This document shows, piece after piece, positions 1 through 52,084 of a DNA stretch of 52,084 nt. A program made the position numbers and the translations under genes. The notes beneath the pieces were generated by a model. That model saw only the letters and a list, made by a program, of their open reading frames with translations, had not been told where the DNA came from and did not search any database. The DNA is from a virus, in IMG/VR virus record IMGVR_UViG_3300047655_000011, positions 1 to 52,084 of that record. One strand, written 5' to 3'. Position 1 is the first letter of the stretch. The number at the start of each line of letters is the position of its first letter.

Positions 1-1
1 C

Positions 2-175
2 TTTGACCAGGCCATGGTGACTGATGGCAAAGAACACGAGTTGCACCTCGAAGCTCACCAGTTGCACAAGGCCGCAGAAGTTGCCCAGAACACCGCAAGA
101 AGTACCTCATCTGGTGATGAAGCCAGTAAAGCGAGTGAGAAAGCCTATATAGCTTCTGATAAGTCTATGGGTTAG
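2..175 (+). CDS. 3' end of a hypothetical protein (5' truncated)
   Basis: The window opens inside this reading frame; 57 residues remain, ending at TAG 173-175. The tail is rich in Ala, His, Lys and Ser, with helical His-x-x-Ala-His spacing (for example ELHLEAHQLHKAAEVAQ). That texture resembles residues about 420-460 of the scaffold-like protein encoded at 25776-27671. The next gene starts 8 bases after the stop and also shares a motif with that scaffold-like protein, so the two left-edge genes may form a related pair. Function is unknown. Confidence 0.6.
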   Translation, partial: FDQAMVTDGKEHELHLEAHQLHKAAEVAQNTARSTSSGDEASKASEKAYIASDKSMG

Positions 176-183
176 GAGACACC

Positions 184-1572
184 ATGAAACGGTCAGCAAC
201 ACAAAAGATGGATTTAGGTGCCGGTAACCTGGTTACTGGTGGTGCAGCATCTCCAGATGTCGCAAGTTTGCAGGCCCAAGACAAGAAAAAGAAACGCACC
301 CTGCTTGACCTGTCTCTAGGTGCAAAGCGTGATCTTGTCCAGAAAGATTGGCAAGAGTTTGACGCTAACAGGTTTGCCGCCAAAGCTGGCCATGTAACGG
401 GTGACGAGGTTAAGGCTGGTATCAAGATTCGTGAAGCCAAAGGGCAACCTGGGGTGTACAACGTTGAGCACCTCGGCAACAAGATTGGCACCATGCAGAA
501 GGCGTCAGGTCCTGACGGTATGGGTGTTAAGAAGACTGGTTGGACGACTACCCATGACCAGGCTGGTTCACTGAATGGCATAAGTAAGACCCAGGCCAGT
601 GCTGCTGAAGAACTAGCCTCGCAACATGCCCACTACTTGAATAGTAAGGTTGCCGCTGCCAATGAAGCAGCTACTGCTGCTGGTCGTGGTGACTGGAAGC
701 AAGGAGATTACGAGAAGAACATAGAGCAGATGCATCAGGAGCATGAAGGCAAGTTTTCGACGTTGCCTCTACGCGACGAGCAAGGAAACAACACTGGGCA
801 TCTAGCGGGCACTGAGGCTGACGCTTTTAAGCAGTCTAGTTTCAAACAGAATGTTGGCAGTGGGGAACGTGGTGATCGTGACAATATTACGATTACGCCA
901 TCAGGCGGCTCTAGGGATACTTTTCAGATGTCTAACACGAATCGTGGGGGTATGTATTTCGATTCAAAAAATGTTGATAAAGTGGGTTCGGCGGTTACCG
1001 CTGTGCTAGAGCAGTACAAGGCTGCTGCACTCGCTCATCAAGCGAGGGAAGGGGCTGATTTCGAGCCAATTTTTAAGTTGTATAGCGAGAAGTCTGCAAG
1101 ATTTCCGTCTTATGCTCAGGACACTGTGAAGAAGAGTGAAGGCTTGAGCTACAAGACGCTCGAAGGCTTGGCGTACAAGACGGACTTCTCGAAAGACCAG
1201 AGAAAAGAACTGGCAAGTACAGGTGCAGCGATGTCTGACGGCAGTTACCCGATTAGGAACGGCGAGGATTTAGACCACGCTGTTTCTCTTGCAGGTATGT
1301 CTAGCCACCACAGCAAAGAGTCTGTAAAGGCGCACATCAAGAGCCGTGCCAAAGATTTAGGCTTGGAAGACAAGTTGCCTGAAACCTGGAAGGCAGACAC
1401 GATGCAGGAAGACCCTGATGTTGATTCGATTCAGAAGCCTATGCCGTATTCCGATATAATGAGAGCAAAGAACGGTTACGGAAAGTTGAGAACACCAGGA
1501 CCATACACAGGCCCTACGCAGTTTGCGAACCAGAATGCTGGCGACTTGAACGCCCAATTTCAGAATCTGTAA
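184..1572 (+). CDS. Hypothetical protein sharing a motif with the scaffold-like protein
   Basis: A 462-residue protein starting at ATG 184 after a GGAGA ribosome site. It is hydrophilic, with no signal peptide or membrane segment, and I recognise no enzyme motif. Residues about 50-62 read LVQKDWQEFDANR, nearly the same as LVQKDWSEWNANR in the protein at 25776-27671, so a short module is shared by two otherwise different phage proteins. A lysine-rich stretch (KKKKR) lies near residue 35, and the C-terminal part is rich in Gly, Pro and Asn. It lies in the same direction as, and just before, a small beta-rich protein and a collagen-like protein, so a structural or virion-internal role is possible but unproven. 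Confidence 0.7.
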   Translation: MKRSATQKMDLGAGNLVTGGAASPDVASLQAQDKKKKRTLLDLSLGAKRDLVQKDWQEFDANRFAAKAGHVTGDEVKAGIKIREAKGQPGVYNVEHLGNKIGTMQKASGPDGMGVKKTGWTTTHDQAGSLNGISKTQASAAEELASQHAHYLNSKVAAANEAATAAGRGDWKQGDYEKNIEQMHQEHEGKFSTLPLRDEQGNNTGHLAGTEADAFKQSSFKQNVGSGERGDRDNITITPSGGSRDTFQMSNTNRGGMYFDSKNVDKVGSAVTAVLEQYKAAALAHQAREGADFEPIFKLYSEKSARFPSYAQDTVKKSEGLSYKTLEGLAYKTDFSKDQRKELASTGAAMSDGSYPIRNGEDLDHAVSLAGMSSHHSKESVKAHIKSRAKDLGLEDKLPETWKADTMQEDPDVDSIQKPMPYSDIMRAKNGYGKLRTPGPYTGPTQFANQNAGDLNAQFQNL

Positions 1573-1582
1573 GGAGTGAGCT

Positions 1583-2005
1583 ATGCCGAACTACAATGCC
1601 AACACGCAGGTGCCTGTCTTCTCTTTCTCGCCAGCCACGCCGCCGATTCTGGATCAGGGAATCCCTGCTTATGCTTTTGACAACGAAACGCCTGCTGTGA
1701 ATCAGGCAAGCCAGCAGTTCTGTTTGCCAGCAAGTAAGCACGGCGTGCCGAAGTCTGTAAGCGTGTCCATTAGCTATGCTGCAAGTCCTGGGGCATTTGA
1801 AGTGGACATTGAGACCGCAGATGACGACAAAAATGGCGCTGGAGATGCCAATTATGCCCCAGAGCTAAGGGTGAACTCTGGGCTGAATGCTTCGTTTGTG
1901 ACTCGGGCGGAGCTTACGAATGTCGCTGCGCGTTGGATTAGAGTGCGTAATATCCTGAATACCAATGGCGTGGCATTGACCGTGACGATAACGCGCCACT
2001 ACTAA
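1583..2005 (+). CDS. Hypothetical small beta-rich protein
   Basis: A 140-residue protein with a strong ribosome site (AAGGAGTGAG) 10 bases after the previous stop. The sequence is rich in Val, Thr, Ala and Asn with alternating hydrophobic residues, and ends in a typical beta-strand run (VALTVTITRHY). This suggests a compact beta sandwich, as in small phage decoration or fibre-associated proteins. No catalytic motif is visible. It is followed by a 14-bp palindromic site at 2008-2021 and then the collagen-like gene. Function is not recognised. Confidence 0.65.
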   Translation: MPNYNANTQVPVFSFSPATPPILDQGIPAYAFDNETPAVNQASQQFCLPASKHGVPKSVSVSISYAASPGAFEVDIETADDDKNGAGDANYAPELRVNSGLNASFVTRAELTNVAARWIRVRNILNTNGVALTVTITRHY

Positions 2006-2007
2006 GT

Positions 2008-2021
2008 TGCAATCAATTGCA
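2008..2021 (+). repeat. 14-bp palindromic repeat, site 1 (perfect)
   Basis: TGCAATCAATTGCA, flanked by T and A to give a 16-bp inverted repeat. It is intergenic, ending 12 bases before the ATG at 2034. Confidence 0.9.
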
Positions 2022-2033
2022 AGAGGGTGTGCC

Positions 2034-2963
2034 ATGAAGCTAAGGTCTAGTTTTGTTGCGATGCTGCTGTTGAGCGTGTCTCTGTCTGTGTTTGGGCAAG
2101 GCGGCTCTGTGACGCACGATGGAAGCACAGGGTCAGGGTCTACTGGGCCTGCTGGCTCCAATGGGGCCAATGGAACCTCTCCTCTAGGCACATCCACTAC
2201 CAGTCTTACTGTAGGCACCGGGAGCGCGACTCTTGCCACGCAGAGCGGCTTGGCCTTTGCCGTAGGCCAGTATGTTCGCGTTGTTGATTCTGCCGCCACA
2301 TCGAATTGGATGGAAGGCCAAATTAGTGCCTATTCCGGCACCTCGATGACTGTTGGTGTTACCTTGGTTGGCGGAAGTGGCACGATAGCGACATGGAACA
2401 TTGTGGCTGCGGGTGTACAGGGTCAGGCAGGTGCTGCCGGAAGCAACGGCTCTGGCGATCTGACTAAGATTGCGCAGACCGTACTCTCCAGCCCTGCTTC
2501 TACGATCACGTTCTCTGCGATTCCCGGCAGCTACGCTACGCTCGAATTGATTGTTTCTGGTGGTTCCGCGAGCGGAAGCAACGACGAATTGGTGATCGGT
2601 TTCAACTCTGACGGGGCCGCGCACTACTCGTTTCAGTGCATGGAGTTTTACCCGTCGATGACCATCACGACGCTCGATCATTCCGGTTCAGGTTCGTATT
2701 TAGTTATATCTGGATCGGGGCAGAGTGGCGCTGGCATCAATGCCTTTGCCGATATAAAAATCATGAACTACACCTCTACGAGCGGGAACAACGGCGTGAT
2801 TTCTACCTTTGCCTATAACGACTGGGGTATCGGGCAAGCCGGGGGAAGCTGCGGTGGGTCTTGGTTTGGCGGAACCGCAGCGATTACGTCCATCAGTGTC
2901 AAAACTCAGTCGGGCAGTAACCTTCCCTCTGGAACGACAGCGACACTTTATGGTCTGCATTAA
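2034..2963 (+). CDS. Secreted collagen-like fibre protein
   Basis: A 309-residue protein. I place the start at ATG 2034, not the upstream in-frame ATG at 2007, because an AGAGGG ribosome site precedes 2034 and the protein then begins with a classic signal peptide: basic MKLRSS, hydrophobic core VAMLLLSVSLSV, and a small-residue end near FGQGG. After it come Gly-Ser-rich and short Gly-x-y collagen-like tracts (GPAGSNGANG, GQAGAAGSNG) and a beta-rich domain ending in TATLYGLH, which is typical of phage fibre tips. A cleavable signal is unusual for a virion fibre. It may be exported by the infected cell, or carried over from a bacterial surface protein. Confidence 0.7.
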   Translation: MKLRSSFVAMLLLSVSLSVFGQGGSVTHDGSTGSGSTGPAGSNGANGTSPLGTSTTSLTVGTGSATLATQSGLAFAVGQYVRVVDSAATSNWMEGQISAYSGTSMTVGVTLVGGSGTIATWNIVAAGVQGQAGAAGSNGSGDLTKIAQTVLSSPASTITFSAIPGSYATLELIVSGGSASGSNDELVIGFNSDGAAHYSFQCMEFYPSMTITTLDHSGSGSYLVISGSGQSGAGINAFADIKIMNYTSTSGNNGVISTFAYNDWGIGQAGGSCGGSWFGGTAAITSISVKTQSGSNLPSGTTATLYGLH

Positions 2964-3047
2964 GTCTTAGCATCTGGCTGTTAGTAACCGCCATCACACT
3001 TCTCGTGGTGGAAACTTGTATACTACTGATAGGGCGCGACTTGTTCG

Positions 3048-3061
3048 TACAATCAATTGCA
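3048..3061 (+). repeat. 14-bp palindromic repeat, site 2 (1 mismatch)
   Basis: TACAATCAATTGCA, one change from the consensus (G to A at position 2). It is intergenic, 26 bases before the ATG at 3088. Confidence 0.75.
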
Positions 3062-3087
3062 CGCTGCCCAAGACATGAGGTGTGGGA

Positions 3088-4215
3088 ATGGCAACACCAT
3101 CACTAGATGCTGGATTGAAAAGAAAGATATACCAGATGGGCCAAGAAACCCCCAGACTACTTAACCGGGATATAGCCAGTAAGTTGCAGGTGTCTATCGG
3201 CACCGTAAACAACTATAGGGATGTACGCCCAAAAGATTATGGGTCGGAAGACATCTCTACAGCACTGAAAACCATTCTTAGGAAGACCCCCAAGACCGTT
3301 CAAGAGCTTGCCAAAGACCTGCACTGTAAGGTTGCCGATGTGCGTGCAGCTATTTCCCAAGGAAAAGCTAAGGGCGTTATCTTCGTTGAGCTTCCTGGAA
3401 GCATGTATGCTTTGGGCGGTGCAGAGTCCCTTGAAAAGAAACACTGGACTTTAAACGGTGATGCCAAGGATCGTTATGCCCATCGCTTCGGGTTCATTAC
3501 CGATAACCACCTTTGTAATAAGCACTCCAGAATTGATGTTTTGAATGCAGCTTATGACCGCTACGAGGCAGAGGGCATCACGACAGTGTTTAATGGCGGC
3601 AACTGGATTGATGGCGAGGCCCGGTTTAACAAGAACGAGCTTGTAGTTAGGCCCGGTATGCAGGCCCAGATTGACTACATGGTGCAGGAATACCCCCAGA
3701 GAAAAGGCATTAGGACCTGTTACGTTGCTGGAGATGACCATGAGGGTTGGTATCAGCAGCGTGAGGGCATTGAGATTGGCAAGCACTTGCAAAATGAAGC
3801 AAGGGACGCTGGCAGAGAAGACCTAGCTTACCTGGGTTATGGTGAGGCTGACGTGTCTCTGAAGATGAAGCATGGCGAGTCTACTCTTCGCCTCGTTCAT
3901 GCTGGAGGCGGCTCTGCATACGCCCTGTCTTACACCGTTCAGAAGTTGGTGGAGTCCTACCAAGGTGGTGAGAAGCCCCAGATTCTGCTGGTGGGGCATT
4001 ACCACAAGTTCGACTATTGCTATCCCCGTGAAGTTCACACTATCCAGGGTGGCTGTACAACTGACCAGAGTTTGTTCTTGAGGAAGAACAAGATTCAGGT
4101 CATGGTCGGCTACTGTATTGTGAATGTACGCCAAGATGAAGATGGCATCATTCGTGGTGTCGAGATTGAGTGGTCGCCTTATTATGATCGTAAATTCTAC
4201 GAGAACCGCTATTAG
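3088..4215 (+). CDS. Helix-turn-helix metallophosphoesterase
   Basis: 375 residues from ATG 3088, chosen over GTG 3082 because the GAGG ribosome site is 8 bases away. The N-terminus (about 1-110) has two helix-turn-helix-like segments (RDIASKLQVSIGTVNNYR; ELAKDLHCKVADVRAAI), so DNA binding is likely. The rest has calcineurin-like phosphoesterase motifs: TDNH (D139, H141), FNGGN (N169-N172), GDDHE (H218), a His in LVHAGGG (H271) and GHYH (H304, H306). The second motif has N where the family usually has Asp, and GDDHE replaces GNHD. Such enzymes hydrolyse phosphodiesters with two metal ions. A phage DNA or nucleotide phosphodiesterase is plausible, but the substrate is unknown. Confidence 0.8.
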   Translation: MATPSLDAGLKRKIYQMGQETPRLLNRDIASKLQVSIGTVNNYRDVRPKDYGSEDISTALKTILRKTPKTVQELAKDLHCKVADVRAAISQGKAKGVIFVELPGSMYALGGAESLEKKHWTLNGDAKDRYAHRFGFITDNHLCNKHSRIDVLNAAYDRYEAEGITTVFNGGNWIDGEARFNKNELVVRPGMQAQIDYMVQEYPQRKGIRTCYVAGDDHEGWYQQREGIEIGKHLQNEARDAGREDLAYLGYGEADVSLKMKHGESTLRLVHAGGGSAYALSYTVQKLVESYQGGEKPQILLVGHYHKFDYCYPREVHTIQGGCTTDQSLFLRKNKIQVMVGYCIVNVRQDEDGIIRGVEIEWSPYYDRKFYENRY

Positions 4216-4234
4216 TTACGAGGGTGTAGACAGT

Positions 4235-4633
4235 ATGGAATGGAGTCCGTCAGAGTTCGCCAAGCAGAAGAAGATTGACCTGTCTTTAGTGCCTGTAATC
4301 GGTATTGCCGAAGAAGCCTGTGCTCACCTTGACGGGGCTTTGAAATACGGGCCGTTCAACTGGCGCAAGAAGTCGGTACATGCCAGAGCGTATGTGGCCG
4401 CCTGTAAACGCCATCTTGACCTGTGGCTGGAAGGCCAGGAGTTTACCGACGATGGCGGGGTGGCAAATCTTGGGGCTGCCAGAGCTTGCTTGGGCATCAT
4501 CCTAGATGCTAGGTTGCACGGCACCCTGATTGATGACCGGCCCATAGTGCCAGGTAGTCAGGCTGCCTTTGAAAAAGAGATAGCCAGGATAAACGACTGG
4601 GCCAAAAAAAGAGTGGCTCAAAAAACCCCTTGA
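4235..4633 (+). CDS. dATP/dGTP diphosphohydrolase-like protein (DUF5664 type)
   Basis: 132 residues from ATG 4235, after GAGGG, 19 bases beyond the previous stop. An in-frame start at 4124 would overlap the upstream gene heavily and is rejected. The motif order LKYGPFNWRKKSV, then RHLDLWLEGQEF with a following Asp pair, then an Ala-rich helix with LGIILDARLHG matches the all-alpha family annotated in phages as dATP/dGTP diphosphohydrolase N-terminal domain (PF18909/DUF5664). Related enzymes hydrolyse purine dNTPs to dNMP plus pyrophosphate and help set phage nucleotide pools. It is probably co-transcribed with the metallophosphoesterase. Activity is inferred from the family, not shown. Confidence 0.65.
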   Translation: MEWSPSEFAKQKKIDLSLVPVIGIAEEACAHLDGALKYGPFNWRKKSVHARAYVAACKRHLDLWLEGQEFTDDGGVANLGAARACLGIILDARLHGTLIDDRPIVPGSQAAFEKEIARINDWAKKRVAQKTP

Positions 4634-4657
4634 CAAACCCTTTCATTGTGCTATAGT
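4630..4657 (+). promoter_or_regulatory. Promoter P1
   Basis: TTGACA 4630-4635, a 16-bp spacer, then TATAGT 4652-4657 with an upstream TG (extended -10). Unlike the other nine, it is followed by no long reading frame but by the non-coding region 4658-4929. It overlaps the end of the preceding gene. Confidence 0.85.
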
Positions 4658-4929
4658 TAAATCATCAACCAAGGATGCAATCCTCCGCTGGATAGCGCAA
4701 GACCTTGGCAGCAGTGAAGATACGAAACACCTTAGAGAAGACAAAACGCACCCTAAAACGTGCATAGGAGAATTCAAATGAGAAGTCCGCCTAACGTTGG
4801 TTGACCTGAAATTTGAATATGTTTGTAGCACCTTAGTGAGTTAGGAAGTTCTGCGAGAGGGTGGCTGACGAGTGCTTGTAGGCGGTTAATGCAGGCAACG
4901 ATGCTGCCCTTTAGCATATAGCTAGATTT
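4658..4929 (+). ncRNA. Candidate structured non-coding RNA driven by P1
   Basis: A 272-base stretch without a convincing gene, placed between P1 and P2. It holds several pairable segments: CCAAGG 4669-4674 with CCTTGG 4703-4708, ATTCAAAT 4772-4779 with ATTTGAAT 4811-4818, and CCGCCTA 4787-4793 with TAGGCGG 4879-4885. Small local hairpins also exist (GGAT-GCA-ATCC; GCAC-GTGC near 4770). A GGAG site followed by an 8-codon frame (ATG at 4778) is the only coding possibility seen. No tRNA signature was found. I infer a phage regulatory RNA or a processed leader, because a dedicated promoter otherwise has no product. Confidence 0.5.
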
Positions 4930-4943
4930 TGCAATCAATTGCA
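4930..4943 (+). repeat. 14-bp palindromic repeat, site 3 (perfect), 8 bp upstream of P2
   Basis: TGCAATCAATTGCA. Exactly 8 bp (4944-4951) separate it from the -35 box of P2, the same spacing as at P6, P8 and P9. Confidence 0.93.
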
Positions 4944-4951
4944 CATTTTAC

Positions 4952-4979
4952 TTGACAAACCCAGCCATTGTGCTATCGT
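4952..4979 (+). promoter_or_regulatory. Promoter P2
   Basis: TTGACA 4952-4957, 16-bp spacer ending TTGTGC, then TATCGT 4974-4979. The conserved leader CTCAATGGAGTGAG lies at 4996-5009, just before the ATG at 5016. The palindromic site at 4930 is 8 bp upstream. Confidence 0.9.
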
Positions 4980-5015
4980 TAAAGTATTACAAATCCTCAA
5001 TGGAGTGAGGGAACA

Positions 5016-6983
5016 ATGTTTGAACTTTACCCTTTTGGAATTAAGGAAGTCTCGACAGAGCACACGAAGTTCTCTGAGCTTCAGGATGAAGCTATTGCTA
5101 AGGCACTTCTTGGTGGCAAGGGTGCTGGATTGCACTGGCTCACTTCGGTTGGCGTGCCTGTTCCCGCAGGTTTCGTGATCCCCACGACAGCCTGGACTGA
5201 ATACAAGCAGAAGCCCGCTACCACGATGAAGATCATCAAGAAGGCAGTTCAACCTTATCTGGACGCAATGGAGAAGCAGTTCGGGTACATGCCCCTTCTG
5301 TCTGTTCGGTCTGGTGCAAGAGTTAGCTGCCCAGGCATGATGGACACGATTCTTAACGTGGGCATCGAGGGCAAAACGGCTTCGTTCTGGTCCGGTAAGC
5401 TGGGTGATGCTTGCTATGAAGATAGCTTGCACCGGCTGATTACCATGTACGGCTCTGTAGTGAAGGGAATAGAGCGCAAAGAACTTGAAGAGGGCACTGT
5501 TGAAAGTGCGCTGGCTGTTTACAAGCGCGTTACCAGTGAAGACTTTCCAGATGCCAGCGGCCAGTTGCTTGGTGCAATAGAGGCGGTGTTCAAGTCTTGG
5601 GACAATGAGAGAGCCAAGGTTTACCGCAAGATGCATGGCTACGAGGATGCCTGGGGTACAGCGGTGACCATACAGGCCATGGTGTTTGGTAACCTGAATG
5701 AGCAGTCTGGAACCGGCGTGCTATTCACCCGCAATCCTGATACAGGGGAGAACGTGGTGACGGGCGAGTTCATGCAGCAAGCACAGGGTGAAGACCTTGT
5801 GGCGGGCATAAGAACGCCGCTTCCTTTGAGCAAGATGACCGAGTGGAACAGCAAGGTTGCCATCGACCTGATGGAAATGGTAGTCAAGCTGGAGAAGCTG
5901 AAGAAAGACGTTCAAGACATCGAGTTCACGGTTCAAGATGGCCTTTTGTACCTGTTGCAGACAAGAAATGCCAAGAGGACTCCGCAAGCATCTCTGAAGA
6001 TCGTTCTGGACATGCTGACAGAGGGCCTTATTTCTGAGGAGGATGCAGTAGAGAGGATCACTGCTAAGGATTTGGATTTGGCACTTGTTGCCAGGATCGA
6101 TCCGAAGCTGAAGAAGGCCGCAGACTTTACCGGGCTGTCCGGGTGCTCTGGTGCAGTGTGTGGCAAGCCGGTGTTCAGTTCTACAGACGCCATAAAGTCC
6201 AAGGTTCCCTGCATCCTGATTACGCAGGAAACGACGCCGGATGACATTGCTGGCATGGCTGCCGCAGTTGGGATCATCACCATGACCGGAGGCAGTACCT
6301 GCCACGCAGCGGTGGTTGCCAGAGGTATGAACAAACCCTGCATCACTGGTGTTGGTGCTCCTCTTGAGATGTTCAAGGTTGCCACTGTTGGTATGGATGG
6401 TGCTACTGGCCGGGTTTGGCTGTCAGCGGTTCCTGTGATGTCTGGGGCCAGTGCTGATGTCACCAGTTTTCATAAGCTGCTGATTAAGCGGAACAGCGTG
6501 GTGCCCATCATCTTTGAGACCCCGAAGTTTCCCATGGACGAAGCTCTACTGTACCTGGGCGGCAAGATCATGGATTGGGAGGCGTCGGCCCTGCTGGTTG
6601 ATGCCACCTCAAAGATGGTTAAGAAGCTGTATGTGGACATGTCTGCGGGCGGAACAGCAGAAGAAAAGACGTTCTTTAGCATGTTTGCCAAGCACGACGC
6701 CACAAAGAAGTTGACTGCCGAGTTGGAGCAGTTGCACTTCAGCAATGAGGTTGTTCTGGTTGGTAGCGCGTCCAAGAAGTTCAAGTCGATAGGAACCACC
6801 GAGAGTCTGGAAGCTGCTGTGCTTGCCACGGATGCCATTTCTGTAACCGGAGAGAACCTGACACCAGCGATGGAGAAGGTTCTGGAGTGGAAAAAGCAAG
6901 AGGGCGTGGGAATCATCAGTGTTGGTAGCCAGGTGAAGGGTGCCAAGTCGATGGTTTCGGTAGAGACTTTGTTGGCGAAATAG
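5016..6983 (+). CDS. PPDK-like phosphotransferase without the TIM barrel
   Basis: 655 residues from ATG 5016. Residues about 25-330 match the ATP-grasp nucleotide-binding part of pyruvate phosphate dikinase/PEP synthase: LGGKGAGL, SVRSGARVSCPGMMDT, FTRNPDTGE and a QTRNAKRTPQA end. Residues about 370-460 are the swivelling phosphohistidine domain, with H430 in GGSTCHAAVVARG (usual form GGMTSHAAVVARG). Ordinary PPDK is about 870 residues and ends in a PEP/pyruvate-binding TIM barrel. Here that is replaced by about 195 unrecognised residues (460-655), so the phosphate acceptor may differ, as in rifampin phosphotransferases. It heads an operon from promoter P2 with the CsrA-like gene downstream. 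Confidence 0.8.
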   Translation: MFELYPFGIKEVSTEHTKFSELQDEAIAKALLGGKGAGLHWLTSVGVPVPAGFVIPTTAWTEYKQKPATTMKIIKKAVQPYLDAMEKQFGYMPLLSVRSGARVSCPGMMDTILNVGIEGKTASFWSGKLGDACYEDSLHRLITMYGSVVKGIERKELEEGTVESALAVYKRVTSEDFPDASGQLLGAIEAVFKSWDNERAKVYRKMHGYEDAWGTAVTIQAMVFGNLNEQSGTGVLFTRNPDTGENVVTGEFMQQAQGEDLVAGIRTPLPLSKMTEWNSKVAIDLMEMVVKLEKLKKDVQDIEFTVQDGLLYLLQTRNAKRTPQASLKIVLDMLTEGLISEEDAVERITAKDLDLALVARIDPKLKKAADFTGLSGCSGAVCGKPVFSSTDAIKSKVPCILITQETTPDDIAGMAAAVGIITMTGGSTCHAAVVARGMNKPCITGVGAPLEMFKVATVGMDGATGRVWLSAVPVMSGASADVTSFHKLLIKRNSVVPIIFETPKFPMDEALLYLGGKIMDWEASALLVDATSKMVKKLYVDMSAGGTAEEKTFFSMFAKHDATKKLTAELEQLHFSNEVVLVGSASKKFKSIGTTESLEAAVLATDAISVTGENLTPAMEKVLEWKKQEGVGIISVGSQVKGAKSMVSVETLLAK

Positions 6984-7012
6984 TTGATAATAGAGAAGAT
7001 GGGGTGGTTTCA

Positions 7013-7273
7013 ATGGCTCTCAGCTTAGGCGTGTCCGTAGGTAGCAAGATCAGTGTGGGGGACTCAAAGGTGCATGTAAAGGCCATTGTGACGCCAATGC
7101 TGATTATTGTTCAGGTAGACAACGGACCAGACGTGCTTGTAAGCGATAAGGAAGCCGTCGAGATTCTGCCAGGGGTTAAGGTGTTTGCTGGGTTGGGTAG
7201 GAAGCAAGCTGGCAATCGTCTTGCCTTTGAAGCTGATAGAAGCGTGTCTATCTACAGAGATGAGGGTGTATGA
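7013..7273 (+). CDS. CsrA-like small RNA-binding protein
   Basis: 86 residues from ATG 7013, 29 bases after the PPDK-like gene. The N-terminus (LGVSVGSKISVGDSKVHVKAI) and C-terminus (NRLAFEADRSVSIYRDEGV) resemble the first strands and the terminal strand-plus-tail of CsrA, whose usual pattern is GE-x-I-x-IGD and then VRLGIEAP-x-x-V-x-VHREE. About 40 residues separate them, more than in the 60-residue CsrA, so it would be a variant with an insertion. CsrA homodimers bind GGA motifs in mRNA leaders. Notably the phage's own conserved leader contains GGAG next to the start codon. The assignment rests on short motifs only. Confidence 0.5.
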   Translation: MALSLGVSVGSKISVGDSKVHVKAIVTPMLIIVQVDNGPDVLVSDKEAVEILPGVKVFAGLGRKQAGNRLAFEADRSVSIYRDEGV

Positions 7274-7593
7274 ACTTCTCAGCCAAGGTACAGAAGGTGA
7301 TGGACTCCGAGCATATCAGTCCCACCGAGATGCAGGAAATGCTGTCCAAGGCCGCCATAACGAGCCTATTAGGGTACTCTAGGCGCTATCATCACTGGCT
7401 GTTCAAGTTTGAAGGTGACACTGTTACCGATATGGTTGGTGATGAGGTGTCGATTGTAGGGCGGGGCGGTTTGAGAATGCAAGAGGATTGTGAAGCCTGT
7501 GGGAGTAAAGGGTGTAAAGAGTGCAACTGGCATGGCTTCATCTATCGCAGGTGCATTGACCACGATGTAAAGGCGTTTTCATATTCTTCTTGA
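7270..7593 (+). CDS. Small zinc-finger-like protein
   Basis: 107 residues; ATG 7270 overlaps the preceding TGA (ATGA), so translation is probably coupled to the CsrA-like gene. The C-terminal half has CEACGSKGCKECNWHGF followed by RRCIDH, a cluster with CxxC-x4-CxxC spacing that could bind zinc in the manner of DnaJ-type or rubredoxin-like knuckles. The N-terminal half is helical, and no catalytic motif is visible. A nucleic-acid or protein-interaction role is possible. Function is not recognised. Confidence 0.7.
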   Translation: MNFSAKVQKVMDSEHISPTEMQEMLSKAAITSLLGYSRRYHHWLFKFEGDTVTDMVGDEVSIVGRGGLRMQEDCEACGSKGCKECNWHGFIYRRCIDHDVKAFSYSS

Positions 7594-7617
7594 CAAACTA
7601 AGGCATTGTGATACGCT
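7590..7617 (+). promoter_or_regulatory. Promoter P3
   Basis: TTGACA 7590-7595, 16-bp spacer, TACGCT 7612-7617. It overlaps the stop of the zinc-finger gene. Its leader is only partly conserved (CTCATGGAGGAGCGA) before the ATG at 7651. Confidence 0.87.
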
Positions 7618-7650
7618 AAACGTATCAATCTACTGCTCATGGAGGAGCGA

Positions 7651-8229
7651 ATGGGTAACGCAACACCGAAATCAGACGGAATTGGAAACGGTAACCTGAG
7701 ATTGCCCCTGAAGAGTGGCAAGTTCTACACAGTATGGGGTGGACCCTCGCACAGCAGGCCGCAAAGTATGCTCTTTCTGAAGCTGGCCAAAGAGATTGCC
7801 GCACCCTGCGACATCAACATGCCGATGGCTGATTTCTCGGTGCCAACGAAAGGGCAGGTGGACATCGCCCTGACTCTTGCAATTGATTGCATCCTGACAG
7901 GCAAGCCGTTGTACGTGGGCTGCATGGGTGGAAGAGGTCGCACTGGTTTGATGTTGGCCCTTATCGCCAAAGCCTTCCAGGTGAAGTCGCCAGTGCCTTA
8001 TGTACGCAAGCACTACTTTTCTCATGCCGTGGAGACCCCGGAGCAATACAAGTGGGTTACCCGCTACAGGGTGCCAAAGGCGATACGCAGAAGGATTCAT
8101 GCCGCCAGTTGGCTGTCCTATTTGAAGTTAGGCCAGTCCCTCACAAAAAGTGTCGGCTGGGAGAGACACAAGAAGGAAGCCAAGATGTGGGCGTTTTTAA
8201 TCGATAAACTGGCTTCAGTTGTCGGATAA
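7651..8229 (+). CDS. Dual-specificity-type protein phosphatase, paralogue 1
   Basis: 192 residues from ATG 7651. The in-frame ATG at 7639 lies inside the leader that precedes all P-type genes, so I reject it. The phosphatase loop C-x5-R is seen as CMGGRGRT (C91, R97), with a likely general acid D61 in MADFSVP. Cys-dependent phosphatases of this fold remove phosphate from Tyr/Ser/Thr or from nucleic acid ends. The usual His before the Cys is Gly here. It is clearly related to the protein at 9341-10141 (shared YVRKHY and AVE segments after the loop). A palindromic repeat lies inside the gene at 7878-7891. Confidence 0.8.
   Translation: MGNATPKSDGIGNGNLRLPLKSGKFYTVWGGPSHSRPQSMLFLKLAKEIAAPCDINMPMADFSVPTKGQVDIALTLAIDCILTGKPLYVGCMGGRGRTGLMLALIAKAFQVKSPVPYVRKHYFSHAVETPEQYKWVTRYRVPKAIRRRIHAASWLSYLKLGQSLTKSVGWERHKKEAKMWAFLIDKLASVVG
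7878..7891 (-). repeat. 14-bp palindromic repeat, site 4 (perfect)
   Basis: TGCAATTGATTGCA on the + strand (consensus on -), inside the phosphatase gene. It encodes part of LAIDC, 43 bases before the catalytic Cys codon. Confidence 0.9.
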
Positions 8230-8232
8230 TAC

Positions 8233-8260
8233 TTGACAAACTCTGCTATTGTGCTACGCT
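8233..8260 (+). promoter_or_regulatory. Promoter P4
   Basis: TTGACA 8233-8238, 16-bp spacer ending TTGTGC, TACGCT 8255-8260. The leader CTCAATGGAGTGAG is at 8281-8294, followed by GTG 8298. Confidence 0.9.
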
Positions 8261-8297
8261 TATCGTGTATTCAAAAAAGCCTCAATGGAGTGAGACG

Positions 8298-9344
8298 GTG
8301 AAATACAAGCCACAAAACACTTTGAGCTACTTCCTGTCTGCCCCTCAGTTGCAGCAGATCAAGCTGGCTGATATTCCGATCAAGGAGTTGGGTGCTGGGC
8401 AGAAAGCCTATCGTGGGACGTGCGGCCACGCCTCCCCTGACGAAGAAGCAATCCGGTTTTACACCCTGAATCATTTGGCGAGTGTGGTGAAGTCCAAGTT
8501 TACACTGAATGAACCGTTGCCAGCCTGGGCTGTACAGATTATGCAGCGTTACATGGTTGAAGTAACGGCCCAGAGTCAGAGGGCGTTCTTCTACCTGCTG
8601 GCTATCTGCACCAGAGAAGCCCGCCACATGTACTCGAACAAGGTTGCTGATGCCTTCTTTGTGCAAGCAGAGAAAGAGTACGGCACACCGTTTATGAATT
8701 TCTGCAAGAACCTGCCTGGTGGCGAGGAAGAAGCCATGAAAGCAGTCGAGAACAATCCCCCAGACTGCACAGCGGGCCAGTACATAGCTGGACTGTCCTA
8801 CATCTTTTACAAGGGCAAGTGGGCCAGCAGTTTTGGTGGTGCAAAGTGGGGAAATGTTACGGACTGCTTGCTGCACGCGGTGCAGGGCAAGACTTCGATG
8901 GAAATGATGATCGATACTTGCTACACGCTGGCTCACAATGGTGGTCCGATTTTCAATAAGGGGATGATGTACGGGCACTATACAGGGCAGTTCACCAGGA
9001 TTCTTGATATTCAGAGGTCGGGGCAGATGCCTGAGTTGGCCCTAGACAAAGACAAGTACGGCATTCTGATCGTGCCAGAGATGGCCCAGCTTGTGAAGTT
9101 GGCGCAGACTGAAGTGCCTGACCAATTCGGAACCTATGTGGATTGGTACAAAGTGCAGTCCATGGGCGCGGTTGGAAACTACTTGTCGGAACAGAAGCAG
9201 CAAGACAAGAAGCACCCCAAGAAGAAAGAGCCTGTTGTGTTTGGCTTGGTCGAGGCCGAGATGGTCGAGACTGGCAACACCTGGGACAATGGGTTGGGAG
9301 AAGAGTATGAGATTCTTGAAAGGGCGACGGTGGCAAGCGCATGA
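8298..9344 (+). CDS. Conserved-looking phage protein of unknown function
   Basis: 348 residues. GTG 8298 is chosen because it follows the invariant leader at the same distance as other genes of this promoter class; the longer frame from 8265 would start upstream of the leader. The central region has FGGAKWGNVTDCL and then CYTLAHNGGPIFNKGMMY, a well-structured His/Asn/Gly-rich block that looks like a catalytic or metal-binding core. I recall similar blocks in uncharacterised phage proteins but know no function. The C-terminus is charged and low in complexity (KKHPKKKEP). The gene lies between two phosphatase paralogues and overlaps the second by ATGA, suggesting a shared pathway. Confidence 0.7.
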   Translation: MKYKPQNTLSYFLSAPQLQQIKLADIPIKELGAGQKAYRGTCGHASPDEEAIRFYTLNHLASVVKSKFTLNEPLPAWAVQIMQRYMVEVTAQSQRAFFYLLAICTREARHMYSNKVADAFFVQAEKEYGTPFMNFCKNLPGGEEEAMKAVENNPPDCTAGQYIAGLSYIFYKGKWASSFGGAKWGNVTDCLLHAVQGKTSMEMMIDTCYTLAHNGGPIFNKGMMYGHYTGQFTRILDIQRSGQMPELALDKDKYGILIVPEMAQLVKLAQTEVPDQFGTYVDWYKVQSMGAVGNYLSEQKQQDKKHPKKKEPVVFGLVEAEMVETGNTWDNGLGEEYEILERATVASA

Positions 9345-10141
9345 GTATAAAGAGTTTCAGTGACAAGGTGTTCAGTAAGGGGTACTCAAAATGCTCGGAC
9401 ACGCACCCGAACCTGCTGGCCAGTAAGGGCATGTTTCTTTACGGCGGTGCCTGCGGCTACCCTATTCACAAGGACTGTGATGTATATGTCTGCCTGCAAT
9501 CCGGTTCTAGTTCGGGACTGACGAATGACCCCTGGGAAGAGCAGCACGTTGTCGAGATTCACTACTCGATCAATGATGGCTGCGCCCCGTCGAACACAGC
9601 AAGATTTAAGAAGATGATTGACTATCTGTGCAATCAATTGCAGGCCGGGAAGAAAGTACATGTTGGCTGCATTGGTGGGCATGGCAGAACAGGCATTGTG
9701 ATGTCAGCCATTGTAGCCCAGCTTCTTGGCGAGAAGGCTGCCATCAGCTATGTCAGAAAGCATTATTGTCAGAAGGCTGTGGAGAGCCGGTCTCAGGTGA
9801 AGTTCCTGATGGCTAACTATGGAGTGGACAAGGTTGAAGGCAGTAAAGAGGGTCTGTATGATGAATTGGACCCACGGAGTAAAGCCAACTACAGTGGTTT
9901 TGGTTTAGGGTCGAAGTACGGGACGTACAGTTCCAGTTTGAACGCAAAGTTCAAGGAGTGGAGTGGGGATCGTGTCACTTCTGCCTCCGCTGCTGAAGAG
10001 GTTGCTAGGTTTCGGGCAGCCAAGTCAAAGAGGGAAGAGGAGAAGGCGGCCCAGGCACCTAAGCCATCAGGAACCAGCAGGACCTGCGTTCCGTGTGTGA
10101 CTGCAAGGAGCATTTTCAGGAAGAAAAAAGTAAAGAAGTGA
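9341..10141 (+). CDS. Dual-specificity-type protein phosphatase, paralogue 2
   Basis: 266 residues; ATG 9341 overlaps the previous TGA. The loop CIGGHGRT gives C110 and R116, with candidate general acid D79 in SINDGCAP. Downstream YVRKHYCQKAVES parallels YVRKHYFSHAVET in paralogue 1, so the two arose by duplication. It is about 70 residues longer, with a Ser-rich and then basic tail ending in KKKVKK that could contact nucleic acid or membrane. It presumably acts on phosphoproteins or RNA ends in the infected cell. The substrate is unknown, and the unrecognised protein between the two paralogues is the obvious partner candidate. Confidence 0.78.
   Translation: MSIKSFSDKVFSKGYSKCSDTHPNLLASKGMFLYGGACGYPIHKDCDVYVCLQSGSSSGLTNDPWEEQHVVEIHYSINDGCAPSNTARFKKMIDYLCNQLQAGKKVHVGCIGGHGRTGIVMSAIVAQLLGEKAAISYVRKHYCQKAVESRSQVKFLMANYGVDKVEGSKEGLYDELDPRSKANYSGFGLGSKYGTYSSSLNAKFKEWSGDRVTSASAAEEVARFRAAKSKREEEKAAQAPKPSGTSRTCVPCVTARSIFRKKKVKK
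9629..9642 (+). repeat. 14-bp palindromic repeat, site 5 (perfect)
   Basis: TGCAATCAATTGCA inside phosphatase paralogue 2, 39 bases before the catalytic Cys codon. This is nearly the position of site 4 in paralogue 1, but in opposite orientation and a different reading frame (encodes CNQLQ). Confidence 0.92.
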
Positions 10142-10150
10142 AAATACCTC

Positions 10151-10178
10151 TTGACAAACCCGCTCATTGTGCTATCGT
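10151..10178 (+). promoter_or_regulatory. Promoter P5
   Basis: TTGACA 10151-10156, 16-bp spacer, TATCGT 10173-10178. The leader CTCAATGGAGTGAG is at 10200-10213, before the ATG at 10219. Upstream bases AAAATACCTC match those before P10. Confidence 0.9.
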
Positions 10179-10218
10179 TAAATTGTACTCAAAATAAGCC
10201 TCAATGGAGTGAGCAGAA

Positions 10219-11388
10219 ATGGCTTTGAATATCAGTCCAGAAACGCATTTGATCTTCTTTGAGAAGTTGTTTGCCGACCAGCCAAAAGTTGTGCAGGCCG
10301 TTAAAGAGATGGCCGCAAAGGGCGCTAAGTTCGAGCAAGCCTTCTACCTGATTAAGATCGAATTCAACGGGAAGGTGTATTCGCAGACTTGCACGGTGCC
10401 TACCAGCAACCTGGTGAAGGGCACGGCTCCAGTAACAGTGATGTTGCAGAACAAGATGGTGATCCTTCTGTTTCTGCATGGTGCTTGGAAAGAGATTATG
10501 GGCACTGAGCCAGCTTTTGAGCTTCCGTACATGGCTGTGAAAGACACGCCAGCCAAGGCCATGAAGTTCATGGATGATGATACCTCTGGGAAGACGGTTG
10601 TAAAGGCTGTCGCCCCCCCAGAACAGAAGATGTATCGGGTGATTCTGGATGCCTGTCTTACAGACAAGATTTCTCTCATCAAGCAGATTCGCAAGGTGTT
10701 TCAGCTTGGCCTGAAAGAGGCCAAGGTTGATGTTGCTGATGTGCTGCCGGTTTTGGTTTTGAACTGCGTAAGTGAAGATGATGTGAAGCTGGTGCAGAAG
10801 GAGTTTGCTGATTTTGCAACCGTGACTGTCGAGCATACTGACTCTGCTCCAACCACTCAGTATTCCATCGCTTCCTGCTTGGACCAGTGCGAGGTTGGTT
10901 TTGCAAGTTACAAGCACCAGCTTGGTATTTTACCTGTCGGTACGTTTGCGGGTACTGTACCAGAGCCAAACTTCTCCAAATCCTCGGTGCTCGCTCAGAA
11001 GGCTCCTAAGAAAAAGCCGCTTGAGTCAGTGATTTCGCTGAAGGACGCTGAAGCAGTTGGCCAGCGTGTTCATGGCACCAGTGGTGGCAGTGTTTACCAT
11101 TGCATCGCGGTTGGCGAGCGCGTTAAGGTAGCTGCAAGGATTCTTACCAGCGGGGGCAGCAAGGCCGTGAGCATTCGCGTGGAAGCTAATAAGCCTACAT
11201 CCGAGGAGTTGCAGAAGATCAAGAACAGCGGCATAGGCTGGAAAGGCGATTATGGCTCCCTGCACCTTAGCGTTGGTAGCTCATCGCTGGGCAGGGCGGT
11301 AGGCGCGTTCTTGATGGGCATGGAAGTTGACTTCAAAGAGAAAGTCGAAAAGGTTTCCGATCTTGTATTAAATGAAGGGAAGGTTTAG
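10219..11388 (+). CDS. Protein with ribosomal L7/L12 C-terminal-like domain
   Basis: 389 residues from ATG 10219. Residues about 137-206 follow the bL12 C-terminal fold: YRVILDACLTDKISLIKQIR, then LGLKEAK (the bL12 signature), then VSEDDVKLVQKEF and a closing TVTVE strand. In ribosomes this domain recruits elongation and initiation factors. Here it sits between about 135 upstream and 180 downstream residues that I do not recognise, so it is not a plain ribosomal protein. Phage-borne bL12 genes are known, which makes a translation-hijacking role reasonable. It leads an operon of small genes to 12422. The C-terminal part is beta-rich with a VAARI segment and no visible catalytic motif. Confidence 0.72.
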   Translation: MALNISPETHLIFFEKLFADQPKVVQAVKEMAAKGAKFEQAFYLIKIEFNGKVYSQTCTVPTSNLVKGTAPVTVMLQNKMVILLFLHGAWKEIMGTEPAFELPYMAVKDTPAKAMKFMDDDTSGKTVVKAVAPPEQKMYRVILDACLTDKISLIKQIRKVFQLGLKEAKVDVADVLPVLVLNCVSEDDVKLVQKEFADFATVTVEHTDSAPTTQYSIASCLDQCEVGFASYKHQLGILPVGTFAGTVPEPNFSKSSVLAQKAPKKKPLESVISLKDAEAVGQRVHGTSGGSVYHCIAVGERVKVAARILTSGGSKAVSIRVEANKPTSEELQKIKNSGIGWKGDYGSLHLSVGSSSLGRAVGAFLMGMEVDFKEKVEKVSDLVLNEGKV

Positions 11389-11556
11389 ATGGCGAATTAC
11401 CTTGTCCGCATCAGCGTGGACTACTCGACAGTGATTGAAGCGGCCAGTCTTGAGGATGCCATCAAGAAAGCCCCAGACCCGCCGCCACCAGCTAAAGACT
11501 GGCAGCAGGTGGAAGTGTCAGAGTACGAGATTCAGAGGGAGGGCAGTGGTGGCTAA
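11389..11556 (+). CDS. Small hypothetical protein
   Basis: 55 residues; ATG 11389 immediately follows the TAG of the L12-like gene. The start (MANYLVRISVDYSTVIEAAS) predicts a strand-loop-helix. A proline run (PDPPPP) splits it from a charged end. Frame and spacing fit the operon, and the next gene overlaps it. No function recognised. Confidence 0.6.
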   Translation: MANYLVRISVDYSTVIEAASLEDAIKKAPDPPPPAKDWQQVEVSEYEIQREGSGG

Positions 11557-11818
11557 GGTGATGGACATATTGCTACCGAAAGACGAGAAGTGGGGCGAGG
11601 AGCTTGTGACTCTCTTCAAGGAGATGAAGGTTGGCGAGGAGAAGAAACTCGACGGCCTGTTTCCCGGCCTCGGAGAGCCATCAGTTCTGACGTGCGTTGA
11701 AGACACGCCAGAACTGAGGTTGTTTGATTTGTACTGGTGCTCTGTGGTTGTCGGCAAATTTCGGTTGGTTCTTGATGCCAAAGGTGGTGAAGTCATTATG
11801 CGCGAGGTGACGCCGTGA
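11549..11818 (+). CDS. Small hypothetical protein
   Basis: 89 residues. I choose GTG 11549 because a GGAGGG ribosome site ends 5 bases before it; the ATG at 11561 is too far from any site. The frame is open much further upstream, but that part duplicates the previous gene in another frame. The protein is acidic-hydrophobic with a central LYWCSVVVGKFRLVLDAKGG strand pair, probably one small alpha/beta domain. It ends by a 4-base overlap with the next gene. Function unknown. Confidence 0.6.
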   Translation: MAKVMDILLPKDEKWGEELVTLFKEMKVGEEKKLDGLFPGLGEPSVLTCVEDTPELRLFDLYWCSVVVGKFRLVLDAKGGEVIMREVTP

Positions 11819-12222
11819 TTGATCGCCTGTATTTTGCAGCCGACGCGCTGATGACTGAGCTTCATGTTTCGGGGGACAAGGTTTGGGGTAGGTCCGAAAA
11901 GTACCTCGATCTTGGGGAAATGCAAATAAGGACCGAGATTGAAGTATGGAGTAACGTTCTCGGAAAGAAGTCTGGCAGTTTTCTAGCCCAGGTGTCGCAG
12001 AACCTGTGGATGTATCTGGTGGTTGGTGACCCGGCAACCTTGTACATCATTGACGGTGGCAAGGCCGGTCTGAACGAAATTAACGCCCCAAGCTATGGAG
12101 GGACCACTATCATCGACACTTTGAAACAGCTTGCGGAGCGCGGCGCGATCACTACTGTGTTCGTGTATGAAGAGCAAGTGGGGTGGAGCAAGGGTAAGTT
12201 GAAAGAAGAACTGCCTGTGTAG
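11815..12222 (+). CDS. Hypothetical alpha/beta protein
   Basis: 135 residues starting at GTG 11815 (GTGA overlap with the previous stop). It has alternating strands and helices: DLGEMQIRTEIEVW, then NLWMYLVVGD, then LYIIDGGKAGLNEI, then TTVFVYEE. The Glu and Asp residues around these strands would suit a small nuclease- or hydrolase-like fold, but I cannot match a family. It is the fourth gene of the P5 operon, and AAGGAGG precedes the next gene. Function is not assigned. Confidence 0.65.
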   Translation: MIDRLYFAADALMTELHVSGDKVWGRSEKYLDLGEMQIRTEIEVWSNVLGKKSGSFLAQVSQNLWMYLVVGDPATLYIIDGGKAGLNEINAPSYGGTTIIDTLKQLAERGAITTVFVYEEQVGWSKGKLKEELPV

Positions 12223-12236
12223 CTCAAGGAGGAGCC

Positions 12237-12422
12237 ATGGCAAAGGTGCTGATAGTTGAACCACCGAACGAGAAGGAAAGAGAGTATCCTTGGAATGAAG
12301 CAACCAAGAGGCGGTGGGAGTTGACATCTGATGATGCCGAACTCTTGGAAGCTGATGGTTCGATATTCAAGGATGACGTAGCCTTTACGTTGGAAGATGA
12401 AGACGAAAGGCAGTTAGCCTGA
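12237..12422 (+). CDS. Small acidic hypothetical protein
   Basis: 61 residues from ATG 12237 with a strong AAGGAGGA ribosome site. It is very acidic in its second half (TLEDEDERQLA, several Asp/Glu pairs), resembling acidic phage DNA mimics or modulators in character only. It is the last gene of the P5 operon before the RNA island. No motif is recognised. Confidence 0.65.
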   Translation: MAKVLIVEPPNEKEREYPWNEATKRRWELTSDDAELLEADGSIFKDDVAFTLEDEDERQLA

Positions 12423-12588
12423 GCTTTGCAGCGGTGAAGCGGACGTTCTGCGGGATCGGTGAGACCTGGCTTGTACATAGCAGTAAGTCACCCGTAAGGG
12501 TGGGTGGTAGCCCATAGACCAAAAGGATGTTGCCGAACAGGGAGCGAAAGCGATGATCTGGTGTGGTGAGAAAGAATACGCCAGCCGC
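12423..12588 (+). other. Non-coding gap between acidic protein and RNA island
   Basis: About 165 bases with no convincing reading frame. A CACCC-GTAA-GGGTG hairpin lies near 12490-12503. I find no tRNA T-arm signature and no P-type promoter here. It may be a leader for the small gene at 12613 or part of the RNA gene island that follows. Confidence 0.4.
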
Positions 12589-12602
12589 TGCAATCAATTG
12601 CA
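12589..12602 (+). repeat. 14-bp palindromic repeat, site 6 (perfect)
   Basis: TGCAATCAATTGCA, ending 10 bases before the ATG at 12613 and abutting its AGGAGGG ribosome site, so a bound protein could affect that gene. Confidence 0.92.
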
Positions 12603-12612
12603 AGGAGGGTAC

Positions 12613-12771
12613 ATGTTGTACTACTATGTTCGCCGTGGCTTGAGAGGGTTGTCTCTGCTTTTCAAGCAGCAATGTTCCGGTAAGAGGCACGCCGGGTATG
12701 CTCTTGAGTGGTGCCAGCATAGGGCTTTTCATGAGGGAGCCTGTGTTAATGCTCGCGGGGAAGAGTTCTAA
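12613..12771 (+). CDS. Small Cys/His-rich protein
   Basis: 52 residues from ATG 12613, which has an AAGGAGGG site 4 bases upstream; an in-frame ATG at 12553 has none. It begins MLYYYVRRG and then carries scattered Cys and His (QQCSGKRH, EWCQHRAFHEGAC) that could form a small zinc-binding knuckle. It stands alone between a palindromic site and the RNA genes. Function unknown. Confidence 0.55.
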   Translation: MLYYYVRRGLRGLSLLFKQQCSGKRHAGYALEWCQHRAFHEGACVNARGEEF

Positions 12772-12835
12772 GGTGTAGCACGTTCCGGCACGTAAAGCCG
12801 GTGGTGGAGGGTGCCGAACCTGGTGCCCCTGTTTA

Positions 12836-12901
12836 TGGTTCATCGTCTAATTTAAGGATTCCGTAGTTATCGGAGATGCGGGTGCGAATCCTGCTGAACC
12901 A
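12836..12901 (+). tRNA. tRNA-like element, degenerate or minimal
   Basis: 66 bases fold as a short cloverleaf. The acceptor is TGGTTCA/TGAACCA, the D-arm includes GTCTAATTTAAGGAT, and the anticodon-like hairpin is TCCG-TAGTTAT-CGGA. A T-arm GCGGG-TGCGAAT-CCTGC is clear. Problems are a 4-bp anticodon stem (a fifth pair would be T-G), a 2-3 base variable region and A instead of U before the central GTT triplet. If functional it would read GTT (Asn), but the missing U33 argues for a decayed tRNA or a tRNA mimic. It has no encoded CCA and stands 180 bases before the tmRNA. Confidence 0.42.
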
Positions 12902-12909
12902 CAAAGTTT

Positions 12910-13060
12910 TGCCGGGTGGATTTAGGTCCGAATGCAACAGAAGTTGCCCCGGCTCCAAGTTTGGCGTAGACCAGAGATGGCCCTAGCGAGTGGTGAGGCC
13001 GAAGTAATCAGCCCATAGGGCTGGTCAACCTCGTTGAAACTGTTGCCTCCTACGCCAAAG
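12910..13060 (+). ncRNA. Structured RNA upstream of the tmRNA
   Basis: Two adjacent stem systems and no gene. First, GCCGGG near 12911 pairs with CCCGGC near 12947, enclosing GCAAC-AGAA-GTTGC. Second, TTTGGCGTAG 12960-12969 pairs perfectly with CTACGCCAAA 13050-13059, enclosing GACCAG/CTGGTC and GCCCTA/TAGGGC pairs. The nested order predicts one long branched RNA. It ends only about 20 bases before the acceptor piece of the permuted tmRNA, so it could be part of that precursor or a separate RNA. I cannot place it in a known family. Confidence 0.5.
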
Positions 13061-13061
13061 T

Positions 13062-13440
13062 TAAGCATGTATAAGGTGACGGACTTTGATTTAACACGCG
13101 AGTTCGACTCTCGCCAGGTCCACCAACAAAAACTACGGGCCTGTCACGGTTTCGATTGAATTGGAGAAAGTCATGCAGTTCATGCCGGGATTGGTGCTCA
13201 CCGTAACGAGAACTGAACAAAGACTGCCACTGAAAGTGTCAGCACGAAGGGTAAGCTGTTGATGTTCCCTAACCGGAATGTTGGCCGTGAAGCCCTTCTC
13301 ATGGCTGCCTAATCTCAGCCACGCGCCGTCCAGAGGCGGGGAACAGAAGCCCCTCAGAACATCGAGGGGCACTGGATTAAGTTGTAAACGGCGACATTTT
13401 AGGGCGTTTTAACCGTTAAAATCACCCATCGCCCTTGAGC
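13062..13440 (+). ncRNA. ssrA: Circularly permuted (two-piece) tmRNA
   Basis: The 3' tRNA-like part comes first: T-arm GCGAG-TTCGACT-CTCGC (13098-13114), acceptor CAGGTCC (13115-13121), A and CCA (13123-13125). After an 11-base spacer, the 5' part begins with GGGCCTG (13137-13143), which pairs with that acceptor over 7 bp (one G-U), followed by the tmRNA D-loop signature GGTTTCGA. Helix P2 is supported by TTGAAT/ATTTAA and AAAGTC/GACTTT joining the two parts (13156-13172 with 13082-13094). A reading frame ends GCC CTT CTC ATG GCT GCC TAA (ALLMAA), with the stop (13310-13312) in the loop of a GGCTG/CAGCC hairpin, as in helix P5. Further stems follow (CGCCG/CGGCG, TCCAG/CTGGA, GCCCCTC/GAGGGGC). 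The tag start codon is not resolved. Role: ribosome rescue and protein tagging. Confidence 0.85.
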
Positions 13441-13525
13441 TTTATTTGGGTTACACAGTGGCCCTTGTAGTTTCGGCCATAATCCATTTAGGAGAACCCT
13501 GGCAAGCATGTCACGGGGACACCAG

Positions 13526-13560
13526 AAATGACCCTTTTTATGAGGTCATTTTTAACTTTT
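13526..13560 (+). terminator. Rho-independent terminator after the tmRNA
   Basis: AAATGACC 13526-13533 pairs with GGTCATTT 13544-13551 around a 10-base loop, followed by TTAACTTTT. It would close the RNA-island transcript before the polymerase gene. Positions 13441-13525 and 13561-13666 show no gene. Confidence 0.6.
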
Positions 13561-13666
13561 CAGTGTATAACTCTTTTATTTTCAACCTGGATTTTCTGAA
13601 CCCAAACCATTAGCTAGGCTTTGGCAAGAGCACCCAGAGAACACCAGTGATTTCTTCGTTTTGAGT

Positions 13667-13680
13667 TGCAATCAATTGCA
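13667..13680 (+). repeat. 14-bp palindromic repeat, site 7 (perfect)
   Basis: TGCAATCAATTGCA, ending 20 bases before the proposed ATG (13701) of the DNA polymerase gene. No P-type promoter is next to it. Confidence 0.92.
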
Positions 13681-13700
13681 CGGACTTGAGAGTTGGGCCG

Positions 13701-16109
13701 ATGTCGATACAAATATGGTCGTTTAGATCGAACAGCTATAAAGTGCTGGGTTGCCTATCGCCAGTTTTGAAGAATGCTATGGACGTGCCGGTTAAGGTGA
13801 CGACTGGCGGCTTGGTGTTGCCCGATACGAAGTTGATCCTGGCTTTGGGGAATGAGTCGGCAGCTTTTCTCGCAGGGGAATCCATTATCCCCAAGAACAG
13901 AACGGTTCACGCTCTCAGGGGCTTACAGTTCGCCTATAAAGACGTGCCTGTGTTCCTTTCCTATTCTCCCGATGTTGGAGAAATCAACCACAAGTGGGAA
14001 GTAGACCTGCTAACTGATACTGCCCAGATGATACGGCTGTACAAGACAGGTTCGTTGAAGCCCAAGTATGGTGAGTATCGCTGGGTGGAAGACTTCTCGG
14101 ATGTGATTGCTGGTGTAGAGGCAAAGTTTGCTGCCACTGGAATTCCCGTTGATGTCGCCCATGACAAAGAGACCAGAGGACTCGATCCCTGGTTTAAGCC
14201 GACCATGTACCTGCCGGGTGGCTACATTATTTGCAATCAGTTTGCCTGGGAGAAGGGAAAGTGTGATTGCACTCACTGGGAGAATGAAGAAGTAGAGCGC
14301 GAGAAGCTGAAAAAGGGTTCCCTTTTTAGGGAGCAACAAGAGTGGCTCCTGAATACGCCGAAGATCAGTCTAAGAGGGGCTAATCTGAAGTATGACCTGA
14401 TCTGGGAATATGTGAGGTCTGGATTAGAGTGTACGAACTTCAAGTTCGACACCACGCTGGTTGGCTGCCTGCTTGATGAGGACAGGACCAACAGCCTTGA
14501 TGTGCATACCAAGATTTATGTGCCAGAACTTGGCGGCTACAGTGATGAGTTCGATGCTGCACAAGATAAGGCCAGATTTGACCTGATACCAAAGCAGACC
14601 CTGATACCCTACACCGGAGGAGACGGGGATGCTACGTTGCAGGTGGCCACTGTACTGAAGAAGGAGTTGCTTGCAGACCCGAAGTTGGCGGCCTTTTATG
14701 TGAATGTGCTGCACCCAGGCTGCCGAGCGTTTGAGAAGATTGAGCGTGGCGGTGTTCTAGTGGACCTGCCAAGAACGCTTGAGTTACAGAAGAAGATGGA
14801 TGCTCATCTGGATGGCCTGTTACAGAAGGCCAAGATGATTGTTGGCGGAAGGATTGTAGCCAAGCACTTCGATAATAGCAAGCGTGGCGATCTGAATCTG
14901 ACGAAGCCTTCGATGCTGGTTGATTTCCTGTTTAGTCCTATGGGCCTGAACTTGAAGCCGAGAGCGTTTACTCCGAAGCCTAAGAAGGATGGCACGAAGG
15001 TTCCGAGCACTGCGATGGATAACCTGCTTGAGTTTGAAGACAACGAGGATGCCGCGCCATTCATTGAACTGTTGAAGGACTACTCTAAGACCCAAAAGGC
15101 CAGGGTGACCTATATTGGGGAGCTTGGAGAGTCTGGCTTCTTGCAGTATTTGAGGTCAGATGGCCGATACCACCCAGTGTATTGGCTGTTTACTGGAGAT
15201 GCAGACGAAGATGAGGGCGGAACTGTTACTGGTAGGCTGAGTTGTAAGTGTCCTGCGTTTCAAACGGTGCCAAAGCACCATCCGTGGGCGGAAGAGATTC
15301 GCAAGTGCTTTATAGCACCCCCAGGAATGTTACTAATGGAGCGTGATTACTCGCAGGGAGAACTGAAGATCGTTGCCTGTATTGCCGGTTGCAAGAGTAT
15401 GTTGGAGATTTACGCGGCTGGCAAAGATTTGCATGTTGACACTGCTGCTTTCGTTTCAGGTATGACCTATGACCAGTTGGCTGCTTTAGAGGCTACAGAT
15501 AAGTATTTGTTTGAGGAGACCAGGCAGAAGGGTAAGGCTGGGAATTTCGGACTTGTGTACGGTATGAGTGCTTGCGGCAATGATGGCAAGGGCGGCTTTG
15601 TTGCCTACGCCAAGAAGACCTACCGCGTGATTATGGCCCCCGCAGACGCTGAGAAGTTTCGTGCGGGGTTCTTTGCGCAGAAGCCAGAGTTGGTCGCCTA
15701 TCACAAGGAGTACAAGGCATTTGCTCATGCTAACGGCTATGTAAGAACACCCATGGGGCGCATACGCCATCTGTGGCTGATTAACTCGCCTTTGAGAGAG
15801 ATTGCTTCCAAGGCTGAGAGGCAGGCCGTAAATTCGCCTGTTCAGGGTGCCCTGTCGGATATGATGATTTGGTCTCTGGCTCTGGAAGATGCCGCAGGTT
15901 ACACAAAGGAGTGCCCTGGTTTTGGTGTGGTACATGACGCGGGCTACAACTACGTGCCGGAAGATAATGCTGCGATGTGGGGTAAGAAGCACAAGGAAAT
16001 CATGCAGAATCTTCCGTTTGAGAGGGTTGGCTGGCACCCCCAGTTGCAGTTTACCGCTGATGTAAAGGTTGGGCCGAACATGGGCGAGCTTTCAAAGTTG
16101 AAGTGTTAA
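13701..16109 (+). CDS. polA: Family A DNA polymerase with 3'-5' exonuclease
   Basis: 802 residues from ATG 13701; TTG 13686 is in frame but lacks a better ribosome site, and the start is uncertain. The exonuclease domain shows DKETRGLDP (D-x-E) and NLKYDLIWE (the N-x-x-x-D motif). The polymerase domain shows motif A as DYSQGELK, motif B as KAGNFGLVYG, then MGRIRHLWLINSP and ERQAVNSPVQGALSD, and motif C as VVHDAGY. The usual HDE of motif C is HDA here; the metal-binding Asp is kept but the next Glu is lost. Length and order fit a complete replicative phage polymerase without a 5' nuclease. It follows a palindromic site and the tmRNA terminator. Confidence 0.93.
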   Translation: MSIQIWSFRSNSYKVLGCLSPVLKNAMDVPVKVTTGGLVLPDTKLILALGNESAAFLAGESIIPKNRTVHALRGLQFAYKDVPVFLSYSPDVGEINHKWEVDLLTDTAQMIRLYKTGSLKPKYGEYRWVEDFSDVIAGVEAKFAATGIPVDVAHDKETRGLDPWFKPTMYLPGGYIICNQFAWEKGKCDCTHWENEEVEREKLKKGSLFREQQEWLLNTPKISLRGANLKYDLIWEYVRSGLECTNFKFDTTLVGCLLDEDRTNSLDVHTKIYVPELGGYSDEFDAAQDKARFDLIPKQTLIPYTGGDGDATLQVATVLKKELLADPKLAAFYVNVLHPGCRAFEKIERGGVLVDLPRTLELQKKMDAHLDGLLQKAKMIVGGRIVAKHFDNSKRGDLNLTKPSMLVDFLFSPMGLNLKPRAFTPKPKKDGTKVPSTAMDNLLEFEDNEDAAPFIELLKDYSKTQKARVTYIGELGESGFLQYLRSDGRYHPVYWLFTGDADEDEGGTVTGRLSCKCPAFQTVPKHHPWAEEIRKCFIAPPGMLLMERDYSQGELKIVACIAGCKSMLEIYAAGKDLHVDTAAFVSGMTYDQLAALEATDKYLFEETRQKGKAGNFGLVYGMSACGNDGKGGFVAYAKKTYRVIMAPADAEKFRAGFFAQKPELVAYHKEYKAFAHANGYVRTPMGRIRHLWLINSPLREIASKAERQAVNSPVQGALSDMMIWSLALEDAAGYTKECPGFGVVHDAGYNYVPEDNAAMWGKKHKEIMQNLPFERVGWHPQLQFTADVKVGPNMGELSKLKC

Positions 16110-16112
16110 TTT

Positions 16113-16126
16113 TGCAATCAATTGCA
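16113..16126 (+). repeat. 14-bp palindromic repeat, site 8 (perfect), 8 bp upstream of P6
   Basis: TGCAATCAATTGCA with flanking T and A, three bases after the polymerase stop. It is 8 bp from the -35 box of P6. Confidence 0.93.
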
Positions 16127-16134
16127 AATAATAC

Positions 16135-16162
16135 TTGACAAATTAAGTATTTGTGTTACGCT
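16135..16162 (+). promoter_or_regulatory. Promoter P6
   Basis: TTGACA 16135-16140, 16-bp spacer, TACGCT 16157-16162. The leader CTCAATGGAGTGAG is at 16183-16196, before the ATG at 16199. The core from TTGACA to TACGCT is identical to that of P9. Confidence 0.9.
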
Positions 16163-16198
16163 TAATTCGTAATCAAATAAGCCTCAATGGAGTGAGCC

Positions 16199-16444
16199 AT
16201 GATTGCTAATCTTTGGTTCTTCGATGCCAGCAAAAACAGCGACAAAACCTACGATGTCTGCCTGGACCAGGTGCAAGGCACATATTGCGTGTACGCCCTG
16301 TTCGGCAGGCGCGGTGCAAGGCATCAGTCACTGTTTCAGATTTACAGCGGAAACGATCAGGTGCAGGCTGTTCGTGCCTACGACAAGAAGTTGAACGAGC
16401 AGCTTCGCCAGGGCTACAAAGTTTGCACGCCCGTAGCGGCGTAG
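16199..16444 (+). CDS. WGR-domain-like small protein
   Basis: 81 residues from ATG 16199, directly behind the conserved leader. The pattern KTYDVCLDQVQGTYCVYALF, then GRRGARHQS, then a helix AVRAYDKKLNEQLRQGY matches the WGR domain, in which a strand pair leads to WGR-x-G and then a K-x-x-x-GY helix; here FGR replaces WGR. WGR domains occur in PARP-type enzymes and bacterial regulators and bind nucleic acid ends. Standing alone, it may be a small DNA- or RNA-binding accessory of the neighbouring RIIA-like ATPase, 10 bases downstream. Confidence 0.6.
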   Translation: MIANLWFFDASKNSDKTYDVCLDQVQGTYCVYALFGRRGARHQSLFQIYSGNDQVQAVRAYDKKLNEQLRQGYKVCTPVAA

Positions 16445-16454
16445 GAGTGAGAAA

Positions 16455-18623
16455 GTGAAGATTTTCAGTAAAGGGCAAATGGTTGACGTGTCTGATGCCG
16501 AGACAGAAGAGTATGTCTGCAAGATGACTACCTCTGCCCTGGCCTTTGACACGATGAGTTCCAGTTTGTATGCTGACCGAGTATCCGCCATCATCCGTGA
16601 GTTGTCATGCAATGCCTATGACTCTCACGTAGCTGCTGGCTGCAAAGACAGGCCGTTTGACATTCACCTGCCAACTGAAGATGAGCCGTGGTTTATGGTG
16701 CGAGATTATGGCACCGCCCTTCAGGATGAAGCCGTGTTTGATCTGTTTTTCGATTTCTTCAGTAGCAACAAACAGAAGACGAACAAGCAGATAGGCGGCT
16801 TTGGTATTGGCAGTAAGTCGCCTTTCTCCTATGTACGGGAGCACAAACGCGAGTTTTTTGTGATCGTCAGGATGTGCGGCGAGAAGCGCACCTATAAGGC
16901 GTACATCAATCAGGATGGGTTGCCTGCGGCGGTGAGAGAAAGCACGGAGCCCACTGATGAAGAGACGGGCATTGAGGTAAGGTTCGATGTCCAGGAGAAA
17001 GACAATTGGGAGTTCCGAGTCAAGGCAGAGCGAGTACTTGAGTTCTTTGAGCCTTTGCCCAACATAAATTTTGGGATAGACGTTGACCACGCCAACTACA
17101 AGTTGGAGGGAAAACGCTGGAAATTGCGCGGCAACCACGGGTACAACAGACCGCGAGTTATCATGGGAATGGTGCCCTACAAGGTAGAGGGCTTGAAGGA
17201 ACTGGAACTTACGGAAGAAGAGCAGATGGTGCTAAGTATGCCTTTAGACATCTTCGTTCCGATTGGCACCGTATCACCGGCAGCAACCAGAGAGTCCCTG
17301 ACGAATGACAAGAGCACTGTCGAGAAGTTGCGCAGTCTGATGTTCGACATTTATGGGGAGATGGAAGAGTCGATTGCCGAGAAGTTGGGCGATTATGAGA
17401 GTGGCTGGGCGAAGCTGAAGTACCTTCGTAGTTTCAGTAATTCACCCTTGGCTCCGTTTGTTACTAAGCTCAAAGAGAAGGTGGTGCAAGACCAGAGCGT
17501 GTTCTCCCAGCCTACCCTGAAAGCCATAGACTTTCCTGGCTTGATGGTTCGGAGTTACACGAAGAACTACCACAGCACGTCCTCGACGGACCTAATGAAA
17601 GATGGTTCCGGCAGCATTATGCTGAATGATGACTATGGGCTGCTGTCCAACTCTGATATAGAGTTCATGTTTATTGACCGACCTGTGGGAGGGGATACCC
17701 AAGCCAGGGAGTACATAAAGTCGTGGGGTTATGGGAGTGGCAAGCAGCTTGTGGCCTTATTCCCTTCGACTGCGGCAAAAATAGCCTTTAGCATGGAGGC
17801 TTTCTTGGCAGAGGCGGTGAAGTTTATCAATGCTCTGGGTGGTCCGAGCTATATCTTGCTGTCGAGTCTGCCGCAGCCTGAGAAGCCGGTGGTTGTGAAG
17901 GGACCGCCAGTGAGGTCTGTTGTGTACACTTGGGCAGGGAGTTCGTTCACGAGTTGTTGGGACCGTACCACTACGCCAGTGCCCACAGAAGGCGTGCAGT
18001 TTTATGTGAGGACGATGTATGGTAAGCCCATAGACCTGAAGGACAGCCTGGATAGCCATGACCTCAAGAAATGGCTGATTATCGTGAGAGGTATGCCCTT
18101 CACTGACTTCAGCGAGTCAGATAGTTTGTACTCGTTTGTGCCTTCCCAGAAGATTCCTTCAGGTGCAAAGTGGGTAGATTTGGTGGCCCATGTGATTGAA
18201 CGTGCCATTGATTGGGCGAAGGAGAATCCTCAGAAGCGCATCTCGAACCTAAATGTTCTGGAGAACTGCTGCAACCTTCAAACTTTGAGACAGTATGTTC
18301 ATGAGATGGGGCTGTCTTCTTTGTACAGGGAGGCGTGCGAATTTCTAAGGGAAGCAGAGAAAGAAACGTTTGAGGATCATGGCATAGGTACTGTGTTCGC
18401 TTGGCTGAAAGATGATGCGCCGAGCACTGAGTACCAGAAAACGATAACTTCTGATGAGGCTGTCGTGAAGTGTATTGCCAAGAAGGTGATGGAACGCTAC
18501 CCGCTGGTTGTCAGCAATAATTGGGCAGACATCAAGTTGTCTATGTTCTATATCAACAGCATTGATGAACGGGTTGAAAGAGAGGTTGTAGAAGGTAGTT
18601 GGCTCATAGGAGAAGCAAAATAA
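16455..18623 (+). CDS. rIIA: RIIA-like GHKL ATPase
   Basis: 722 residues from GTG 16455, with AGGAGTGAG just upstream. The N-terminus has the GHKL ATP-binding motifs: IRELSCNAYDSH (E49, N53, D56), VRDYGTAL and GGFGIGSKSPF (about 114-124). This layout, with a long unconserved C-terminal half, is that of T4 RIIA-like proteins, which protect the phage from exclusion by a resident prophage and affect lysis timing. T4 RIIA works with RIIB; no RIIB-like gene is seen nearby. It is co-transcribed with the WGR protein from P6. The exact partner and role here are unknown. Confidence 0.78.
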   Translation: MKIFSKGQMVDVSDAETEEYVCKMTTSALAFDTMSSSLYADRVSAIIRELSCNAYDSHVAAGCKDRPFDIHLPTEDEPWFMVRDYGTALQDEAVFDLFFDFFSSNKQKTNKQIGGFGIGSKSPFSYVREHKREFFVIVRMCGEKRTYKAYINQDGLPAAVRESTEPTDEETGIEVRFDVQEKDNWEFRVKAERVLEFFEPLPNINFGIDVDHANYKLEGKRWKLRGNHGYNRPRVIMGMVPYKVEGLKELELTEEEQMVLSMPLDIFVPIGTVSPAATRESLTNDKSTVEKLRSLMFDIYGEMEESIAEKLGDYESGWAKLKYLRSFSNSPLAPFVTKLKEKVVQDQSVFSQPTLKAIDFPGLMVRSYTKNYHSTSSTDLMKDGSGSIMLNDDYGLLSNSDIEFMFIDRPVGGDTQAREYIKSWGYGSGKQLVALFPSTAAKIAFSMEAFLAEAVKFINALGGPSYILLSSLPQPEKPVVVKGPPVRSVVYTWAGSSFTSCWDRTTTPVPTEGVQFYVRTMYGKPIDLKDSLDSHDLKKWLIIVRGMPFTDFSESDSLYSFVPSQKIPSGAKWVDLVAHVIERAIDWAKENPQKRISNLNVLENCCNLQTLRQYVHEMGLSSLYREACEFLREAEKETFEDHGIGTVFAWLKDDAPSTEYQKTITSDEAVVKCIAKKVMERYPLVVSNNWADIKLSMFYINSIDERVEREVVEGSWLIGEAK

Positions 18624-18646
18624 ATCGCTGAAGTGTCGCTTTATCC

Positions 18647-18674
18647 TTGACAAACTATGCTATTGTGTCACGCT
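18647..18674 (+). promoter_or_regulatory. Promoter P7
   Basis: TTGACA 18647-18652, 16-bp spacer, CACGCT 18669-18674 (weakest -10 of the set). The leader is a variant, CCCAATGGAGTGGG, before the ATG at 18715. Confidence 0.8.
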
Positions 18675-18714
18675 ATACGTGTAATCAAATTTGGAACCCA
18701 ATGGAGTGGGACAC

Positions 18715-18891
18715 ATGGCAACGGCAACCTCTTTCGCATCATCAATGATGGCAGCGGGCTTCAAAGCTGGCTTGTTTACGGCAACCCGTGTGAAGAAGGA
18801 CGGAACCTTGAAGAACTATCAACGCACCGGAATCTACTGGCCTCGCCTTCGCCGGGGTGAGAGTTGCAGCACCCGGCGTGAAGTTCGCTGA
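18715..18891 (+). CDS. Small basic hypothetical protein
   Basis: 58 residues from ATG 18715, which is preferred to ATG 18691 because it follows the P-type leader. The first half is Ala/Ser/Met-rich (SFASSMMAAGF) and the second half strongly basic (RVKKDGTLK, WPRLRRGE, STRREVR), as in small nucleic-acid-binding or membrane-active peptides. It is followed at once by the structured RNA region. Function unknown. Confidence 0.6.
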   Translation: MATATSFASSMMAAGFKAGLFTATRVKKDGTLKNYQRTGIYWPRLRRGESCSTRREVR

Positions 18892-18892
18892 G

Positions 18893-19136
18893 TTTACCGC
18901 TCCACTTGAGCGGCAGTGAGTGCGGGTACTCGTTACCTGCGATGAGCTAACCTACTGAGAGGTGAGAACATGTGGCGCTAGTTTGAAAGACAACTGAAAG
19001 GCATGAAAGCCCTAGTAGAATCGGATTACAGTGAGGGCATGGACAGATGGTAGCGAGGTGAGGGCACAGCCCGTTTGTAACTGAGCAGGATTCTGAAAGT
19101 GAGCGACCTGGCTGATCCGATTCTACTAGGGCTTTC
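18893..19136 (+). ncRNA. Structured RNA closed by a 22-bp perfect stem, upstream of the portal gene
   Basis: Bases 19005-19026 pair perfectly with 19115-19136 (22 bp, starting GAAAGCCCTAGTAG), enclosing 88 bases. Upstream lie two more hairpins: CCGCTC/GAGCGG at about 18897-18914, and GCGGGTA/TACCTGC at about 18923-18942. There is no coding frame across the region. It is downstream of P7 and directly before the palindromic site and the portal gene. It could be a regulatory RNA, an RNase III processing signal between early and late genes, or a packaging-type RNA. Only the structure is seen. Confidence 0.65.
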
Positions 19137-19139
19137 TTG

Positions 19140-19153
19140 TGCAATTGATTGCA
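19140..19153 (-). repeat. 14-bp palindromic repeat, site 9 (perfect)
   Basis: TGCAATTGATTGCA on the + strand. It begins 3 bases after the 22-bp stem and lies 47 bases before the portal start. Confidence 0.92.
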
Positions 19154-19200
19154 AGAAGATGCTAAGATTAGACATATAGCTTGAAGCACAAGAGGCGAGT

Positions 19201-21102
19201 ATGTCAAAAGCAAAGACCGGGGAAATTGTTCCATCGCTAGGCCCCAAGAACGAGTCAAAGCACTACTTTATACAGAAGACTATCGCCAATGATACCTGGT
19301 TGGTGAAGGCTCAGTCCTCCATTGAGTTGGAAGACGAATGGGCGAGTTTGTACTATACCGCCCAGAACCAGTCGAACATCTTCCTGATGCCCCCGTTCGA
19401 TCCCGAAGTGCTGTTGTCTCTGGTGATTACGAACAACGTGCTGAGTCAGTGCATAGAAACCATGGAAGTAAATGTAGATGGCACCAGTCACACGTTTGTG
19501 CCCTACGACGAAGACACGGACATTGACCCCGCAGAAGAGAAGCGGGCGAGGCAGTTATTCGAGGAGCCGTGCCCTGGTGAGAACATGGTCGCCATCAGGC
19601 GCAAGTTGCGCAAGGAGTTAGAGGCTGTTGGCTATGGCTATCTGGAAGTTCTGCGGAACTTGGCCGGTGAGGTGGTTGGCTTCAGGAACATCAACACGCA
19701 TAATGTACGCATGGTGAAGCTCGATGAGCCTGTCATGGTGTCAAAAACGGTGATGCGTGACGACGAAGAAGTTGAGTTGAGTATGTGGGTACGAGAGCGT
19801 CGGTTCGCCCAGCGTGTAGCGTTGAAAACCCTTGTTTATTACAGAGAGTTTGGCGCGACACGCAACGTAGACAGAAACAATGGTAAGTGGGAGACGAAGA
19901 ACCAGCCTATTGAGTTGCAGAATCAGGGGACTGAACTACTGGTGTTCGGTGTGCATCCCGACATAAAAACGCCCTATTACCTGCCCCGGTGGATCAACGA
20001 GATGCCCTCTGTAGTTGGAAACAGAAAAGCCGAAGAGATGAATCTCGAATTTCTTGACTCTGGTGGAATGCCGCCAGCGATCATCTTTGTGCAAGGCGGA
20101 ACCTTGGCAAAAGATACGACTGAGCAACTGAAAATGTACCTGTCCGGCCAAAACAAGAATAAGTACCGGGCGGTGATCGTTGAAGCCCAGTCTTCCAGTG
20201 GGTCGTTAGATGCCGCAGGCAACGTCAAGGTGACGGTGGAGAGGTTTGGTGCGGAGCGTGCGCAAGATGCCATGTTCCTGAAGTATGACGAGAGAACCGA
20301 AGATCATGTGCGCGTTGGTTTCAGGCTGCCGCCGTTGTTCCTTGGCAGGCCGAATGACTACAACTTCGCAACGGCGCAGACTGCTTACCTGGTAGCTGAA
20401 GCCCAGGTGTTTGGGCCTGAGAGAGACGCTTTTGATGCAAGAATCAACTCGACTATCATGAAGGAGCTTGGCTACAAGACGATCAAGTTCCAGTCGAAGC
20501 CGATTACACTGAAGGACATGCAGAGCACGCTGACAGCTTTGGGCGTTGCCAAGGATTTGGCGACAAGAGAGAGTTTGCTGGAGACGATCAACAAGCTGAC
20601 TGGCCTGAACCTTGAGCTTGCACCTGCTCCACAGCCTGACAGCGTGGCAGGGCAGTATGCTCCTGTGGACGCTTCAGGTAACCCGATTCCTCCTACGCAG
20701 ACTCAGGGAGGGCGGCCTATACCGCTAGGCCCAGATCAACTAGCCCAGCAGAATCCACCGCAGCCACCGCCAGCAAGAGGTGGTGTGCAGAAGCCTGCAT
20801 TCCAACAAGGGCCGCCACAGGCAGCGTTGCCAACTCCGCAGCCCATAGTTAAACCGGCTGTGGTAGGACCAGGAGCGCCAAAGAAGAAGACGGCCATTGA
20901 ACTGATCGACCTGGCACAAGAGTATGTGCTGGCCAAAGGTCTTGTGCAGAAGAGTGAGGCTGATCCTAAGAAAGCCGAAGTTCTGAAGCAGGAGATCATG
21001 GAATTGAATGAGAAAGATCGACAGGCGCTGAACAGCCTTATTGCCACGTACACCTATGGTGCCACGAGCGAGAACCTGTCTGTTTTGGCTGGGAGGTTGT
21101 AA
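19201..21102 (+). CDS. Phage portal protein (PBSX type)
   Basis: 633 residues from ATG 19201. The core matches PBSX-family portals: an early LPPFDPEVL-like segment (MPPFDPEVL), then YLPRWINEMPSVVGNRKAEE, LEFLDSGGMPPAIIFVQGG, RLPPLFLG and FATAQTAYLVAE. The portal forms the dodecameric ring at the capsid vertex through which DNA is packaged and ejected. The C-terminal 150 residues are rich in Pro, Gln and Ala and then helical, an extension with no clear role. It starts the structural cluster and overlaps the next gene by one base (TAATG). No terminase gene is present beside it. Confidence 0.9.
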   Translation: MSKAKTGEIVPSLGPKNESKHYFIQKTIANDTWLVKAQSSIELEDEWASLYYTAQNQSNIFLMPPFDPEVLLSLVITNNVLSQCIETMEVNVDGTSHTFVPYDEDTDIDPAEEKRARQLFEEPCPGENMVAIRRKLRKELEAVGYGYLEVLRNLAGEVVGFRNINTHNVRMVKLDEPVMVSKTVMRDDEEVELSMWVRERRFAQRVALKTLVYYREFGATRNVDRNNGKWETKNQPIELQNQGTELLVFGVHPDIKTPYYLPRWINEMPSVVGNRKAEEMNLEFLDSGGMPPAIIFVQGGTLAKDTTEQLKMYLSGQNKNKYRAVIVEAQSSSGSLDAAGNVKVTVERFGAERAQDAMFLKYDERTEDHVRVGFRLPPLFLGRPNDYNFATAQTAYLVAEAQVFGPERDAFDARINSTIMKELGYKTIKFQSKPITLKDMQSTLTALGVAKDLATRESLLETINKLTGLNLELAPAPQPDSVAGQYAPVDASGNPIPPTQTQGGRPIPLGPDQLAQQNPPQPPPARGGVQKPAFQQGPPQAALPTPQPIVKPAVVGPGAPKKKTAIELIDLAQEYVLAKGLVQKSEADPKKAEVLKQEIMELNEKDRQALNSLIATYTYGATSENLSVLAGRL

Positions 21103-21590
21103 TGTACGCAGAAGTGCTGAAGAACAACCCGAATCATGACCCGTCCACAGGTGAGTTTACGTCTGCTGGTTCTGTAGGAGACCATCCTAAGAACTGGATT
21201 AAGCCAGACTCGACTAAGAAAGAAATTGGCGACAAAGTAAATGCTGCTGTTGCATCAACTGGTTTGGATTTCGGTAAGAACAAGAAGGAAGGCAGTGCCG
21301 AGGTTTGGGGCCATAAAGTAGAAGTGAAGGTGAATGAGGCTGGCGAAAAGACGGTGCATGTGAACGGCCATGAAGCAGGTCAGAGTTATGACAACCCTAA
21401 AGGAAAGTTGACGCGGGAGTTGTATGGCATTGCCTATGGTGCCCAGAGAGAAGCTAGACCTGCTACAGATTTACAGGCTTCCATTGCCGAGGACTATTTC
21501 AAGTCTAATGCCAAGTCTGGCAACCCAAGCATGAAAGCAGACTTTGCCTCGATTCTGAAGACAGGTGGTTTTGCAATTGATTGCAAATAA
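21102..21590 (+). CDS. Hypothetical protein downstream of portal
   Basis: 162 residues; ATG 21102 overlaps the portal stop. It contains NPNHDPSTGEFTSAG near the N-terminus, a motif common in phage head-associated proteins, and a small beta segment EVWGHKVEVKVNEAGEKTV. The last codons are made of a palindromic repeat (21572-21585 encodes AIDC of FAIDCK). Likely a minor head or packaging accessory; no function is known to me. Confidence 0.65.
   Translation: MYAEVLKNNPNHDPSTGEFTSAGSVGDHPKNWIKPDSTKKEIGDKVNAAVASTGLDFGKNKKEGSAEVWGHKVEVKVNEAGEKTVHVNGHEAGQSYDNPKGKLTRELYGIAYGAQREARPATDLQASIAEDYFKSNAKSGNPSMKADFASILKTGGFAIDCK
21572..21585 (-). repeat. 14-bp palindromic repeat, site 10 (perfect), 8 bp upstream of P8
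   Basis: TGCAATTGATTGCA, overlapping the end of the 21102-21590 gene. It is 8 bp from the -35 box of P8. Confidence 0.93.
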
Positions 21591-21593
21591 CTC

Positions 21594-21621
21594 TTGACAA
21601 ACCGTGCATTTGTGCTACGCT
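21594..21621 (+). promoter_or_regulatory. Promoter P8
   Basis: TTGACA 21594-21599, 16-bp spacer ending TTGTGC, TACGCT 21616-21621. The ATG at 21637 is only 15 bases past the -10, so the transcript would have about a 9-base leader with no ribosome site. P8 is the only member of this class inside the head cluster. Confidence 0.87.
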
Positions 21622-21636
21622 TAAAGTATCAAATTT

Positions 21637-24600
21637 ATGAATTACAGAGACTATCTCGAACTCGAAACCACCCTCACCAGAAGGCTTGTAAAGGCATGGC
21701 GAGAGAATGCTGATCCTGTTTATGCTGAAATAGCCAAGGCAGTGCAGGATGGCCATTTCCAGATAGCCAAAGACTTAGTTCCCAGTCTTGATATGTTCCC
21801 TGTGGGGGAACAAAACCGGGAGTGGATACGAGCCATGTTAGCCTCGATAGCTACTTGGGGAGCCTCGAATGTGGTTGCTGACCCACATTTCAGTTTGCAG
21901 GGAAAGAATGGTCAGGTTCTGGACAACGTGGTTGATCTTACCCTCGCCTACCTAAAAGGAAATGCTACAGCCCAGGTGAGAGACCAGGCGTTGCAATCAA
22001 TTGCAGCCGCTGAAGGCAAGGTAGCCAAGAAAATCGATTTCAGCTTGCCTGAAGAGATGGCCGATATTGAGCCTAACGGCAAGTCTGATGACTTCAAGGC
22101 CATCGAGAAGCACATGGTGTTCCTTGCTGACCAAGCACTCAACACCTATCAGTTTGAGGCCGAGAAGTTCTACACCGCTACCAAGAACGATAAATGGCGG
22201 GTTACGTCAGCCCTACAAAAGGCCATACGGCGTGGGGACTTAGCCGAAGCAAGAAAGATGGCGGTAAAGGCTGTAGAGCTAGACAGCTATTATGCGTGGC
22301 GCAGGATGACAACCATAGCTGTTGAGGATGTTTCCTTTGGCAACTGCCCTGTTGTCGCTATGGTGCTGGCCACAAGTTCTAATATGGAAATCAGAAAGAA
22401 GCATGGCGATGGCAAGGTTGCTGCCTTCGTTGCAGAGCAGTTGGCAGGTTCCGTGAAGGACAGGATGGGTTGTGATGTAGCCTGCCTGGGGATTTATGGA
22501 GCAACCCTGCCCTTTTTAGGACTGGTAGAAAGCCTTGAGAAGGCGAGTAAAGAAGACCTTGCTGAAGAAGCTAGGGCCGAAGGCCCGGTGTTGAACAGAG
22601 CGTCAGCACTGAAGGTATTGTATGACAGGTGCAAGGTAGACAAAGATTGGACCCTGTATGCCGAGATGGTGCGCTCCTTCGAGCTTCCGCCACTGATGTC
22701 CTACATGGCGTTGAAGTCCAGCTATAAGGCGATTGATTCTTTGGCTGCTACCCTGCCACTTGCTGCGAAGATTGCCCGTGATTCCACTCAATTTAAGATC
22801 AGAAGAAATGAGCTTCCTGCTACCGAGCATGTTGGGGATTACCAGAGTGTAGCTTTCGACCAGTACACCCAGACAGGTAGGAGCAGTCTGGCCTATTTCT
22901 CGAAGGCGAGTGCTGGTGCAAGGCACTTTTTTAGTGAAAATGAAGTGACCAACAAGTGCGATGCCTTGGGAACAGTGCTGTTTAACACTGAAGGTAGTTT
23001 GCTTGATAGAGAGCTTGTTTTCGATCTTACTGATGTGATTCGGGAGAAGGTAGTCAAGATCGAGTATGTGAAGGTTGGCTTGCCTCTCGCTAAAGGGCAA
23101 GAGTTGGCTGCTGTGTTAAAGAGTGACTGCGAGATGTTACAGAAGGCTCGCACCAGAGTGTTTGAAAGGGAGCAAGCAGAGTACCTGGAGAAGCACCCTG
23201 AAACTGCCCAGCTTGAATTGTCGTTCAAGGCTGAGTACCAGTACGGCAGTACCCAGATTAACATTCACCCAGAGAGTGAAATGGCCCAGGAGATGGAGAG
23301 GTTGAAGGGGCTGATAGCCGACGAGGATTTGGCGGGTAAGGGAAAAGAGACTGAGAACCATGTAACGATTCGCTACGGCCTGGTTAGTGGCAAAGACGGC
23401 GTGCACGAGTATCTGAAGAAGCAAGGCCCGTTCGACATGGTGCTTGGCGGCATCACGGTATTCCCTGAATCAGAGCACAGTGATGGAGCCTGCCCTGTAG
23501 TGCTCGACATCAACGCGCCAGACCTTGAAAGAATGAATGCTGAATTGGCGAAAGCCGGGAAGTTTAAGGAAGCTGATTTCGAGTACCACCCCCATGCGAC
23601 ACTGGCCTATGTTAAGCCTGAAGTTGCTGATAAGTATAGACTTATGGGTGTGAATGGCCGGAAGTATTATCCGATTTCTGCTGTTATCTCGAACACCGAA
23701 GGAGAGCAGGAAGAGGTTCCGCTGTGTGGTGCAGCCAAGGCAGACGACAGCTACATCAAGCCTTTGGTAAGTTTTGGAGAAGATGGCGATGACCAGCTAC
23801 AGATGATCTCGTCGCTGAACTCCTCGCGCATGGCCTCTTGGGGTTTCATAGCTGAAGCAGACGCAAGAAACGTGAGAGAGTACACCTGGACAGAGCAGGA
23901 TGACTCACGCACTTGTGAGTTCTGCCGCATGATGCTCAACGAAGCACCAACGTTTCAGGTAGAGGATGCCCGCTCACTGGTGAACAGAGCTTTGGCCTGT
24001 ACTGACCCGAATGATCTAGCGACTATACAGCCCTGGCCAGACCAGTCTGATGATGCAATGGCTGAGTATGACGGTCTTGAAGACGAGGCTCTGGCCGATA
24101 AGTTGGCCGATCAGGGATTCCAAGTAGGGCCGTACCATCCTGGTTGCCGGGGGCACATGGCTATGGTTGCTGAAGAGGCTGAAGAAGCTGAACAGAACCC
24201 AGATATGCAGGTGCTGCCTGAGTATACTGCTACGCCTGACACCTTTGACGAGATGGGTATGGATGTTTCTGGTGAGGAAGCCGACAAGTGGAATTCTGCT
24301 ATTGGATTGAACCCCATGGATGTGTTGAGCACGCTTGCTGGCAAAGACGCTTCGGAGATGCTGGAGGATAAGCTGTCGTCTCTGATTTCCTTTGAGAAGA
24401 ATGGTGATGTTGCTGTATCCACTGAATTGGCTGATGACGCTGGTAACGTTGGCTTCAGCATGGACCCGATTACCGACAGGATGTATGTGGACAACATCGA
24501 CCTGGCGGAACAGGTCGCAGGCGAAGAAGGCGCTACATTAGAAGACGTGCTTGGGTCAATGATTGACATAGGCACCAGCGCCGGGGCAGGGAGTCTAACA

Positions 24601-24939
24601 ATGGAAATCTCAGAAGCCTCGGCTACTGCTCTAGGGAAGATGGGGTTTACTCCTAGTCCTTTGAAGTGGCAAACGATTCGTATGGATGCCCAAGACAAGT
24701 TAAATGGCCCTTTGAGAGATGCCGTGAAAGAGCTGTCTCCTGACGAGCAAACGACAATCTTTAGCTTGTTGGCGAGTAATGATGAGTCGAGTTTCTCTAC
24801 GCTGTGCCAGTTGCCTATAGAAGTATATGGCAAGCCTTTAGCAGAGCAGTTGTTTGGCGATTTGACTGGCCCTCTTAGCCTAGATTTGTCAGACGAAGAT
24901 GCGGTAGCTCAGGCGAAAGAGTATCTGGGGGGCGAATGA
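21637..24939 (+). CDS. Multidomain minor head protein with 2H phosphoesterase domain
   Basis: 1100 residues from ATG 21637. Residues about 185-250 (ALQKAIRRGDLAEA, then YYAWRRMTTIAVEDVSFGN) resemble the C-terminal helical region of RarA/MgsA clamp-loader-like proteins. Residues about 560-700 hold two H-x-T motifs, NHVTIRYG (H575) and HPHATLAYV (H653), the mark of 2H phosphoesterases. Residues about 745-845 (TWTEQDDSRTCEFC, then GPYHPGCRGHM) match the Mu gpF/SPP1 gp7 head-morphogenesis domain. The remaining 250 residues are acidic. The last domain predicts virion incorporation, so the enzyme domain may enter the cell with the DNA. 2H enzymes cleave cyclic or 2'-5' linked nucleotides; an anti-defence role is inference. 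Confidence 0.78.
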   Translation: MNYRDYLELETTLTRRLVKAWRENADPVYAEIAKAVQDGHFQIAKDLVPSLDMFPVGEQNREWIRAMLASIATWGASNVVADPHFSLQGKNGQVLDNVVDLTLAYLKGNATAQVRDQALQSIAAAEGKVAKKIDFSLPEEMADIEPNGKSDDFKAIEKHMVFLADQALNTYQFEAEKFYTATKNDKWRVTSALQKAIRRGDLAEARKMAVKAVELDSYYAWRRMTTIAVEDVSFGNCPVVAMVLATSSNMEIRKKHGDGKVAAFVAEQLAGSVKDRMGCDVACLGIYGATLPFLGLVESLEKASKEDLAEEARAEGPVLNRASALKVLYDRCKVDKDWTLYAEMVRSFELPPLMSYMALKSSYKAIDSLAATLPLAAKIARDSTQFKIRRNELPATEHVGDYQSVAFDQYTQTGRSSLAYFSKASAGARHFFSENEVTNKCDALGTVLFNTEGSLLDRELVFDLTDVIREKVVKIEYVKVGLPLAKGQELAAVLKSDCEMLQKARTRVFEREQAEYLEKHPETAQLELSFKAEYQYGSTQINIHPESEMAQEMERLKGLIADEDLAGKGKETENHVTIRYGLVSGKDGVHEYLKKQGPFDMVLGGITVFPESEHSDGACPVVLDINAPDLERMNAELAKAGKFKEADFEYHPHATLAYVKPEVADKYRLMGVNGRKYYPISAVISNTEGEQEEVPLCGAAKADDSYIKPLVSFGEDGDDQLQMISSLNSSRMASWGFIAEADARNVREYTWTEQDDSRTCEFCRMMLNEAPTFQVEDARSLVNRALACTDPNDLATIQPWPDQSDDAMAEYDGLEDEALADKLADQGFQVGPYHPGCRGHMAMVAEEAEEAEQNPDMQVLPEYTATPDTFDEMGMDVSGEEADKWNSAIGLNPMDVLSTLAGKDASEMLEDKLSSLISFEKNGDVAVSTELADDAGNVGFSMDPITDRMYVDNIDLAEQVAGEEGATLEDVLGSMIDIGTSAGAGSLTMEISEASATALGKMGFTPSPLKWQTIRMDAQDKLNGPLRDAVKELSPDEQTTIFSLLASNDESSFSTLCQLPIEVYGKPLAEQLFGDLTGPLSLDLSDEDAVAQAKEYLGGE
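21992..22005 (+). repeat. 14-bp palindromic repeat, site 11 (perfect)
   Basis: TGCAATCAATTGCA inside the minor head gene (encodes LQSIA). It is only 420 bp from site 10, the closest pair in the window. Confidence 0.92.
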
Positions 24940-25127
24940 AAAGGCCAAAGAGTCCGAAAGTAATAGATAATGTTGATAAAACTAGAAGCCTGTTTGCGGG
25001 CATTCACCAGAAGCAGGTGAACCCAGAAACAGTTAAGTCACGCTCTTTGTTCAGGTTAGTGGCAAACCACGGCATGTCCCATAAGAAGGCACGCAAATTG
25101 TTAGGTTTGCCTATAGAAAAGTTGTAG
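24936..25127 (+). CDS. Small basic helical protein
   Basis: 63 residues; ATG 24936 overlaps the preceding TGA. It is Lys/Arg-rich, with a C-terminal segment SRSLFRLVANHGMSHKKARKLLGLP that looks like a short helix-turn-helix. It could bind DNA or the inner head surface. No family recognised. Confidence 0.6.
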   Translation: MKRPKSPKVIDNVDKTRSLFAGIHQKQVNPETVKSRSLFRLVANHGMSHKKARKLLGLPIEKL

Positions 25128-25155
25128 TTGTCGATCAGACAGGTTATTCTGGAAG

Positions 25156-25169
25156 TGCAATTGATTGCA
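25156..25169 (-). repeat. 14-bp palindromic repeat, site 12 (perfect)
   Basis: TGCAATTGATTGCA, intergenic, 16 bases before the protease ATG at 25186. Confidence 0.92.
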
Positions 25170-25185
25170 CGGCCATCGAGTGACC

Positions 25186-25776
25186 ATGAGCGACAGAATT
25201 CCCACCGTAAAACTCGCCGCTGAAGACAGGCATCTCGTGTATGGTGAGGTGTATGCACCAGATCGCCCAGATGCCCAAGGGGAGTTCATGCGTGCGTCTG
25301 AGATTGAGAAGATGGCTCATGAGTTTGCCCGCAAGAATCAGATGGGACAGATTGACGTAATGCACGACAATGAAGTTGTAAATGGCGCTTCTGTCGTTGA
25401 ATCCTTTATTGCAAGGAAGGGTGATCCTGACTTTATTGAGGGTGCCTGGGTGGTCGGTGTGCATGTACCCGACGAAAAGCTCTGGCAACGCATAAAGAAA
25501 GGTGATATAAATGGATTCAGCATGGAAGCCCTAGTAAGCAGGCATCCACAGCAGGTTGAAGTTGAGATGCCCCCGGTGGTCCGGGGATTGACCAGCAAGA
25601 CAGAAGATCATACGCATGACTTCTATGTGAGCTATGATAGAGAAGGAAACTTCAAGGGTGGCACCACCAGCATGGTTGAAGGTCACAAGCACGACATCAT
25701 CGCTGGAACCCATACAGAGACGGTACGGGGTCATAGCCACCGTTTCAGTTCTGTAGATGATCTGAGGATTTTGTAA
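25186..25776 (+). CDS. XkdF-type prohead protease
   Basis: 196 residues from ATG 25186; the longer frame would begin inside the palindromic repeat. It follows the XkdF/S78-like pattern: VYGEVYAPDRPDAQGE, IDVMHDNEVV (H60), VVESFIA, GAWVVGVHVPDEKLW and INGFSMEAL (S112). H60 and S112 are the likely catalytic pair. The enzyme trims scaffold and capsid during head maturation. The C-terminus is His-rich (DHTHDF, GHKHD, HTETVRGHSHR), which may bind metal. It is fused by TAATG to the next gene, which continues the XkdF-type layout. Confidence 0.82.
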   Translation: MSDRIPTVKLAAEDRHLVYGEVYAPDRPDAQGEFMRASEIEKMAHEFARKNQMGQIDVMHDNEVVNGASVVESFIARKGDPDFIEGAWVVGVHVPDEKLWQRIKKGDINGFSMEALVSRHPQQVEVEMPPVVRGLTSKTEDHTHDFYVSYDREGNFKGGTTSMVEGHKHDIIAGTHTETVRGHSHRFSSVDDLRIL

Positions 25777-27671
25777 TGGCGCTGAGACTCAAGAGGAATC
25801 TGGCTGAATTGCGGGATGGTGATGTCCGGTTCATCTCTCTTGTTGACCGGGCCGCAACCAGAATGCCGTTTAGAGTGGTTAAGCGTCAGGGGGACGAAGA
25901 AATGATCGACTTGAGCGCGATTGGCAAAGGCAAGATCGTAAAGGGTGAGCAGGTTCAAGAACCTGAGAAGCCGTCAATAGCGGCTGTTGTCGTGTTCGAG
26001 CGCAAGGGTGATAGCGCCAATGCCAAGATCGCTGAAGCAATCAAGGCGGCTGGTCTGTCGATTGAACACGCCGTGAAGAACGAAGACAAGACCATCACTT
26101 ATATGCAGGCTGCTGAGATGCCGAAGGACGTGAAACTGGTTCGGCTGAGTGACCAAGTTCTTGTCGCCGTGAAGGGTTTCCAGCCAGGTGGAGAGGGCAA
26201 AGAGTCGGATTTTGCGTCGTCTGCGAATTCCTCTGGCTTCTACCAAGGTGTTGATTCCGCGCTGGACGTGCTGTTCAGCAAGATTTGTGCAGTGTTGCAG
26301 GATGCCACTGCCCCCAAAGACGCAGCTTCCAGCATCGATCAGCTTGTCGAAGGCTTTGGCGAGTACGTCAATGAACTGGTGACTAAGCTGCCCGCCGAAG
26401 CATTCAAGGCCGACATCTCTGTTCGTAGCACTATTGCGAAGGGTCTTGCATGGCTCGATGCGACCAAGAAGTTTGAAGCGGCCAAAACAGCTAAGAAGAT
26501 GGGCGGCATGAGTGTGGACGGCCAGACGGACAAGGATGCTGATGATCCCGATGGCGTGAACCTTTTGAGTCTGACCGTAACTGTACCAGAAGGTTTCACC
26601 GGGAACCCGGATGACTGGTCTGGCATGGAAGATGGCCAGGAAGAGACCAGCACATGGGTCGCAGATTCAACTAACAATCGGGGTCACCAAGACCCGTCGC
26701 AAGCGAAAAAGGGAGACATCATGAACCTTCAAGATTTGTTTAAGCAGCTTCAGACTAAGCCTGAAGGCTTTACTGATACCGATGGCGACTGGGCGGCCAT
26801 GAGTACAGGTGACAAGATGAGTTGGCTGGATGCCTCGTACAACAAGGCAAATGCGCAGGGCGCACAGGCTGACAAGAAGGATGTCGTAGAAGCTGCTCGT
26901 AAACTTGAACTTGTCCAAAAGGACTGGTCCGAGTGGAATGCAAATAGAGCCTCTAAAGCTGGTGCGTCTGCCGAGGAAGCCCACACATCTAGTGGGCACG
27001 AAAAAGCGGCTGCGTTTCATGCCGCTGCTGCTAACTATCATGAGGCCCAGGCAAATGCCACTACAGACCCAGACACTAAGCAAGCACACTTGGATGCTGC
27101 TGAGTTGCATAATGACGCCTATGATGCTCATAGCAGACAGGCAGACGAAGATCACTCTGCCCCTGGAGGCGGTAAGGGGTCTCAGGATGCCCAGGATGCC
27201 AGTGTTGATGCGAATGAGGCATCACGTAATCTGAAAGCCTATAAGAGGGAAGGCACGAGAGTAAAAACAGCCAAGAAGGATTGTGCGAAGTGCCACAAGA
27301 GTCCTTGTGAGTGCCCCGCTGCAAAGACTGGTGATGCTGTGAATGACGACACCAAGGATGAGCATGACGACAAGGCCGCTGATTCCAAGAAGCTGGACGC
27401 AGTTCTGGCTGGCCTCGCCACGCTGACGAACCAGGTGACAGAGAGTACCAAAAAGATGGCCGCTCTCGAAAGTAAAGTTGACACAGCCGTTCAGAAATCC
27501 GACAATGTTGAAAAGAAGCTCGGTACAACCGTTCTTGCGATGCCGAACAACGAAGACTTTCCAACGAACGGCGTGAAGGTTGTGAAGAAGGACAGTGATC
27601 CGCGCACCGGGAATTTTGACACAGCAATGCTTTCGCGGCGTCAGAAGAGGGAACAGTTGGCCAGCAAGTAA
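25776..27671 (+). CDS. Capsid scaffold-like protein
   Basis: 631 residues; ATG 25776 overlaps the protease stop. The beginning (VRFISLVDRAATRMPFRVVK) is the part that follows the protease in XkdF-type proteins. The middle holds LVQKDWSEWNANR, shared with the protein at 184-1572, then a His/Ala helical region (AAAFHAAAANYHEAQA). A Cys cluster, CAKCHKSPCEC, may bind zinc. The C-terminal part is a coiled-coil-like scaffold (LDAVLAGLATLTNQV) ending in a GNFDTAML-RRQ motif typical before capsid genes. The gene lies between protease and major capsid, so an internal scaffold removed by the protease is likely. Confidence 0.72.
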   Translation: MALRLKRNLAELRDGDVRFISLVDRAATRMPFRVVKRQGDEEMIDLSAIGKGKIVKGEQVQEPEKPSIAAVVVFERKGDSANAKIAEAIKAAGLSIEHAVKNEDKTITYMQAAEMPKDVKLVRLSDQVLVAVKGFQPGGEGKESDFASSANSSGFYQGVDSALDVLFSKICAVLQDATAPKDAASSIDQLVEGFGEYVNELVTKLPAEAFKADISVRSTIAKGLAWLDATKKFEAAKTAKKMGGMSVDGQTDKDADDPDGVNLLSLTVTVPEGFTGNPDDWSGMEDGQEETSTWVADSTNNRGHQDPSQAKKGDIMNLQDLFKQLQTKPEGFTDTDGDWAAMSTGDKMSWLDASYNKANAQGAQADKKDVVEAARKLELVQKDWSEWNANRASKAGASAEEAHTSSGHEKAAAFHAAAANYHEAQANATTDPDTKQAHLDAAELHNDAYDAHSRQADEDHSAPGGGKGSQDAQDASVDANEASRNLKAYKREGTRVKTAKKDCAKCHKSPCECPAAKTGDAVNDDTKDEHDDKAADSKKLDAVLAGLATLTNQVTESTKKMAALESKVDTAVQKSDNVEKKLGTTVLAMPNNEDFPTNGVKVVKKDSDPRTGNFDTAMLSRRQKREQLASK

Positions 27672-27693
27672 GCTGGGAAGACGAGCAACGGTT

Positions 27694-27707
27694 TGCAATC
27701 AGTTGCA
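27694..27707 (+). repeat. 14-bp palindromic repeat, site 13 (1 mismatch)
   Basis: TGCAATCAGTTGCA (A to G at position 9), intergenic, 23 bases before the major capsid ATG. Confidence 0.78.
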
Positions 27708-27730
27708 ATTTTTGGAGGCAGGAGCTAGAT

Positions 27731-28669
27731 ATGAATAACCAAGAGATTATCCAGAAGGCGGATTTTGCACTGGCTGATTTGCAAACGGCTGGTAAACTCA
27801 ACCCTGAGCAGACCGACCAGTTTATCCGCACGTTGATTGACCAGCCCACCATCCTGGCCACTTGCCGCACAGTTGCGATGAGTTCGCCTGAGATGAAGAT
27901 CAACAAGATCGGCTTCGGTAGCCGCATTCTTCAGGCCGCGACTGAGTACACCGCGCTGTCTGATGCACAGCGTGTGAAGCCTGACCTTGGTCAGATCATC
28001 CTGAATACTCAGGAAGTGATCGCTGAGATCAACCTGTCGTATGACGTGATCGAGGACAATATCGAGCGCGGCAACGTCAACGTGCCCCTGCAAACGGGCG
28101 CGGGTGGTCTTCATCAGACCATCGTTGATCTGATCGCAGAGCGTGCCGCTCTGGATTTGGAAGAGCTTGGCATCAAGGGCGACACGACCAGTACCGATCC
28201 GTATCTGGCCCTGAGCAATGGCTTCCTGAAGCTGGCCACTGCGAACGTTGCCAGTATCGGCGCGGCTTTTGACAAGAACGCGGTGAAGTCGGCTCTGAAG
28301 ACCATGCCTACCCGCTACCTGCGCAATCGTAGCTCGCTCGTTCACTTTGTTTCGGTGGACAACGAGACCGAAATGCGCGACCAGTACGCCAGCCGTCAGA
28401 CGGCAACTGGTGACCAGAACCTGGAAGGCTCGCTGCCACTGTATATCTTCGGCTCGAAGATTGCTCCGGTTGCGCTCATGCCTGGTGACCAGGGCCTGTT
28501 CACTGACCCGATGAACCTGGTGTTCGGCGTACAGCGCAACATTCAGATCGAGTACACGAAGGACATCCGGGCACGTTGCTTTGTGATCGTACTGACCGCT
28601 CGCGTGGCTTTCGCAATCGAGGAAGTCAATGCGATGGTGAAGTACACGGGTCTGGTAGGATCGCGGTAA
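27731..28669 (+). CDS. Major capsid protein
   Basis: 312 residues from ATG 27731, with GGAGGCAGGAG upstream. It begins with a helix (IIQKADFALADLQ), then a long region with INKIGFGSRILQAATEYTAL, a central IVDLIAERAALDLEELGIKGD helix typical of HK97-fold capsids, and a beta-rich end (FTDPMNLVFGVQRNIQIEY). Position after protease and scaffold, the strong terminator after it, and codon choice more biased than its neighbours (CTG, CGC, ATC) all fit a highly expressed capsid gene. Confidence 0.85.
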   Translation: MNNQEIIQKADFALADLQTAGKLNPEQTDQFIRTLIDQPTILATCRTVAMSSPEMKINKIGFGSRILQAATEYTALSDAQRVKPDLGQIILNTQEVIAEINLSYDVIEDNIERGNVNVPLQTGAGGLHQTIVDLIAERAALDLEELGIKGDTTSTDPYLALSNGFLKLATANVASIGAAFDKNAVKSALKTMPTRYLRNRSSLVHFVSVDNETEMRDQYASRQTATGDQNLEGSLPLYIFGSKIAPVALMPGDQGLFTDPMNLVFGVQRNIQIEYTKDIRARCFVIVLTARVAFAIEEVNAMVKYTGLVGSR

Positions 28670-28704
28670 CCAGTTGTACATGTTGTAATTGGCAGTACGG
28701 CACT

Positions 28705-28737
28705 GGGCGGGTCGCAGCTAGGCCCGCCCTATTTTTT
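28705..28737 (+). terminator. Rho-independent terminator after major capsid
   Basis: GGGCGGG 28705-28711 pairs with CCCGCCC 28723-28729, followed by TA and six T. A classic strong terminator. Confidence 0.92.
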
Positions 28738-28769
28738 CGAGTACAGACCCATGGATCATTGGAGGAGAA

Positions 28770-29210
28770 ATGGCTCTTAGTGTAGGTAGCAAAGAAGGCG
28801 CGTCACCAGAAAAGGCGACGAGTGGGCAGGCAAAGACTGAAACTGTTAAGGTCGAGCTTGCGCTGTACAACCGATACAACCGGCGCGGCACCCATTTTGA
28901 AAAGGGTGTTGTGTACAAGATGAGTACGAGGCAGGCTCTGGAACTACTGAGTGAGACTGACCACGGGCGGCAGATTTTCAAGCTCCATGCGAGCGCCAAG
29001 CCTGTCCAGAAGCCCAAAAACAAGAATCTCGATGAGACTGGCGCTGTGGACTTGTCCGCGAAGGACTTGAACAAGCCTACCGTTGATACGCCTGATGGCG
29101 ACAACAAGACCAAGGAAAATCGGATTGACATCGGTGATGAGTCCGAGATTCTTGAAGTTGTCCAGCAAATCGAGAAGGCCGCTGAATCTGCTGACGACGC
29201 AGAAGTGTAA
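28770..29210 (+). CDS. Hypothetical head-region protein
   Basis: 146 residues from ATG 28770 with GGAGGAG upstream. The N-terminal half has a compact segment VELALYNRYNRRGTHFEKGVV followed by a helix; the C-terminal half is acidic and low in complexity (DNKTKENRIDIGDESE). The gene lies between the capsid terminator and the connector gene, where small head-tail or decoration proteins usually occur. No family recognised. Confidence 0.65.
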   Translation: MALSVGSKEGASPEKATSGQAKTETVKVELALYNRYNRRGTHFEKGVVYKMSTRQALELLSETDHGRQIFKLHASAKPVQKPKNKNLDETGAVDLSAKDLNKPTVDTPDGDNKTKENRIDIGDESEILEVVQQIEKAAESADDAEV

Positions 29211-29221
29211 GGAAGGCAGTC

Positions 29222-30022
29222 ATGCCCCAACAATCGATGCCACTATACGTGAATCCTGATGATGTAATCGAAAGAATGCAGCTTCAGGGGAGCCTTGCTG
29301 GTGTTCAGGAGCTAGTAGAGTCCGCGATTGTTGGGGCACAACTGCATGTGCAGGGATGCATAGGGTCTGAGTTCGGTACTCAGGCGAGAAATGACCTGTT
29401 CTTTTGTGATGACGATGCTTTCTCTGGGATCAAGCCAGGTGGCATGTTCCGCCTAGAGCTTACGTCAGGTTTTGTTAGGCAGGACCAGCCCATCACTCTG
29501 AATTTTGGTAGTAACTGGATGATGACTGATGCCCAGACGGTTCCAAGTGGAACCTACCTGGTGGATTTTGATAAGGGGTATGTGCTGGTTGACGGCAAAC
29601 TGTATGCCAACAAGTTTGTGCAGGTAGGTTACACGTCAGGATTTCAGGCGTCTGTGCCGACACCAGCGTTGCCCGTAGGAGAAACCCCTACGGTGTATGA
29701 CCCTACACTTGTGTACGATCTCAACGATGTTGTGACCTATCAAGGAAACACCTTCATTTGTTCTACGCCGAGTGGGGTTGCAGGCACGCTTCCTACGGTG
29801 ATTGTGAATTGGACTCAGGTTGTGTACGGGCCAGAGCAGATTCCGCAGGATTTGTACGAAGGCATCATTTCGGATATTCCGGCGTTGCTGAATGCCGATG
29901 AGTCTACGAACAGGGCACAGCAAGCCGCGCTGATGTACAAAACGCTTTCGGATCACACCCAGATTTTGCTGAAGAAGTATTTTAGGCTGAAGGGCTTTAC
30001 GAACCGGCCAGTGAATGTATGA
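29222..30022 (+). CDS. Head-tail connector-like protein with carbohydrate-binding-like insertion
   Basis: 266 residues from ATG 29222. The N-terminal helix pair (LYVNPDDVIERMQLQG, LVESAIVGAQLHVQG) and C-terminal helices (IPQDLYEGIISDIPALL) fit gp6-type connectors, where the middle is usually a short loop. Here about 50 residues with the pattern VYDLNDVVTYQGNTFIC, then GTLPTVIVNW, resemble the chitin-binding CBM5/12 fold. Such a domain displayed at the neck could bind surface glycans. Position after capsid and before the tail-completion gene supports the connector role. The inserted-domain call rests on aromatic spacing only. Confidence 0.62.
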   Translation: MPQQSMPLYVNPDDVIERMQLQGSLAGVQELVESAIVGAQLHVQGCIGSEFGTQARNDLFFCDDDAFSGIKPGGMFRLELTSGFVRQDQPITLNFGSNWMMTDAQTVPSGTYLVDFDKGYVLVDGKLYANKFVQVGYTSGFQASVPTPALPVGETPTVYDPTLVYDLNDVVTYQGNTFICSTPSGVAGTLPTVIVNWTQVVYGPEQIPQDLYEGIISDIPALLNADESTNRAQQAALMYKTLSDHTQILLKKYFRLKGFTNRPVNV

Positions 30023-30450
30023 GCGACCTATTCAATGTCCAGGTAAAGGGGCTTGAGCAGCTAGATCGAGTTGAAGAAGCCTTGAATAAAGGCTTGAATA
30101 TTGACAAGATTCTGGATGAAGGCTCCGCTATCATCTTCAATCGCCTGAGAACAAGATTCTTGGAGGCTATGGACCCGTCAGGTGACCCGTGGGTTGTCTC
30201 TAAGGCTGCTGAGAAAAGAGCCGAGAGTGGGCGCGGTGGCTTGACGGGTTTTGACAGTGGAAACCTGTTTCATAGCTTGCAGTTGTTTAGGGATGCCGAC
30301 TGGGAGAGGTCCATTGGTACTGATGTAGATTATGGGCCTTATTTCCAGTGGGGGCCGCCAGTCAGATTGTTCTTGGGATTTGCCCCAGACGATGAGATGA
30401 TGATGGAGAGGCTGGTAGAGCAAAGGATCAGTGAGGTTCTAAATGGCTGA
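30019..30450 (+). CDS. Tail completion/virion morphogenesis protein (Mu gpG-like)
   Basis: 143 residues; ATG 30019 overlaps the previous TGA. The pattern RTRFLEAMDPSGDPW, then a Gly-rich FDSGNLFHSLQL and GTDVDYGPYFQWG, with VRLFLGFAPDDE near the end, fits phage virion-morphogenesis (gpG/HK97 gp10-like) proteins. These complete the tail or its junction with the head. It is followed by an 8-base overlap with the tail-terminator-like gene, as in other siphoviruses. Confidence 0.75.
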   Translation: MSDLFNVQVKGLEQLDRVEEALNKGLNIDKILDEGSAIIFNRLRTRFLEAMDPSGDPWVVSKAAEKRAESGRGGLTGFDSGNLFHSLQLFRDADWERSIGTDVDYGPYFQWGPPVRLFLGFAPDDEMMMERLVEQRISEVLNG

Positions 30451-30901
30451 TGCAAAGCCAGCACAGGTTATGGAGGAAGTGAAGGGGCTGGTGCAATCAA
30501 TTGCACCGTTTCAGAACTCCACCGTATTCGTGTATGACGAGGACGACCTGGAAAACAAGTTGAAGGGCGCTCAGTTTCCTGCTGTTGGCATTATCTACAA
30601 TGGCATGAGAAAGAAGCCTGAACAAGGTAGGTCAGCACATCTTGGCATTTCGTGTGACATGATGTTCACTGTGATGCTTGTGCAAAAAGGCCAAACAATA
30701 GTAGTGACAGATACCAAAGTTGCTTCGATTGACTTGCTGGACGCATTACGAGGTGCTATTCTTGGTGTCAGAAGCATTACGGGTCACTTCTACTGCTTTG
30801 AGATGGAAGCACCTGGAAGGCCGAACAAGGGTTTGATTTTTTGGGGTCAGCGGTGGGCAGTACCCGTACAGTTGACGCCGGTAAAAAATAACATTGCTTG
30901 A
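30443..30901 (+). CDS. Tail terminator-like protein
   Basis: 152 residues from ATG 30443, overlapping the previous gene by 8 bases. It has the small alpha/beta layout of tail terminators: VKGLVQSIAPFQNSTVFVY, FPAVGIIYNG, a long strand DMMFTVMLVQ, then a helix and a last strand FWGQRWAVPVQL. These proteins cap the tail tube and join it to the head. The VQSIA stretch is encoded by a palindromic repeat. Assignment is by position and fold pattern. Confidence 0.6.
   Translation: MADAKPAQVMEEVKGLVQSIAPFQNSTVFVYDEDDLENKLKGAQFPAVGIIYNGMRKKPEQGRSAHLGISCDMMFTVMLVQKGQTIVVTDTKVASIDLLDALRGAILGVRSITGHFYCFEMEAPGRPNKGLIFWGQRWAVPVQLTPVKNNIA
30492..30505 (+). repeat. 14-bp palindromic repeat, site 14 (perfect)
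   Basis: TGCAATCAATTGCA inside the tail-terminator-like gene (encodes VQSIA). Confidence 0.92.
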
Positions 30902-30912
30902 AGGAGATCATC

Positions 30913-31272
30913 ATGGCGAACAAGAAACAGATGGAGTTCGGAGCGTATGCGGTAACCCCGCTTACCTATGTGTCGGCGTCAGCCACTCTGCCGGTAGCAG
31001 ACGGCGAGTATGTCATCAATGGTGCGGCTGCCGTGACGGTGACCCTGCCCTTGCCTAACCTGCAAAATGCTGCGGGTGTGTATGTGCAAGACGGTACGAA
31101 GATGGTGTTCCGTGCAGCTACTGCGCACGCCCATCTGGTTGAAGGACCGGCCCTCAGCATCAATGGCGCTGACGACAAGGTGACTTTCGCCGCCATCGGT
31201 GATAAGGCCGAGTTTGTGGCTGTCAACGGTGTGTGGGTTGTTTCCACCAGTCTGGCCCTGGCCGAGGTTTAG
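30913..31272 (+). CDS. Small beta-rich structural protein
   Basis: 119 residues from ATG 30913 (GAAGGAG upstream; ATG 30898 lacks a site). The pattern of Val, Thr and Ala with YVINGAAAVTVTLPLPN and a later NGADDKVTFAAIGDKAEFVAVNGVWVV is that of small fibre or decoration domains found in many phages. Clean codon choice suggests good expression. It ends 7 bases before a strong hairpin. The exact role is unknown. Confidence 0.62.
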   Translation: MANKKQMEFGAYAVTPLTYVSASATLPVADGEYVINGAAAVTVTLPLPNLQNAAGVYVQDGTKMVFRAATAHAHLVEGPALSINGADDKVTFAAIGDKAEFVAVNGVWVVSTSLALAEV

Positions 31273-31279
31273 TTGACGC

Positions 31280-31315
31280 GGGTCAGCATCTGCTTGGGGA
31301 GGTAGGTGCTGACCC
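31280..31315 (+). terminator. Strong hairpin after small structural gene
   Basis: GGGTCAGCA 31280-31288 pairs perfectly with TGCTGACCC 31307-31315. No U-run follows, so it may be an RNA-processing or 3' protection element more than a simple terminator. Confidence 0.5.
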
Positions 31316-31363
31316 AACCGGGATTTAGTGGTAAGTTGTAAATGAGATTGAAGGAGAACGCAC

Positions 31364-32038
31364 ATGAGTTTGCAAACTGTTGGAAGTCTTGGCTACGGCG
31401 GCGAGCACCTGAATACGGATTTGCCGAAGATTCTTATTGAGCTTCAGTCGCTCACCATCAGCGGGCCGATTGCGGGCGCTGGTTCTGGAGTAGCCCTGCC
31501 TGTTGCAGACAAGGGCGGAATCCTGATTGAAGACACGCTTGTAAAGGTGCTTTCAGTTGTGACTGCTACTGGGGTGTGGACCGATCAGACTGCTGTCGCT
31601 TCAATTGTTGACCTTCGCGCAAGCGGAACGTTGACCATTGGCGCGGTGGTTGCTGGCGATACGGTGACGGTGGATGGACGGGTGTACACGTTCACTGCCA
31701 TCCAGATGAACAACTCGACCAACCTGGCACCTGGCGTGGTTCCGATTGGTGTGACGGCTGCGGTGACGGCTGCAAATCTGGCGCAAGCCATTAACTCGCA
31801 GGACGACACAGTGATTGCAACCGCTGGGGCCAATGTGGTGACGGTTCAGGCCGCTGCGACTGGTGTTGCCGGTAACGCAATTGGCATCAGTGCGAGCAAC
31901 GGCGACGTGGTGGCGGCCCCTGGTGCGACTCTTGCTGGTGGCAGTGCAACGAACGCCATCAATATTGCGGCAGTGACCACGGGCAGCCAAGTGTTTGTCG
32001 TGTGGTTCGAGCATGATCGTAACCTGTTACAGCCGTAG
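31364..32038 (+). CDS. Tail-associated structural protein
   Basis: 224 residues from ATG 31364 with AAGGAG upstream. The C-terminal 130 residues carry a domain repeatedly seen in phage tail proteins: GDTVTVDGRVYTFTAIQ, then a TAANLAQAINS helix, a strand series NVVTVQAAATGVAGNAIGI and a closing LAGG. The N-terminal part (LPKILIELQSLTISGPIAG) is unique. It lies just before the tail-tube gene. It could be a second tail-tube-like or decoration protein. A hairpin overlaps its stop codon. Confidence 0.62.
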   Translation: MSLQTVGSLGYGGEHLNTDLPKILIELQSLTISGPIAGAGSGVALPVADKGGILIEDTLVKVLSVVTATGVWTDQTAVASIVDLRASGTLTIGAVVAGDTVTVDGRVYTFTAIQMNNSTNLAPGVVPIGVTAAVTAANLAQAINSQDDTVIATAGANVVTVQAAATGVAGNAIGISASNGDVVAAPGATLAGGSATNAINIAAVTTGSQVFVVWFEHDRNLLQP

Positions 32039-32052
32039 TAGCTTACGGCTGT
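32029..32052 (+). terminator. Hairpin overlapping the stop codon of the tail-associated gene
   Basis: ACAGCCGTA 32029-32037 pairs with TACGGCTGT 32044-32052 around a 6-base loop. There is no T-run. It is probably an attenuating or processing hairpin before the tail-tube gene. Confidence 0.45.
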
Positions 32053-32097
32053 AGCACTACCTGGCAGTAAGCGTGATTTCTGAATGAGGAGAACGAG

Positions 32098-33129
32098 ATG
32101 AGCACTTTTGATGCAGCGAATTATTATTTCAGTGGGCAGGGCGTGGTCATGATTGCCGCGAAAGACCCTGTTACGGGGTTGGCCAAAGGCTACCGCCCTG
32201 TGGGAAACTGCTCGGCCCTCACGCTGACTGTGGCTACTACGGTTGTTGACCACAAGGGAGCGCAGGACGGCCAGCGTGCTATCGATGCCCGCTTGCAGAC
32301 TGAGACGAAGCCCACGTTGTCAATGACCATTGACAACTGGGAGGCAGCGAATCTTGCGGCTGCTCTGCGTGGAAATTCGACGGCTATTCCCGCAGGAGCA
32401 GTAACAGCAGAACTCGTGAACGGGTTCCCTGGCCTGGTTAGCGGTCTTCAGTACACCAACATCAGCAGCCTGGTTGTTAGTGGTCCTGGTCCTGTTGTAC
32501 TCACTCCGTACACCAACGATGAGACACCGTATGACTACAAGGAGAATGCTGCTGCCGGTTCGGTGGAACTCAATGACGGCTCGGTTGTGGCTCCTGCAAA
32601 CCTGAGTGTGGCTGCAACTGCCATTGATGTGGGCGTGACGACTGAGGTTGTTGTTCCCGTCCCCGCTGGCTCGGCTGTTGGAGATGAAGTCTATCTCTAT
32701 GGGTTCACAGGTGCTGATGCTGCACTGGTCAACGGACAGACCGTGGCGATTGCTACCATCGGTGGAGGCGGTGCCAACATCACGGTGCCGATTAACACGG
32801 CCACAAAGACCATTACTCTGGGTGCTGGCAAGGTGTTCTTCCTTGGGCAACCTGTGGCCCTGAGCGTGGCCTACAGCTATGGACCGCAGCAACTGACGGA
32901 TGCTCTGACCCAGCCTTTGACTTCCATTTGCATGAGGTTCGAGGGCCTGAATACGGCAGAGACGAACGATCCGGTTATCATCGAAGTCTTCAAGTTCTCC
33001 ACCGATCCGCTGAAGGAACTGGCCATGATTTCGGACACCTTCGGGTCGATGCAGCTTGAAGGGGAACTGCTTTCTGACCCGACCAGGAGTTCTGGCAGCA
33101 AGTACTTCCATATCAAGAGCCTGAAGTAA
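32098..33129 (+). CDS. Major tail tube protein
   Basis: 343 residues from ATG 32098 (GAGGAG upstream). The N-terminus (YYFSGQGVVMIAAKD, then GYRPVGNCSALTLTV) and the following TKPTLSMTIDNWEAANLAAAL are typical of siphovirus tail-tube proteins. The middle contains an extra beta domain rich in Val and Gly, probably exposed on the tube surface. The C-terminus (DPLKELAMISDTFGSMQLEGELLSD) is also characteristic of the family. It is followed by a strong terminator and then the frameshifted chaperone gene, the standard siphovirus order. Confidence 0.78.
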   Translation: MSTFDAANYYFSGQGVVMIAAKDPVTGLAKGYRPVGNCSALTLTVATTVVDHKGAQDGQRAIDARLQTETKPTLSMTIDNWEAANLAAALRGNSTAIPAGAVTAELVNGFPGLVSGLQYTNISSLVVSGPGPVVLTPYTNDETPYDYKENAAAGSVELNDGSVVAPANLSVAATAIDVGVTTEVVVPVPAGSAVGDEVYLYGFTGADAALVNGQTVAIATIGGGGANITVPINTATKTITLGAGKVFFLGQPVALSVAYSYGPQQLTDALTQPLTSICMRFEGLNTAETNDPVIIEVFKFSTDPLKELAMISDTFGSMQLEGELLSDPTRSSGSKYFHIKSLK

Positions 33130-33156
33130 ATCTGGCCTGAGACGGTTGAAGTTGCT

Positions 33157-33197
33157 AAAATGGGATTGTAGCTGAGAAAAGCTATGATCCCATTTTT
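33157..33197 (+). terminator. Rho-independent terminator after the tail tube gene
   Basis: AAAATGGGAT 33157-33166 pairs with ATCCCATTTT 33187-33196, and inside it TAGCT 33169-33173 pairs with AGCTA 33180-33184. The A-run and T-run ends make it work in both directions. It probably limits expression of the chaperone and tape-measure genes relative to the tube. Confidence 0.88.
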
Positions 33198-33215
33198 GTT
33201 GCGCAAGGAGTGCGT

Positions 33216-33695
33216 ATGAGCAAATCGAATGTGGTAAACCTCGCTGCGTTGTTAGACGTATGCGTATCCTCCGTTGAAGTAGCCCCAGGTAAGACGTTCA
33301 CGGTGCGCCCTCTTAACCTCGAAGAGATGGTAAAGCTCCTAATCAGCAATCAAGAAGCCTTTTTTCACATGTATGCTGCCGCAGTTGAGGGGCAGAAGAA
33401 TGATGTGATGAACCTTGCGCCTGTGCTTATGGCAGCCCCTGAGATGGCAGCAATGGTGATTGCCATCGCCTCGGATCAGGAGCCGCTAGATGAGGCCGCC
33501 GCTGCTGTTCAGGCAAGGATGCCCGCTGCCGTGCAATTGATTGCACTGACGGAAATCTTCAAGTTGAGTGTGCCTGACCCAAAAAAAACATACGCCCTGT
33601 TATCCGAGGTGATGGGGCGGCTGCAAGGCTTCGCCAAAAGTCCAGCAAAAGAAGTCCTGAAGATGTCTTCACCGGAGACATCATCGAAGCCATAG
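33216..33695 (+). CDS. Tail assembly chaperone, short form (G-like)
   Basis: 159 residues from ATG 33216, 5 bases after AAGGAG; GTG 33210 is too close to that site. It is all-helical with a VRPLNLEEMVKLLIS start, like other tail chaperones, and ends at 33695 when no frameshift occurs. It lies directly between tail tube and tape measure. Such chaperones coat the tape-measure protein during tail assembly and are not in the virion. A run of eight A within the gene allows a longer product (see next entry). A palindromic repeat at 33532 encodes VQLIA. Confidence 0.75.
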   Translation: MSKSNVVNLAALLDVCVSSVEVAPGKTFTVRPLNLEEMVKLLISNQEAFFHMYAAAVEGQKNDVMNLAPVLMAAPEMAAMVIAIASDQEPLDEAAAAVQARMPAAVQLIALTEIFKLSVPDPKKTYALLSEVMGRLQGFAKSPAKEVLKMSSPETSSKP

Positions 33696-33883
33696 AGATT
33701 TTGACGAGTAGTGGCCATCGTTTGGCCGATGTGAAGAAGTACAGTTTTGTGTCGGCCCAGATTTTTGTGGACAAGATTCATGCGAGGAAGAAGAAAGAAT
33801 TAAGAGACATGGCACTTGCCCAGAGGGTTGCTGCGAATGCTGAACCCAAGAAGTTTGAAGAATTTCTGAAGTCTTTGGAGTAG
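33216..33883 (+). CDS. Tail assembly chaperone, long form by -1 frameshift (GT-like)
   Basis: At A AAA AAA (33581-33587, inside eight A) the two Lys codons can slip back one base. Reading then continues from 33587 to the TAG at 33881-33883, giving about 222 residues. The late part of this frame, DVFTGDIIEAIEILTSSGH and VKKYSFVSAQIFVDKIHARKK, reads like a true T domain and has no own start with a ribosome site. It ends 2 bases before the tape-measure ATG. The stretch between the slip site and DVFTGD is odd (basic, Arg-rich), so a later slip site cannot be excluded. Confidence 0.65.
33532..33545 (-). repeat. 14-bp palindromic repeat, site 15 (perfect)
   Basis: TGCAATTGATTGCA inside the tail chaperone gene (encodes VQLIA), 36 bp before the frameshift A-run. 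Confidence 0.92.
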
Positions 33884-33885
33884 AT

Positions 33886-36800
33886 ATGGCAGCTAACATG
33901 CAAATCAACATCAATGTCCCACCTGAAGTGAAGGCCCAACTTCAGGCTGCTGCTGCGAGCATCAAAGCCGTTACGAACGCTTTAAAGGGTATGGAGGCTA
34001 CGCCAGCTACCAAAGCAGCCACGGCTATCAAGGAAGTTGGGGATAAAGCAGCCACGACAGGCAAAGAAGTTGAAGTAATGTCTGAGCGCATGAAGGCTGC
34101 TAATAGGGGTTTTGTCTCGCTTGGTGGGGCAATACAGTCGGTGACTTCTGCCGTTCGTACTCTGGTTGGGGCCTTCATTGGGCTTGAGATATTTGGACAG
34201 TTTAAGGAGATGGCTGAAGCAGCCGCTAAAGCTGATCGCATGAAGATGGCCATGGAGCAGTTGGCTGTTGTATCTGGAGTGACCGTCAAGCAGATTGACC
34301 AGGTGGACAAGAACATCCAGAAAATGGGTTACACGGCTGAACAGAGCCGTCAGTTCTTGACCCGCTACATGCAAGCCAACTTAGACTTGAATAAGGCAGA
34401 GGCTACCGCTGCACTTGCCCAAAACCTGTCTGTTGCATCTGGACGCTCGTATGCCCAGGTGCTGCAACAGTTGACCTTCGCCATGCAGACGGGCCGCGCT
34501 ATGTCCCTTATTCACTTAGGCATAGTAGTGGACACAAAGAGAGCCTATGCCGATTTTGCTCATACGATTGGCGTAACCGCAGGCTCTCTCGACAAACACC
34601 AGCAAGCATTAGCTGTTCAAAATGCGGTGTTGAAAGAGGGTGTAAAGTTCAATGATCTGTATGCCAATTCGTTAAAAACGGCTGGCGGTCAGATGCTAGA
34701 ACTCCCGCAATTGATTGCAAAAGTGAAAGATTCTTTTGGCGAGTCTCTGCAACCAGCTTTTGCTGCTGTTGTTGGTGTTGCAGTTGAACTTCTAAAGCAA
34801 CTGAATCTGATGGGTGATGATCTATCTGAAAATGAGGAAGGTGCCCAGAAGTTGGGGGCTGCCATTAAGAAGGTTGGAGACTTCCTTGTAGGCACCGTTA
34901 AGTTCTTGGGTGACCACCACAAAGCCATAATGGATATAGTGATCGCCTATGGCTCGTGGAAACTCTTGATGAACCCCATACTGACGGGCCTTATAAGTCT
35001 AGTTGGCTGGCTAAATGCAGCAGGGCCTGCCGCAGCGGTTGCGGCTACTGGTATTGACGGTGTTGCTGCGGCAGAGGGTGTTGCCACTACGAATGCCATG
35101 GCTCTTGGAACGGCGCTGCGTACTGCCTGGGAATCCGCGCTAGGTCCGTTAGGTCTTGTTGTTGCCGGAGTAACAGCTTTAACCGCAGGTCTTTTTGCTG
35201 CTCGTAGGGCTTATGACCAGGCAAATGACCCTGGTGGCCTAAAATTAGCAGCGTTTGCCAGTGGCATTCAGAAGATGAAGGAGTACATCAGTAGCGGTCA
35301 GGCTCTCAAGGATAAAATGGCCGGTCATATGAAGAACCTTGACTATTTTGTGGGCCAACAGTACCAAGACTTCCAGAAAAATGGCGTGCCACAGGCGGGT
35401 AATTCCTCTGAGCCTGGTAGCCCAGAGCAAGTTGCTGCTGCTCTTAGAGCCAAACTGTTAAAAGAAGAACAAGACGCTCAACAGAAGGCTACTGACTCTC
35501 TGTTGAAGAATGGTCAGGAAACACAGTATGGTTTCCAGAGTGCTGGAGGGATGCAGGCAAACAACTACCTAAGAGCCTTGCACCAGAAAGACATACCCGA
35601 CAACATGGGAGATGACGCCATGCGTGCGGCTATCCAGAATGCTGCTAAGTCTGTGCAGACTAAGGGAGACTTGGCAGATTTTAGGAACGCACTGGACACT
35701 TTGAGAAGTACGAAGACGGTTAGTGCCGCAGTTCTCGGTGACATGAAACTTGCACTCGCGGTTGCTGCTGACCATGTTCACAAAGAGAGTCAGGCGTTTG
35801 GGTCTGATCTGGTAAATCACAAAAAAGAGATGGACAAGGCCAATGCCGAGGTTGCCGTTAATTCTGCCGATTTTGCCCTGAGTATGCAGAAGATTGCCGA
35901 CAAGAAGCTGGAGGACGAGAATAAGGCTGCCTATGAGAAAGGCAAACTGGGTTTGACAGAGTATTACCAGGCGAGACAGGGTATCCTAGATCGCGCTTAC
36001 CAAGCAGAGCAAGACCTAGAAATCGCCAAGATCACGCAATTGGCCATTGCGGAGAGGGACGCAAGGACCCCTGAAGAAAAGAAGCAGATTGGTAACCAGA
36101 TTATTGCCGCGAAGAACAAAGCTCTTCAAGGCACTGCACAAAAGGAAGTAGATGACACCAGTCTTCAGCTTGAAAAGCAGAGAGACATCGCTGCCGTTCA
36201 GAAGAAGATCACTGAATTGTCAATCGAGACGCTGAAGACTCATGATGAGTTGGCGGGTACGTTGGCAGGTATCGATGAGAAGTACAAAGAGTTGCTGATA
36301 AGTATGCACCTCGGAACTTCAGAGTCAGATCAAACTAAGAGGAACCTAGTTGAGGCTGCTCGTGACGCAGAGAAGTTCAAAGAAATCATTGGAGATTTGG
36401 CGAAGACCTATGACGAACTGAATGCACGTCAGAAGTCTTTACTAAATCTTCAGAAGGCTCAGATAGACGCTGCTGCTGGTAATGGCACAATCAACTCTGG
36501 GCAGAAGCAGAACCTCGATAACCAGCTTATTGTCGCCCAGCAGAAGCAGAACCAAGTTGAGCAAGCTCAGAATCTGGAGCAGATTAGGCACCTAAAAGCC
36601 GACGGGTATGCCGAAGAAAGCAAAGATATTCAAGACCTTGAAACCAAGAACATGGACCTGCAAGCGCAGTACATCACTCTTGGTGGCCAGATAAAGACCT
36701 ATGGCCAAGAGATCAGAGACTCGTTTACTGGCAGTGTGTCTGAAGCCCTGAGTTCGATGATGATGGATATGGGCCATGCTCAGAATGCCCTGGTAAACCT

Positions 36801-37731
36801 TGGTAGGAGCTTGCAAAAAACGTTCGCAGACATGGCTGCCAAGAAGTTGTCGAGCATGTTTACTACGTCTTTGGTGAACAGTACCTCGAAGATTGATCCT
36901 AAGACGGGGCAGCCTATTGCAGGAACCTCTGTATTCGACAAGATTGGCAGTGTGTTTGGTTTTGGTGACAAGGGAAAACTTGATGGCAGTACAGAGGCAA
37001 AGGCCCTGTATGTAAAGATTGCTGGCTTAGAGGCTATGCTGTCTGCCACTCATGGTATGCCCGCTGTTGCTGGGGGTGCCCAAGGGCTGCTCAGTGGTGC
37101 CAAAAGTCTGACAGGTGCTGCCTCGGATTTTGCAGGGGGTAATGTAAGTGGCGGTATGACCGCACTTTCTGGTCTAGCTAAGGGCATCCCTGGCTTGATG
37201 GGTTTTGGCGCTAAGACAGCCTCTTCGGTTTTGGATGGTAGTTCTGTTTCTGGTGTAGGACCGCTTTCGCCAAGTGCTGTTGATTACGGCACTGCTGTAG
37301 CACAGTTGCCGATTGACGTAAACGGCGGCAATGACGTAGGGCCTCTTGATAGCAGTAGCTTGCTAGGTCTTAGTCAGAAGATGTTTGGCTTTGCCAAGGG
37401 TGGAACCATAAGAGGGCCGGGACATGACACATCCGACAATATCCATGCTTTGTTGTCCCCTGGAGAGCACATTACGAATGCTGCCCAGACAAGGAAATGG
37501 GGTAGGCTGCTGAAGGCCATAAACAATGACACCCTGAATTTGCAATCAATTGCAATTCCGGCAATGCCGAGATTTGCTGCTGGTGGGTTCGTAGGTGGAG
37601 CGGGTGGCGGTGTTGGGGTTGGTTCGAGTGGCCCCAGTGGCTTTACACTGCAACTGCATCCTGATTTTGCCAAGACTACGCTTGGCGATTGGTTCAATAA
37701 CGAAGTCGCAAGACAGTACGCAGGGAGATAG
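33886..37731 (+). CDS. Tape measure protein
   Basis: 1281 residues from ATG 33886. It is long and mostly helical, with hydrophobic segments near residues 80-100 and about 350-450 (LLMNPILTGLISLVGW; LVVAGVTALTAGLFA). Coiled-coil regions rich in Gln and Lys follow (LLNLQKAQIDAAAGN and neighbours). The C-terminal GGTIRGPGHDTSDNIHALLSPGEHI motif is common at the end of tape-measure proteins. It sets tail length and is ejected with DNA. By the usual 0.15 nm per residue this predicts a tail of roughly 190 nm. Two palindromic repeats lie inside (34706, 37541). Confidence 0.9.
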   Translation: MAANMQININVPPEVKAQLQAAAASIKAVTNALKGMEATPATKAATAIKEVGDKAATTGKEVEVMSERMKAANRGFVSLGGAIQSVTSAVRTLVGAFIGLEIFGQFKEMAEAAAKADRMKMAMEQLAVVSGVTVKQIDQVDKNIQKMGYTAEQSRQFLTRYMQANLDLNKAEATAALAQNLSVASGRSYAQVLQQLTFAMQTGRAMSLIHLGIVVDTKRAYADFAHTIGVTAGSLDKHQQALAVQNAVLKEGVKFNDLYANSLKTAGGQMLELPQLIAKVKDSFGESLQPAFAAVVGVAVELLKQLNLMGDDLSENEEGAQKLGAAIKKVGDFLVGTVKFLGDHHKAIMDIVIAYGSWKLLMNPILTGLISLVGWLNAAGPAAAVAATGIDGVAAAEGVATTNAMALGTALRTAWESALGPLGLVVAGVTALTAGLFAARRAYDQANDPGGLKLAAFASGIQKMKEYISSGQALKDKMAGHMKNLDYFVGQQYQDFQKNGVPQAGNSSEPGSPEQVAAALRAKLLKEEQDAQQKATDSLLKNGQETQYGFQSAGGMQANNYLRALHQKDIPDNMGDDAMRAAIQNAAKSVQTKGDLADFRNALDTLRSTKTVSAAVLGDMKLALAVAADHVHKESQAFGSDLVNHKKEMDKANAEVAVNSADFALSMQKIADKKLEDENKAAYEKGKLGLTEYYQARQGILDRAYQAEQDLEIAKITQLAIAERDARTPEEKKQIGNQIIAAKNKALQGTAQKEVDDTSLQLEKQRDIAAVQKKITELSIETLKTHDELAGTLAGIDEKYKELLISMHLGTSESDQTKRNLVEAARDAEKFKEIIGDLAKTYDELNARQKSLLNLQKAQIDAAAGNGTINSGQKQNLDNQLIVAQQKQNQVEQAQNLEQIRHLKADGYAEESKDIQDLETKNMDLQAQYITLGGQIKTYGQEIRDSFTGSVSEALSSMMMDMGHAQNALVNLGRSLQKTFADMAAKKLSSMFTTSLVNSTSKIDPKTGQPIAGTSVFDKIGSVFGFGDKGKLDGSTEAKALYVKIAGLEAMLSATHGMPAVAGGAQGLLSGAKSLTGAASDFAGGNVSGGMTALSGLAKGIPGLMGFGAKTASSVLDGSSVSGVGPLSPSAVDYGTAVAQLPIDVNGGNDVGPLDSSSLLGLSQKMFGFAKGGTIRGPGHDTSDNIHALLSPGEHITNAAQTRKWGRLLKAINNDTLNLQSIAIPAMPRFAAGGFVGGAGGGVGVGSSGPSGFTLQLHPDFAKTTLGDWFNNEVARQYAGR
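34706..34719 (-). repeat. 14-bp palindromic repeat, site 16 (1 mismatch)
   Basis: CGCAATTGATTGCA (first base C instead of T), inside the tape-measure gene (encodes PQLIA). Confidence 0.78.
37541..37554 (+). repeat. 14-bp palindromic repeat, site 17 (perfect)
   Basis: TGCAATCAATTGCA near the 3' end of the tape-measure gene (encodes LQSIA). Confidence 0.92.
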
Positions 37732-37733
37732 GT

Positions 37734-38138
37734 ATGGCAAATAATCCAAGTTTGGCAGCTAACACGGCAACCCAGATGCTTGCGGCGTTTGCGGCGTTGG
37801 CCGCTGGTGGTAGCGTGAACGTCTACAGCGGAGTGCAGCCAACAAACAGTGATACAGCTATAACCACTCAGATTGAGCTTGTGTCCTTCGGCTTAGGAAC
37901 CCCAGCTTTTGCTGCGGCATCTGGGGGAGTTATGGCTGCTAATGCTATTACGCCATCAGTAGCGATAGCCACGGGAGGGGCGGCGTGGTTTAGAATATTT
38001 GCTTCTGACGGAGTTACCGCCATTATGGATGGGTCGGTTGGCACCGCTAGTTGTGATCTGAATCTGGCGACTACGACCATAACGTCTGGGGACATCATCG
38101 GTGTTACCAGCTTCACTCTGAGTATGCCTTTGAACTAG
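37734..38138 (+). CDS. Minor tail protein, small beta type
   Basis: 134 residues from ATG 37734, two bases after the tape-measure stop. The pattern VNVYSGVQPTNSDTAI, then VSFGLGTPAF, then GGAAWFRIFASDGVTAIMDGSVGT is familiar from small proteins encoded after tape-measure genes in many siphoviruses. No enzymatic motif. It probably sits at the tail tip. The precise role is not known. Confidence 0.65.
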   Translation: MANNPSLAANTATQMLAAFAALAAGGSVNVYSGVQPTNSDTAITTQIELVSFGLGTPAFAAASGGVMAANAITPSVAIATGGAAWFRIFASDGVTAIMDGSVGTASCDLNLATTTITSGDIIGVTSFTLSMPLN

Positions 38139-38145
38139 GTGCGTA

Positions 38146-38529
38146 ATGGCCGATACACAGGACTGCACAATCTCGCTGGCAATCGCTGGGCTGCATGTAT
38201 CTTTGGCAGGGCATAGCGGCTGGGCACAGCATATAGTCGGAGTCACTGAAGTTCCTGCACCTGTGTTCAGTATGAATGCCCAAGCTCCCTATTTGGGAGA
38301 GATTGGCGCTTTACAAAGATTGAGTGTCCCGCCTACTTCTGAGGCTGGAGCTTTGTACCAGTTCAATGGGCATCCGAATACAGCCGTGGTTTGGCTGCTG
38401 GAATCAGGCTCTGGCTCCCTGGCGGCTTTGAACGGTAGTAAGACCGATTCCTGGGGAAGAGCATGGGCTGTGTATACGTCAGGGGGCTACACGGGGCCTA
38501 TAGAGATTGAGGTGTTTTATGTCTCTTAG
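38146..38529 (+). CDS. Hypothetical tail-tip protein
   Basis: 127 residues from ATG 38146. It is rich in Ala, Gly, Ser and aromatic residues, with strands predicted throughout (ALYQFNGHPNTAVVWLLES; GPIEIEVFYVS). Its end overlaps the next gene by 11 bases. Its place in the tail-tip operon suggests a structural role. No family recognised. Confidence 0.6.
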   Translation: MADTQDCTISLAIAGLHVSLAGHSGWAQHIVGVTEVPAPVFSMNAQAPYLGEIGALQRLSVPPTSEAGALYQFNGHPNTAVVWLLESGSGSLAALNGSKTDSWGRAWAVYTSGGYTGPIEIEVFYVS

Positions 38530-39529
38530 ACATTTAGCTGGTACGTTTCCACTGGTGTTCAATAGCGACTCTGTGCCTGCAAATGGTGCAGGTCCAACCC
38601 TGGTAACGTACATGCCTGGGGTAGGTATCGTCGCTGCTACTGGAAGTGGTGTAGCTGGGCTAAGTGATGGGATGGTGTCGTTGATCTCGCCGGATGGCGT
38701 GATTGCTCCTATTGCGTGGCGCTATAATGAGGGCTTTGCTATAGACACTATTGCTGGATTCCTTAGACCTGTATTCGCCCTTCCGGGAAGTAAGGACATG
38801 TGCTATGAGCCACTAGCCTTTTGTCAGTCGGTGCTGGCTTGTAGATTTGCTGCCTTGTATCTGCCTATGCAGAATGTCCAGGGGGTGTATGTAGACGTTG
38901 TGGATAGGCGGCTGCTGATAAACGGCACAGGAGTTGATTATGGTATTTATGGTCAAAGTGCAGACAGCACTATAGCTGAAGAAGTAGCTCTAGCTCTACC
39001 AGGATGGCCTGTGGGTATGATGACGCTTTGTGTTGGGCGTTCTTTGACTGAGGTGATGGTTGGTATGCCTTTAGCTAATGGAACGTTGGTAAAGATTCAG
39101 TTCTATGACACTCTGGCGAGGAAGTACAATTCGCAAGCCTTGTTTGTGGTGGGTACGCAAATTCTGTGTGCGGTGTTTGCCCAGGATTTAGGAATTTTGT
39201 TCACGTTTAATGGCCCCTTGAATAGTGGTGATACTACGCCTTACTCCATGGATGTATGGTCTCTGGATGTTGTACCTGCGGCTATGAGTGCCCCTACGCT
39301 CGTGTATGGGTCGTCTGGGCAGGGCAAGGTGGCCACCTACCAGGTGACCGTAACAGGTGACCAGGGGGAAAGTTGTGAGGGTGTTTCTGTTGAGTGGTCT
39401 AACAGTGGGCAAGGGACTTTGCTTGAGGCTGAAAGTGTAACAAATGCTGATGGTCAGGCAGAAACTCAAGTGCTGTTTGCCCAGGGTGTTACAGGTGCAG
39501 CCGATTTGACGGCAACGGTGGTGGACTAA
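38519..39529 (+). CDS. Tail-tip protein with C-terminal bacterial Ig-like domain
   Basis: 336 residues; ATG 38519 is chosen over 38507 because it gives the smaller overlap. The first 250 residues are beta-rich with a possible propeller-like rhythm (AYNSQALF-type strands). The last 80 residues match a Big1/invasin-like Ig fold: TYQVTVTGDQGESCEGVSVEW, then VTNADGQAETQVLFAQG. Such domains often decorate phage tails and bind weakly to cell-surface sugars. It overlaps the next gene by TAATG, and that gene has the same overall plan. Confidence 0.65.
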   Translation: MSLRHLAGTFPLVFNSDSVPANGAGPTLVTYMPGVGIVAATGSGVAGLSDGMVSLISPDGVIAPIAWRYNEGFAIDTIAGFLRPVFALPGSKDMCYEPLAFCQSVLACRFAALYLPMQNVQGVYVDVVDRRLLINGTGVDYGIYGQSADSTIAEEVALALPGWPVGMMTLCVGRSLTEVMVGMPLANGTLVKIQFYDTLARKYNSQALFVVGTQILCAVFAQDLGILFTFNGPLNSGDTTPYSMDVWSLDVVPAAMSAPTLVYGSSGQGKVATYQVTVTGDQGESCEGVSVEWSNSGQGTLLEAESVTNADGQAETQVLFAQGVTGAADLTATVVD

Positions 39530-40680
39530 TGTCTATAAAGATATTCGAGAGCGTACCGTTTCCCTACGACGAAGCTAGAGGCTCCGCGTGGTCGAATAAC
39601 CTGTCGCCATACACGCAGACCATCTCAAGTGTGAATGGCCTGTTCGTGGTGCCTGCTGGTACATCTGTAGTGCCGAGGGTGGCATCAGGCACATTCCCAG
39701 ACCCAACCTCTGTGGCCTCGATTGGCCCCTCTGGGCAGACCCCTAGCTGCTACATGTATTTGTGTGCGCTGGTGGAAACCCAGGCGTCAGGAACAGGCAG
39801 TTATTTTGAGATTAACCGCTTCAACGGGGACACCGGAGAGTACATTGATAGAGTGCAGGATAACCAATTGGGGGTGTATGAGGGTTGGAATGTCGTAGCC
39901 AGCTATGAAGGTACTATCTACGTGTCGCAGACCTACGGTGGTAATACCTGGGTATTTGGGTTTGACCCCTCGTCATGGACAAGTGGCCCTCAGATACTGA
40001 GGGCTAGTGACTTTGGCCTTGGGCTTTTCAATACGATGGCTCAGTTCTCTCTTCAATCAGACATACTGCTGAACCCTACAAGTAACACGATGGTTGCATA
40101 CCAGATTTCCACAAAAAAGGCCGTTTATTCACAGGTGTTTCCTTACGCCATTGTCGGCTGCTACATGATTGACGACCATTCTTGCTGGGTTTTGTGTCAG
40201 AATAGCGTGTTGGTGCTGTTCGACTATCTTAGGCAGATAGTGCTTGGCGCTTATTACCTGCCACCGCCAAGCGGCGGGTTCTGGGCAACCACGGTGTGGC
40301 TGTACTACTACAGTGAGCGAGGCTGGCTCTTGGTGTCAGAACAGCAGCCTAATGCACCAAGTGGGGCTAGTCAGACCAATATAACTGGGTACTTGATATA
40401 CCCTAGTGCCGTAAGGTTGAGCACCCCAATACCCCTTGTCACGCCAGTAGAGGGAGAAACGATCCCTGTAATGACGCAGCTTGTTGATAGTTTGAATCAC
40501 GGGGTGAGTGGGGCGGTGGTAAAGTTCAAGTCAAGATTGGCAGTCGTGGTAGAAGGCGTCGGATTGACGGATAATAAAGGAAGAGCTTACCTGCAACTGA
40601 ATTGCAATGCTTCCGGTGAAGCTGCAATTGATTGCACGGCTGTCACGGTGGACCAAACCGGAGAAGGCGTAACGTTCTGA
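39529..40680 (+). CDS. Tail-tip protein with C-terminal Ig-like domain, second member
   Basis: 383 residues; ATG 39529 overlaps the previous stop. It starts with SIKIFESVPFPYDEARG, has a long beta-rich body with many Tyr and Trp (WLYYYSERGWLLVSEQQ) and ends with an Ig-like domain (VTPVEGETIPVMTQLVDSLN, then LTDNKGRAYLQLN). The plan parallels the preceding protein, so the two form a tail-tip pair. A palindromic repeat near its end encodes AIDC. Confidence 0.65.
   Translation: MSIKIFESVPFPYDEARGSAWSNNLSPYTQTISSVNGLFVVPAGTSVVPRVASGTFPDPTSVASIGPSGQTPSCYMYLCALVETQASGTGSYFEINRFNGDTGEYIDRVQDNQLGVYEGWNVVASYEGTIYVSQTYGGNTWVFGFDPSSWTSGPQILRASDFGLGLFNTMAQFSLQSDILLNPTSNTMVAYQISTKKAVYSQVFPYAIVGCYMIDDHSCWVLCQNSVLVLFDYLRQIVLGAYYLPPPSGGFWATTVWLYYYSERGWLLVSEQQPNAPSGASQTNITGYLIYPSAVRLSTPIPLVTPVEGETIPVMTQLVDSLNHGVSGAVVKFKSRLAVVVEGVGLTDNKGRAYLQLNCNASGEAAIDCTAVTVDQTGEGVTF
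40623..40636 (-). repeat. 14-bp palindromic repeat, site 18 (perfect)
   Basis: TGCAATTGATTGCA inside the second Ig-domain tail gene (encodes AIDC), 45 bp before its stop. Confidence 0.92.
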
Positions 40681-40688
40681 GGTGAAGT

Positions 40689-41291
40689 ATGGCAACACTG
40701 ACAAGTACGGGTAGCTTTGCAATTGTGCCTGGAGTGAGCGAGTCCACCAGTTTGGCGGATTTGGTGCTGCCTTCTGCTGCCTATCCGACTGGTGAGGGCA
40801 GGATAGTACACCCGACTCTCGGCACCTTTGACTACCTGTATGCTCCTGATGAGTGGTCGAATCTTGACGGGGATGTACTGGTGTTCCCGGTGTGGGCCGT
40901 GACTAAGAGCCTGCAAGGGTCATCCAGTGCTATGTGGCCAGGTAGCCTCAGAGACGTGACCGTGGAGGAGCGTTGGACAGCACTAGGCGGCCTGTCGATG
41001 CCTATGGCCCAGTTGAGAACGCTTCTGGCCTGCGCCATGAACCCTGTGGACCCAGCGGTAGCCACGATGCAGTTGTTCCCGAATTACACGACAGACATTG
41101 GCTACAACGTGTTGCTGCTTGACATCGTGTTTGGCTCTGGCGGTAATCCTGGTATGGCTAACATGAGTGGCTTCAAAAATATGGCAGCGGTATTCAACGC
41201 CATCAACTCTGGAGTAGCCACGGATGGTAATAGTTGGATGGACAAGCCTGTTACGGTGTTCTGGAAGATTTTGAGTAAGGTGGTTGTATAG
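40689..41291 (+). CDS. Distal tail-like protein
   Basis: 200 residues from ATG 40689. It begins with a beta segment and contains GRIVHPTLGTFDYLYAPDEW, VLVFPVWAVTKSL and a VTVEERW stretch, reminiscent of distal-tail or baseplate-hub components, though shorter. The C-terminal helix-strand part includes MAAVFNAINSGVATDG. It precedes the large hub-like protein by one base. Assignment is by position and general pattern. Confidence 0.55.
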   Translation: MATLTSTGSFAIVPGVSESTSLADLVLPSAAYPTGEGRIVHPTLGTFDYLYAPDEWSNLDGDVLVFPVWAVTKSLQGSSSAMWPGSLRDVTVEERWTALGGLSMPMAQLRTLLACAMNPVDPAVATMQLFPNYTTDIGYNVLLLDIVFGSGGNPGMANMSGFKNMAAVFNAINSGVATDGNSWMDKPVTVFWKILSKVVV

Positions 41292-41292
41292 C

Positions 41293-43350
41293 ATGGATAA
41301 CCGCTGGACAATGGACCCTCTTGATTCAACAGGTGCTTATAGGCTGTTCTTGCAGCCTACAGCAACCATTGATGACGTGCGTTCTGCTCAACCCAAAGAC
41401 CAGTGGGAGATTACGCCTTGGGTGTCAGCCGCTAGTCAGAGTGCCAGTGAGATGAGCATTACGATTGATTTTGACAGTGAGTTTTATGGCTCTCCGATGC
41501 CGACGCCCACCTCGGCCTCGGTGCTGGTGAACTGCACGGGGGATGCCTATGCGACCTGTGGGCCAGGCGTGGTCAACAACGCCACCGCCACGGTCGATGA
41601 CGACGGCAACGGCGCGATGGATGTCACTGGCGTATACCCCCCAGTCAATGTATACGAAGGCGTGAACACCATGTTGACCTATGGGTCTGGCTCGTGGCCT
41701 GAGCTGCCCGCTGGCGCGGTCGTTACCTCGATTGAGCCGGTGGTTGTCTACGAGCTGGGATACAGCAGTAGTCCCGGCACCCCGCTTGCCTTCAATGTCT
41801 CTGGGGTAGGTATGGGCAGTTCCAACGGAGCCGGCGAGTACGTCGGAGCGAGCATTGGCACGACGGAGGCGGATTTTTACGCTTTCACATGCCGTTTCCA
41901 GTTCGAGGCCACCGCGCAACTTAGCAACTACACCGGCAGGTTTGTATGCTCCGTCTTTCTCAGGGTCTCCTACACCGCGCCCACAGTGCTGACTCGCGGC
42001 CAACCGTTTTCCCAGCAAGTTGTAAACCTGATGTGCAAGGGGATGAATCTTTGGATTGGCCTCATAGAGAGCATCAGCAGCTACACCCTGGCCAGTGGTG
42101 TGCGTCGGATGACCTTGACTTGCCGCACCAGAGAAACGCAGGACATCTGGAAGTTGACGAAGTATTCGACTCAGTTGTACCCGCAAAACACGAACTTGCA
42201 GGTCATCATAAATGATGTAGCGACCCAGGTTGGACTGCCAGTTTCAGCTATAAATGTGCCGCCCACTTCAGTGACTACTGCGCATAGTAACACGCAGTTG
42301 GCTGGGGTGTCGGCTTGGGAGATGATGCAAACGCTGTTTCTTCCGCTGGGGCAGACGCCTATTGTCAACGCTGTAGGTATTCTCAAGGGTGTGAGCAAGG
42401 ATTTGTGGGGACGCTCTGCGGACATCGTGTATGATGCCACGAGAATTGTGAGTGTTGGTGCAACTAGGAACAGACCGCCAGCTACCCGGTATGTGTTGCA
42501 GTGGCTTGACCCGAATTTGTCAAAGGCACAGCAGGTGGAGAGAAAGTTGGCCGATGTCACGCTTACTGCCGGTTACTTCACCCCGATTTTGTGGAAGCAT
42601 GTAACGTTTAGTCCAGACGGTACTCAGAGGGCAGAGAACACGTACCTGGTGACCGTGACTTCTGTAAACCAGTTCCGCCTCGAAGGAACGACAATTATTC
42701 CCTGCTTTGTGGAGTTGTGGAATCAAGACACTGATATTGATGGGCGTTTGATGATTGTAACCTTGGGGTGGGACTTGGCCGCACTGTATAGGTCGTTTCT
42801 TGGCAAGGGAAAATGTGCCATTGCGGAGACTACGGCCCTTCAGACTTTGGCGAGCGCACAGGCAGCCACGCCATTCGCTGGTGCAGCCGCAGCAGCAGCA
42901 ACGCAAGCCTTCGCAACGGCAAAGAATGATGAGACCATCCTTGATCTCGCTATCTTCCTGTTAATGTCGGCTGTTGGCACGGGTGTTTATGAGATTTGGG
43001 GCAACCCTTTTGATTATGTTCATGCCAGAAACACGTCTGAAGCCTATGCCGCAGATGTAATGGGGTCTGTTCCATGGGCTGACAACCCGAAGCAGGAAGA
43101 GTGCGACCTTATTATGGATGAGTCGCACGCACAGGCTGTTTGCACAAGAGAACTGGTATATCAAGCTGCTGAAGCGAATTCATGGACCCTGAAGATCGCT
43201 GATGACAAGAGGATTGAGAAGGGTGATTTGTTGCAGTTCCCAGACGGATCACAGGTTTATGTTCTGGATTTCACCAGAAGCGTTGGACCTTACTCAGATA
43301 ACGTACTGGAAGTTAAAGGCTTTTTGGTTAGCCAAGGGAGTACAGCATAA
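41293..43350 (+). CDS. Baseplate hub-like tail protein with GC-rich inserted domain
   Basis: 685 residues from ATG 41293; TTG 41284 is in frame but overlaps the upstream gene. Segments WEITPWVSAASQSASEMSI, RMTLTCRTRETQDIWKL, LQVIINDVATQVGLP and WEMMQTLFLPLGQTPIVN resemble tail-hub proteins that initiate tail assembly. Residues about 73-232 form a separate beta-rich block whose DNA is clearly more GC-rich than the rest of the gene. This suggests an acquired surface domain, perhaps for receptor or sugar binding. The C-terminal domain has a helical Ala-rich linker and a final OB-like segment (GDLLQFPDGSQVYVLDF). Confidence 0.68.
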   Translation: MDNRWTMDPLDSTGAYRLFLQPTATIDDVRSAQPKDQWEITPWVSAASQSASEMSITIDFDSEFYGSPMPTPTSASVLVNCTGDAYATCGPGVVNNATATVDDDGNGAMDVTGVYPPVNVYEGVNTMLTYGSGSWPELPAGAVVTSIEPVVVYELGYSSSPGTPLAFNVSGVGMGSSNGAGEYVGASIGTTEADFYAFTCRFQFEATAQLSNYTGRFVCSVFLRVSYTAPTVLTRGQPFSQQVVNLMCKGMNLWIGLIESISSYTLASGVRRMTLTCRTRETQDIWKLTKYSTQLYPQNTNLQVIINDVATQVGLPVSAINVPPTSVTTAHSNTQLAGVSAWEMMQTLFLPLGQTPIVNAVGILKGVSKDLWGRSADIVYDATRIVSVGATRNRPPATRYVLQWLDPNLSKAQQVERKLADVTLTAGYFTPILWKHVTFSPDGTQRAENTYLVTVTSVNQFRLEGTTIIPCFVELWNQDTDIDGRLMIVTLGWDLAALYRSFLGKGKCAIAETTALQTLASAQAATPFAGAAAAAATQAFATAKNDETILDLAIFLLMSAVGTGVYEIWGNPFDYVHARNTSEAYAADVMGSVPWADNPKQEECDLIMDESHAQAVCTRELVYQAAEANSWTLKIADDKRIEKGDLLQFPDGSQVYVLDFTRSVGPYSDNVLEVKGFLVSQGSTA

Positions 43351-43916
43351 TGGGTAGCGCAGGCGGCGTACTAACCGATCTTACGAATGCCATTGTGAAG
43401 TCCCGCGCCACGGTGTTGCAAGGCACTGTGGTGACGCGGCCTTATCTGCAAACTGGGGATGGTAAGAACCAGATTTATGTGTGCGATGTGAACTGCACTC
43501 CGGGTCTGGTAAGTCCTGGCTATAATCAGGATCAGTTGCAGTTGCTGGGAATCCCAGGCACAAAGGGGTTTACAGTGAATGACACGCTGACCACGGGTAC
43601 GATTCTCAGGAGCGTGCCTGTAGCCGCCAATAATGGCAACCTGAGATATGCCGATGTTGGCAATGCAGTGGTATTGCACCGAACGGCTAATGGCCAGTGG
43701 CAGGTAACTGGCTTTGGAACAGAAATGCCGGGGACTAGAATAAGATATGCGGTGAACTTGAACAGTGGCACTATCGGGCCAGTCGTAGATTTGAGTGTTA
43801 GTTCCAGACTGTTGACTCTTGGGGAATTGTCTACGGCTGGACCAGGGTTCGGGTATACGCCATTAGGGGCAACTGGGTTGTTTATAGCCGGGGTGTTACA
43901 GGAGATTTCTTCATGA
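43350..43916 (+). CDS. Tail-tip/baseplate protein
   Basis: 188 residues; ATG 43350 overlaps the previous stop (TAATG). It is mainly beta, with IVKSRATVLQGTVVTRPY, GQWQVTGFGTEMPG and a final helix-free tail, typical of small hub or OB-fold baseplate components. It leads directly into the fibre-like gene by a 4-base overlap. No specific family is recognised. Confidence 0.6.
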   Translation: MGSAGGVLTDLTNAIVKSRATVLQGTVVTRPYLQTGDGKNQIYVCDVNCTPGLVSPGYNQDQLQLLGIPGTKGFTVNDTLTTGTILRSVPVAANNGNLRYADVGNAVVLHRTANGQWQVTGFGTEMPGTRIRYAVNLNSGTIGPVVDLSVSSRLLTLGELSTAGPGFGYTPLGATGLFIAGVLQEISS

Positions 43917-44716
43917 GCGCGATAGTTCTAAGCACGTATGCAAATGGTGACACCAGCTACGTCAGTAAGATGAATGCTGATAACGCTGCTCTAACTGCGG
44001 CCATCAATAGTTTGATGACCGCTCTTGGCAGCATAGGCAGTTCCTCCGCTGGGTCTATGGGCCTGTTGTTGACGGCCCTGTTCTATGGCTCTAATTCCGT
44101 GCTAATTGGAAAAGGCAGTTATTCCCAAAGCACTTCAGGAACAAGTATGATGGTGTCCCCCGGTTTTGCCTGGAACGCCACCACAAGTATGGTCGTGCAG
44201 TCGCCCATGGATACCACCCTGAATTTTGCAGGGCAGCCTGCTGGGACCTACTATGTGAACTTAGGCCCAAATGGTATACCAGAGTTTGATAGCACCGCCA
44301 CGAATGCTTTGTATGTGGTGGTGTGGTCTGGAACCGCGTTTACCTCGGTAACTCTGCACGCAGCAACTTTCCTGGATTCAGCAGCCGAAACTGACTTACT
44401 GACTTCAACGGCTCTATCTACGACTTACGCCACTGTTCTTGCGAGGCTTGAGTACATTGAAAACCATCTTGGCGGTGGTGGCGGTGGGGGTGTAACTATA
44501 ACCCAGCTTAATGCCACGCCATCAGCAGCAGGCCCATTTCAGATAGCTCACGGGTTAGGTTCAGCACCAAGGGCAGCCTGGATTGCCCTAACTTCTAATG
44601 GCCCTATATGGTTCCAGAGCGTAGCTATTGACGGAAACCCAATGTTTGACGGGACAAACGTGTATCTCAAAGCGCAGGATGGTGGTCTAACTGGGATCGT
44701 ATTTTTGCTGAGTTAA
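43913..44716 (+). CDS. Tail fibre/receptor-binding-like protein
   Basis: 267 residues from ATG 43913. The N-terminus has a helix that could anchor to the tail (YVSKMNADNAALTAAINSLM). The middle is beta-rich (SMMVSPGFAWNATTS, TYYVNLGPNGIPEFD). A seven-Gly linker then leads to a C-terminal domain (AHGLGSAPRAAWIALTS, VYLKAQDGGLTGIVFLLS). A glycine linker before a terminal domain is typical of fibre proteins that bind the host. It is the last gene of the tail-tip operon. Confidence 0.65.
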   Translation: MSAIVLSTYANGDTSYVSKMNADNAALTAAINSLMTALGSIGSSSAGSMGLLLTALFYGSNSVLIGKGSYSQSTSGTSMMVSPGFAWNATTSMVVQSPMDTTLNFAGQPAGTYYVNLGPNGIPEFDSTATNALYVVVWSGTAFTSVTLHAATFLDSAAETDLLTSTALSTTYATVLARLEYIENHLGGGGGGGVTITQLNATPSAAGPFQIAHGLGSAPRAAWIALTSNGPIWFQSVAIDGNPMFDGTNVYLKAQDGGLTGIVFLLS

Positions 44717-44730
44717 TGCAATTGATTGCA
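44717..44730 (-). repeat. 14-bp palindromic repeat, site 19 (perfect)
   Basis: TGCAATTGATTGCA, starting at the base after the fibre stop codon. Its internal TTGATT forms the -35 of a possible promoter for the lysis genes. Confidence 0.92.
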
Positions 44731-44750
44731 CCGTTTGAGTTTGCTAGACT
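44722..44750 (+). promoter_or_regulatory. Possible promoter for the lysis region, overlapping the repeat
   Basis: TTGATT 44722-44727, 17-bp spacer, extended TGC and TAGACT 44745-44750. The -35 box lies inside palindromic site 19, so a protein bound there would block it. It is not of the P1-P10 class. Confidence 0.4.
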
Positions 44751-44784
44751 TAGTAAGTGAAGCAGCTATGTTTGGGGACAGATA

Positions 44785-45171
44785 ATGACAGAGAGTTATG
44801 TTGATGCAGTAGCTCGCGGAGAATTTAGTGCGACTATCGAGGGCTTGAAAACCGAGATGAAGAACCTTTCAGACGCTCAAGGGGTTACACGAGCGGAGCT
44901 TAATGCAAAGTTGGACACTCTGATCGGAGATAAGACAGCGCAAGCCTTCAACCAAGGTCGTCTCCAAGAACGGCTAGACTCCTTTGAAAGGGAGTTGAAG
45001 AGCCAAAGCTCGGATATTTCTTCTCTGAAGAGACAGATGGACTCTAAGGAAAAAGAGCTTCAAGTTGTAAAAGACGGTCCTAAGAATGTGATCCTTGGTA
45101 TTCTGGGAGACGTGATTAAGGGGCTGTTGATAGGCGGCGGTGGATTTTTGCTCGGCCATTATAAGTTTTAG
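44785..45171 (+). CDS. XhlA-like coiled-coil membrane protein (lysis-associated)
   Basis: 128 residues from ATG 44785. Residues about 15-90 form a heptad-rich coiled coil (LQERLDSFERELKSQSS). The C-terminus is a single membrane segment, VILGILGDVIKGLLIGGGGFLLG, ending in a short HYKF tail. This coiled-coil-plus-one-helix layout is that of XhlA-type holin partners, which help endolysin reach the cell wall. It is the first of several small membrane or lysis-type genes, which supports the call. Confidence 0.62.
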   Translation: MTESYVDAVARGEFSATIEGLKTEMKNLSDAQGVTRAELNAKLDTLIGDKTAQAFNQGRLQERLDSFERELKSQSSDISSLKRQMDSKEKELQVVKDGPKNVILGILGDVIKGLLIGGGGFLLGHYKF

Positions 45172-45195
45172 CCTTGCAAGCCCACGGAGGGGAAG

Positions 45196-45420
45196 ATGAC
45201 TATTTTAACCTACGTGCAATCGAATTGGCAGGGGATGGCTACTGGAGGCGGCCTTGTTTATGCCGTCTCTACCATAGCTAAATGGATTCCCACCTGGCCA
45301 CTGTCTTGGGAGAAACTGTACAACTGGTTTAGAAATTCCACGCAAGACATTGCAAGCCACCTACAAGGTAGCCCTGGGCAGAAGGAAGAAGGCCCCGAAA
45401 ACCCTACACCCCCGGTTTAG
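45196..45420 (+). CDS. Small protein with possible membrane segment
   Basis: 74 residues from ATG 45196 with GGAGGGG upstream. The first half (MATGGGLVYAVSTIAKWIP) could be a weak membrane helix; the rest is Trp-rich and then Pro/Glu-rich at the end. Its place between the XhlA-like gene and the endolysin genes suggests a role in lysis. No family recognised. Confidence 0.55.
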   Translation: MTILTYVQSNWQGMATGGGLVYAVSTIAKWIPTWPLSWEKLYNWFRNSTQDIASHLQGSPGQKEEGPENPTPPV

Positions 45421-45452
45421 AGACCGGCGAAATAAAGGCACAGGAGACCACC

Positions 45453-45950
45453 ATGATTAGCATCCTCGTAACAATTGAAACCGATGTAGAGAAGTTCCTG
45501 AAGGGGACTGGTAGTGACGCGGAGAAGTTCGCTACGGCCTTCGAGAAAATCTTCAGTAAAGCGCCTGCTGCGCTGCAAACTGTGGACAACTTCGTGCTTG
45601 AAGTTGCGCCCGTAATCACGGCAGCCGTGGCACTTGCTGCCCCAGCCGAAGAGCCTGAAGTTGCCGGTGCCCTAGCCGTTGCGGAGACGGCCCTGGCTGC
45701 GGTACAAGCCTCAGCAGATGCGGCAGTAAGCGGAACCTCGCTCCTGACCAACCTGGAGAACGTGGCCACCACGGTGCCCGCTCTGCTGACTGGTCTTACC
45801 ATCAAGAACCCTGCTCTGCAAGCGGCTGTCACCCGTGTGGTGACTCTGATTGTGGGTGAGGCGAAGGTGCTCATCCCGGCAGTTCAGGCGTGGGTAGCAC
45901 AAATCAAAGCCAACTCTGCACCGGCAGTGGCGGTAGCAAAGGCAGCCTAA
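45453..45950 (+). CDS. Ala-rich helical protein, lysis region
   Basis: 165 residues from ATG 45453 with CAGGAGA upstream. Almost half Ala and Val, all helical, with hydrophobic segments (APVITAAVALAAPA; AAVTRVVTLIVGEAKVLIPAV) that could insert in or lie along a membrane. It is more GC-rich than its neighbours. It overlaps the next gene by TAATG. A holin or small structural role is possible; not recognised. Confidence 0.58.
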   Translation: MISILVTIETDVEKFLKGTGSDAEKFATAFEKIFSKAPAALQTVDNFVLEVAPVITAAVALAAPAEEPEVAGALAVAETALAAVQASADAAVSGTSLLTNLENVATTVPALLTGLTIKNPALQAAVTRVVTLIVGEAKVLIPAVQAWVAQIKANSAPAVAVAKAA

Positions 45951-46693
45951 TGACGACCTGGGAAAAACGCGGTGCATGGGCGATTGCTGTGATGGTGATC
46001 GCCCTTGCCGTTTGGGGCGGCTTCGGAGTAACGAAGGCGCTAGTGATGACTCTCCAGAAGTGGGGAGATGCCGGAACACAAGCAAAGCAGACTTTCGTAG
46101 CCTTGAATGACACGTTGACCATTGTCAACAGGCCATGCAGTGCGAAGAATGCTCAAGGCCAGCTTCTGAAGGATGGCACGCTGTGCAAGGTAAACACTGC
46201 TGTTACGCAGATTGGTGACATCGCCGTTACGTCGCAGATGCAGGTAAAGCAGTCTGGCAAATTGATTGACACGGCAAGTAACAGCCTGAACAGGGTATCG
46301 AATGCTTTGGCCAGTGAGGTTGTTGCTTTGAAAGGCACGACCAACGCTGCCACAGGCTTTGTTAAGCAAGCCACGACAGACCTGACGACAGCACAACCTG
46401 CTCTAGCCGATCTCGATCCTTTGGTGAAGCAGTATACGGTTGCCGGTTCCGACCTAGATACTACCATCAAGAGTGTGAATGCAAAGGTCAATGATCCGGT
46501 GATGAATGCCTATGTGACCGATTTTACCAAGCACGTAGACAGCATGAGTGCAAGTGGCGATTTAATGCTTGCCGACGCCCAGTGGAAAGAGCACCAGCTT
46601 TTGCACCCTGATAAGGTGAAGTTGGGGTTCTGGACAGGAATTGACGCAGGGGCACTGTGGTTTCATTCACACTTAATGCCACCGATTTTTTAG
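45950..46693 (+). CDS. Membrane-anchored hypothetical protein
   Basis: 247 residues from ATG 45950 (TAATG overlap); an in-frame ATG at 45890 lies inside the previous gene. One N-terminal membrane helix, WAIAVMVIALAVWGGFGVT, is followed by a long helical, Thr/Ala/Gln-rich outer part (for example SGKLIDTASNSLNRVSNALA). This fits a membrane-anchored spanin-like or periplasmic protein. It precedes the endolysin by 21 bases, which suggests a part in host lysis. Confidence 0.6.
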   Translation: MTTWEKRGAWAIAVMVIALAVWGGFGVTKALVMTLQKWGDAGTQAKQTFVALNDTLTIVNRPCSAKNAQGQLLKDGTLCKVNTAVTQIGDIAVTSQMQVKQSGKLIDTASNSLNRVSNALASEVVALKGTTNAATGFVKQATTDLTTAQPALADLDPLVKQYTVAGSDLDTTIKSVNAKVNDPVMNAYVTDFTKHVDSMSASGDLMLADAQWKEHQLLHPDKVKLGFWTGIDAGALWFHSHLMPPIF

Positions 46694-46714
46694 GGGTAAC
46701 CAGGAAGGTAAGAC

Positions 46715-47260
46715 ATGGCAGACTTTGTAAAGGCATTTCAGTACATGATGAGTGATGAGGACGCTGCGCACCTGTGCAAGACGGTGCCTGACATAGGCCC
46801 AAAGGACAAGCCTGGGCCGTTTTGGGCTATATCAGGGATCAACTCTGACGCATGGCCTGTAGACTTCGCCAGGATCAACGCCTTGCCTTTGGATAAAAGA
46901 TTGCCTGAAGTGATGGCCTTCTACAAGGCGCACTTCTGGAATAGCTATATGGATCAGTTGACGAATCAAGACATCGCCAACAGGCTGCTCGATGGCACAG
47001 TGAATACAGGTATGAAGCCGACCCTGAGAGCCTTGCAACTGGCGGTGAACGACTGCAAGGCTGGAACCCTCATAGCTGATGGCAAGTGGGGACCGAGAAC
47101 ACTGGCCGCCGTGAATGCTGCTCCAGCGAACCTGCTGAACTGCTTCCGGGGTGAGAGGCTGGCCTTCTATAAGTTGATCGTTGTGAAGAACCCGGCCAAG
47201 GCCAAGTTCCTTGGAACCGCAGATGCGCCGGGACCGTGGTGGAGGAGAGCCTTGAAATAA
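46715..47260 (+). CDS. Endolysin-like glycoside hydrolase 108/peptidoglycan-binding protein
   Basis: 181 residues from ATG 46715. The order FVKAFQYMMSDEDA, VMAFYKAHFWNSYMDQL, LLDGTVNTGMKPTLRALQLAV and a repeat-type end GKWGPRTLAAVNA is that of GH108 muramidases with the PG_binding_3 region. The family's EGG motif, which carries the catalytic Glu, appears here as DEDA, so activity is uncertain. E15 may still serve. The gene lies in the lysis cluster and is followed by a second lysozyme-like gene. Confidence 0.65.
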   Translation: MADFVKAFQYMMSDEDAAHLCKTVPDIGPKDKPGPFWAISGINSDAWPVDFARINALPLDKRLPEVMAFYKAHFWNSYMDQLTNQDIANRLLDGTVNTGMKPTLRALQLAVNDCKAGTLIADGKWGPRTLAAVNAAPANLLNCFRGERLAFYKLIVVKNPAKAKFLGTADAPGPWWRRALK

Positions 47261-47288
47261 GGTTGCACGCTACAAGGAGTGTAGAGTA

Positions 47289-52084: not shown

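Follow-up and report, generated by a model that had tools for sequence, protein, structure and literature searches.

The window, namely the whole stretch of 52,084 bases of viral DNA analysed here, encodes a protein of 389 amino acids that is composed of an N-terminal domain, a bL12 C-terminal domain and a family-defining C-terminal domain, with predicted disordered linkers on both sides of the bL12 part. GGAG is located 9 nt upstream of the ATG. The features of this ORF and its surroundings are as follows.

7004-7273: small CsrA-like ORF (Pfam CsrA, 15.3 bits, under the cut-off of 27)
8265..9344, + strand: phrog_20946 protein, upstream neighbour and anchor for collecting relatives
9341..10141, + strand: DSP-type tyrosine phosphatase-like protein, upstream neighbour (PF22785, 27.9 bits, cut-off 27)
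10151..10178, + strand: sigma-70-like promoter match upstream of the ORF (TTGACA, 16 nt, TATCGT, with TG before the second hexamer)
10219..11388, + strand: bL12-domain ORF, ATG start, 389 aa
10237..10500, + strand: N-terminal domain, aa 7-94, helix-helix-strand-strand-strand-helix-helix (AlphaFold2, pLDDT 74-93 in blocks 11-100)
10528..10626, + strand: linker 1, aa 104-136, predicted disordered (pLDDT <50)
10630..10839, + strand: bL12 C-terminal domain, aa 138-207 (Pfam, phmmer, AlphaFold2, Foldseek, VIA-align, site check)
10840..11001, + strand: linker 2, aa 208-261, predicted disordered (pLDDT <50)
11032..11358, + strand: conserved C-terminal domain, aa 272-380, family-defining (BLASTP, profile, model)
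13030-13503: permuted (two-piece) tmRNA gene (ARAGORN; Rfam RF04321 at 13065-13312, 61.8 bits, cut-off 47)
13686..16109, + strand: DNA polymerase (phrog_17), which closes the conserved block downstream

Sigma-70-like promoter matches occur 2 times in the stretch against 1.2 expected, so the match upstream of the ORF is weak and near chance. A terminator-like stem across the LGLKEAK codons (10705-10725) was at chance level and was rejected. The full-length AlphaFold2 model was built from a 12-row alignment of the window and IMG/VR sequences and had a mean pLDDT of 70.0 and a pTM of 0.38. The genes at 7639-8229 and 9341-10141 carry the PHROG label 'thymidylate synthase' (phrog_17568) whereas Pfam gives DSP-type tyrosine phosphatase; the same 'thymidylate synthase' label is found in deposited records, e.g. 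DLP05_143 of DLP_5.

Relatives and gene order

Apart from its bL12 domain, the 389-aa protein belongs to the core gene set of Delepquintavirus-related siphoviruses. The relatives of the neighbouring genes are found in Delepquintavirus (Stenotrophomonas phages DLP_3, DLP_5 and Summit), Rhodobacter phage RcZahn, Rhizobium phages and Vibrio siphoviruses, and the capsid protein of the window is 66-67% identical to its counterparts in the Stenotrophomonas phages. Five records read for gene order (Summit, DLP_5, RcZahn, RHph_TM16 and RHph_Y1_11) share the order pyruvate phosphate dikinase, small genes, tyrosine phosphatase, phrog_20946, a second phosphatase-like gene, the orthologue of the 389-aa protein, small genes and DNA polymerase. 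The window shares the order phosphatase, phrog_20946, phosphatase, ORF 10219-11388 and DNA polymerase, and five Vibrio phages have a shorter version in which the orthologue lies directly upstream of the polymerase gene. The C-terminal domain is common to the first five orthologues compared; BLASTP joins the window protein directly to four of them (E 1e-13 for RcZahn_12), and that of RHph_TM16 is linked to it through other orthologues only. The family profile of the C-terminal domain, whose seed includes the window, gives the window protein 107.8 bits. The N-terminal domain (aa 7-94) is common in the alignments to the bL12-carrying orthologues and some others. phrog_25950, a family of unknown function, is matched by 44 of 72 orthologues and, at E 0.001, not by the window protein.

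Relatives were reached only via the phrog_20946 neighbour, then the C-terminal domain of other orthologues, and then the alignment of the carriers of the bL12 domain. A search of 50,697 phage records with the whole window protein turned up no relative at E up to 0.01, and against IMG/VR 3 stretches fitted the search pattern, none of which was a relative. With the bL12 stretch alone, IMG/VR gave 19 stretches and again no relative, and the phage collection gave 10 weak matches at E up to 10 (best E 0.3); four of these are annotated as ribosomal protein L7/L12, two in records named Salmonella enterica and two in Acinetobacter phage, and the other six are unannotated. In bacterial and archaeal genomes, an alignment of nine carriers (the window and L013 omitted) picked out 34 pattern stretches. 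None of them is a relative, so the search pointed to no host or prophage.

Anchoring on the phrog_20946 protein gave 70 IMG/VR loci. The iterated C-terminal-domain profile then found 77 ORFs in 83 sequences, one each in the window and its copy L001 and the rest in 11 named-phage loci and in 64 of the 70 from IMG/VR. The six loci without an orthologue (L025, L027, L052, L053, L055 and L057) contain between 2 and 1,383 bases beyond the anchor match. Leaving out L001, L022, L029 and L042, which are identical to kept rows, and L035, which is similar to L034, gave a set of 72 orthologues. Searching IMG/VR again, with carriers and non-carriers aligned together, brought in L094, L097 and L103, and the set became 75 with L098 and L099 left out as the same protein as L097. 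The non-carriers L058, L072 and L077 are short ORFs (131-147 aa) that may be incomplete. Long N-terminal extensions were found in the orthologues of L005 (11084-13273, 729 residues) and L044 (7878-9560, 561 residues), and DLP_3 has a weak DUF7210-like match (E 0.042) ahead of its C-terminal domain; parts seem to be exchanged in the region that precedes this domain.

The C-terminal domain (aa 272-380), predicted alone from 61 sequences (L070, L072 and L077 omitted from the alignment), gave a confident model with pLDDT 93.1 and pTM 0.88. This model had no match in the PDB at Foldseek E 0.001; the best VIA-align Z among the PDB matches listed, 4.6, is not convincing; and the sequence profile of the domain matched nothing among PDB sequences at E up to 5. 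T4 MotA (Z 3.8) and chains of DHH-family phosphodiesterase, RecJ and NrnA (Z 3.2-3.8) were considered as relatives and rejected as below evidence level. In phage DLP3, the orthologue gp142, which is without the bL12 domain, is not among the 21 virion proteins detected by mass spectrometry (PMC7326821). Because of this absence, the core protein is probably intracellular.

The bL12 C-terminal domain

Sequence and predicted fold agree that ORF 10219-11388 contains a bL12 C-terminal domain, and its identity is confirmed. PF00542, the Pfam family of this domain, aligns with residues 140-203 (E 3.7e-8) and scores 34.0 bits, above its curated cut-off of 25.9; it is the sole Pfam family found in the protein at E up to 1, and this is the one PF00542 match in the whole record. 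The best PDB sequence match by phmmer is E. coli bL12 (residues 132-198, E 5.8e-5). The only PHROG match is phrog_26927, of unknown function, at residues 140-175 (E 0.0016). A leave-one-out profile, made from the other phage domains together with E. coli bL12, gave the window domain 23.3 bits; 100 shuffled versions of the window protein reached 4.6 bits at the highest.

The predicted elements (AlphaFold2) are strand 138-144, helix 150-161, helix 165-173, strand 178-183, helix 186-196 and strand 201-207, that is, the beta-alpha-alpha-beta-alpha-beta topology of 1ctf, the E. coli bL12 C-terminal domain. Superposition on 1ctf by VIA-align gave Z 8.8, rmsd 2.0 over 66 residues and 36% identity. 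The fold match alone is not overwhelming, because pLDDT in the bL12 stretch is moderate (61-73 in blocks 141-210) and unrelated structures, the highest being penicillin-binding protein 3, reach Z 7.0. In the viral-model library the best match was the DLP_5 orthologue, and lower rows include phage proteins named as having bL12 C-terminal domains, presumably matched via the middle domain. The original prediction had put the domain at residues 137-206 and proposed structure prediction as a check; profile and fold place it at 138-207, off by 1-2 residues, and the structure obtained was the bL12 fold and not a different one.

The N-terminal part of ribosomal bL12 is another matter. Its dimerisation and uL10-binding domain was not detected in the 389-aa protein by Pfam at E up to 1, and TIGR00855, the NCBIfam equivalog of full-length bL12, aligned with residues 130-198 only and scored 32.2 bits, far from its cut-off of 84.4. 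With this part not detected, it is unlikely that the protein is built into the ribosomal stalk in the ordinary way, and the suggestion that the protein docks on ribosomes in the manner of bL12 found no support. A related idea, which follows a published proposal for phage ribosomal proteins, is that the domain lets the protein replace host bL12 in ribosomes. A peptide of the bL12-domain protein of phage SP-076 was reported in E. coli ribosome fractions, but in the same paper Mizuno et al. describe that a tagged phage bL12 protein was unusable for ribosome purification (PMC6375957). Together with the profile results for the window protein, this leaves replacement of host bL12 very improbable.

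The domain is present in 11 of 75 orthologues (the window, L013, L015, L016, L021, L024, L026, L031, L094, L097 and L103) and absent from 64 by the phage-domain profile; every carrier comes from an IMG/VR contig. A profile seeded by the carriers scored them at 63.6-97.1 bits, the best of the other 64 reaching 3.6 bits, and leave-one-out profiles scored the 11 carriers at 23.3-69.1 bits against at most 7.1 in 100 shuffles each. As whole proteins, the window, L013, L016 and L103 pass the PF00542 cut-off; L015, L024, L026, L031 and L094 match under it (E 1.8e-5 to 0.0054). Because Pfam gives E 0.19 for L097 and no match for L021, the carrier status of these two rests on orthology and the phage profile. 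In the 72-row set, seven orthologues match PF00542 at E up to 0.05. Searched as whole records, 8 of 50 contained PF00542 at E up to 1, with five scores above the cut-off, and none of 20 others did; six of the eight matches lie in orthologues, the L025 match is in a separate ORF, and that of L061 is weak (E 0.018) and elsewhere in the record. PF00542 was absent from all 11 named phage records, searched whole at E up to 10. Because 64 of 75 orthologues are without it, the core function does not depend on the bL12 domain.

On a tree of the C-terminal domain the carriers were clustered, with 2 changes needed against a mean of 10.5 with shuffled labels, and nine of them form a supported clade (99/86). 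The window itself falls beside L018, L023 and L014, which are without the bL12 domain, with weak support (91/18); this tree has few columns and its bootstrap had not settled. On a tree of the N- and C-terminal domains together, which has 26 rows and several long branches, all 11 carriers lie on one side of a branch (67/63, seen in 64% of 200 bootstrap trees). The simplest reading is likely one gain, or one gain and a loss, of the bL12 insert.

Factor-binding site and possible role

Nine sites of bL12 (E. coli numbering) were checked in the phage domains. These are K65, K70, K81 and K84, of which we take K84 to be placed in the factor-binding site, and V66, I69, R73, L80 and E82, which we assume to be further contact sites. 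Their counterparts in the window protein are as follows.

E. coli K65, V66, I69, K70, R73: window K150, I151, I154, K155, R158
E. coli L80, K81, E82, K84: window L165, K166, E167, K169

Eight of the nine are identical in the window domain, and the ninth is V66I. The bL12 C-terminal domain is described as binding IF2, EF-Tu, EF-G and RF3 via a positively charged, conserved site that lies in helices 4 and 5 (PMC6753160). In bacteria K65, K70, K81 and K84 are reported to be highly conserved, and changes of K65 and K70 to weaken the binding of EF-Tu, with KD going from 0.74 to 1.3-2.7 uM (PMC10602876).

Twelve phage domains were compared, those of the 11 orthologues and that of a separate ORF. The latter, in L083 (1276-1677, on the contig of L025, same phage group), encodes 134 aa ending in a bL12 C-terminal domain in which 8 of the 9 checked sites are identical and V66 is I; it is probably a second capture of this domain. 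Of the 65 columns considered, just two, K70 and K84, show no variation among the 12 domains. Mean entropy is 1.07 bits at the nine sites and 2.17 elsewhere, with a p of 3e-4 that is optimistic and only a guide, because the sequences are related and the carriers were found partly through the same motif. Some of the hydrophobic sites among the nine may be kept for folding. Less conserved are K65 (5/12), R73 (7/12) and E82 (E or D in 7/12), and the losses at K65 and R73 indicate that part of the natural interface has drifted.

Mean pairwise identity among the 11 carriers is 37.9% for the N-terminal domain, 26.7% for the bL12 domain, 55.3% for the C-terminal domain, and 19.2% and 17.7% for the two linkers. 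The bL12 domain is held but loosely, and evolves faster than the C-terminal domain. One alternative is a captured host fragment that serves only as a spacer between the core domains, with no partner; in its favour, the linkers and the middle slot vary freely, and several orthologues have a linker-like stretch only. Such a passive insert is nevertheless quite unlikely, in that 11 diverged orthologues retain the domain and are set apart from the others by a clear gap in score, and its conservation exceeds that of the linkers and is centred on the binding site.

We give about an even chance to the reading, the best of those considered, that the 389-aa protein is an intracellular phage protein in which the bL12 domain acts as a tethered bait, either for translational GTPases or for other clients of the stalk. 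Binding of GTPases by the phage domain, and the use made of it, are deduced from the identity of the domain and its kept residues, and the following steps are meant conditionally. The conserved N- and C-terminal domains would be the core of the family, and the captured bL12 C-terminal domain would lie between them on two flexible linkers. The lysine patch of helices 4 and 5 (K65, K70, K81 and K84 in E. coli) would bind the surface of stalk clients, of which the translational GTPases EF-Tu, EF-G, IF2 and RF3 may be the likeliest. Bound factors would be brought to the site of the phage protein, or some of them would be kept from host ribosomes. Capture of elongation factors had been proposed in the original prediction, and from the retention of the checked sites, with K70 and K84 invariant, it appears plausible.

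The same lysines would be conserved if the domain were a decoy that soaks up stalk-dependent defence or stress effectors and so protects phage translation. Some antiviral ribonucleases use the stalk to get to the ribosome, e.g. Cami1, described as a type III CRISPR CARF-RelE protein (PMC11229360), and a patchy domain (11/75) that evolves faster than the core suits a part in an arms race. Yet the majority of orthologues do without it, and no host, CRISPR type or such effector is known for the window phage, so that we regard the decoy as unlikely. Re-use of the bL12 fold as a generic adaptor (cf. ClpS) for a phage-specific or other host partner is also rather unlikely. ClpS structures tie with bL12 in the fold comparison (Z 9.2 against 8.8), and the nine-member carrier clade keeps K65 in two members and R73 in four; on the other hand, identity is 36% to bL12 against 10-20% to ClpS, the Pfam scan gives bL12 only and no ClpS family, and the phage domains all keep K70 and K84 from the bL12 site.

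A more specific version of the tethered bait would have the C-terminal domain anchor the protein to nucleic acid of the phage or to the site of replication, with the bL12 arm gathering EF-Tu, EF-G and IF2 there. If true, this would be a 'second stalk' made by the phage, linking phage transcription to translation on the spot. The anchoring draws on the adjoining DNA polymerase gene and on the weak resemblance to the DNA-binding domain of T4 MotA (Z 3.8), which is below evidence level, and we consider it a long shot. For the tethered bait in general, binding of GTPases by the domain would mean that phages have repeatedly borrowed the recruiting arm of the ribosome for their own proteins. The family offers a natural comparison, orthologues with and without the bL12 arm in the same gene place, and whether the domain is a bait, a decoy or a ribosome part can be tested here through a single small domain and a handful of lysine substitutions.

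The bL12 domain had also been grouped with a phage tmRNA and a CsrA-like protein as three candidate translation-control elements in the window. The three are uneven: the permuted tmRNA gene is supported by its RF04321 score, whereas the CsrA-like ORF is a conserved gene of the group but its Pfam score is under the cut-off. It was matched in 66 of 82 other sequences at E up to 0.05, copies included, mostly about 1 kb upstream of the phrog_20946 anchor gene. Both of its ends appear to resemble CsrA, with about 45 residues inserted in the middle. The usual tmRNA tag ends in alanines; the tag read by ARAGORN for the window is without this end and may be misread. Two-piece tmRNA in phages has been reported before (PMC9004378). 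An association of the three elements was not seen among 10 partial relative loci, six with the domain, searched against Rfam, a weak comparison. The only tmRNA there was in L014, without the bL12 domain (RF04321 at 3000-3296, among tRNA genes), and ARAGORN, which found no tmRNA in 41 loci, does not report the L014 match.

Comparison with known systems

Compared with ribosomal bL12, the phage domain is alike by profile, predicted fold and the checked sites. The natural C-terminal domain sits on a flexible hinge, and in the model the window domain likewise appears to lie between low-confidence linkers. It differs in that the window protein has no detected N-terminal dimerisation domain and its bL12 part is flanked by unrelated domains. 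ClpS has the same overall fold (Z 7.4-9.2, 11% identity in the top row), a likeness that does not discriminate, and it differs in its lower identity and in the lack of a ClpS profile match at E up to 1. Members of phrog_25950 occupy the same gene place before the DNA polymerase, most of them without the bL12 domain.

The occurrence of bL12 domains inside larger phage proteins, together with homologues that lack the domain, was already described by Mizuno et al. in 2019 (PMC6375957). Their proteins resemble those of this study in having the bL12 C-terminal domain within a larger phage polypeptide and domain-less homologues, and conserved factor-contact residues are reported there too (PMC6375957). 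L7/L12 is also listed in 'Clades of huge phages' (PMC7162821). AGF88397 of Salmonella phage FSL SP-076 (418 aa) has a bL12 domain that matches the phage-domain profile (E 1.5e-11), but its backbone is different and has no match to the C-terminal-domain profile of the present family; this comparison of backbones covers AGF88397, the other published backbones including that of Erwinia phage Ea9-2 (724 aa). SP-076 belongs to the Schitoviridae, whereas the carriers described here are siphovirus relatives of Delepquintavirus. Among the open-access literature matches listed, no paper on bL12 domains in Delepquintavirus-related phages was found. What is new in this study is another backbone family, the distribution of the bL12 domain within it, and a conservation that is centred on the binding site.

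Follow-up and report, generated by a model that had tools for sequence, protein, structure and literature searches.

The permuted form of tmRNA is the norm in Alphaproteobacteria, Betaproteobacteria, and Cyanobacteria. The Rfam family RF04321 merges the models of these groups (RF01849, RF01850, and RF01851, respectively). Phage-borne genes of this type are already known: besides that of phage Melnitz, a 2022 survey reported 53 two-piece tmRNAs, mostly marine or aquatic, among 18,146 phage genomes, with the Melnitz gene being related to alphaproteobacterial genes (PMC9004378). Like Melnitz and the marine phages, the 52,084-nucleotide viral contig analyzed here (IMG/VR record IMGVR_UViG_3300047655_000011; hereafter, the window) carries a phage-borne permuted tmRNA. 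What is new is a phage-associated clade with an unusually long, conserved tag, both of which the original prediction, made for this locus from its letters alone, missed. The clade and its AKVLAFPA-type tag are set apart from Melnitz by description rather than by alignment of the Melnitz gene, and the two may overlap. Mycobacteriophage DS6A also bears a tmRNA-like RNA, which is CDS-less (PMC11915505), whereas the tag frame in the window is intact.

The window derives from a soil-type tailed phage related to Delepquintavirus, with genes for DNA polymerase, rIIA-like, portal, tape measure, and major tail proteins. Its DNA polymerase shares 49% identity with those of Stenotrophomonas phages DLP_5 and Summit and about 40% with those of Rhizobium and Rhodobacter phages. 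Since several related viral contigs measure ~112-120 kb, the window probably represents about half a genome. This half holds no SmpB gene, so SmpB would have to be supplied by the host. The tmRNA gene occupies noncoding DNA that has small genes on one side and the DNA polymerase gene on the other. Searching viral contigs for related loci via the DNA polymerase returned none, whereas a capsid protein query did find relatives. A permuted tmRNA scored above cutoff in 0 of 32 related viral records, and ARAGORN called none in five stretches from relatives around the same place, so the gene is an accessory one in this phage lineage. Elsewhere in the contig, adjoining portal and head genes, a 1,100-residue protein (21637-24939) matches a PHROG named RNA ligase over residues 552-664 (E 7e-10).

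The original prediction that this phage carries a tmRNA gene of the circularly permuted, two-piece type was confirmed by both of the computational checks it suggested. The permuted model RF04321 matched the plus strand at 13065-13312 with 61.8 bits (Rfam cutoff, 47; E 1.2e-9) over its full length (model positions 1-213 of 213), and ARAGORN independently called a permuted tmRNA at the same locus. The window RNA falls below the threshold of the betaproteobacterial model RF01850 (41.1 bits versus a cutoff of 84) and has no match at gathering to the alphaproteobacterial RF01849, the cutoff of which (50) is exceeded by the relatives L116 (59.5 bits) and L130 (53.6 bits). It resembles RF04321 permuted tmRNAs in gene order, acceptor stem, T arm, D-loop GGTTTCGA, P2, encoded CCA, G3:U70, and a tag ending in -AA. 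It departs from typical members in its lower score and in a 28-residue tag without the AND start, whereas most of the permuted tmRNAs read encode tags of 10-16 residues. Metagenomic contigs can be misassembled, but this gene is flanked by phage genes within one contig; together with the E value, the covariation described below, and independent relatives in many contigs and in an isolate phage, this makes chance resemblance or misassembly hardly credible.

Table 1. Features of the permuted tmRNA gene in the window
Feature	Position	Strand	Evidence
Acceptor piece	13065..13125	+	Rfam RF04321, family alignment, covariation
P2 3' sides (acceptor piece)	13065-13069, 13077-13080, 13087-13094	+	
T arm	13098-13114	+	
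Acceptor 3' strand, CAGGTCC	13115-13121	+	
A73 and encoded CCA	13122-13125 (CCA, 13123-13125)	+	
Spacer (intervening sequence), 11 bases	13126..13136	+	Relatives' spacers unrelated
Coding piece	13137..13356	+	RF04321, family alignment, covariation; exact 3' end inferred
Acceptor 5' strand, GGGCCTG (G3 pairing with U70)	13137-13143	+	
D-loop, GGTTTCGA	13148-13155	+	
P2 5' sides (coding piece)	13156-13163, 13170-13173, 13181-13185	+	
Tag frame, ATESVSTKGKLLMFPNRNVGREALLMAA + TAA	13226..13312	+	Homologous frames in relatives, third-position variation
Hairpin with stop codon in loop, GGCTG-CCTAATCT-CAGCC, P5-like	13303..13320	+	Sequence; relatives show the same hairpin
3' element	13332..13354	+	Alignment of post-stop region

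The acceptor piece with its CCA comes first and the 5' tRNA part follows, the two being closed by the 7-bp acceptor stem (Table 1). Both acceptor strands and the 11-base spacer lie exactly where the original prediction had placed them, the D-loop motif follows the acceptor 5' strand as stated, and the P2 pairing between the halves is borne out. Nothing disrupts the acceptor stem, T arm, P2, encoded CCA, or stop-codon hairpin. The G3:U70 pair, which is the alanine signal, is retained. The coding piece further holds the pseudoknot region, the tag, and the 3' element. Conservation points to GCC at 13226 as the resume codon, and the stop codon indeed sits in a hairpin loop (13303-13307 pairing with 13316-13320). 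In the 3' element, a short stem with a single mismatch encloses the conserved GGGGAACAGAA (13338-13348). The predicted extent of 13062-13440 reaches too far downstream, since the conserved GGxAACAGAA and its stem end near 13354. Immediately upstream, a predicted structured leader (12961..13058, plus strand) adjoins the acceptor piece; it is closed by an inverted repeat (TTGGCGTAG at 12961-12969 with CTACGCCAA at 13050-13058), and the region 12900-13063 has a fold z-score of -3.4 and no Rfam match. A search for a sigma-70-like promoter near the tmRNA gene found none. Farther upstream, 12836-12901 can be drawn as a tRNA-like cloverleaf, in which the 7-bp acceptor (TGGTTCA/TGAACCA) and T stem are perfect, the anticodon loop is TAGTTAT with A33, and no CCA is encoded; neither ARAGORN nor Rfam called it.

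The tmRNA family RNA is under structural selection, with strongly covarying helices. In an alignment of 11 clade members, with spacers removed and not fitted to the structure, which was itself written from these same sequences, 93.5% of cells were paired and 18 of 30 pairs had changed on both sides. None of 500 shuffles did as well, and sliding by one column reduced pairing to ~44%. The U70-G3 pair (columns 82/91) is invariant in 11/11 sequences, and neighboring acceptor pairs covary. The window forms P2a from UUGAAUUG and UGAUUUAA; most other members form it from CGGGAUCA and UGAUUUCG. The spacers between the two pieces range from 4 to 120 nt in the relatives and are unrelated in sequence. 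Terminal stems close the likewise unrelated spacers of L115, L126, L130, L131, L132, L262, L263, and L228, several long ones among them, and the L131 spacer contains two copies of one element, the second inverted. Such terminal stems fit a segment that is discarded yet helped to fold back.

The long tag is under coding selection and is conserved as a peptide. Clade tags comprise 25-34 residues of the form A...AKVLAFPA...ALxMAA. That of the window (28 residues, ending ALLMAA before the stop, with the C-terminal alanines present) is the most diverged, with GKLLMFPN in place of AKVLAFPA. Relatives carry homologous frames, so the frame originally proposed is the right tag. A different tag position proposed by ARAGORN (GEQKPLRTS...) was rejected, as it lies beyond the conserved stop hairpin and nothing in the relatives corresponds to it; the ARAGORN output itself reads "Tag not identified." Among clade members, pairwise differences in tag codons amount to 444, 424, and 761 at positions 1, 2, and 3. 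The core residues are conserved with synonymous change, and variation falls mainly at third positions, indicating that the tag is selected as a peptide. At the MAA end, the stop-codon hairpin is a further constraint, so conservation there cannot be credited to the peptide alone. Decay to a remnant, or a decoy role in which the RNA engages SmpB or the ribosome without tagging, as reported for the DS6A RNA, would accord with the divergence of the window tag, the G-U pairs in its P2 helix, and an RF04321 score of 61.8 bits compared with 79-98 bits in relatives. Either is nevertheless very improbable in view of tRNA-like helices that are all intact with compensatory changes, a frame open for 28 codons up to a stop in a conserved hairpin, and the third-position bias across the family.

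We defined the clade by a backbone grouping made without the tag plus a tag of at least 25 residues with an (A/G)K(V/L)(L/I)xFP core at the same distance from the D-loop. The window core GKLLMFP fits this pattern 97 nt from GGTTTCGA, the same distance as in G005/L052, a relative in an unrelated contig, with which it has the core K(V/L)(I/L)(A/M)FP in common. A pattern search found the core in tmRNA context in 23 viral contigs. Some of these form a coherent group, whose tags include ATTRDSKKSAKVLAFPARTVALQMAA (L124), AKNTDSAKNAKVLAFPARPAVALQMAA (L115), and ATLKSVGTKFAKLLTFPVSEPVALPMAA (L121). A second pattern built on tag residues and stop alone hit 13 viral contigs. Of these, 12 carry the tmRNA family, ten being known members and two new ones (L262 and L263), and one is a chance match. 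L264 and L133 were discarded as chance matches to the tag motif, showing no signs of a tmRNA. The closeness of the window RNA to L121 (72% over 168 nt, E 9e-15, blastn) is confined to the RNA; the compared stretches of relatives' contigs have no protein similarity to the window and nothing else in common with it. G005, considered as a relative of the window phage because of a similar position, was rejected on the same ground.

In a tree, the 13 clade members stand apart from 20 other permuted tmRNAs, one of them bacterial (L137), with an ultrafast bootstrap of 94; the tree is short and unrooted, built on 149 columns excluding the tag, and its inner branches are weak. One gene (L005) has an ordinary backbone yet a tag with AKVIAFPA. 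KVIxFP tags (GTKVINFPSARALAA, TGKVIAFPAPMAQAA, and ATKVIQFPQALSAIAA) also occur in one-piece viral tmRNAs (L114:1337, L119:11155, and L128, minus strand, 4850-4980, respectively). Spread of the motif, or more than one origin, may account for this; because the pattern required K..xFP, the unforced residues are V, I, and A only. The clade is apparently new, phage-borne, and undescribed.

The tag core recurs in Tunturi 5, a 309-kb jumbo phage of Tunturiibacter (PP885688.1; Acidobacteriota, Terriglobia), the isolate paper of which never mentions a tmRNA. Its unannotated permuted tmRNA (RF04321, 86.4 bits) has a hand-read 34-residue tag, AKNSPVVRGTAKVLSFARKFVPAVSSTRAFAMAA. RNA type and tag core are those of the window; points of difference are the jumbo phage of Acidobacteriota that carries it, the D-loop GGCTTCGA, and the tag length, and the gene lies outside the 13-member tree. 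In a sampled acidobacterial class, which may not be Terriglobia, one-piece tmRNAs scored above cutoff in 38 of 39 genomes and permuted ones in 0 of 98; ten of the one-piece RNAs were read and have tags of 9-10 residues. The whole noncoding region of the window had no blastn match among 50,697 phage records; the T-arm stretch alone retrieved Tunturi 5 and others with weak E values. A typical tag had no tblastn match in phages and plasmids, which is weak evidence, as short queries are insensitive and Tunturi 5 itself was missed.

The tag motif looks viral. It was found in 0 of 385 genomes from the class of a Hyphomicrobiaceae MAG (Alphaproteobacteria) and in 0 of 369 from that of a Sideroxydans MAG (Gammaproteobacteria in GTDB, including Burkholderiales); the lack of hits in these 754 bacterial genomes carries weight when reckoned per tmRNA gene, not per base searched. 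AKVIAFPA in tmRNA context occurred in 0 of 84,980 species genomes, compared with 2 viral contigs. These counts bear on whether the phage recently picked up an ordinary bacterial permuted tmRNA from a host, the long tag being a quirk of that host lineage. Such an origin draws on how common permuted tmRNAs are in the three bacterial groups that carry them, on two phage relatives of the window infecting Rhizobium and Rhodobacter, and on the search for the broad motif having covered only ~750 bacterial genomes, so that the host genus could be missed. We consider it unlikely, because the motif is absent from both proteobacterial samples and, as AKVIAFPA in tmRNA context, from the species genomes, the backbone of the clade stands apart from other permuted tmRNAs, and one member resides in a phage of Acidobacteriota, where the sampled class has one-piece genes.

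We therefore favor, with considerable confidence, a functional permuted tmRNA of a tailed phage that uses host SmpB and AlaRS for ribosome rescue, appends a phage-specified 28-residue tag, and belongs to a viral long-tag clade. By analogy with the two-piece tmRNA of Caulobacter, host tRNA-processing enzymes would most likely cut the transcript after CCA and before GGG, removing the spacer (13126-13136) by tRNA-type processing and leaving two RNAs, one for the acceptor (~13065-13125) and one coding (13137 to ~13356), that stay joined through P2 and the 7-bp acceptor stem. Alanine would be loaded by host AlaRS via G3:U70, and SmpB would bring the RNA to ribosomes stalled on broken messages, where translation would resume at GCC 13226, add the tag ending ALLMAA, and release the ribosome. 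A phage-borne tmRNA is most naturally understood as serving rescue or tagging during infection, and its benefit would likely lie in freeing ribosomes from messages broken during infection. Most likely, the tag directs products to a host protease recognizing C-terminal degrons. Its conserved middle suggests a second binding function, and whether the core adds such a function beyond rescue tagging is the interesting point: a phage-specific tag conserved and selected as a peptide points to a defined, testable role. More tentatively, these genes may form a mobile viral two-piece lineage with its own long tag, the AKVLAFPA core of which serves beyond plain degradation (e.g., in binding phage or host adaptors), alongside or in competition with the host tmRNA, even in one-piece bacteria. 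A permuted tmRNA in a phage of one-piece bacteria means that viruses can mix the two gene forms across hosts.

A narrow pattern search recovered permuted tmRNAs in 28 more viral contigs, most with ordinary tags of 10-16 residues. These contigs and the 53 two-piece phage genes surveyed previously (PMC9004378) contradict the earlier view that phage tmRNAs are only one-piece. Two isolate phages also carry unannotated permuted tmRNAs with ordinary tags, namely, Xanthomonas phage X1 (L229:669-997; OQ427096.1; 76.6 bits) and Stenotrophomonas phage QDWS359 (L230:670-964; ON331942.1; 108.7 bits), the latter gene being overlapped by a hypothetical protein on the opposite strand. Among bacteria, a Brevundimonas genome (G023; L141, C6:19498-19664) has, in addition to its permuted tmRNA, a second, subthreshold RF04321 match elsewhere (31.6 bits).
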